DNA of 33,680 nucleotides from assembly GCA_020348925.1 (NCBI GenBank), contig CP070758.1:3915701-3949380 (forward strand). Reading direction: 5' to 3'. The notes beneath the pieces are model-generated. The model was not told where the DNA came from, did no database searches, and saw nothing but the letters and a program-made list of their open reading frames with translations. This DNA is from Gemmatimonadota bacterium (GTDB taxonomy: Bacteria; JBHIER01; G020348925). Positions 1 through 33,680 of this stretch are shown in pieces (position 1 is the stretch's first letter; each line of letters begins with the position of its first letter). A program made the translations under genes and the position numbers.

Positions 1-3000
1 GTTGAACGGGTTCGGATAGTTCTGCGACAGACTGTACTCCGTCGGCAGCGGCACCACCTTGACCACAGAGGTCATGAGTGCGCCCTCGTCGGCCCGAGCC
101 GTGATCTCAAGCTCCGTCGGCACGACGCGCTCGAAGGTCACAGTGACCACGCCCAGATCGGTCTCGCTGGCGCCGGCCAGACGGATCGTCCTGCCGTCAG
201 CCGCCCACTCGACCAGACCGGTGGCCGTCACGTCGGCCACCTTCAGCTCGGCCCCGGAGGCGATCACCATGTCGACAGCGCTGGTCTTGCTCAGATCCAT
301 CGTCAGGACGTTGCCCACGACCCTGGCGTCAAGATCGCCGGCCACAACCTTGGCCGGACCCGGGTAGTTCTGGCTCACATCACCGGTGATGACCGCTTCC
401 CAGCACAGTAAGAACCCTGAAGTGAGATCGCTGAAGCACATGCACTCAGGTTCATACGGACCTGCGTAAAGACAACCGAGGTCGCCCTCGAAGATCCAGT
501 CCCCGATGAAGTGCGCCGGAATGAGATCGTTGCCCACGTAGCCGGTCACCACCCACTTCAGGATGACCGAGGCGTCGAAGGCCCCGATGGTCCCGTCACC
601 GGTCACATCGGCGGCCAGCGAGTCGTTGTGGCTCAGGGTCATGGCACCGCACAGCATGCGCAGGATCATGGTCGCGTCGAAAGAGGTCACGATCTGATCC
701 TGGACCGTCAGGGTGTTGTCCATCTCAGGCCAGATGCAGAACGAGGCGCAGCCGGGAAACGGCTTTACACCATACATTCCAAAATCATCCGTGACATCCG
801 CCAGCGCCCCCTCGTAACAGGCATCGCCCTGGAAGATGTTCACACCCTCAACCGGCAAGTAAGTATCGCTGTAGTAGACCCAACCGGCGCTCTCGAAGTC
901 TTGCACGTGCAGCCACTGCTTCGGAACCCAGCAGCTGTTCATACCCGGTTCAAGCGTGATTTCCTCGTTCACCACGAGATTATCGACGCTCAGCTCGTAG
1001 TAGGTGCAGGTCACGGCATCGTCCGGAATCTTGAAGCCGACGTAGAACATCTGGTACCAGTGGTTGTCGATGTTGGTCGGATGACCCGGGCCGAAGCAGG
1101 CCGTGATCTCGTCGACCAGGTTGTAGTTGAAGGCCATGGTGACGTAGATCTTGCCGGCCACATCGTCGATGTTGTACGTCAGCACCCCGATGTCCTCGGT
1201 CACGAGCCCCTCGTTGCCCACCTCGAACACCTCCAGGGTCGGATCGTAGTCCACCTCAAAGTAGAGGGAATAGATCGCCACGTACGGCGGTGCATAATCG
1301 AAGTGGATGTCCACCGGGATCTCGAACTTGCCGCAGGCCCACACGTCCTGGTCTATGACGTTGTCCGTGCTGTCGTAGGGGACCTGCACGAACCCCGGAT
1401 GTAACCCGGGATAATCGATGAGACCGATGTCCGTCACACACGACTTCGGCGGCCAGTTGCCCCAGGCCGCGGCGATGTCGCAGTTCTGGACGATGAAATC
1501 GACTCTCAGGGTATCGTACAAGGGCTGCCCTGTCTCAAAGGTGGACATGACGACGAAGTCCACAGTCACCGAGTCGCAGTCGTCGCCCTTGGTGGGGTGC
1601 CACTGGAAGTCCCACTCGCCGTTGGCCCTGACCGAGTCAGCCCAGGCCACCGGGCTCAGCCAGTTTGGCGGTTCGGCGCAGCCGCCGGGCAGATAGACCT
1701 CCTCGACCCAGACGCGGAGAGAATCGCCGTCCGGATCGTGTGCGTCCAGAGTGAAACTGTACGTGTGGCTCTCACTCAAGTGCACCTTGATGGAATCGAA
1801 GGGCACGTTCACAGCCTCGCCGTTCCAGGTGAGGTACGGCGGACGGTTGACGATAAAATCCCCTCCCCTCGTCTCAACACACGGCCAGCCCTCGTTGATG
1901 ATGACCTCGCAGAACTGAAAAGGCGAACGCTCACCAGGGGCGGCATAGCCATTGACGAGAAATTGTAGCGTGACCAGACAGCTGTCACACACGACCCCGC
2001 TGTTGGCTTCACCCCCTCCGATCAGCCACATCTGGACCAGGCTGCGATCCCCGTCTGGATGTTTCCACTTCAGATCCCAGCCTGATGAATCGAGACAGGT
2101 ATTTTCAAACGTGATCGTGGAGTCGAAGAATATGACCGTCGTATCGATCTGAAGGCAGAAACTGAAGGAATTGACGTACTCGTCAGCGAGAGCGTGTGGG
2201 CCTTCTTCTGAGGCACAGATGCAAATCTGAAAGACTGAATTCGGCTTGGCGATGGTCGTTTCAGGACAGATGTCTATTTCAATGATCGGGCATTTCAGGG
2301 TGGTCCCTGTTATTGTCGGATCCGGATTACAGGGATCTGGGACGGCACTGTCGTCCGTGAGTATTGATGGCAAGAAGTCGCTCGTGACGAGGCCCTGGTT
2401 GAATATATGCGTGATATCCGGCGCGATCGGATCGTTTATGCCTGCGAGAAATGTGATGATCACCGTCTCTCCCTCTAAAATCGTTCCGACATCTACAGCG
2501 ACCACATCGTCGCTCGAGATATTTCCGGCTGTGACGATCCCCTGTGTCGTCGTCACACTGCCGTCAACCAGAGTCATGGAGACATCGAGCGTATCGTGGA
2601 AGACGACACCACTGTGCGGGCCAGCTCCGGTGTTGATAATTGTCACCGTATACAGAATATCATCTCCGGCACTGAACGTGCCGTCTCCGTCCCAGTCATT
2701 GACGAGGAGATCTGTCTTCGACGCTGAGAGCGGAATACCGGAAAAAACGAAGGTGGTCCAGAAATCATCCGGGACGGGCGTGCCGTTTTCACTTTCGGCT
2801 CCCTCAACGGAGACCGTATCCCCGGTTTCACCACAGCACCCGGGGAGAGATTCATAGACCACGTACACCGTGTCAAAGGCCCCGACATCCAGTGTCCCGA
2901 TAGTGTTCCACGTGATGAGGCCCGGTTCAGTATAATCGGCTGGAGGCTCGGCGGAGACAAAACTGAGACACGATGGATCGTAACGATCGTACAGAGGCAG

Positions 3001-4716
3001 TAGTGACACGGGAGAAGCACTTGTGTTTTCAACAATAATCCGGAACGTCACCTCCTCCCCCCATGAAGCGACTCCGCCAACAGGGGAGCTTACTTCCTTG
3101 AACACATGGACTCCCGGTTCGTCAATATCGACGAAAGCCGTGTCCTGCTTATCCGGAAGCGTGCAGCCGTACTCGTCCTCGGCTCCACTGACAGCGGCGG
3201 TGTCAATAATCGAGCAGCCGCAGAGACAGCCATCAGTTGCCGAAAAATTGAGCGTTATTTTTTTCGAGTCCCCATTAGGCAACGGCCCGAGATTTGTCCA
3301 AGTGAGCGAGCCAGCCGCCTGGCCGTCAGGTGTTGGCACCGCGGAATCGAAGTCGAGACACACCGGATCATACGTATCCGCAAGCGGGAGGAGAGAGATC
3401 TCGGTCGGACCTGTGTTCGCGATATCGATCTCAAAGACGACAGGATCCCCAGGGAGAACGGTTTCGGGAGAGATCCGGGTTTTGGTCAGTCTGAATTCCG
3501 ATGGTGATATATTCACCTGCGCTGTGCTCGTCACAACCGGCAGGATCGAGCCGAATTCATCCTCGGCGTAGGTGACGACGGCCGTGTCGGCGGAGGTTCC
3601 ACAAGCGGCTTTGGCTGTGAAACGGACTGCAACCGTTGTACTGGCACCCTGCAACAGAGGCCCAATATCATTCCACACAATTGCTCCAGCCAAGAGGCTT
3701 GTCTGTAACGGATCGGCTTCGACAAAAGTGAGACAGTCGGGATCGTATCTATCCATCAGCACCACGGAATCCAGATCTGTCTGACCTCCGTTGGAAATCA
3801 CTATTTCGAAGGTGACCGAATCCCCCACCCCTGCACACGCTTCGGTCGGGATGGTGCGGGTTTTCTCAACTACCAATCGCGGCACGAAGACCGAATCAAA
3901 GGGCACGTCCTCTATCCCATCCTTGGACGGTGAGTTATGTGCCGTGTACGGCCAAACCAAAATCGAATTGCCTCCGCAGCCACTCACGTCGATGCTCATT
4001 TCGTACACTATCGACCACTCCCAGCGCCATGTGCTGTCGAAGTAAGGGTAATTGTTGTCATGCACATCTTCGTTCGTCCCGGGTTTGCCATAGGTGCTGT
4101 CAGGAGATTTCCATTCGGCGTATGGCCGAATGCCACCACCCGTAACATCCCAGAGGGTATTGTTCATATTCCATTGTATCGAGCTGGCGCTGGAAATGAG
4201 TCCCCCTGGCGGTGTGCCTGCGGCGTCGCATCCGGGTCCGGAGCAATATGGATCCGAGACCCAATCGGCTTCCGCCGGATCAAGATTTTTGTTGGGGTCG
4301 TAGATGTAATCCTGGGACCACGTCCAACTGCTGTCCCCGCAGGTCAGGGTGATCCCGAGATGATCGGAAGCGATGAGATCATTCGCATTGTGGCCGGGAC
4401 CGGGAAGCCAGCATTCAGCGTTCCAGCAGGCACTCTCCAGATACGTATCATCGACATCATTCTTCTTGATGCCGAATACATTATCGTTGACACTGGGACT
4501 GAGGACCACGGCCAGGTAGAGTATATTGCCTGAAAGATTGTAATACAGGGTTCCGCGCCCGGGATTTTCAGCCAGAAAATAGTAGTTATTGACATCGCCG
4601 TCGCCGTAAAAGAGACCGTTCACCGTCGGCGTCGTCTGGGCAAAACTCAGCGTGGCGATCACAGCGATCGCACACACGGTGGTCACAGCAACGGATCCCT
4701 TCATCCCTCTTCGCAT
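1..4716 (-). CDS. Giant secreted multidomain protein: DUF11-like repeats, cohesin-like modules, dockerin, sorting-tail start (3' partial)
   Basis: Reading the minus strand from ATG 4716 gives 1572 codons without a stop, running off the left edge. AGGAGG lies 5 bases before the ATG. Residues 1-26 form a signal peptide ending LSFA. Residues 30-270 are a Trp/Cys-rich N-terminal domain. About 280-810 hold four DUF11-like beta repeats, recognisable from recurring phrases such as VVFEIDIANTG and YDPVCLDF. About 815-940 and 1120-1260 look cohesin-like, with an Ig-like stretch between. A dockerin lies near 1340-1395: its second calcium loop, DVTGDGTIGAFD, is canonical, while the first is degenerate. 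The last visible residues, YSLSQNYPNPFN, match the start of FlgD-like/type IX-type C-terminal sorting domains of FCB-group bacteria. It is probably a cell-surface or secreted scaffold or adhesin. The exact domain boundaries are estimates. No enzymatic domain is visible. Confidence 0.9.
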   Translation of the reverse strand, partial: MRRGMKGSVAVTTVCAIAVIATLSFAQTTPTVNGLFYGDGDVNNYYFLAENPGRGTLYYNLSGNILYLAVVLSPSVNDNVFGIKKNDVDDTYLESACWNAECWLPGPGHNANDLIASDHLGITLTCGDSSWTWSQDYIYDPNKNLDPAEADWVSDPYCSGPGCDAAGTPPGGLISSASSIQWNMNNTLWDVTGGGIRPYAEWKSPDSTYGKPGTNEDVHDNNYPYFDSTWRWEWSIVYEMSIDVSGCGGNSILVWPYTAHNSPSKDGIEDVPFDSVFVPRLVVEKTRTIPTEACAGVGDSVTFEIVISNGGQTDLDSVVLMDRYDPDCLTFVEADPLQTSLLAGAIVWNDIGPLLQGASTTVAVRFTAKAACGTSADTAVVTYAEDEFGSILPVVTSTAQVNISPSEFRLTKTRISPETVLPGDPVVFEIDIANTGPTEISLLPLADTYDPVCLDFDSAVPTPDGQAAGSLTWTNLGPLPNGDSKKITLNFSATDGCLCGCSIIDTAAVSGAEDEYGCTLPDKQDTAFVDIDEPGVHVFKEVSSPVGGVASWGEEVTFRIIVENTSASPVSLLPLYDRYDPSCLSFVSAEPPADYTEPGLITWNTIGTLDVGAFDTVYVVYESLPGCCGETGDTVSVEGAESENGTPVPDDFWTTFVFSGIPLSASKTDLLVNDWDGDGTFSAGDDILYTVTIINTGAGPHSGVVFHDTLDVSMTLVDGSVTTTQGIVTAGNISSDDVVAVDVGTILEGETVIITFLAGINDPIAPDITHIFNQGLVTSDFLPSILTDDSAVPDPCNPDPTITGTTLKCPIIEIDICPETTIAKPNSVFQICICASEEGPHALADEYVNSFSFCLQIDTTVIFFDSTITFENTCLDSSGWDLKWKHPDGDRSLVQMWLIGGGEANSGVVCDSCLVTLQFLVNGYAAPGERSPFQFCEVIINEGWPCVETRGGDFIVNRPPYLTWNGEAVNVPFDSIKVHLSESHTYSFTLDAHDPDGDSLRVWVEEVYLPGGCAEPPNWLSPVAWADSVRANGEWDFQWHPTKGDDCDSVTVDFVVMSTFETGQPLYDTLRVDFIVQNCDIAAAWGNWPPKSCVTDIGLIDYPGLHPGFVQVPYDSTDNVIDQDVWACGKFEIPVDIHFDYAPPYVAIYSLYFEVDYDPTLEVFEVGNEGLVTEDIGVLTYNIDDVAGKIYVTMAFNYNLVDEITACFGPGHPTNIDNHWYQMFYVGFKIPDDAVTCTYYELSVDNLVVNEEITLEPGMNSCWVPKQWLHVQDFESAGWVYYSDTYLPVEGVNIFQGDACYEGALADVTDDFGMYGVKPFPGCASFCIWPEMDNTLTVQDQIVTSFDATMILRMLCGAMTLSHNDSLAADVTGDGTIGAFDASVILKWVVTGYVGNDLIPAHFIGDWIFEGDLGCLYAGPYEPECMCFSDLTSGFLLCWEAVITGDVSQNYPGPAKVVAGDLDARVVGNVLTMDLSKTSAVDMVIASGAELKVADVTATGLVEWAADGRTIRLAGASETDLGVVTVTFERVVPTELEITARADEGALMTSVVKVVPLPTEYSLSQNYPNPFN

Positions 4717-4961
4717 GGAATCCTCCTTGTCATGTCGTCCACCATAGGACAAAACGATGTTTCAAAAACCGTCCGCTATTGATTATTGAAGACTCTGTAT
4801 TTATGTGATTACGGATCATATACCTGCGGCTCGAGTTGTTGATGAGTGGTCCCATCTCTTTTTCAGGAGAAGAGCGAAATAAATTTTTCTTTTCTTGTCG
4901 AGTTTTGTTATGCCAAGATAGGGTTCACCTCTCAGCCACACCTGCCCCTCAACACGAAAGT

Positions 4962-4990
4962 AAAATAGAACAGTGAAAACTCTTTGTCAA
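4962..4990 (-). promoter_or_regulatory. Sigma70-type promoter for the giant secreted protein
   Basis: On the minus strand TTGACA (4990-4985) is followed after 17 bases by TATTTT (4967-4962). This predicts a leader of roughly 240 bases before the ATG at 4716. Within the leader, 4954-4949 (GTTGAG) can pair with 4902-4897 (CTCGAC), so the leader may be structured. The -35 box sits in a back-to-back arrangement with a plus-strand TTGACA at 4999-5004. Confidence 0.55.
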
Positions 4991-5043
4991 GTTTTTTTTT
5001 GACAATTCTATTGACCTGGATAATGCGGATAAAAATAGAACTA

Positions 5044-5116
5044 TCATTCCTTTGCACGCAGAGCCTGCCCCGTATTTATTGCGGGGAATCTCCTCGATGT
5101 GCACAACAGACTCTCA
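5044..5116. repeat. Interspersed palindromic repeat, copy A
   Basis: The core 5058-5096 matches 17875-17913 with a single difference. It contains nested short palindromes: an AGAGCCT-type arm pair, and CCCCG(N)CGGGG around a TATTTATT loop. Both copies start with TCATTCC and both lie in intergenic DNA downstream of or between genes. This is the behaviour of a REP/MITE-like dispersed element. Similarity extends weakly upstream (GGATAATG in both copies). Confidence 0.75.
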
Positions 5117-5324
5117 ATGGAGGTGATTCCGGGATGCACCCGGAAAGACACAGCTCAGAATCGTGGACAGTGCCGTGGAATACTGTTCAAAACCAGTATT
5201 CTTTTTCACTCTATAAAATGTACCCATTACCTCCATTTCTGTTGATTTTCTGAATAATCCAGGTTGCAGAGCATATCTCCGGAAAGCCCCCGAAATTTCT
5301 CCCAAGGTGTACAAAGGAACCGGC

Positions 5325-5378
5325 TGCTTTTCGTGAAACAGGAATAGAAGGGGATGGATGCTTTTCTCGAAACAGGAA
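5325..5378. repeat. Imperfect tandem direct repeat (period 34)
   Basis: Two 20-base units, 5325-5344 and 5359-5378, read TGCTTTTC..GAAACAGGAA and differ at only two bases. They lie in the gene-free gap. I see no third unit and assign no function. Confidence 0.55.
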
Positions 5379-5431
5379 ACAAAACGAGGGATAACAAGGA
5401 GTATTGAGCTTCATCCCGTGGTAAATATCGC

Positions 5432-5468
5432 GTGGGATCTGAGAGGGAAAGGGCCTCTCAGATCCCAC
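5432..5468. other. Perfect 15-bp inverted repeat hairpin
   Basis: The left arm 5432-5446 (GTGGGATCTGAGAGG) and right arm 5454-5468 are perfectly complementary around a 7-base loop. No T-run follows on either strand, so it is not a classic intrinsic terminator. It may be a REP-like element, a protein-binding palindrome or part of a small RNA. Confidence 0.7.
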
Positions 5469-5643
5469 TCTCTCCAAGGCTCCGGATACCTGTCAACGCT
5501 ATATAGTGCAAAACCTTGACTTTGTTACGAGAAGCCTCTTGTTGCATAGGATCCGAACCGTGAGGATTTCCTGAGTCGAACGGGGCTCTCCAGTGCATCG
5601 CATGCTGATCGGAACATATAACAATTTCAATTTCAATAAGTTA

Positions 5644-5706
5644 AAGGACTTCACTCTCACCTGAGCATAAAAAAGTCCTTGCATCATGACAAATTTTTGA
5701 TATATT
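5644..5706 (+). promoter_or_regulatory. Putative rpsU control region (hairpin plus weak promoter)
   Basis: AAGGACTT (5644-5651) and AAGTCCTT (5673-5680) can form an 8-bp stem with a 21-base loop. Immediately after it, TTGCAT (5679-5684) and TATATT (5701-5706) are separated by 16 bases and could act as a promoter starting near 5713. The TATAGT at 5723 is too close to the ribosome binding site to serve as a -10. Confidence 0.35.
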
Positions 5707-5746
5707 TTCAAATGAAATTAACTATAGTAAGGGGGTGTTGCGATAG

Positions 5747-5947
5747 ATGCCGGGTGTTCATATACGGGAAAACGAATCTTTCGAGAAAGCCCTGCGCAGA
5801 TTTAACAAGACATGTATGAAAGAAGGGATTCTCTCCGAGATTCGGAAACGACAGCATTTTGAAAAACCGAGTGAGCGTAGAAAGAGAAAGATCAATTCGG
5901 CGAAGAGAAAGCTTTTAAAAAGAGATTTTGTTCAGAGAAATAGGTAA
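5747..5947 (+). CDS. rpsU: 30S ribosomal protein bS21
   Basis: The 66-residue basic protein has the hallmark bS21 N-terminus ([18 protein letters not shown]) and an Arg/Lys-rich C-terminal helix ([13 protein letters not shown]). It sits on the 30S platform near the 3' end of 16S rRNA and helps base-pairing with messenger leaders. The length is normal for the family. The ATG at 5747 is preceded by AAGGGGGTG. It opens a plus-strand run that continues to cvpA, mutS2 and dnaG, which resembles the well-known rpsU-dnaG association, here with two genes inserted and no sigma factor gene after dnaG. Confidence 0.95.
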
Positions 5948-5974
5948 GAGACTTGAAGGTTCCGAGAGCACGGA

Positions 5975-6016
5975 GAACGATCCTCCTTGTTAGGATTGGT
6001 GGACGGTGAATCGTTC
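5975..6016 (+). other. Nested inverted repeat between rpsU and cvpA
   Basis: GAACGAT (5975-5981) pairs with ATCGTTC (6010-6016), and an inner TCCT/AGGA pair lies within. It falls in the 161-base gap after rpsU. There is no T-run, so it may be an RNA-processing or attenuation structure that separates rpsU dosage from the genes behind it. This is inference from symmetry only. Confidence 0.4.
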
Positions 6017-6108
6017 AGGGCTCACGGAGTGAGGGGGTGGAAGAGCAACAGAAGATATGAGAAAGGAGCGCATCACCAAGATCGTGAAACCGGTAAGGAG
6101 AATTCTCA

Positions 6109-6711
6109 GTGAACCTTTTGGACTTAGCAATCTTAGTGTTTTTGGGCTTTTTTCTCTACACAGGCCGCAAAAAGGGGCTCATCCGTGAGACCTTCGGTCT
6201 CATAGCTGTTCTGGGGGCACTCATTCTCGCCGTTGTCTATATGGACACCGGCGTTTTGCTTCTCATTGATTTGGCTGATGTGCCTTTGGCCGTGGCTCTC
6301 GCTATCAGTTTTCTGCTTATTTTTATAGTTGTTTTTATAACCATACGGATAATTGGTGCCGTCCTTTCAAAGCTTATTCGATTGACCCTCCTGGGATGGT
6401 TGGACCGCTTAGGGGGGTTGTTTTTTGGATTCGTAAAGGGACTTCTCTTTGCCAGCCTCATCCTGCTGGGATTAACGCTTCTTTCCTGGCCCCGTAATAT
6501 CGAGTCGTATATCGATTATTCCACCTTAGGGCCTTCCGTTCAGACGGTTGCGCCCCGAATGTTTAACCGCGTGAAGTTCCTCACCCCGGCGGCAAAGTCC
6601 ATTTATCAGGAGTTTCTTGAAAGTTTGAGTGACAGCGGGACCGTCAACCCCGGAGAGCTGAAAGAAAAAGCATTGAAAAGGATTCTGGGTATCCTCGAAG
6701 GGGCTGGGTAG
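6109..6711 (+). CDS. cvpA: CvpA family membrane protein
   Basis: The 200-residue protein has four hydrophobic segments, at about residues 3-22, 27-50, 58-85 and 98-122. It matches the CvpA pattern: an N-terminal LDLAILVFLGFFLYTGRKKGLI, then a conserved LGWLDRLGGLFFGFVKGLL segment. CvpA proteins are inner-membrane proteins linked to colicin V production and envelope stress; their molecular role is unsettled. The GTG start at 6109 has AAGGAG 8 bases upstream. The stop TAG is followed at once by the mutS2 GTG, so the two are probably translationally coupled. This cvpA-mutS2 adjacency is widespread in bacteria. Confidence 0.88.
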   Translation: MNLLDLAILVFLGFFLYTGRKKGLIRETFGLIAVLGALILAVVYMDTGVLLLIDLADVPLAVALAISFLLIFIVVFITIRIIGAVLSKLIRLTLLGWLDRLGGLFFGFVKGLLFASLILLGLTLLSWPRNIESYIDYSTLGPSVQTVAPRMFNRVKFLTPAAKSIYQEFLESLSDSGTVNPGELKEKALKRILGILEGAG

Positions 6712-9099
6712 GTGGGCCACAACCCTGTGATCGATGCCCCGACGTGCTCGGTTCTGGAGTTCGACAAGATCAGAGAAATTTTGGCCGGATTCACCCTCTG
6801 CCCGATAGGATACGAGCTCGCGAACCGCCTCGCCCCCATTCAGGATGCGGATCAGCTCGAGCTGTTGCAGGATCAGGTGAGCGAGCTGAAGGCTCTGCGC
6901 CAGTTTGATGATCCCTTCCCTCTGGCGACCTGTGAGGATATCAGACCCATTCTCAAAAAGTGTCGGATCGAGGGGATGGTTCTTGCCCCACCCGAGATTC
7001 TGAAAATCCATCACATCCTACAGACGGCGCGGTTGGTGAAGGAGTATGTCGAGGAGCGCCGGACAAAATATCTTCTCCTCTCAGAGGTCGTTGAGCCCAT
7101 CACAGGCTTTCCGGATTTTGAGAAAAAGGTGTCCAAAATATTCGACGACAAGGGGGAACTATCGGATAATGCCAGCGAAGCGCTGCGAAACATCCGGCGT
7201 GAACAAAAGCAAGCCCACGATGCGTTGCGCAAAACTTTGGACAAAGCCCTCACCGAGTTTCAGAGAAAAGGTGCCGTCCAGGAAGCGGTCATCACGATTC
7301 GAGAGGGGCGGTTTGTTCTGCCGGTAAAGGTCGAGCACCGGAATACGGTCGAAGGTGTGGTCCATGATCAGTCCGCCAGCGGGGCAACTCTGTTCATCGA
7401 ACCGCTTTCCGTTATTGAGCGGAATAACCGGCTGCGTGAGCTGCAGCTTTCGGAGAGACGGGAAATTCGCACAATCCTGACCGATCTGACCAAGTGGATA
7501 GGCCAGCATGCCGATGGGATCGGGATCGCTGCGCAGCAGTTGGGGGAGGTGGATTTTATTCATGCCAAGGCGACCATGTCTCTTGAATTTGAGGGAACGA
7601 GGCCGATCCTCAATAGAGAGAATCGGATCGAAATTGTCGGTGGCAAGCATCCCCTGTTGATGAGGAGAGAGAGTTCGGCCAAGGAGAAAGTGGTGCCGTT
7701 AAACCTGAAGCTGGGTGATGGTTTTCGAACCCTCGTCATTACCGGCCCGAATGCCGGAGGCAAGACGGTCGCCCTGAAGACCGTCGGCTTGCTGATCCTC
7801 ATGGCCCAATCGGGAATGCACGTGCCCGCTGCTGAGGGCACTGAGTTGGCCGTATTCGACCTCGTCTTCGCCGATATTGGCGACCAACAGTCGATCGAAC
7901 GGGACCTGAGCAGTTTTTCGGCCCATCTCCAGCAGTTGAAGATCGTCGTGGAAAAATCTGACGAGAGAAGCCTTGTCCTCATCGATGAACTCGGTGCAGG
8001 CACTGATCCCGACGAGGGTTCGGCCCTGGGCATGGCCGCTTTGGAAGTCTTAACGGCGAGAGGTGGATGTATGGTTGTGACAACACACCACGGTGCACTC
8101 AAAGCCTTTGCACATCAACATCCTGACATGGAGAACGGGTCCATGGAGTTCGACCATCGCACCCTGCAGCCGACCTATCGATTCTGCTCCGGGATACCCG
8201 GGAGCAGCTATGCCTTTCAGATTGCCAACAGGTTGGGCCTGGATTCGAAGGTGACCTCGTTGGCTGAGTCATATGTTGGGGAGAAGGGACGGAGGGTGGA
8301 GGAGTTGATCGCCCAACTCAATCGAAGCCACCAGTTGTATGAGGAGAGAAGGCGGAGTGCCGAGGATGAGGACCGTCGTTTGAAGCACCTTGTTACGGAG
8401 TATGAGGGAAAAGTGGCCTCGGCCAAGAAGGAGGCCAAGGAGATTCGGCGGGAAGCCTATGAACAGGCGGATGACGTTCTGGCCAGGGCGAATGCCCTTC
8501 TTGAAAAGACCGTGGCGGAGATCCGCAGAGAACAGGCGGCCAGGGAAATCATCAGGAAGGCGAAGAAGGAGGTGGCCGAAGTCCGACACGAGGTGCAGCG
8601 GGGGCTCGAGGAGAACCTCATTGATGATGATAAGGGATTCGAGCGCGTGACTCCCGGCCAGGAGGTGTGGATTCCCTCGTTGAACGCCCGCGGGACAGTC
8701 CTGACGGAGCCCGATTCGAACCGACGAGTGCTCCTCCAGGCCGGCAGGGCGAAAGTGGAATTGTCTCTTTCCCAGTTGAAGCCGGCAGAGGACAAAGGGG
8801 ATATGCCTCGATACGGGGGTGGTGGAGTCAGTTATACCAGGGAAAGGGACATATCCACAGAGGTGAGTGTGCTGGGGATGACGGGTGATGAGGCCTGCGA
8901 TATCCTCGAAAAATACTTGGACGATGCTTTTGTGACCGGTTTGAGTTCGGTGCGGGTTATTCACGGAAAAGGGACAGGTGCGCTGCGGGAGCGGATTCAT
9001 CAATTCTTGGAGGGTTGCCCGCGAGTCAAGGCGAAACGACTGGGAAATTGGGACGAGGGAGGGGCAGGAGTGACCGTTGTGGAACTCACCAGAATGTGA
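6712..9099 (+). CDS. mutS2: MutS2 family ATPase with C-terminal Smr domain
   Basis: The 795-residue protein has the usual MutS2 length and order: a core/clamp region, an ATPase with Walker A GPNAGGKT (345-352), Walker B LVLIDELGAGTDPDEG (near 422) and an H-loop TTHHG (near 458), then a charged coiled coil (about 525-645) and a Smr domain (about 715-795). MutS2 acts on recombination intermediates and, in some bacteria, on collided ribosomes. The Smr domain keeps HGKGTGALR (near 750) and GVTVVEL, but its N-terminal LDLRG nuclease motif reads LGMTG. The GTG start directly follows the cvpA stop, with AAGGGG upstream. Product assignment is secure; loss of nuclease activity is only inferred. Confidence 0.96.
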   Translation: MGHNPVIDAPTCSVLEFDKIREILAGFTLCPIGYELANRLAPIQDADQLELLQDQVSELKALRQFDDPFPLATCEDIRPILKKCRIEGMVLAPPEILKIHHILQTARLVKEYVEERRTKYLLLSEVVEPITGFPDFEKKVSKIFDDKGELSDNASEALRNIRREQKQAHDALRKTLDKALTEFQRKGAVQEAVITIREGRFVLPVKVEHRNTVEGVVHDQSASGATLFIEPLSVIERNNRLRELQLSERREIRTILTDLTKWIGQHADGIGIAAQQLGEVDFIHAKATMSLEFEGTRPILNRENRIEIVGGKHPLLMRRESSAKEKVVPLNLKLGDGFRTLVITGPNAGGKTVALKTVGLLILMAQSGMHVPAAEGTELAVFDLVFADIGDQQSIERDLSSFSAHLQQLKIVVEKSDERSLVLIDELGAGTDPDEGSALGMAALEVLTARGGCMVVTTHHGALKAFAHQHPDMENGSMEFDHRTLQPTYRFCSGIPGSSYAFQIANRLGLDSKVTSLAESYVGEKGRRVEELIAQLNRSHQLYEERRRSAEDEDRRLKHLVTEYEGKVASAKKEAKEIRREAYEQADDVLARANALLEKTVAEIRREQAAREIIRKAKKEVAEVRHEVQRGLEENLIDDDKGFERVTPGQEVWIPSLNARGTVLTEPDSNRRVLLQAGRAKVELSLSQLKPAEDKGDMPRYGGGGVSYTRERDISTEVSVLGMTGDEACDILEKYLDDAFVTGLSSVRVIHGKGTGALRERIHQFLEGCPRVKAKRLGNWDEGGAGVTVVELTRM

Positions 9100-9180
9100 T
9101 GTCTGCCGTTCTCTCAGTTTTTTCTCGGCTGAGGTCATTTGAGAACCCACAAACTCTTGTGAGTAGCAATAAGTTTTTCC

Positions 9181-9209
9181 TTGTAAGTCCATCGTATTTT
9201 TCCTAATAT
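9181..9209 (+). promoter_or_regulatory. Putative sigma70 promoter for dnaG
   Basis: TTGTAA (9181-9186) and TAATAT (9204-9209) are separated by exactly 17 bases in the 240-base mutS2-dnaG gap. Transcription would begin near 9216, leaving about 124 bases of leader. The leader contains a short hairpin (ACTCCT gag AGGAGT, 9237-9251). Confidence 0.45.
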
Positions 9210-9339
9210 ATTCATCACAAAACGGAACGTGGATATACTCCTGAGAGGAGTAATCCTCAAGCCTTCATTCTGATGCCGCCTCTTCTTTGCGCGACGCATT
9301 GCGCATCAAAAGAGTGTTCTGATTTGGGAGCAAAGGAAG

Positions 9340-11136
9340 ATGCCCTTTCGTATTTCGAATGATATCGTCGATGAGGTCCGAAATCGGACGGATGTTGTCG
9401 AGCTGATTTCAGAGTTCCTGCCGTTGAAGAAACGCGGCAAGAACTACTTTGGACTCTGTCCTTTCCATCACGAGAAAGCACCTTCCTTCAGCGTCAATCC
9501 GGAGCGGCAAATTTTTCATTGTTTCGGCTGCGGAAAGGGGGGGAACGTATTCACGTTCCTCATGGAATACGAGAAGTTGGGTTTCTGGGAAGCGCTCACA
9601 TATCTGGCCAGAAGGGCACACGTCAATCTTCCGAAGAGACGTGCCGATGCACAGCAGGGGGCGGACTCTGATACCCTGTTCTCCGCCAACACCTTTGCAG
9701 CCGAGTTCTATCACAGAGTCCTCCTCCGGTCGAACGCCGGGAAAAGGGCTCTGGAATACTTGGAAAAGAGAGGTTTTTCCAGAGAGATGATGAACCTGTT
9801 CCGCCTCGGCTATGCACCACCGGGCTGGAGCAATCTCTTGGATGCACCGGAGAGAGAAATATCCCCTGACGTGTTGAAAAAAGCGGGTCTCGTCGTTCCA
9901 AGGGAGAAAGGGGGGGGATACTACGACCGATTTCGGGATCGAGTGATGTTTCCCATTACCAATCTTACGGGCAACGTCGTCGCCTTCGGGGGTCGCCTCC
10001 TGTCCGAAAGTGAGGAACAACCGAAGTACGTCAATTCGCCGGAGACATCTATTTACAACAAGGGCAAGACACTTTACGGGCTGTTTCAGGCCAAAGGTGC
10101 CGTTCGTGAAACCGGGCGTGTCATCGTGGTGGAGGGCTATACGGATTTGATCAGCCTCTTTCAAGCCGGCGTTCAAAACGTAGTGGCTTCTTCAGGCACC
10201 GCCTTCACACCGGACCAGGCTCGATTGATCGGCCGGTACACGAAGAACGTCATTCTCCTCTTCGATGCGGATAGGGCCGGCGCGGAGGCTGCCCTTCGCG
10301 GTGTGGAGACCCTATTTGACAACGGCTTGGACGTCACTATCGCTTCACTTCCGGCCGGTGCGGATCCAGACAGCTATGTCCGCGAGAAGGGAAAAGATGG
10401 GTTATCGGCTCTTTTGCGTAAGACCGATTCGTTCGTTGATTTTATCATGAAGAGGACAAGCGAAACCCACGATATGAGCACTGTTGAGGGAATGGCTCGA
10501 GCGGTCGAAACCGTTGTCGAGGTGTTGGCCAAGCAAAAGGATGAAGTGAAGCGAAGTTTATGGATTAAAAAGATTTCCGAGGAGTTCTCAATTGAGGAGC
10601 GGGTGATTCAACGCTCTGTCAATACCGCGAGAAGACGCGGAGACGTTCCGAAAGAGGAGCAGGCCCTCGAGACGACGCAGCCGACGTCAAAGACGGCCGA
10701 ACAGGGCCTGTTGCAGCTCATCTTGGCCAAAGGGCATCTGCTTGAGAACGTGATGGCTGATCTTGCCCTCGACGATTTCGAACAGCCTGACGTGCGCGAG
10801 GTCGTCGAGCTCATGTGCGATCTTCGGAGAGAGGATGAAGCCTTTGACACTGCTCTTCTTATCGACAAATTACGTCGTCCTTCTGCCAAGAATTTGGTCT
10901 CACGCCTGGCCATGGAGGACGTGCCCTCAGACGAACCTGATCGCCTGTATTACGATTACGTGTTTTTCATAAGGAGAGCACGAATTTCGAAAGAATTGCG
11001 AGACGTTCAGGAGGCTCTGAAAAAGGCTCAGAAGCAGGGGGATGATGGCCTCGTTCTGAAGCTGACGGCCCAGTTTCAGGAGTTGTGTCGTTTGAAGGAA
11101 AAGCAAAAAAAAGGTGCTCCTCTCAACAGAGAGTAG
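9340..11136 (+). CDS. dnaG: DNA primase
   Basis: The 598-residue protein makes RNA primers at the replication fork. The N-terminal CHC2 zinc ribbon uses C40, H43, C61 and C64 (CPFHHEKAPSF then FHCFGCGKGG). The catalytic core follows, with YFGGRL-type motifs (VVAFGGRLL) and a TOPRIM fold: EGYTD near 266 and LLFDADRAG near 308. The C-terminal third is the DnaB-interacting helical region. Length is typical. The ATG at 9340 has GGGAGCAAAGGAAG upstream, giving a close ribosome binding site. The stop TAG (11134-11136) lies inside a terminator hairpin used mainly by the convergent gene. No rpoD follows, unlike the Escherichia coli order. Confidence 0.97.
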   Translation: MPFRISNDIVDEVRNRTDVVELISEFLPLKKRGKNYFGLCPFHHEKAPSFSVNPERQIFHCFGCGKGGNVFTFLMEYEKLGFWEALTYLARRAHVNLPKRRADAQQGADSDTLFSANTFAAEFYHRVLLRSNAGKRALEYLEKRGFSREMMNLFRLGYAPPGWSNLLDAPEREISPDVLKKAGLVVPREKGGGYYDRFRDRVMFPITNLTGNVVAFGGRLLSESEEQPKYVNSPETSIYNKGKTLYGLFQAKGAVRETGRVIVVEGYTDLISLFQAGVQNVVASSGTAFTPDQARLIGRYTKNVILLFDADRAGAEAALRGVETLFDNGLDVTIASLPAGADPDSYVREKGKDGLSALLRKTDSFVDFIMKRTSETHDMSTVEGMARAVETVVEVLAKQKDEVKRSLWIKKISEEFSIEERVIQRSVNTARRRGDVPKEEQALETTQPTSKTAEQGLLQLILAKGHLLENVMADLALDDFEQPDVREVVELMCDLRREDEAFDTALLIDKLRRPSAKNLVSRLAMEDVPSDEPDRLYYDYVFFIRRARISKELRDVQEALKKAQKQGDDGLVLKLTAQFQELCRLKEKQKKGAPLNRE

Positions 11137-11142
11137 CACCTT
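11111..11142 (-). terminator. Intrinsic terminator (mainly minus strand) containing the dnaG stop
   Basis: Arms 11111-11124 and 11129-11142 are complementary at 13 of 14 positions around the loop AACA. Read on the minus strand, the stem is followed by a run of eight T (complement of the A-run 11105-11112, partly in the stem), a classic terminator for the TPR gene. On the plus strand only a weak T-tract follows (11147-11150), so it may work less well for dnaG. Confidence 0.85.
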
Positions 11143-11180
11143 CAAATTTTCAAGGAGAACCGTCCGGGATGCTGTGCTCT

Positions 11181-12059
11181 TTACTGTGAATACTTGTCGG
11201 GATTCTCTAAAAGTTCGATTTCGTATTCGGCGGCTCTTCTGTATTTCGGATTCTTCGCCGCGTTTCTGTATTCGGCGATGGCATTGTCATACTGTCCCAG
11301 TTTTTTGTAGGCGTCGCCCAATTCCAGGTGGGCCGGGGCGTAGTTCGCTTTGTGCTTGAGACAGCTGTTGGCCGCGTTGATTGCCTCCACATGGTTGCCA
11401 ACTTTATTGTAGGCAGCGGCCAATCGGTAATACGCCACCCCATCGGTCGGTTTAATCCCAATTGCTTTCTTATACGCCTCAATCGCCTCTTCGTGGTTTC
11501 CCAAATTTGAAAGAGCGACACCGAGATTTTTATACGCTTTATCGTAGGTAGAGTCCAGCGTTGTGGCTCTCTGAAAGGCGTCGGCAGCCTTTTCGTTGTC
11601 TTTCAGTTTGAGGTGACAATATCCCATACTGTAGAATGCCTTCGGGTAATCGGTATTATTATTGATGGCTTGACCGAAGGACTCGATTGCCTTTGCATAA
11701 CTCTCTTTTTGCTGCTGGATCAGACCACGGGCGTAGTGGGCTTCCGCATAGCGGGGATTGATCGTCACCGCTTTTTGATAGGCATATTCTGCCCGGTCAT
11801 AATTCTTGTTCCGTTTGTAGGCGGTGCCCAGTGCGTACCAGGCAGAGACGTTGAGCGAGTCCAGATTCAGTGAGGCCTGGAATTCCGCGATGGCCTCGGT
11901 CAAATTCCCAGCTCGAGTCAACTCCAATCCTCTGTTGTACTTTTCCGCAGCCTCGACATTTTGAGCCTGGGCATCCTGCGCTGAAAGCGACAGCGGGAAA
12001 AGCAGCAAGGCCATGATTCCACACACAAAAACAGATCGATATAACGACATCTTCACCAT
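11181..12059 (-). CDS. Exported TPR-repeat protein
   Basis: The 292-residue protein has a signal peptide (about residues 1-27, ending LSLSAQ) followed by seven consecutive TPR units of 34 residues filling nearly all of the rest. Examples of the consensus are AWYALGTAYKRNKNYDRAEYAY and AYKNLGVALSNLGNHEEAIEAY. TPR arrays bind partner proteins, and the signal peptide places this one in the periplasm or outer envelope. I chose ATG 12059 because TTGGAGG sits 8 bases upstream; a TTG five codons earlier would overlap that site. It is transcribed towards dnaG and ends at the shared hairpin. No enzymatic domain is present, and the partner cannot be inferred. Confidence 0.92.
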   Translation of the reverse strand: MVKMSLYRSVFVCGIMALLLFPLSLSAQDAQAQNVEAAEKYNRGLELTRAGNLTEAIAEFQASLNLDSLNVSAWYALGTAYKRNKNYDRAEYAYQKAVTINPRYAEAHYARGLIQQQKESYAKAIESFGQAINNNTDYPKAFYSMGYCHLKLKDNEKAADAFQRATTLDSTYDKAYKNLGVALSNLGNHEEAIEAYKKAIGIKPTDGVAYYRLAAAYNKVGNHVEAINAANSCLKHKANYAPAHLELGDAYKKLGQYDNAIAEYRNAAKNPKYRRAAEYEIELLENPDKYSQ

Positions 12060-12114
12060 AAAAATTACCTCCAATTCTGATATTTTCTTAGCTCACTCTC
12101 CCATGGAGTTCCGA

Positions 12115-12142
12115 AATATATAAAAAAAAGGAGGGCTGTCAA
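12115..12142 (-). promoter_or_regulatory. Putative promoter for the TPR gene, overlapping a possible terminator
   Basis: On the minus strand TTGACA (12142-12137) and TATATT (12120-12115) are spaced by 16 bases. The same stretch can instead form the T-run end of a terminator for the upstream transporter: CTGTCGGG pairs with CCC..GACAG, with eight T shortly after. Both roles are possible, one ending the transporter transcript and the other starting the TPR transcript. Confidence 0.45.
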
Positions 12143-12192
12143 GGGTAAAAATCCCGACAGGACGAACTGCCGGATTCGTGACCCAATGATCT

Positions 12193-13740
12193 TTAGCGGG
12201 CCCAGCCGGGGACGTGATTGAGGATGATTCCAAAGGCAGGCATGGCCACGATGTACGTCAGGATTGTGAGCATCATAATACCGATGAGATTCATGCCGAG
12301 GCCGGCTCTGGCCATGTCCGGAATCCTTACATACCCCGAGCCGTAGACCACTGCATTGGGTGGGGTTGCCACAGGGAGCATGAAGGCCAGTGAGGCTGCC
12401 ACGGCTGCAGGGATCATCAAAAGGAGAGGGTTCTGACCCATACCGATGGCGGCTGTTCCCAAAATTGGCAGCAACATGGCAGTCGTGGCGGTGTTGGAGG
12501 TCAGTTCGGTCAGAAAGGCCGTGCTGGCCACGATGATGAGGGTTATGAAGATGGGACTGATTCCTTGCAGTCCGGTCACCCCATGGCCGATCCAGGCGTC
12601 CAGACCTGAAATCTGAAATCCTTTGCTCAGGGACAGTCCTCCTCCGAACAGAATCAGTGCTCCCCACGGTATCTTCATGGCCCATTCCCAGTTCAGGATG
12701 AATCGTCCACTACTCACACGTTCCGGCAGGAGAAAGAGGAGGATGGCGGCGCCGATAGCGATGGTCGAGTCGTCGATGAAAGGGCAGAAACTTTCCAACC
12801 CATACAATGTTACGCCAAAAAGCGTTTTTTCGGAGCGGAAGATCCAGGCCAGGGCGGCCGCAATGAAGATGATGAGCACGGTCCTTTCGCCCCGGGACAT
12901 TGTGCCCATACCTCTCAATTCCCTCCGAATGGCTGCTTCACCGCCGGGGATGCCTTTCAATCTCACCGGGAAGGCGAGATTCGTCAGGTACAGCCAGGCC
13001 AGGGGCAGGACGATGCAGACCAGGGGGATGCCCACTTTCATCCACGTGACGAAATCGATGGTCCGGCCATACATTTCCGAGACGATTCCGGCGAGAATAA
13101 GGTTGGGGGGAGTTCCGATGAGGGTTCCGATGCCACCAATACTGGCCGAGTACGCGATACCGAGCATAAGAGCCGTCCCGAAGTTGAACCGAGTTCCCCT
13201 CGTCCTGTCCATTCGGTTCTCTTTGAGAAGCTGCTGGATGTTCATAATAACGGCGAGACCGATGGGCATCATCATCACTGTTGTGGCTGTGTTGGAGATC
13301 CACATGGATAAAAAGGCTGTGGCTATCATGAATCCCAGAATGAGGCGTTTCGGTGTCAGTCCGATGGTGGCAATGATCAACAGGGCGATTCTCCTGTGGA
13401 GGTTCCACCGCTGCATGGCCAGAGCGATGAAGAACCCTCCCATGAAGAGAAAGATGAGCGGGTTGGCGTACGGAGCGGCTGCTGTTTTTGGATCCGAAAT
13501 GTGCAGGAGAGGATAGAGCGCGACAGGGATGAGGGACGTGGCGGGAATGGGTATGGCTTCGGTGACCCACCATGTGGCCATGAGGAGGGCGATGGCGGCC
13601 ATTTTCTGAGCCTCGGCGGTCATACCTGATGGGGTCGGGATGATGAGGAGGATGAGGAAAACGAGAGGTCCGAGAAACAGACCGACAGCCGAACGGGTGG
13701 AATAGGACTGATGGACGTGTTGGGATTCTGTCTCAGGCAT
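12193..13740 (-). CDS. DASS/SLC13-type sodium-coupled anion (dicarboxylate) transporter
   Basis: The 515-residue integral membrane protein has about 11-12 hydrophobic segments. It shows the two paired Ser-Asn-Thr signatures of the divalent anion:sodium symporter family: ISNTATTVMMMPIG in the first half and TSNTATTAMLLPILG in the second. The N-terminal TWWVTEAIPIPATSLIP and late MLPVATPPNAVVYGSGYV segments are also typical. Members move succinate, malate, citrate or sulfate with sodium across the inner membrane; the substrate cannot be told here. The ATG at 13740 gives a normal family length, although no strong ribosome binding site is seen. Its neighbours give no substrate clue. Confidence 0.93.
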   Translation of the reverse strand: MPETESQHVHQSYSTRSAVGLFLGPLVFLILLIIPTPSGMTAEAQKMAAIALLMATWWVTEAIPIPATSLIPVALYPLLHISDPKTAAAPYANPLIFLFMGGFFIALAMQRWNLHRRIALLIIATIGLTPKRLILGFMIATAFLSMWISNTATTVMMMPIGLAVIMNIQQLLKENRMDRTRGTRFNFGTALMLGIAYSASIGGIGTLIGTPPNLILAGIVSEMYGRTIDFVTWMKVGIPLVCIVLPLAWLYLTNLAFPVRLKGIPGGEAAIRRELRGMGTMSRGERTVLIIFIAAALAWIFRSEKTLFGVTLYGLESFCPFIDDSTIAIGAAILLFLLPERVSSGRFILNWEWAMKIPWGALILFGGGLSLSKGFQISGLDAWIGHGVTGLQGISPIFITLIIVASTAFLTELTSNTATTAMLLPILGTAAIGMGQNPLLLMIPAAVAASLAFMLPVATPPNAVVYGSGYVRIPDMARAGLGMNLIGIMMLTILTYIVAMPAFGIILNHVPGWAR

Positions 13741-13770
13741 GCGTTCAAAGAGTATGAAATTCAGGACGGA

Positions 13771-13989
13771 TCATGGCTTTTCGCGAGAGTCCTCCTCGAT
13801 CTCTTCAAACGTCGCATCCTCGATCTCCGCCTCATCGATGTCGCTTCGTATAGGTTGCTCGGACCTTGTGGCTCCCCCCACTTCCGTCCCCTCACTTCGC
13901 CTGTGCTCGAAGAAGTTGCCGAAGAGACTCTTGATTAAACGATACACGATATATATCAACAGGAGATACAATAAGAATCGTATAAACAT
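13771..13989 (-). CDS. Small single-pass membrane protein with acidic tail
   Basis: I do not recognise this gene. From ATG 13989 it encodes 72 residues: a hydrophobic N-terminal segment (FIRFLLYLLLIYIVYRLIKSLFG), a basic patch (EHRRSE), then an acidic tail (DIDEAEIEDATFEEIEEDSRE). An in-frame ATG at 14070 would add 27 residues of less convincing sequence. Neither start has a clear ribosome binding site. It ends 30 bases before the transporter on the same strand and may be cotranscribed with it. The helix plus charged tail suggests an inner-membrane accessory protein, but no function is assigned. Confidence 0.55.
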   Translation of the reverse strand: MFIRFLLYLLLIYIVYRLIKSLFGNFFEHRRSEGTEVGGATRSEQPIRSDIDEAEIEDATFEEIEEDSREKP

Positions 13990-14119
13990 CGTCGGTATCC
14001 ACAAACACTGTGCATTGTTGTTCAAGTGTGGCGATATGTGTATAGCTGGAGCAACAAAGCAGTTTCCCATAAATACATCATTTTCATCCCATATGCAAGG
14101 AAAAAATTAAAATTTCCGG

Positions 14120-14159
14120 TTGACTTTTCACGGGAAAAGCCATATACTACACTTTCCCG
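14120..14159 (+). promoter_or_regulatory. Promoter with inverted repeat around the -10 for the FBP aldolase/phosphatase gene
   Basis: TTGACT (14120-14125), a 17-base spacer and TATACT (14143-14148) form a near-consensus sigma70 promoter about 75 bases before the ATG. CGGGAAA(A)G at 14131-14139 and CTTTCCCG at 14152-14159 are inverted copies flanking the -10, placed where a repressor dimer would block initiation. Confidence 0.6.
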
Positions 14160-14233
14160 CAAGGGATTGATCCGGTTCGGTTACGAATAGTCTGGTGTAT
14201 CTCAAGTTCATTTCAACCGAGAGGAGGGTCCCA

Positions 14234-15337
14234 ATGCCCGATAAGATCACCCTGAGTGTTATCAAAGCGGATATTGGCGGTTATGTGGGCCATTCAAGCT
14301 CGCATCCTCAGATCTTGAAGAAGGCTGAGGAACGGCTCGATAAGGCTCGTCATAAAAAACTGCTGGTCGATTTTTATGTGACCCACTGCGGTGACGACCT
14401 TGAGCTCATTATGACACATCGCAAAGGCACCGAGGATCAGGAAGTCCACGAGCTGGCGTGGAACACCTTTGTTCAATGCACGGAGGAGGCGAAGAAACTG
14501 AAACTCTACGGTGCCGGTCAGGATTTACTCAAGGACGCCTTTTCGGGGAACGTCAAGGGGATGGGACCCGGGATCGCGGAGATGGAGTTTGTGGAACGGA
14601 AGAGCGAGCCCATCATCATATTCATGGCCGATAAGACGTCTCCGGGAGCGTGGAGTATGCCGGTATTCAGAATGTTCGCGGATCCTTTTAACACGGCAGG
14701 GCTCATTATCGACACCAACATGCACGGCGGCTTCGTCTTTGAAGTCATGGATATCAAGGAGAACAAGACCATCAGGCTCTCCTGTCCCGAGGAGATGTAT
14801 GATTTGCTGGCCTTCATCGGTTCCATCAACCGCTTTATGATCAAAGCCGTCTACCGCAAGAGCGATGGGGAGATCGGTGCCGCGGCTTCAACGGACCGTC
14901 TGAGCCTCATCGCCGGCAAGTACGTGGGCAAAGACGATCCGGTCCTCATCGTCCGCTGCCAATCAGGACTGCCGGCGGTTGGTGAGGTGTTGGAGCCTTT
15001 CGCTTTTCCGCATCTCGTGGAGGGATTCATGCGCGGATCGCATCACGGCCCCATCATGCCTGTCTCTTTCGACCAGTCTACCCCCAGCCGTTTCGACGGA
15101 CCGCCACGGGTGATCGCCGCCGGATTTCAACTGGCCGATGGACGCCTCATCGGACCGCGGGACATGTTCGACGATCCGGGCTTCGATCTGGCTCGTCAGA
15201 AAGCCAACGAGATAGCGGATTATATCCGCCACCACGGACCCTTCGAGCCCCACCGGCTCCCCATGGATGAGATGGAATACACGACCATGCCGGATATTAT
15301 GAAGAAGATGGAGGATCGGTTTCAGAAGCTGGATTAA
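14234..15337 (+). CDS. Bifunctional fructose-1,6-bisphosphate aldolase/phosphatase (archaeal type)
   Basis: The 367-residue protein matches the FBP aldolase/phosphatase family of archaea and deep-branching bacteria. One active site condenses triose phosphates and then dephosphorylates fructose bisphosphate, committing carbon to gluconeogenesis. Visible signatures are the metal-binding N-terminus KADIGGYVGHSSSHP (Asp, His), HCGDDLELIMTH, GNVKGMGPGIAEMEF, FRMFADPFNTAGL, and the late GSHHGPIMPV and TPSRFDGPPRV motifs. Length agrees with the family. The ATG at 14234 has AGGAGG 6 bases upstream; an upstream in-frame TTG lacks support. It is the first gene of a plus-strand run. The presence of this enzyme suggests autotrophic or gluconeogenic, probably anaerobic, metabolism. 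Confidence 0.95.
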   Translation: MPDKITLSVIKADIGGYVGHSSSHPQILKKAEERLDKARHKKLLVDFYVTHCGDDLELIMTHRKGTEDQEVHELAWNTFVQCTEEAKKLKLYGAGQDLLKDAFSGNVKGMGPGIAEMEFVERKSEPIIIFMADKTSPGAWSMPVFRMFADPFNTAGLIIDTNMHGGFVFEVMDIKENKTIRLSCPEEMYDLLAFIGSINRFMIKAVYRKSDGEIGAAASTDRLSLIAGKYVGKDDPVLIVRCQSGLPAVGEVLEPFAFPHLVEGFMRGSHHGPIMPVSFDQSTPSRFDGPPRVIAAGFQLADGRLIGPRDMFDDPGFDLARQKANEIADYIRHHGPFEPHRLPMDEMEYTTMPDIMKKMEDRFQKLD

Positions 15338-15347
15338 TGCGTAACGA

Positions 15348-16211
15348 ATGAAAATTCACGGTTACATCGGTATCCTGATTATTGTCTTCGTTAAGGTTAC
15401 CCTCATCTTTCAGGTGCAGCCCTTCATCTCCTGGACGACACCGACAGCGTGGACAGGATATATCCTTCTCGTGGACGCTATCATTTACCGGTTGAAGGGC
15501 CAGTCCCTCATCTGTCATCGTCCCAAGAAATTCCTAACACTGTTGCCGCTGTCAATTGTTCTGTGGGTCATCTTTGAACTGTACAACCTTCATCTGGTGA
15601 ACTGGGAATATATCAATCTCCCGGGCAATATGGCTCTGCGACTGTTTGGGTATTGCTGGTCGTTCGCCACAATTATTCCCGCAATTGTTCTGACATCGGA
15701 GTTGTTGGAGACACTGCATCTTTTTGACAAGGCCCGAATGAAAGCTGTGCACGTCACAAGAAATGCTCTCTATTTTTGGATAGTCATCGGGCTCGTTTTC
15801 TTAATTGCCCCTCTTCTCTTTCGGCAGTCTATTGCGGTCTATCTCTTCGGTCTTGTATGGGTAGGCTTCATCCTTGTTCTCGATCCATTGAATAAAATTG
15901 TTGGTCGTCCGTCCCTCTTCGGAGATTTGGAAAATGGGAAACTGGACACGATTCTGTCCCTCATGGTGGCCGGGTATGTCTGCGGTCTGTTCTGGGAATT
16001 CTGGAATTACTGGGCCCACACCAAGTGGATCTACACGTTTCCCATAACCCAAAACATCAAATACTTTGAAATGCCCGTCGTGGGATTTTTGGGGTTCGGA
16101 CCCTTTGCCCTTGAGCTCTTTGGCATGTACCATTTTTCCGTGTTTCTGAAGCGGAAGGCTTTTCGTGAAGAAATTCGGTTGTCCGAAAAGGTGCAGAATC
16201 GTTACCCTTAA
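15348..16211 (+). CDS. Polytopic membrane protein with WEFWNYW motif, unknown function
   Basis: The 287-residue protein has about seven to eight hydrophobic segments. Conserved-looking features lie near the C-terminus: GLFWEFWNYWAHTKWIYTF and EMPVVGFLGFGPFALELF, with aromatic and acidic residues inside membrane segments. I have an impression of a widespread uncharacterised family with WE(F/M)WNYW motifs, and the GFLGFGPFALE phrase loosely recalls membrane carotenoid cyclases, but this is not enough to assign a function. The ATG at 15348 lies 10 bases after the aldolase stop without a strong ribosome binding site, so translation may depend on the upstream gene. The adjacency to a gluconeogenic enzyme is probably not functional. 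Confidence 0.85.
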   Translation: MKIHGYIGILIIVFVKVTLIFQVQPFISWTTPTAWTGYILLVDAIIYRLKGQSLICHRPKKFLTLLPLSIVLWVIFELYNLHLVNWEYINLPGNMALRLFGYCWSFATIIPAIVLTSELLETLHLFDKARMKAVHVTRNALYFWIVIGLVFLIAPLLFRQSIAVYLFGLVWVGFILVLDPLNKIVGRPSLFGDLENGKLDTILSLMVAGYVCGLFWEFWNYWAHTKWIYTFPITQNIKYFEMPVVGFLGFGPFALELFGMYHFSVFLKRKAFREEIRLSEKVQNRYP

Positions 16212-16308
16212 AACCGCCAGACACAAAGATGCATTCCTCAAGAAAGCCATTGTTTATTCTTACGATGATGGTTCTGGATGAAAGCAGGTACGTTTCGGGA
16301 GTGTGACC

Positions 16309-16968
16309 ATGCCTTGGCAGAAAGCAGTGCTGATACTCGAAGTCAACTATGATATTCATACGGGAGGTGCTTTCTTTGAAGAGGAGGAAGGACCTTCTGA
16401 GGGAAAACTTTTGGAGGAGTTCTTTCGAATGATGGCCGCTCCGTACAGATTTTTTTCGATCCGCACTCCGGCAGAAATGGGTGTGCTCATTTCAAGATAT
16501 CCGGCGAAATATGTTCACATTTCAGCCCATGGGATTGTCGATCAACCCACGGGAAAACTGGGAATCGAATTCCCTTTCAACATGAAACACATCGTGTATG
16601 AGATGGGGCAGGAGGACGATCTCGTTGAGACAGTGGAGGAGCTCGAGCTGCATCGTCTGTATCGCTATTTAAAGAATCGGGTCGTCTTCGCTTCAGCCTG
16701 TATGCTGGGCAAGGAACAATTTGCCAGAGAATTCGTCGAGAAATCGCAGTGCGAGCTTTTTATCGGGGCGAACTACCGAGCCTATTGGTACGATCTGGCC
16801 GTCTTCTCCCAACTTTTTTATACATCAATTTTCAGGGAAAACAAGAATGCCCTTCAAGCCGTAAAACGGGCCAAAAGGCAATATCCGAGACTGTTTCGAG
16901 GAAAACATTTCATCGAGGTGTGGAAGCCGAAGATCAAGAAACCTGCCAAAAAAACACAGTCACAATGA
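16309..16968 (+). CDS. Stand-alone CHAT-like (caspase-fold) protein
   Basis: The 219-residue protein resembles a bare CHAT peptidase domain. The two diagnostic motifs are in order and at the expected spacing: YVHISAHG, with candidate catalytic H74, and VVFASACMLG, with candidate catalytic C131. A LFIGANYRAYWYDLAVFSQLFY segment and a Lys-rich tail follow. CHAT domains are cysteine proteases related to caspases, normally fused to TPRs or found in conflict systems such as gasdermin or type III-E CRISPR modules; here no sensor domain is attached. ATG 16309 has GGGAG 7 bases upstream; a GTG six bases earlier is less likely. The stop overlaps the next start (ATGA). The fold is inferred from motifs; partners are unknown. 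Confidence 0.72.
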   Translation: MPWQKAVLILEVNYDIHTGGAFFEEEEGPSEGKLLEEFFRMMAAPYRFFSIRTPAEMGVLISRYPAKYVHISAHGIVDQPTGKLGIEFPFNMKHIVYEMGQEDDLVETVEELELHRLYRYLKNRVVFASACMLGKEQFAREFVEKSQCELFIGANYRAYWYDLAVFSQLFYTSIFRENKNALQAVKRAKRQYPRLFRGKHFIEVWKPKIKKPAKKTQSQ

Positions 16969-17513
16969 AGATTGAAATACCTCTCTCGAAGGCGAATCGA
17001 CTCATCAATCATGGGCCGACCGTGCTCATCACGAGTCAGTCTGGAGGCAGGCCGAACATAATGACGGCGGCCTGGCAGACGCCGGTCAGCAAGGATCCCC
17101 CTCTGGTTGCAGTCAGTATTGCACCGGGGAGATATTCGCATCAGCTCATAGAAGAGAGTCGTGAATTCGTAGTTAATGTGCCGTCACATGTTCTTCTCAA
17201 AGAGGTCCACGGTTGTGGTACGGTGTCAGGCCAGGAAGTTGATAAGTTCAGGAAGTTTGGTTTGACGCCAGAGGATGCAGCTCACGTCGGAGCGCCACTC
17301 ATCAAAGAATGCATAGCCCACTTGGAGTGCAGGCTATACGACTCTTTTGGGATTGGGGATCATACCCTATTCGTGGGTCAAGTCCTTGCGGCTTCGGTGG
17401 AGGAGGATCTCTTCGACGATTTCTTAAAAGTTGATGATCCCAGGGCGAAGACGCTTCATCATCTGGGAAGTAACAAGTACACGTGTCCCGATCAGCGTAT
17501 TGAAGTAGATTGA
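16965..17513 (+). CDS. Flavin-reductase-like FMN-binding split-barrel protein
   Basis: The 182-residue protein fits the flavin reductase/flavoredoxin family. It has VLITSQSGGRPNIMTAAWQTPVSKDPPLVAVSIAPGRYSHQLI, typical of the FMN-binding face, then EFVVNVPS and a CRLYDSFGIGDHTLFVGQVLAA strand pair. Such proteins bind FMN and pass electrons from NAD(P)H or ferredoxin-like donors in the cytoplasm. I chose ATG 16965 because it overlaps the upstream TGA (ATGA) and begins the family-like MKIEIPLSKANRL; a longer frame would read into the CHAT gene. The overlap implies translational coupling with the CHAT-like protein. The substrate is unknown. Confidence 0.88.
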   Translation: MKIEIPLSKANRLINHGPTVLITSQSGGRPNIMTAAWQTPVSKDPPLVAVSIAPGRYSHQLIEESREFVVNVPSHVLLKEVHGCGTVSGQEVDKFRKFGLTPEDAAHVGAPLIKECIAHLECRLYDSFGIGDHTLFVGQVLAASVEEDLFDDFLKVDDPRAKTLHHLGSNKYTCPDQRIEVD

Positions 17514-17556
17514 GGACAATCACTCATTCGTTTATTGACAGCCAAGAAAGAATCAG

Positions 17557-17832
17557 ATGGCCTTTAAAGATCTGAAGGTGACCTGTGTGAAAGCCGAGGG
17601 GGCATGCAGCCGTACCAAGGTTGGTAGTACGTTTTACATCAAGAATGCCCGCCTGGTGATCCCACCGGGGGAGAGTATCTGCATGTTTGCCCTGGGGAGC
17701 CTTTTGCCGCCCCTCACAGGCGCGATCATGAAGACCGAGGAGGGGGAGGGGATGTTGGACCTCCTTGAGGAGTGGCAATGCCCCGATCCTTTGGCCAAGG
17801 TCATCTTCAAGATAGAAGAGGAAAAATCGTAA
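17557..17832 (+). CDS. TIGR04076-like small conserved protein
   Basis: The 91-residue protein fits the pattern I know as TIGR04076, a conserved family of unknown function. It begins with a VTCVKAEGACSRTKVGSTF strand pair, then SICMFALGSLLPPL in the middle, and a closing CPDPLAKVIFKIE. Three or four cysteines (residues near 10, 17, 42 and 75) are positioned as in that family and may bind metal or act in redox. ATG 17557 follows AAGAAAG at a workable distance. It lies 43 bases after the flavin-reductase-like gene on the same strand and may close the transcription unit, because a repeat and then a convergent gene follow. Confidence 0.75.
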   Translation: MAFKDLKVTCVKAEGACSRTKVGSTFYIKNARLVIPPGESICMFALGSLLPPLTGAIMKTEEGEGMLDLLEEWQCPDPLAKVIFKIEEEKS

Positions 17833-17860
17833 TTCTCTAACCAGGATAATGTATTGACTG

Positions 17861-17933
17861 TCATTCCTGCGAAGGCAGAGCCTGCCCCGTATTTATTACG
17901 GGGAATCTCCTCGGTTGATGCAACACACTTTCT
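17861..17933. repeat. Interspersed palindromic repeat, copy B
   Basis: This copy begins TCATTCCTGCGAAGGCAG and contains the same core as 5058-5096, with one base different in the core. Its central palindrome is more complete here: CCCCGTA and TACGGGG form a 7-bp stem. It lies 28 bases after the TIGR04076-like stop, so it could also act as a 3'-end hairpin for that transcript. Confidence 0.75.
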
Positions 17934-18090
17934 TTGAGAAAATTCCGATATTCCGGGAAAAGTCCGGGAAATGTGCCACCGGAATTGTACAGGCCATGAT
18001 CGTTTAAACAATAAAAAGAAAACTTTTAGAATAGATTTCGATAGATTTTGTGGGGCCAAGTCAGCATAAGTAAAAGATAATATTTTCCAA

Positions 18091-19122
18091 CTACTCCAGA
18101 TGCATATAAAATTCTTTCGGCTGGAGTTCCTGAAAATCCCCTGTTCGTACAAGGTGTTTCCGCATATCAGTACAGAGATGGCATTTTGAGAAATAGCCGG
18201 TGTGTGCCTCCTTGTACCCGTACTCTTTCGAAAAGTTGAAAAGGCCTTGGAGGTCCTCGTTTATTAAGAAGCTCAGTACGGGATGCTTTTCTGGTTGAAT
18301 TCCCTCTCTCAGTAATGAGTCAAGATCCCTGCAATCGCCGTACGATATCCCGCCACAATATCCCGGGATATAATTTCCATAATTGTCGAAGTGGTTATGC
18401 CACTGTCGTGCGAACGACGGCACGCAGGGCTCATTGAAGAAGGCAGCGGCAGGATATTTGGGATATGCTCCCTGCAGTCTTTCCTCCAATGCATAGGCGG
18501 CCCGTCCATTCATGAAAAATTCCACATTTCTCATGAACTCCTCTTTCCTCTCGAGCTTGAGATAATCGTCTATGTTCAGTCTTTCTTGAATTCCCCATTC
18601 TTTAAATCGTCTGTAATATTCCGGCTGATAGACCGCCACATTTTGGCCGAAGATTTCGAGACCGATTCGAATGGCACGTTCCGTTCGTTCAAAGGGTACA
18701 AATTCCAGATAGAAGGGGTTGACCGAAATTAATATCCCTCGCATTCCACTTTCTTTGAGGAGTCGCATCTTATTTCTCGTTCCCTTATCGTTGGTCGACC
18801 AATAACAGTTCGTTTCAACGAATAAGGAGGGAATTCCCAATTCATGTGCCATCTCCGTTGCTTTGAACAGGAGCTCGAAGTTCAGAAACGGTTCGCCACC
18901 GGTAAAGTGGAGCCCATGATTGAGGCCTATTGATTCAGGGCCGTAAGGAGCCGGTTCTATCGTGCCGGCCAATTGGCTCAAGATCTTACCCAGGTTCTCT
19001 TCGGACATCCAGTCCGCATTCCATTTCGGAGAACAGGCGTACATGCAGTGCAGACACTCGGCGTTGCATTTGTAGGAGAGAATGAGTCCACCTGAGATGG
19101 GTTTGGGTATACGAAGAATCAT
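18091..19122 (-). CDS. Radical SAM protein with SPASM-like C-terminal cysteines
   Basis: The 343-residue protein has the radical SAM CX3CX2C motif at C19, C23 and C26 (YKCNAECLHCMY) and the GGEP motif (HFTGGEPFLN) that contacts SAM. Cysteines at 233, 256, 264, 314 and 317 (the last two in KCHLC) could ligate an auxiliary iron-sulfur cluster, as in SPASM proteins that modify peptides or mature enzymes. The ATG at 19122 has AAGGA 7 bases upstream. I looked for a short precursor peptide nearby and saw none, so the substrate is unknown. It is convergent with the TIGR04076-like gene. Molybdenum-cofactor or coenzyme-synthesis families do not fit the motif pattern clearly. Confidence 0.88.
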   Translation of the reverse strand: MILRIPKPISGGLILSYKCNAECLHCMYACSPKWNADWMSEENLGKILSQLAGTIEPAPYGPESIGLNHGLHFTGGEPFLNFELLFKATEMAHELGIPSLFVETNCYWSTNDKGTRNKMRLLKESGMRGILISVNPFYLEFVPFERTERAIRIGLEIFGQNVAVYQPEYYRRFKEWGIQERLNIDDYLKLERKEEFMRNVEFFMNGRAAYALEERLQGAYPKYPAAAFFNEPCVPSFARQWHNHFDNYGNYIPGYCGGISYGDCRDLDSLLREGIQPEKHPVLSFLINEDLQGLFNFSKEYGYKEAHTGYFSKCHLCTDMRKHLVRTGDFQELQPKEFYMHLE

Positions 19123-19434
19123 CTCATATCCTTACTATCACCGGGTACAATATTCTACATTCTATGTTTAGGTCATATTTTTAAACTATCCCTTTCAAGG
19201 ATTGTTTACAGAGTCATCGTTGAAGAGGAATCCGGATATCTTTCAAAAAGTGCGCCGATGAGATCGAAAAAATTTTTGATACTGTCAGTAGTGAGCTTCT
19301 CAAGTTCCATTGGGTCTTTCGAGGCAGAGGATTCTCCATCACATGAAAAATAAACAACAGGTGTGCAACCGCTATCAGAAACATCGTACGATTGAAAAAC
19401 ATAATATCCATCTTATGAGAATCAAGGAACGTCT
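19123..19434. other. 312-base gap with nothing assigned
   Basis: This stretch separates the glycosyltransferase stop from the radical SAM start, both on the minus strand. A minus-strand frame of 82 codons overlaps the 3' end of the glycosyltransferase gene but has no ribosome binding site or recognisable motif. A TTGAAA on the minus strand lies near the radical SAM gene without a well-spaced -10. I see no repeat or terminator with a T-run. Confidence 0.5.
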
Positions 19435-20715
19435 TTAATGTTTGAGAATTCTTTCTGTCCATTGAGAAATCCGCACCTTATTTTGCAGCCATCGAAACAT
19501 TTCTTCTGCCCCGGCCCCGGCAAAGGGGATGATCCCTATTTTCATCATGGCTTGATGCCGGGGGAGAGCGAAAAATACAACGGCTATGACTGTGGAGTGG
19601 GCGAGAAATAAGTATGCGAAGCGATGTTTGGACCACGATTTTGTCTTTAAGGTGCCTCCAAGAAAGAGCAGCACCAGAGCGATGCTGGGTATACTGTACA
19701 CCAAATTGGATGTCCGGGGTTCGTCGGGGTTGAAGAGCCAGAGATGGAAGATTTTTACAGGAATGTTTTGCAGCTCCCTGACAGGCCGTGCTTTTATCGA
19801 CTCGATGGCGTGTCCAAAATATGCATCGTTCATTTTTAATTCATACGATTCCCCCGGCTCGAAGTTTTTTATCTCGCGTTCGACGCTCGGATCGTCCCAG
19901 TTCCCAATGGAGTACGGATTGTGCCCCCGATAAAAATTGAGGCCAAAGTTCGTCGTGAGAGGGACGAAACTTCGATTGAAGGTGCTCGCGTTTCTGAGGT
20001 GCCAGGGCAGGAGAAGAAGGACGATCACACTTGCCACAACGAAAAAAGGTTTCATTTTTCGACGGTTGAGAAAAGAGATGAGAATAAATCCGGCGTAGAG
20101 TAGAAATTCCGACCGAAAATAGACGGTTATGGTTATTAAGAGTCCAAGGCCGATCAGTGTTTTTGTGCGCAACAGGGATTTTTTTTCGTACAAGAAAATG
20201 AGGAGTGAAATTACCGCCACATGATAGAATATGGTCGGAGTGTAGGAAACCGTTGCATAGATGAAATCAGGGGAAAGCGCTATGAAGGCTGAGGAGATTA
20301 TGGCCGAAATTTCCGAAAAATACCGTTTTGTAAAAGTGTACGCAATAATAATACAAAACACTCCAAGAGCAATCTGGCCGAAAAGAATGAGACAATTTCT
20401 AACCACAATATTCTCGACAGTCAAAAACGGAAGTAAGTAGACGACGTATCCGGGAGGCATGAAGGCCGAAGGTTGCGGTTGAGCGGATTCATCGAAAAGA
20501 AATTCGTAGTGATCACCATCCCAGTTAAATAACGAATAGCCCTTACCGGAATATAGATTTTTCGCAATCTCCCCATACTCCCAGTAGTAGTCGCTCTGAA
20601 GATCCAGGAAAAGGAGGCAGAATAGAATACGTGCAATGACGGCAATGGTGCAAATTATAATCAACCACCATCGAGAGCGAAAGGTTCTTCTTTGATGAAT
20701 ACCGAACGTTGACAT
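19435..20715 (-). CDS. GT-C type membrane glycosyltransferase (GT39/ArnT-like)
   Basis: The 426-residue protein has about ten hydrophobic segments. Its first loop has DYYWEYGEIAKNLYSGKGYS, the usual signature around the acidic catalytic residue of polyprenyl-phosphate-sugar-dependent GT-C enzymes, and then FMPPGYVVYLLPF. Such enzymes transfer sugars from a lipid carrier to lipid or protein on the outer face of the inner membrane. The start codon (20715) follows the stop of the dpaL-like gene after one base (TGA-A-ATG), so translation is probably coupled. No other polysaccharide genes are nearby, which makes the acceptor unknown. Family membership is good, substrate is not known. Confidence 0.82.
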   Translation of the reverse strand: MSTFGIHQRRTFRSRWWLIIICTIAVIARILFCLLFLDLQSDYYWEYGEIAKNLYSGKGYSLFNWDGDHYEFLFDESAQPQPSAFMPPGYVVYLLPFLTVENIVVRNCLILFGQIALGVFCIIIAYTFTKRYFSEISAIISSAFIALSPDFIYATVSYTPTIFYHVAVISLLIFLYEKKSLLRTKTLIGLGLLITITVYFRSEFLLYAGFILISFLNRRKMKPFFVVASVIVLLLLPWHLRNASTFNRSFVPLTTNFGLNFYRGHNPYSIGNWDDPSVEREIKNFEPGESYELKMNDAYFGHAIESIKARPVRELQNIPVKIFHLWLFNPDEPRTSNLVYSIPSIALVLLFLGGTLKTKSWSKHRFAYLFLAHSTVIAVVFFALPRHQAMMKIGIIPFAGAGAEEMFRWLQNKVRISQWTERILKH

Positions 20716-20716
20716 T

Positions 20717-21886
20717 TCAGTTTCGTTCCGACCCCAAGTTTGGATGTGTACCGACTATACGGTGGTACATCTCCGGATCCGTAGCCCCTTCCGTGGAGAT
20801 GAGGAGGATTCTGGTGGATTCAGTGATACCCAATTTCTCTCGGATGGAGCCAGTCGTATCATGTTCCGACAGCTCCAGGTATCCGGCCAGTCCGGCGGCG
20901 CCCGACTCCCCGGAAATGATCCCGTCTTCAGCAAGAAGCCGCATGGCTTCGAACGCTCGTTCGTCGTCAACAGCGACGAAAACGTCGATCCCATCGCGGA
21001 TGAGTGGCCAGGCTATGATTGACAGAGTCCCACAATTTAATCCGGCCATGACTGATGTCTGTGGACCGGGGATCGAGACCATGTGGCCTGCCTTGACCGA
21101 CTCGAAGGCACAGGCCGCCCTTTCCGGCTCGACCCCGACGATTCGAGGAGCCGGCGAGCTTCCTTGGCCACGGTAGAACTGGACGACTGCTGCCGCAAGA
21201 CTGCCCACCCCGATTTGCACGACGATGACATCAGGTTCGGGTTTCTTCAGGGCCTTTAATTGTTCATGTACTTCCCAGAACATGGTCGAGTAGCCTTCCA
21301 CAATCCACCGAGGTATTGTTTCATAGCCCGGCCAGGCTGTGTCCTGAATGAGCCACGTGTTTCGATCTTGTTCGTTGGCAGCCGCTTTTACCGCTTCATC
21401 GTAATCACCTTCAACAACGATCACTTCAGCACCCTCTGATTCGATAGCATTAATGCGGGCCTGGACCGTACCCCTGGGCACAAAGATCTTCGAGTGTAAC
21501 CAAAACAACCGGGCAACCCGGGCCACTCCCCGTCCATGATTTCCGTCGGTAGCCGTTACAAGTGTCAGGGGACGGAGCGATGTGAGCTTTTCTCTCAATT
21601 GCTCGATGGTATCCCATGGTTCGAGTTCAAAGCTTGTGCGTTCCATGAGTGTCCGGTAGAATGCATAGGAGGCGCCCAAGATCTTGAATGCCGGGAGCCC
21701 AAGTCGGTTTGACTCGTCTTTCACCCACACGCGAGCAACTCCGAGTCTCTGGGCGAGCTTTCGAGCAAAGATGAGGGGCGTCACGTTGTAGTCAGGCAGT
21801 CGTCGATGGAATTCTAACGGTCCCTGTCCGGGAATGGAGGCATTTCCATGTATCCTGACACTCTTGTTGTGGTATAACTTTCCCAT
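20717..21886 (-). CDS. dpaL: Diaminopropionate ammonia-lyase-like PLP enzyme
   Basis: The 389-residue protein belongs to the fold-type II PLP enzymes. PAFKILGASYA places the PLP-binding lysine at K68, and TATDGNHGRGVA (112-122) and a Gly-rich VQIGVGSLAAAVV loop complete the phosphate-binding site. The motif order agrees with 2,3-diaminopropionate ammonia-lyase, which makes pyruvate and two ammonia from diaminopropionate and also deaminates serine. Length is as expected for that family. Threonine synthase-like or threonine deaminase-like activities are the alternatives. The ATG at 21886 lacks a clear ribosome binding site but a strong promoter lies 85-110 bases upstream. It leads a two-gene unit with the glycosyltransferase. 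Confidence 0.88.
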   Translation of the reverse strand: MGKLYHNKSVRIHGNASIPGQGPLEFHRRLPDYNVTPLIFARKLAQRLGVARVWVKDESNRLGLPAFKILGASYAFYRTLMERTSFELEPWDTIEQLREKLTSLRPLTLVTATDGNHGRGVARVARLFWLHSKIFVPRGTVQARINAIESEGAEVIVVEGDYDEAVKAAANEQDRNTWLIQDTAWPGYETIPRWIVEGYSTMFWEVHEQLKALKKPEPDVIVVQIGVGSLAAAVVQFYRGQGSSPAPRIVGVEPERAACAFESVKAGHMVSIPGPQTSVMAGLNCGTLSIIAWPLIRDGIDVFVAVDDERAFEAMRLLAEDGIISGESGAAGLAGYLELSEHDTTGSIREKLGITESTRILLISTEGATDPEMYHRIVGTHPNLGSERN

Positions 21887-21968
21887 GATTCAGTCGAGGG
21901 CGACAGTAAAAATGAGACGTGTTCAAAAATTGTACCGTTCAAATCTTTCATCATGATATCTTGAATAG

Positions 21969-21997
21969 ATAATAACCGCTCTGACGCTGTTTGTCAA
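21969..21997 (-). promoter_or_regulatory. Strong sigma70 promoter for the dpaL-like gene
   Basis: On the minus strand TTGACA (21997-21992) and TATTAT (21974-21969) are separated by exactly 17 bases. It would give a leader of about 75 bases before ATG 21886. Confidence 0.7.
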
Positions 21998-22120
21998 CGC
22001 TTTTGTTACTTCAAGGGTCGTCAGGGTGTCTCTCCTGTTGCTCCAGGAATTTTTGAACGATTGCGAACGCGGTGCCTTGGGAAGAGTAACTTTCAATTTC
22101 TGATAAACTTACCTTTTCTG

Positions 22121-22149
22121 TTGACAAAAAAGACGAATTTGTGTATCTT
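22121..22149 (+). promoter_or_regulatory. Sigma70 promoter reading towards the M16 peptidase genes
   Basis: TTGACA (22121-22126) and TATCTT (22144-22149) are spaced by 17 bases. It is divergent from the dpaL promoter about 125 bases away. The first M16 start is about 340 bases downstream, with a palindromic repeat in the leader. Confidence 0.6.
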
Positions 22150-22240
22150 AAGACAACCTCAAAAACGGAAAGAATATGATGCTTCTTTGTATGCATAACA
22201 TAGCTTTGTACATATTTTTGTAAATGGGATACCGCATAGA

Positions 22241-22342
22241 AATGACACACGCAGTGTCATTGAGAAGAGGGTCGTGCTTCGCACGGCTGGGAGAGGCAAT
22301 TTTTTTGTTGGCGAGAGATTGCTTCGCTTCGCTCGCATGACA
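22241..22342. repeat. Palindromic dispersed-type repeat before the M16 genes
   Basis: AATGACAC (22241-22248) and GTGTCATT (22254-22261) form a perfect 8-bp palindrome. From 22255 the sequence TGTCATTG runs to CGCATGACA at 22342, so the ends are inverted copies (TGTCAT/ATGACA). The right part, GATTGCTTCGCTTCGCTCGC (22317-22336), is the familiar AGCGAAGCGAAGCAATCT-type repeat found dispersed in many genomes. The inner GTGC TTC GCAC adds another hairpin. It would be transcribed within the M16 leader. Confidence 0.7.
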
Positions 22343-22493
22343 GATAGGCTGAAAAGAGAGAAAGCCAGGCGGAGATTATTCCTCCCTTGGTGCGGGATTC
22401 GCAATGAGAGTTGCACGAAAGGAGGTGAGATTGGTTCCATTGAGTATCATATGTACGAACTCAAAAAACGTTTTCATGAAAGGAGTGGGTCTC

Positions 22494-24005
22494 ATGTTCT
22501 GTTCGAAACGAAAATACGTGTCTATCATTCTCTGTGGTTTCATTCTGTTGGGTCTTGCAGGATTATGCTTCGCTCAGGGCTTCAAGGAGATTGAAAAAGA
22601 TTGCCATGAGTATGTCCTGAGCAATGGCATGAAATTCATCGTACTGGAGCGGGAGGATGTCCCGGTGGTCTCTTTCCACACATATGCTGACGTGGGCAGT
22701 GCCAACGAATCATACGGAATCACCGGTATATCTCATTTCCTGGAGCACATGGCATTCAAAGGGACCAAGGTCGTCGGCACGACAAACTATGAGGCCGAGT
22801 TCGAGCTGAGGAAAGAGCTCGACCAAATTTTTGACGAGCTTGTTCACGAGAAGGGACGTATCCAGCCTGATTCTGTTAGGATTGCCGAACTTGATACCCT
22901 CTTTGAGAAGACGAGAAAAAAGGCGGACGAATATGTCGTGAACAACGAATTTTTTGACATGATACGACGTGAGGGCGGCTCCGGTGTGAACGCCTATACG
23001 AGTAACGATGCGACACAGTATATTGTCAGCCTCCCTGCCAATAAGCTTGAGTTCTGGATGGCCATGGAATCGGATCGATTCCTCAATCCGACTTTTCGAG
23101 AGTTCTATAAGGAAAAAGATGTCGTGATGGAGGAGAGACGATTGGGCATAGAAACGAGGCCAACGGGAAAGTTGATCGAAGATTTTTTTGCCATGGCATT
23201 CAAAGCTCATCCGTATCATCACTCGGTCATCGGCCACATGTCCGACCTGAGACGGATCACCCGGGAAGATATGCGTAACTACTTCCGCACGTATTACGGT
23301 CCGAGCAATCTCACGGCAGCCGTTGTCGGAGATGTGGACGCTGATGGGGTCTTCAAAATGGCCGAGACCTATTTTGGTCGGATTCCGACTGAACCCAAAC
23401 CTGAGACAGTTCGAACTCTTGAGCCCGAACAGTGGGGAGAGCGGCGGGTGACTGTGGAGGCCATGGCCCAGCCGCTTCTGGTTGTTGGGTATCATCGGCC
23501 GAACGTCCGAGACAAGGATGATCTCGTCTTCGATGCCATGGCCAACATCTTGGGTCAGGGGCGCTCTTCACGTTTGTACACCGTTTTGGTGAAGGAGAAA
23601 AAAATCGCAGCGGCGGTCGGGGCAATGAGCGCTTGGCCCGGTAATAAGTATGACTGTCTCTTCGCAGTCTATGCAGTGCCGGCCAAGGATCATACTTCCG
23701 AGGAATGTTTAGCTGTTATCGACGATGAAATTGAGAAACTCAAGGCGGAGCTGGCTTCTGAAGATGAGATGAGCAAGTATAAACGAAGCACCAAGAAGGG
23801 TCTGATCGATGGAATGAAGTCAAACAGCAGTATGGCCCGAATGTTGACGAACTATGATATCCTTTCAGGGAGCTGGAGGAATCTGTTTGGTGAGATCGAC
23901 CGCGTCGAGGCGGTATCGGCCGGCGATATCCAGCGGATCGCACAGGCATATCTTGTGAAAAAGAACCGCACTATCGGTGAGATCATTCCTGAAGATGAGG
24001 GATAA
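22494..24005 (+). CDS. M16 family zinc peptidase, catalytic member
   Basis: The 503-residue exported protein has an N-terminal hydrophobic signal (about residues 9-27, ending LCFA) and the inverted zinc motif HFLEH at 81-85 (HxxEH), with the later ERR-containing segment supplying the third ligand. The GSGVNAYTSNDATQYIVSLP motif is typical of the M16 active half. A charged helical insertion (about 95-160) precedes it. M16 enzymes cleave small unfolded peptides in the periplasm. ATG 22494 has AGGAG 8 bases upstream and places the signal peptide at the front. An in-frame TTG near 22434 follows AAAGGAGGTGAG and remains possible. It pairs with the non-catalytic partner downstream. Confidence 0.92.
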   Translation: MFCSKRKYVSIILCGFILLGLAGLCFAQGFKEIEKDCHEYVLSNGMKFIVLEREDVPVVSFHTYADVGSANESYGITGISHFLEHMAFKGTKVVGTTNYEAEFELRKELDQIFDELVHEKGRIQPDSVRIAELDTLFEKTRKKADEYVVNNEFFDMIRREGGSGVNAYTSNDATQYIVSLPANKLEFWMAMESDRFLNPTFREFYKEKDVVMEERRLGIETRPTGKLIEDFFAMAFKAHPYHHSVIGHMSDLRRITREDMRNYFRTYYGPSNLTAAVVGDVDADGVFKMAETYFGRIPTEPKPETVRTLEPEQWGERRVTVEAMAQPLLVVGYHRPNVRDKDDLVFDAMANILGQGRSSRLYTVLVKEKKIAAAVGAMSAWPGNKYDCLFAVYAVPAKDHTSEECLAVIDDEIEKLKAELASEDEMSKYKRSTKKGLIDGMKSNSSMARMLTNYDILSGSWRNLFGEIDRVEAVSAGDIQRIAQAYLVKKNRTIGEIIPEDEG

Positions 24006-24044
24006 CGGAGAATGGAAACCATTTTGAAGTTAAGGAGTCGAGCC

Positions 24045-26171
24045 ATGAGAAAATATTGGAGATTTTTTCGACCAGTTGGGTTGCTCCTTCTGGTTGTTTT
24101 GTTCACAGCCGGGTTCGCTGATGCCCAGAAGGGTCCCAAGGATAAGTTCGAGTATCCATCTCTGAGCAAAATAGAGATGCCGGATGTGAAGGAGGAGACT
24201 CTTGAGAATGGTATGAAACTCTTCTTGGTCGAAGACCATCAGTACCCAACTGTGGATTTACGAGCCATGATCCGCACGGGATCGATCTACGAGCCGGCGG
24301 ACAAAATCGGATTGGCATCAATTGTCGGTATGGTCCTCCGGACAGGTGGTACTGAGACGATGACGGGGGATGAGATCGACGAGCTTTTGGAGAGTATGGG
24401 AGCATCCGTTGAGACCAGCATCGGGGAAGGTTCGGGATACGTGTACGTGTCTGTCCTCAAGGAGGATATTGAGAAAGGACTGGAAATCCTGGCAGATCTC
24501 TTGATGCATCCGGCTTTTCCCGAGGATAAAATAGACCTGGCCAAGATGCAGCATCGGACCGGTATTTCGCGGCGGAACGACGACATTGGCTCGATCAGTT
24601 ATCGGGAGTTCGACAAGATCATTTACGGAGCTGAAAGCCCGTACGCTCGTCACACGGAATATGCAACAATCGAGGCGATCACCAGGGATGATATGGTGGC
24701 TTTCTATGAGAGGTACTTTCATCCCAACAACGTTATCTTCGCGGCGTGGGGTGACTTCAAAGCCAAAGAGATCAAGGCAAAGATCGAAAACGCCTTTACC
24801 GGATGGGCACCGGCGGTCATTGAATTTCCTCCCAAGCCTCAGGTGGAGTATGAATACAAATTTTCAGTGAATTTCATCGAGAAACCCGATGTGAATCAGT
24901 CCTGGATCCTGATGGGCCACATCGGCGGATTGAAAAGCAGTCCTCACTACCCGGCATTAATCGTTATGAATCAGATTCTCTCGTTCGATCGTCTTTTTAA
25001 ACGAATTCGGTCAGCGGAGGGATTGGCCTATCATGTGGGTGGAGCTTACGGTGCAGACTTTGATCATCCGGGTGTTTTCTATTCCATCTGTCAGACGAAG
25101 TCGCAGTCCACGGTGTATGCCATCGGGATTATGCTGGAGGAGATCGAGCGAATCACCGAGGAGGAAGTGACTGACGCAGAGCTGGCCAAGGCCAAGGACA
25201 GTTATCTCAACAGTTTCGTCTTCAATTTTGACTCGAAGGCCGAGATCGTCTCTCGCCTCATGCAGTATGCTTATTACGAGTATGCCTCCGACTTCATCAA
25301 CCGGACCAAGATGGGGGTGGAGAATGTGACCAAGAGCGATGTGCTGCAGGCCGCCAAGGAGAATCTCCGTCCTGATAAGCTCCAGATTTTGGTGGTAGGG
25401 AAACCCGAAGATTTCGACGAGCCGCTCTCAGTGCTGGGTGCGGTGCATGAGATCGACATCACAATTCCGACACCGGAGGAGGAAGCTCCTGAAGCCACTC
25501 CTGAAAGCTTGGAGAAGGGGAGAGCATTGCTGGCTGAGGCGGTGGAGGCCATGGGAGGTTTGAACGCGTTTCAGGCCATTGCCAATATGAAGTTTGAAAG
25601 CAAGATAACGATTTTCATACCTCAAGGCGGGACGATGGAGGCCACGGCCAGGGAGATGACGGTTTATCCGGACAAAAACAGGACTGAGATCTCCCTGCCC
25701 TTTGGGCAAATGATCCAGGTGTTGCGCGGCGACCAGGCCTGGGCCACCGGTCCTCAGGGCACTCAGGATCTGGACGAGTCACAAAGGAAGGACATGGAAA
25801 AAAGTTTGTTCCGGGATATGGTCTTGCTTTTTCAAAGAAGCGGAGACACTGCCCTCGTTGTTCAATCGTTAGGAGAAACGGAGGTTGCAGGGAAAACGGC
25901 GGAGGAAATTCTGATAAAGGACGAAGAGGGGAATTCAGTAAAAATGTACCTCGATAAGGAAACGCATCTCGTCGTCAAGAGAGACTATCAAGGGACCACG
26001 ATGAGGGGTGCAGCGAGTATGGAGGAATCGCTCACGGACTACCGAGAGGTTGACGGGATTAAGATTCCTTTTCGCAGTGACATCAAGGCCGATGGGGAAC
26101 CGTACATCAGTGTTGAGGTGCAGGAGATGCTCATTAATACGGAGATAGATCCGGCTCTGTTTGAAAAGTGA
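24045..26171 (+). CDS. M16 family non-catalytic partner fused to a LolA/lipoprotein-sorting-like domain
   Basis: The 708-residue exported protein has a signal peptide (about residues 8-27, ending GFADA). Its M16 region (about 40-460) lacks HxxEH; the corresponding stretch reads LASIVGMVLRTGG. It keeps the M16 C-terminal repertoire, including a RIRSAEGLAYHVGGAYG motif. The last 220 residues form a different beta-rich module (KGRALLAEAVEAMGGLNAF onward, ending VDGIKIPFRSDI) resembling outer-membrane lipoprotein-sorting proteins. ATG 24045 has AAGGAG 7 bases upstream; ATG 24012 would leave a poor signal peptide. It lies 39 bases after the catalytic partner, so the two probably form a heterodimer as in other active/inactive M16 pairs. 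Confidence 0.88.
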   Translation: MRKYWRFFRPVGLLLLVVLFTAGFADAQKGPKDKFEYPSLSKIEMPDVKEETLENGMKLFLVEDHQYPTVDLRAMIRTGSIYEPADKIGLASIVGMVLRTGGTETMTGDEIDELLESMGASVETSIGEGSGYVYVSVLKEDIEKGLEILADLLMHPAFPEDKIDLAKMQHRTGISRRNDDIGSISYREFDKIIYGAESPYARHTEYATIEAITRDDMVAFYERYFHPNNVIFAAWGDFKAKEIKAKIENAFTGWAPAVIEFPPKPQVEYEYKFSVNFIEKPDVNQSWILMGHIGGLKSSPHYPALIVMNQILSFDRLFKRIRSAEGLAYHVGGAYGADFDHPGVFYSICQTKSQSTVYAIGIMLEEIERITEEEVTDAELAKAKDSYLNSFVFNFDSKAEIVSRLMQYAYYEYASDFINRTKMGVENVTKSDVLQAAKENLRPDKLQILVVGKPEDFDEPLSVLGAVHEIDITIPTPEEEAPEATPESLEKGRALLAEAVEAMGGLNAFQAIANMKFESKITIFIPQGGTMEATAREMTVYPDKNRTEISLPFGQMIQVLRGDQAWATGPQGTQDLDESQRKDMEKSLFRDMVLLFQRSGDTALVVQSLGETEVAGKTAEEILIKDEEGNSVKMYLDKETHLVVKRDYQGTTMRGAASMEESLTDYREVDGIKIPFRSDIKADGEPYISVEVQEMLINTEIDPALFEK

Positions 26172-26218
26172 TTCGTGATCGAGTCCAGTTTCGCGTTCCG
26201 AGAGTGCGATCGAACCTT

Positions 26219-26258
26219 AAAAAGAGGGGGCGCATGGGTGTGCGCCCCCCTCTTTTTT
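26219..26258 (+). terminator. Strong intrinsic terminator after the M16 pair
   Basis: GAGGGGGCGCA (from 26224) pairs with TGCGCCCCCCTC (to 26252) with one bulged base, loop TGGGTG, and a run of six T at 26253-26258. Five A precede the stem, so it could also work in reverse. Confidence 0.9.
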
Positions 26259-26310
26259 CCGAGAAAAACATAACGGGATACGTGTGAGATAGTCTCTGTT
26301 GAGATTGTCC

Positions 26311-26340
26311 TTGAAATTATCCGGAGAATGGTATTATATT
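26311..26340 (+). promoter_or_regulatory. Putative promoter for the SDR gene
   Basis: TTGAAA (26311-26316) and TATATT (26335-26340) are separated by 18 bases. The SDR ATG follows 49 bases after the -10. Confidence 0.4.
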
Positions 26341-26389
26341 AATACCTTCGAATCGCCGCGGTACGTTAACTATAACACAGGGTTTCACT

Positions 26390-27112
26390 ATGCTTCCAAT
26401 GGAGGGGAAAATTGCAATTGTGACAGGTGCCGGTAAGGGAATAGGGAGAGAAATTTGTCTGCTTTTTGCGGAGAAGGGTGCCAAAATAGTGGCTGCAGCC
26501 CGGACGCAGTCCGATATTGAGGAATTGGTGGGGCAGATTGAGTCGCAGGGTGGCGAGGCGCTTGCTGTTGCCACAGACATACGAAGGAGAGATGAGGCGG
26601 ATCGACTCATCTCTTCGGCTCTTGATCGTTTCGGAGGCATAGATGTTCTTGTGAACAATGCTGGTGTTGGAGCATTTGCCAACGTCGTCGACCTCAGTGA
26701 CGCAGACTGGAACAGCCAGATCGAGACGAACCTGACGGGTATGTTCTTCTGCACGCGAGCTGCATTGAAAGAAATGCTCAAAGGAAAAAAGGATACGGTT
26801 CGTCATATTATCAACATCGCATCATTGGCGTCAACGGCAGGGTTTCGTGGAGGCTCTGCCTATTGCGCCTCAAAGTTCGGTGTCGTAGGATTCACTGAGT
26901 CCCTCATGCTCGAAGTCCGTGAGCATAATATCAAGGTCTCCGTCATATTGCCAGGATCGGTGAATACCTCCTTCCGTGGAACTTCTCCTGATGCAGAATC
27001 GTGGAAACTTCATCCCGGAGATATTGCCCAGGCGGTTGTGGATGTCGTTACATCATCAAAACAGGCACTGATGAGCCGGATTGAAGTTCGGCCGTTGAAA
27101 CCGAAAGGGTAA
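26390..27112 (+). CDS. Short-chain dehydrogenase/reductase
   Basis: The 240-residue protein is a classical SDR: TGAGKGIG (12-19) binds NAD(P), NNAG is at 89-92, and the catalytic Ser145, Tyr158 and Lys162 (YCASK) are present. It oxidises or reduces an alcohol/ketone in the cytoplasm; the substrate is unknown. An Arg at AAARTQ after the second strand would favour NADP. The ATG at 26390 lacks a strong ribosome binding site; a second in-frame ATG three codons later is equally possible. It has its own promoter after a strong terminator. FabG is the nearest well-known relative, but the lack of other fatty acid genes argues against a housekeeping role. Confidence 0.93.
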   Translation: MLPMEGKIAIVTGAGKGIGREICLLFAEKGAKIVAAARTQSDIEELVGQIESQGGEALAVATDIRRRDEADRLISSALDRFGGIDVLVNNAGVGAFANVVDLSDADWNSQIETNLTGMFFCTRAALKEMLKGKKDTVRHIINIASLASTAGFRGGSAYCASKFGVVGFTESLMLEVREHNIKVSVILPGSVNTSFRGTSPDAESWKLHPGDIAQAVVDVVTSSKQALMSRIEVRPLKPKG

Positions 27113-27183
27113 AAATTGTTAAAAAAATGAGGTATGACATATCGCTTCATTCCTTTTCAGTGCTCTATTCAGGGATATGGAGT

Positions 27184-27201
27184 GCAACGATTCATCGTTG
27201 C
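27184..27201 (+). other. Short perfect hairpin before the zinc-ribbon gene
   Basis: GCAACGA and TCGTTGC are perfectly complementary around the loop TTCA. There is no T-run after it. It lies 54 bases upstream of the next start codon. Confidence 0.4.
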
Positions 27202-27254
27202 GGATACGGATGGTAACACATCCCAACCGTATTTTCAGTGAAACGAGGGAGCCT

Positions 27255-27548
27255 ATGAAAGTATGTTACAGATGTGGTCGGGCGGTCGAGGTTGAAAGAA
27301 CGGTCGGCCGGACGGAAGCTTGTCCTCAGTGCGATGCGGATCTCCATTGTTGTTTGAATTGTAAGTTCTATGACAAGCTGTCCCATCATGAATGCCGAGA
27401 GCCTCAGGCTGAGCCTGTTGCCGACAAAGAAAAGGGCAACTTCTGCGATTATTTCGTCTTCAAGGACGAACCGGGGCCGAGGTCTCAATCTGGATCTTCA
27501 GTCAGTGCACGACAGAAACTTGATCGGATGTTTAAGAAACAAAAATGA
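27255..27548 (+). CDS. Small zinc-ribbon-like protein
   Basis: The 97-residue protein starts MKVCYRCGRAVEVERTVGR and carries CYRC, CPQC and HCCLNCKFY motifs, giving two or three CxxC-type zinc sites, followed by a conserved-looking CREPQAEPV and NFCDYF segment and a charged tail. I recall a similar uncharacterised small family in anaerobes but cannot name it. The ATG at 27255 has GAGGGAG upstream; extending the frame upstream adds sequence with no support. It lies directly upstream of the reductive-dehalogenase-like gene (52-base gap) and may be cotranscribed with it. A role in maturation or regulation of that protein is only a guess. Confidence 0.75.
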   Translation: MKVCYRCGRAVEVERTVGRTEACPQCDADLHCCLNCKFYDKLSHHECREPQAEPVADKEKGNFCDYFVFKDEPGPRSQSGSSVSARQKLDRMFKKQK

Positions 27549-27600
27549 GTTCCACTCTTGATGAATCCCTGAGAACCGTGGGAACGCATGTCATCCCTTC

Positions 27601-28953
27601 ATGATGTGGTATGATTACATCGGCTGGATTGCGGGATGTGCTCTGATCTTTTTCTCGATCGCTTTTGTCATGACAAGTGTTCTTGAGAAAGAGGCGAGAG
27701 CCGTATTCATGGGTCTGATCGTCCTTGTCCCGCTATGTTTCGTATGGTTTCTCCTGTTAACGCAGCTGTATGTGTATCGGGCCGAGATCCTTGGTTTGGG
27801 AATCGTGGGGATTGTGCTGTTTGGCCTGATCCTTTTTGTGCCCTTCGGCAAGAAAGGGTCGTTGCAGATTGTACGTCCCTTGGAGCGGTTGGATGAGCGC
27901 GATATTATTTTTGCCAGGATGCGATATCAGGAGAATTCGGAGGCGTATAATGATTATTACAGGAGACATCCTGAGTTGAAGACGACCGACGATAAGGTAC
28001 GGCGCATGCCCACGCTGTACGAACCCGGTTCTGAGAATTATCACGTCATCAACAGTCCAGTTCCCCAAGCCTGCTTTGATTTTCTGGAGGATATACGAGG
28101 GACTACCGAGGCACCTCCACATGCGGAGAACAGGGATATCGATCCTGAGCGAATGTCTCTCCGCCTGAAAGGACTTGCAAAATATTATGGTGGGAGAGAC
28201 GCAGGCATTGCGGTGTTGAACGAAGGACATACGTACACCCATGTTGGTCGAGGTCAAGGAAAATACGGTGATGTGGTGAAGCTCGATCACAAATTTGCTC
28301 TCGTCTTCACTGTGGAGATGGATCGGTTCATGGTTCGACAAGCTCCTTCATTGACCGTCTACGTTGAATCCGCAAACCAATATGTGAAAGCGGCCACGAT
28401 CGCCATATCGATAGCGTACTACATTCGCTCGCTGGGGTTTTCGGCGCGGGCGCATATCGATGGAAATTACCGGATCATCGTCCCGCCCGTCGCTGTCGAT
28501 GCGGGTTTGGGAGAGATAGGAAGAATCGGTCTGTTGATGACGCCGAACCTTGGTCCGCGGGTGCGCCTTGGCGCGGTAACGACCGATATGCCTCTTGTAC
28601 CTGATAAGCCGATCTCCTTCGGCGCTCTCGATTTTTGTGAGGCGTGTACGAAATGCGCAGAGAACTGTCCCTCTGGAGCTATTCCACAAGGGGATAAGAA
28701 AATCGTCCGAGGTGTTGAGAAATGGTTCGTCAACCAGGAGGCGTGTTACACATACTGGCGTAAGAGCGGTACTGACTGTGGAGTATGTATGAACGTATGC
28801 CCGTATAGCAAGCCGAACACATTTGTTCATAATTCTGTGCGCTACGCAGCACAACATTCGGTCGTAGCGCGCCGAGGTGCAAAATGGGCGGATGATTTTT
28901 TTTACGGTCGATTCCCAAAATCGAACAAGAAACCGGAGTGGCTGATCAGTTAG
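27601..28953 (+). CDS. Membrane-anchored reductive dehalogenase-like corrinoid/Fe-S protein
   Basis: The 450-residue protein begins with three hydrophobic helices (about 8-28, 35-56, 62-82) and no twin-arginine signal. The rest follows the reductive dehalogenase pattern: DERDIIFARMRYQ, YYRRHPE, then AGLGEIGRIGLLMTPNLGPRVRLGAVTTDMPL (near 301-332). Two 4Fe-4S motifs follow: C346, C349, C352, C356 (CEACTKCAENCP) and C382, C393, C396, C400 (GTDCGVCMNVCPYSKP). QueG, the relative in queuosine synthesis, has a different second cluster motif and no membrane helices. These enzymes use a cobamide to remove halogens or related groups. The fused anchor could replace the separate RdhB protein; with no Tat signal the catalytic domain probably faces the cytoplasm. 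No obvious ribosome binding site precedes the ATG. Confidence 0.88.
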   Translation: MMWYDYIGWIAGCALIFFSIAFVMTSVLEKEARAVFMGLIVLVPLCFVWFLLLTQLYVYRAEILGLGIVGIVLFGLILFVPFGKKGSLQIVRPLERLDERDIIFARMRYQENSEAYNDYYRRHPELKTTDDKVRRMPTLYEPGSENYHVINSPVPQACFDFLEDIRGTTEAPPHAENRDIDPERMSLRLKGLAKYYGGRDAGIAVLNEGHTYTHVGRGQGKYGDVVKLDHKFALVFTVEMDRFMVRQAPSLTVYVESANQYVKAATIAISIAYYIRSLGFSARAHIDGNYRIIVPPVAVDAGLGEIGRIGLLMTPNLGPRVRLGAVTTDMPLVPDKPISFGALDFCEACTKCAENCPSGAIPQGDKKIVRGVEKWFVNQEACYTYWRKSGTDCGVCMNVCPYSKPNTFVHNSVRYAAQHSVVARRGAKWADDFFYGRFPKSNKKPEWLIS

Positions 28954-28982
28954 CAGAGAGCCTGGAGAGGTCGACAAACGTG

Positions 28983-29768
28983 ATGAGTGAAGTTGAAAAA
29001 ATATTGAAATTCACAGTGGACGTAGCAATAAGGACTGGTCATATCCTCCTCAATCATTTTCAACGGGGCTTGGACGTGAGGTATAAAAGCTCCGAGATTG
29101 ATCTGGTAACGGAAGCCGACCTGGCTTCCGAGCGTTTTATCGTTGAGACCATCAGGCACCACTATCCAAAGCATGGTATCCTCTCCGAGGAGGAGGTTGA
29201 GGATAAGGAGGACAGGGAATTTTTCTGGATTATTGATCCATTGGACGGCACAGTGAACTATGCTCATGGATTTCCGATTTTTTGTGTCTCCCTGGCTTTG
29301 CAGCAGCGGGGCGATCCTATTCTAGGGGTGACGCATGATCCGATGAGGGATGAAACCTTTACCGCGGTGAAAAACCTTGGTGCGTTTCTGAATGGGGATG
29401 CGTTAAAGGTTTCCGGAGCCGATCGCCTTGTCCGATCTCTTGTGGCCACCGGTTTCCCATACAAACGGGCAACAATTGAAGATAACAATCTGCCGGAGTT
29501 CAATCGAGTCCTGCCGAAAGTTCAGGGTGTCCGGCGGGGCGGTTCGGCCGCACTTGATTTGGCCTACGTCGCAGCCGGACGTTTGGATGGATACTGGGAA
29601 GCTCATCTGTCCCCGTGGGACTGGGCTGCCGGAGTGTTGATGATTCAGGAGGCAGGCGGGAGGGTGACTGATAGAAGGAACCAACCGTGGACGTTTGGAA
29701 GCAAAAAGATGGTGGCAACGAACGGACTGATCCATGAGGAGTTGCTGCACATATTGAATGAATGGTGA
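28983..29768 (+). CDS. Inositol monophosphatase family phosphatase
   Basis: The 261-residue protein contains the metal-binding signature: E69/E70 (GILSEEE), D85-T90 (DPLDGT) and D213 (WDWAAG), all in the family order. It hydrolyses inositol-1-phosphate or related sugar phosphates with magnesium; SuhB-type and histidinol-phosphatase-type roles remain open. Start choice is uncertain: ATG 28983 and GTG 28980 both follow GGAGAGG, and an earlier in-frame GTG (28938) would overlap the upstream gene by 16 bases. It is close behind the dehalogenase-like gene and probably shares its transcript. Confidence 0.93.
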   Translation: MSEVEKILKFTVDVAIRTGHILLNHFQRGLDVRYKSSEIDLVTEADLASERFIVETIRHHYPKHGILSEEEVEDKEDREFFWIIDPLDGTVNYAHGFPIFCVSLALQQRGDPILGVTHDPMRDETFTAVKNLGAFLNGDALKVSGADRLVRSLVATGFPYKRATIEDNNLPEFNRVLPKVQGVRRGGSAALDLAYVAAGRLDGYWEAHLSPWDWAAGVLMIQEAGGRVTDRRNQPWTFGSKKMVATNGLIHEELLHILNEW

Positions 29769-29879
29769 TCGATGGAGGCTCCACGTTCTCGCTGCGCATG
29801 GAGGTTCGAGATCAGTACTGTAAAAATCGATGAAGGGCGTTTTCCTGAACGTGTTGCAGCAGATTGACAAGAGAACGGC

Positions 29880-30659
29880 TTGGAAAATACATTAGCACAT
29901 AACCTCTTTAAAAAATTCAACAAAGCTCTCCGGCACTATCACCTGATCGACAATGGTGATCGGATCCTGGTGGCCGTGTCAGGGGGGAAAGACAGTCTGA
30001 CTTTGCTGAGATTGCTTCAACTGGATCAAGGGAAGATCCCAGTTTCCTTTGACCTCGTGGCTGTCCATGTTGAGTCGGATTTTCGGTGCGCGGGTTGTGT
30101 TCATAAGGAGATCTTGAGAAAATTATTCAAGAGCGTAAATATAGAATTCTCCTTTGAACAAATTCGTATGACCCTGGATAAGGATGGAAAGCGCCGAACA
30201 CCAAACTGCTTCTGGTGCTCCTGGAATCGGAGAAAGGCGTTGTTCCTGGCTGCACAACGTTTGGGCTGCAATAAAGTGGCCTTTGGACATCATGCTGACG
30301 ACGTCGCAGAGACGACGCTCCTGAACCTCTTTTTTCACGGTCGGTTGGAGACGATGGAGCCAAAGGTCCTGTTCTTCAAGGGAAAAATCACCGTCATCCG
30401 ACCTCTGGTCTTCGTGCCCGAAAGGGAGATTCTTCGATTTGCGAAAGAGAGCGGTTTTCCATCCCAGCTCTGTCAATGTCCGAACAATCTCACCTCGAAG
30501 CGGGCCCGAATGAAGGAGATCCTGAAGTCCATTGAAAAGGAATGTCCGAAGGCGAAAGTCAATCTCTATAAGGCAGTTGAAAACAAGATGGTGTGGGACA
30601 GGGAAGACGGAACACACGGAGTCAATGAAAAAACGGACAGTCAGTTCCTCCTCTCGTGA
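29880..30659 (+). CDS. ttcA: TtcA-like tRNA thiolation (PP-loop) ATPase
   Basis: The 259-residue protein has the PP-loop SGGKDS (34-39), which adenylates the target base, and GHHADD (136-141). C110 and C113 (NCFWCSW) with C200 fit the Cys set that holds the 4Fe-4S cluster in TtcA, which makes 2-thiocytidine at position 32 of tRNA. TtuA/NcsA-type enzymes share this fold but usually carry extra zinc fingers. The start is TTG 29880: a TGA stop lies in the same frame just upstream, no ATG occurs before the PP-loop, and the N-terminus length fits the family. Confidence 0.85.
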   Translation: MENTLAHNLFKKFNKALRHYHLIDNGDRILVAVSGGKDSLTLLRLLQLDQGKIPVSFDLVAVHVESDFRCAGCVHKEILRKLFKSVNIEFSFEQIRMTLDKDGKRRTPNCFWCSWNRRKALFLAAQRLGCNKVAFGHHADDVAETTLLNLFFHGRLETMEPKVLFFKGKITVIRPLVFVPEREILRFAKESGFPSQLCQCPNNLTSKRARMKEILKSIEKECPKAKVNLYKAVENKMVWDREDGTHGVNEKTDSQFLLS

Positions 30660-30690
30660 GTGAAAAGAGCGTGGATTCTAAGTGGGGGTT

Positions 30691-31077
30691 ATGGATGGTA
30701 TGACTAAGAAAATCAGGATCGGAGTGGGATCGATTACGGCTGAGGCCGAACTTCATGATACCTCAACCGTTATACTATTGTGGGAAGCGTTGCCGGTGGA
30801 GGGATTCGCCAACAGGTGGGGTGATGAAGTCTATTTCAAGATACCGGTGGATGCAGAGCTGGAAAAGGAAGCCCGGGAAGTCGTACATGAGGGTGAGGTG
30901 GGATACTGGCCGATGGGGCAAGCCTTCTGTATCTTTTTCGGCCCAACGCCGGCCAGTAGAGGTGATGAAATTCGGGCGTACAGTCCGGTGAATATCCTCG
31001 GTCGTATTGTCGGCGATGCAACCGTGTTCAAAGATGTCACCGAGGGGGAGCCCATCACAATTGACAAGGTTGCATAG
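30691..31077 (+). CDS. Cyclophilin-like fold protein
   Basis: The 128-residue protein fits the family described structurally as a cyclophilin-like beta barrel (Pfam Cyclophil_like). Diagnostic segments are ITAEAELHDTSTVILLWEALP near the N-terminus, WGDEVYFKIPV, then GYWPMGQAFCIFFGPTPAS and VNILGRIVGD. The family lacks proven isomerase activity and its role is unclear. ATG 30691 follows GTGGGGG; a second ATG nine bases on is possible. It sits between ttcA and the cupin gene on the same strand. Confidence 0.85.
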   Translation: MDGMTKKIRIGVGSITAEAELHDTSTVILLWEALPVEGFANRWGDEVYFKIPVDAELEKEAREVVHEGEVGYWPMGQAFCIFFGPTPASRGDEIRAYSPVNILGRIVGDATVFKDVTEGEPITIDKVA

Positions 31078-31121
31078 AGTGTGAAGGCTGAACTTTTTTC
31101 GTTTCGTACGGAGGTGAAGAG

Positions 31122-31445
31122 ATGCTTGAGCGTATTGACCTCAAGAGGGTGAAGAAAGAGTTGAAGACGGCATGGATGCCGGTTGACCTGGCAAGGGTGA
31201 ATGATTCGGCTGTCCGGTGCGCGAAGATCAAAGGAGAGTATCACTGGCATACGCACCGGTTCTCCGATGAATTCTTCCTCGTGCAGGATGGCAAGATGGT
31301 CATTCAGACGACCAAGGGCGATGTCTCTTTGGAGTCAGGTCACGGTGTGGTTGTTCCGAAAGGATTGAGGCACCGATCGAAGTCGGACAAAGGTGCCATT
31401 GCTCTTGTTTTCGAACTTCAGTCCACGAAAAAAGAAGGCGATTGA
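31122..31445 (+). CDS. Cupin-domain protein
   Basis: The 107-residue single-domain protein has both cupin motifs: YHWHTHRFSDEFFLVQDGKM, with metal-binding His residues and Glu, and HGVVVPKGLRHRSKS with the last His. Small cupins of this type bind a metal and can be isomerases, dioxygenases or sensors; nothing here fixes the role. GGAGGTGA lies 4 bases before ATG 31122, one of the best ribosome binding sites in the window. Its stop overlaps the start of the alaX-like gene by one base (TGATG). Confidence 0.92.
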   Translation: MLERIDLKRVKKELKTAWMPVDLARVNDSAVRCAKIKGEYHWHTHRFSDEFFLVQDGKMVIQTTKGDVSLESGHGVVVPKGLRHRSKSDKGAIALVFELQSTKKEGD

Positions 31446-32635
31446 TGACAGAGCGGCTCTATTTCGATGAGCCCTACCGCACTGAGTTCGAAGCCAGCGT
31501 AGTTGACAGGGTTGAGATCGAGGGTAAGCCGGCACTGATACTGAATCGGACCTGTTTCTATCCCACCGCTGGAGGCCAACAGTGTGATCGCGGGATCATC
31601 AATGATGTGTCAGTTATTGATGTGGTGGACCAGGATGGCGAAATCATTCACGTTCTCGAGAGAGAGATTACGGGGGATGGCGTTCGCGGGTGTATCGACT
31701 GGAGGCGGCGCTTTGATTTCATGCAGCAGCATTCCGGCCAGCATGTGCTCTCGCAGAGCTTCTTTCGAATATTGGATGCCAACACAAAGTCGGCGCACCT
31801 GGGTGAGGGCTCATCGACCATCGAGATAGCTCGGGGAACCCTGAGTCGTGAAGAGGCCCATGCAGTTGAAAATGTTGCCAACAAGATCGTTTTTGAAAAT
31901 CGGGCCATCAAGACGTATTTGAGATCTGAAGACGAGCTCTCATCAATGCCATTGAGAAGAACGCCGAAGAAGAAAGGTCGGATTAGGATTGTAGAAATTG
32001 ACGGCTTTGACTTTACTCCTTGCGGTGGTACACACTGTCGCCGCACCGGAGAGATCGGGCTCATCAAGACGGGTCGGTGGGAGAAGATTCGAGGGCACGT
32101 TCGCATTCAATTCCTGTGCGGAAACCGGGCTCTCACGGAATACAGGTGGAAGAGCGAAACCGTTGAAGAACTGGCGGATCGATTTTCAGCCAGAGGCGCT
32201 GATGTCCTCTCTCTTGTCATGAAGCAGACAGACGAGATCAAGGAACTCAAGGCAAACGTGAAGGAAGTTACGCTGAAAGCATTGGACATGGAGGTGCATG
32301 AGCTGCTGTCAAAGGCTCCTGTGCTCGGCGAGTTGAAAATCGTCAAGGCCGTTTATCAGAATCGTCCGTCGGAGGACATGAAAACTCTGGCGACCATGAT
32401 TACTGAATCTGAGAAATCGATTGCACTTCTTGGAAATTGTGATGAAAAAGGGCAGCTGGTCTTTTCGTGTTCGAAGGGGCTCCCGTATACAATGAACGAT
32501 CTCGTCGCCGAGGCTTGCGCCAAGATCGGTGGACGTGGCGGTGGCTCCCCGGACTTAGCTTTTGGGGGTGGAACCCAACCCGAAAACGTTGAAGACGCTA
32601 TTGAACATGTCTTTCAACAAATTTTAAAAGGATAA
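31445..32635 (+). CDS. alaX: Alanyl-tRNA editing protein, AlaX-L type with DHHA1
   Basis: The 396-residue protein resembles the editing part of alanyl-tRNA synthetase without the synthetase. Zinc ligands of the editing domain are H96, H100 (QQHSGQH) and C193, H197 (CGGTH). The GGQ-containing TAGGQQCDRG lies near 41-50, as in this family. The C-terminal half is a DHHA1 domain ending GGRGGGSPDLAFGGG. It removes serine or glycine wrongly attached to tRNA-Ala in trans. ATG 31445 overlaps the cupin stop codon. Length corresponds to the long AlaX group. A tRNA-thiolation gene lies two genes away, giving a loose translation-quality theme. Confidence 0.94.
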   Translation: MTERLYFDEPYRTEFEASVVDRVEIEGKPALILNRTCFYPTAGGQQCDRGIINDVSVIDVVDQDGEIIHVLEREITGDGVRGCIDWRRRFDFMQQHSGQHVLSQSFFRILDANTKSAHLGEGSSTIEIARGTLSREEAHAVENVANKIVFENRAIKTYLRSEDELSSMPLRRTPKKKGRIRIVEIDGFDFTPCGGTHCRRTGEIGLIKTGRWEKIRGHVRIQFLCGNRALTEYRWKSETVEELADRFSARGADVLSLVMKQTDEIKELKANVKEVTLKALDMEVHELLSKAPVLGELKIVKAVYQNRPSEDMKTLATMITESEKSIALLGNCDEKGQLVFSCSKGLPYTMNDLVAEACAKIGGRGGGSPDLAFGGGTQPENVEDAIEHVFQQILKG

Positions 32636-32642
32636 TAGAAAG

Positions 32643-33680
32643 ATGTGCAGATTTTCGTCTCCTCAAAAGAATGGCATTCCGCAAATACGGAAATTCGTAA
32701 TGCAACGCGCACTCCTGGCTGTGACAGCACTCCTGATGCTCCTCTCTCTGTTTCATTGTCAGAAGATGCCTGAGAGTGCCGAAGATGTCAAGAGTGAAAA
32801 AGATGTGGCCTCACTGCTTGAACGGTTGGAAAAACGATATGAAGAGAGTTGCATCCGAATGGGACGAGCCAATTGGAATCTGTACTCTGGCGAGGACCCT
32901 GGTGATCTGAACGCCATACGGGCTGAGTTCTCGGATATTCTGCTCGATAGTCTGTACCGGAAGATTATTAGTGACTGGAGATACATGCCTCCTGCAGACG
33001 TCGATCCCAGACTGAAGAGACGCCTTGAGATCTGGACCCAATGTTTCCTGGGAGCCTATGTGGAGGAGGATGAAGACATCTATACGCTCGAGCACTTGCT
33101 TGAGGAACGCAATCATCTGTTCCGATTCAGTCTGAACGGGGTGGAGACCTCCCAGACTGAACTGAACCGAATCATCCGTATGGAAAGTGATCCTGAGAAA
33201 CGTCGCAGGGCGTGGGAGGCATTCAGCCAGCTTTCGGAGGCGAACGAGAAAGATCTGCGCCGGTTATTCCGCACGAGGAATGAGAAATTGGAACCCTTGG
33301 GAAGGAAAATGGACTACGGGATATTTTCTTTGATGGTTCAATCTATCAATGCCTCGTGGTTGGAAAGGATTATGATAGAACTTGAGGAGCAGACGAGGGA
33401 GCCGTACAGACAGTTTGTGGATTCGATGAAGAGTGCGCTTGACCTTGAAACTCTTTATCCTTGGGATATTCAGTACGCGCTGCGTCAGAGTGCATCTCTG
33501 CCTGATGAATTCTTCCCCAGAGATCAGGCGCTGCCAACTCTCTTCGAGTTTCTCAATGCCATCGGGTTTCAAACGAAAGAGCTGCCCATTCACATTACCG
33601 AAGGTGAATATCACTACGATGTCTTTGGGCTCGCTGTTGAGATTCCGAAAAATGTCAAGCTTTTGGTCGGTCAGGGCCGT
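32643..33680 (+). CDS. Exported M2/M3-like metallopeptidase, N-terminal part (3' partial)
   Basis: From ATG 32643 the frame is open for 346 codons to the right edge. A hydrophobic segment (ALLAVTALLMLLSLFH, about residues 22-37) followed by Cys suggests a secretion signal, possibly a lipoprotein although the lipobox is imperfect. The helical body with ANWNLYSGEDPGDL, RNEKLEPLGRKMDYG and LYPWDIQYAL resembles the N-terminal half of M2 (ACE-like) and M3 oligopeptidases. The zinc motif HExxH would lie beyond the window, so catalysis cannot be judged. AAAGGA sits 10 bases before the ATG; an in-frame ATG at 32700 would give a more usual signal peptide. Confidence 0.75.
   Translation, partial: MCRFSSPQKNGIPQIRKFVMQRALLAVTALLMLLSLFHCQKMPESAEDVKSEKDVASLLERLEKRYEESCIRMGRANWNLYSGEDPGDLNAIRAEFSDILLDSLYRKIISDWRYMPPADVDPRLKRRLEIWTQCFLGAYVEEDEDIYTLEHLLEERNHLFRFSLNGVETSQTELNRIIRMESDPEKRRRAWEAFSQLSEANEKDLRRLFRTRNEKLEPLGRKMDYGIFSLMVQSINASWLERIMIELEEQTREPYRQFVDSMKSALDLETLYPWDIQYALRQSASLPDEFFPRDQALPTLFEFLNAIGFQTKELPIHITEGEYHYDVFGLAVEIPKNVKLLVGQGR

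Follow-up and report, generated by a model that had tools for sequence, protein, structure and literature searches.

A compact, stand-alone CHAT-related protein with a predicted caspase fold, encoded ahead of a flavin reductase gene in a Gemmatimonadota bacterium

The window (the whole stretch of 33,680 nucleotides analyzed here) encodes mostly housekeeping proteins, including a CvpA-type protein, MutS2/Smr, DnaG, M16 peptidases, a PALP enzyme, and an inositol monophosphatase. Within it lies a gene for a small protein with a predicted CHAT-related caspase fold ("window protein"), with the following features in and around it.

14195 to 15337, + strand: fructose-1,6-bisphosphate aldolase/phosphatase gene (PF01950, 7.6e-187; NF041126 above cut-off)
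15348 to 16211, + strand: gene for a protein of 287 aa, several stretches of which are hydrophobic, 97 bases upstream of the CHAT-related gene
16309 to 16968, + strand: gene for the stand-alone CHAT-related protein of predicted caspase fold, 219 aa (relatives by tblastn and HMM, AlphaFold2 model, Foldseek)
16339 to 16341, + strand: codon of Glu11, a family-specific N-terminal residue
16528 to 16530, + strand: codon of the predicted catalytic His74, in HISAHG (residues 70-75)
16699 to 16701, + strand: codon of the predicted catalytic Cys131, in ASACMLG (residues 128-134)
16819 to 16821, + strand: codon of Tyr171, family-specific
16965 to 16968, + strand: ATGA start/stop overlap of the CHAT-related and flavin reductase genes, read from the sequence
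16965 to 17513, + strand: gene for a flavoredoxin-like FMN-binding split-barrel flavin reductase, 182 aa (PF01613)
17557 to 17832, + strand: gene for a TIGR04076 family protein, 91 aa (NCBIfam)
17874 to 17886, + strand: possible weak terminator 3' of the TIGR04076 gene, from a consensus scan that was overall not above chance

The CHAT-related ORF begins with ATG at 16309 and ends with the stop codon at 16966-16968; an in-frame GTG is present at 16303. The fructose-1,6-bisphosphate aldolase/phosphatase gene ends 10 bases ahead of the gene for the 287 aa protein, which had no match in Pfam or NCBIfam. An earlier note, made from the letters of this DNA, had described the ATGA overlap with an FMN-binding split-barrel gene and a TIGR04076-like gene 43 bases further on, and both are present as described. 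The flavin reductase scores 135.9 bits against PF01613 (cut-off 27; 1.6e-39), and its nearest solved structures are 3e4v, PH0856 (2r6v), and flavoredoxin (2d5m). The alignment of its closest homologue (L013) starts from the same first residue, which supports the ATG at 16965. The spacer of 43 bases occupies 17514-17556, and the TIGR04076 family protein scores 46.0 bits against a cut-off of 33; two further copies of its gene are found elsewhere in the same genome. On the opposite strand, at 18091-19122 (-), the window also encodes a radical SAM protein that weakly resembles the YydG-type and viperin models, scoring far under the cut-offs of both.

The window protein has a sub-threshold match to the Pfam CHAT domain (PF12770; E 0.018, 15 bits vs a gathering cut-off of 24), and is therefore termed CHAT-related rather than a Pfam CHAT member. 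No match was obtained against the NCBIfam and PADLOC models (PADLOC at E up to 1) or the Peptidase_C14 profile of metacaspases and orthocaspases (E up to 1), and no credible match to the sequences of solved structures was obtained by sequence alone. The two clan CD motifs are present in the correct order, His-Gly as H74-G75 and Ala-Cys as A130-C131, at the coordinates and within the motifs that the earlier note had proposed. Its description of a bare, CHAT-like caspase fold holds for the fold, given the model and the relatives described below, although the protein misses the Pfam CHAT cut-off.

Plain searches with the window protein returned nothing from a genome contigs collection, plasmids, or 386 genomes of many lineages; those weak matches from the 386 genomes that were inspected belong to unrelated proteins, Lon among them. 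When a widened HISAHG pattern was scanned across 84,980 species genomes and each match was confirmed by tblastn with the real window protein, six relatives were obtained, from Mesorhizobium (two), Freyarchaeota, Caldisericota, Bacteroidales, and Buttiauxella. Artificial alignment rows served only to widen the scan pattern and entered none of the conservation, profile, tree, or structure results; one alignment of such rows was dropped as too variable. Using the relatives as tblastn queries on plasmids added members from Paracoccus, Vibrio, and Salmonella plasmids. The Buttiauxella member as a blastn query led to members on E. coli chromosomes (6 of 5,426 E. coli genomes were positive) and had no match in the phage records searched. 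One member lies in a viral contig, and a profile search identified five further members in four genomes. Together, the 18 relatives found come from archaea and several bacterial lineages, and also from plasmids, a viral contig, and E. coli islands.

All family members are small (179-268 aa). Two relatives (L098 and L095:5806-6573) are longer at the N-terminus by a segment of about 60 aa, and in the copy from the viral contig (L093:468-1070; IMGVR_UViG_2898811059_000003) the motif reads HISAHA instead of HISAHG, with the His and Cys retained. Where members are annotated, in records of E. coli, Salmonella, and Vibrio, they are labelled as hypothetical proteins. Among the relatives tested there was no credible NCBIfam match and only weak partial PADLOC matches, including BovA (Borvo) in three relatives (best 0.0011), while relative L062 exceeds the Pfam CHAT cut-off (28.1 vs 24 bits). 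The family, whose members are compact, stand-alone, and marked by a residue signature of their own, seems to be uncatalogued, and Pfam covers it only in part. The family is the new part, not the gene pair; the fold and the chemistry are already known.

No substitution occurs at H70, H74, S129, C131, or Y171 in any of the 19 aligned members, so that both predicted catalytic residues are kept in all 18 relatives, and E11 is found in 18 of the 18 members having the position. E31, G32, and R29 are near-universal, with Pro replacing R29 in the window protein. The family signature can be written as E...R-x-E-G...H-I-S-A-H-G...S-x-C...Y. Because the scan pattern fixed H70, S72, H74, and G75, conservation at these positions is biased for the first six relatives; C131, S129, Y171, and E11 were outside the pattern, and the conserved sites also hold in the members that tblastn, blastn, and profile searches added later. 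When the family profile was searched against all PDB sequences, the sole match up to E 1 was the SAVED-CHAT protease 8tl0 (0.0092). The window protein itself sits on a long branch (2.54) and shares at most 32% identity with any relative, and its function may therefore have diverged.

An AlphaFold2 model of the window protein, built on eight real sequences, has a pLDDT of 78.8 and a pTM of 0.79. Foldseek ranked as its matches the SAVED-CHAT protease 8tl0 (6e-8), caspase-7 (2e-6), the transmembrane anti-sigma factor DdvA (2e-5), the TPR-CHAT protein of Craspase (7zoq, 3.8e-5), and separase (2e-4). In the model, H74 follows the third core strand (68-72) and C131 follows the strand 125-129, which is the order expected of a caspase dyad. 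Taken together, the model, the structural matches, and the order of strands and motifs provide good support for a predicted caspase/CHAT fold (clan CD) with a His74/Cys131 dyad; the non-caspase-like prediction by which the earlier note's reading would have fallen did not occur. Proteolysis would be the corresponding activity of the window protein, as we infer from this dyad. An earlier structure prediction from one sequence was poor (pLDDT 38.9; top match SAVED-CHAT at E 0.19) and was not relied on.

Several known proteins resemble the window protein in part. The SAVED-CHAT protease 8tl0 is the top structural match, and its alignment with the family profile spans the His and Cys motifs, but 8tl0 has a SAVED sensor domain whereas the window protein has a single domain. 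TPR-CHAT (Csx29) of Craspase shares the caspase-fold CHAT domain, yet the window locus has neither its TPR domain nor its CRISPR effector partner; there, a single-domain protein is surrounded by housekeeping genes. Caspase-7 and other C14 peptidases share the caspase fold (TM about 0.5) at only about 15% identity, and the window protein lacks a Peptidase_C14 Pfam match. Relative L095, one of the two with the extra N-terminal segment, falls just under the cut-off for DUF6642 (PF20347; 25.1 vs 27 bits), whereas the window protein has no match to it. CHAT is not mentioned in a 2012 survey of prokaryotic caspase homologues (PMC3501461).

The downstream gene product belongs to the same family as the flavoredoxin and NADH:FMN oxidoreductase-like proteins of 3e4v, 2r6v, and 2d5m, although no other genome examined links these with a CHAT-related protein. 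Across a sample of about 110 kb from the genome of the window, one of 26 close co-directional gene pairs has a 4-base overlap, namely the pair of the CHAT-related and flavin reductase genes. Where adjacent bacterial genes overlap, an overlap of 4 bases is common, and the sample is small, so the overlap alone points to genes that are probably co-translated, not to functional partners. The two genes are thus probably translationally coupled, and the flavin reductase and TIGR04076 genes are probably co-transcribed with the CHAT-related gene on what would be one transcript.

Counterparts of the flavin reductase, the TIGR04076 family protein, and the other neighbors were sought among all ORFs around the 18 relatives, which lie outside the phylum and allow a long-range comparison only, and were found in 0 of 18. 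Likewise, none of the 29 closest flavin reductases, drawn from 192 genomes, is encoded beside a CHAT-related protein (0/29), and a single-sequence search identified no TIGR04076 homologue near them. A literature search for papers combining the CHAT domain, caspase-like proteins, and flavin reductase returned none. The coupling of the CHAT-related gene to the flavin reductase gene therefore appears to be seen in this genome only. The earlier note had suggested obligate co-expression of the pair and a redox-controlled protease module; neither is supported by this long-range survey, in which the pair is absent from every relative and every close flavin reductase examined.

We consider it probable (about 0.68) that the window protein acts as a CHAT-related cysteine protease of one domain (His74/Cys131), is regulated in trans, and is encoded in an operon of mixed housekeeping genes next to the gene for a flavoredoxin-like protein. 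It would be a compact cysteine peptidase of a small, uncatalogued, and partly mobile family. The protein has no sensor domain, and activation in trans is accordingly the most likely mode: it would most likely be held inactive at rest until a partner or signal switches it on, by analogy with the CHAT protease of Craspase, which depends on an RNA-guided partner (PMC9729208). Once active, it may cut one or a few cellular proteins. The flavoredoxin-like and TIGR04076 genes would share the operon with it as neighbors, without providing a dedicated regulatory partner.

Most of what is known of CHAT proteases in prokaryotes concerns domains that are fused to sensors. The generalization in the earlier note that CHAT domains are normally fused or found in conflict modules needs amending for the present family, which is small and stand-alone by nature. 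It represents a sparse group of minimal, free-standing CHAT-type proteins that occur in archaea and in several bacterial lineages, as well as on plasmids and on integrative elements of enterobacteria. The E. coli island member, a protein of 190 residues with the predicted caspase fold, offers an easy laboratory system in which to learn what CHAT-type proteases of minimal size cut and what triggers them.

The neighbors of the relatives differ from lineage to lineage. In Enterobacteriaceae, the CHAT-related gene is part of a recurring cassette (L069:11378-13549, L070:11389-13812, L071:11389-13093, and L066:5309-7482) with a divergent HTH gene, a gene for a membrane/LprI-like protein, and usually one for a small secreted-looking protein. 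Two E. coli cassettes are located on integrase-bearing elements between dinD and yicC, and a third lies next to dinD at a rearranged locus that also contains IS elements and flagellin genes. The Salmonella member is carried by a 4 kb plasmid. On the Vibrio ponticus plasmid pVPon1 (L068:5507-8564), the CHAT-related gene adjoins SIR2-family and AAA ATPase genes, an arrangement that resembles known defence loci. Another relative lies beside phage-like genes. The L098 member (G040) is found inside what we take, from reading the sequences, to be a cluster of thiolase, enoyl-CoA hydratase, and acyl-CoA dehydrogenase-like genes (L098:3814-7895), and the Caldisericota member has a neighbor gene that is presumably RmuC-like, likewise named by reading its sequence.

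These settings bear on a second explanation, in which the family serves phage defence or abortive infection on mobile elements and the window copy would be a member that was captured and now has housekeeping neighbors. The relatives on integrative elements, on the Salmonella and Vibrio plasmids, beside phage-like genes, and in the viral contig give a defence ancestry or role its weight, and CHAT proteases do serve in Craspase (PMC9729208). However, the window protein is without a PADLOC match and its relatives have weak partial ones at most, the window neighbors are housekeeping genes, and several relatives reside in ordinary chromosomal or metabolic settings. A defence ancestry or role is a tentative possibility, at roughly one chance in five.

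The window protein could instead be a catalytically dead, caspase-fold binding protein. Inactive caspase-fold relatives are generally known, and the genome itself encodes one canonical CHAT copy in which Trp replaces the Cys. Such a role is unlikely here, however, as the His and the Cys are invariant across very diverse members and the Cys was not part of the search pattern.

Somewhat more doubtful still is a redox-controlled module, in which the flavoprotein would bind the CHAT-related protein, the FMN redox state would gate cleavage, and the TIGR04076 family protein would act as a further redox partner. The ATGA overlap and the 43-base spacing, the flavoredoxin-like nearest structures, and the rank of this overlap as the only one of 4 bases among the close pairs sampled are consistent with such a module, but the survey of the relatives and of the closest sampled flavin reductases, including the search for TIGR04076 homologues near the latter, argues against it. 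The least probable reading is a lineage-specific obligate pair of the CHAT-related protease and the flavoredoxin-like protein with flavin redox state gating proteolysis, and we know of no prokaryotic example of a redox-triggered, caspase-type switch.

The genome is a single contig with N gaps (L007:8466-8565, L008, L009, and L011), one of which breaks the 16S rRNA gene about 350 positions in. In L008, a CHAT fragment that was considered as a second stand-alone CHAT protein is probably a piece of a gene, as it lies next to an assembly gap. The genome also encodes two canonical CHAT proteins of about 1065 aa (L011:6855-10052 and L010:9195-12389), and the one in L010 adjoins sigma-factor-like and anti-sigma-like genes. 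At the position of the catalytic Cys, the L011 copy has Trp (LSAWETG) whereas the L010 copy has LSACETG; the L011 copy may therefore be an inactive paralogue.
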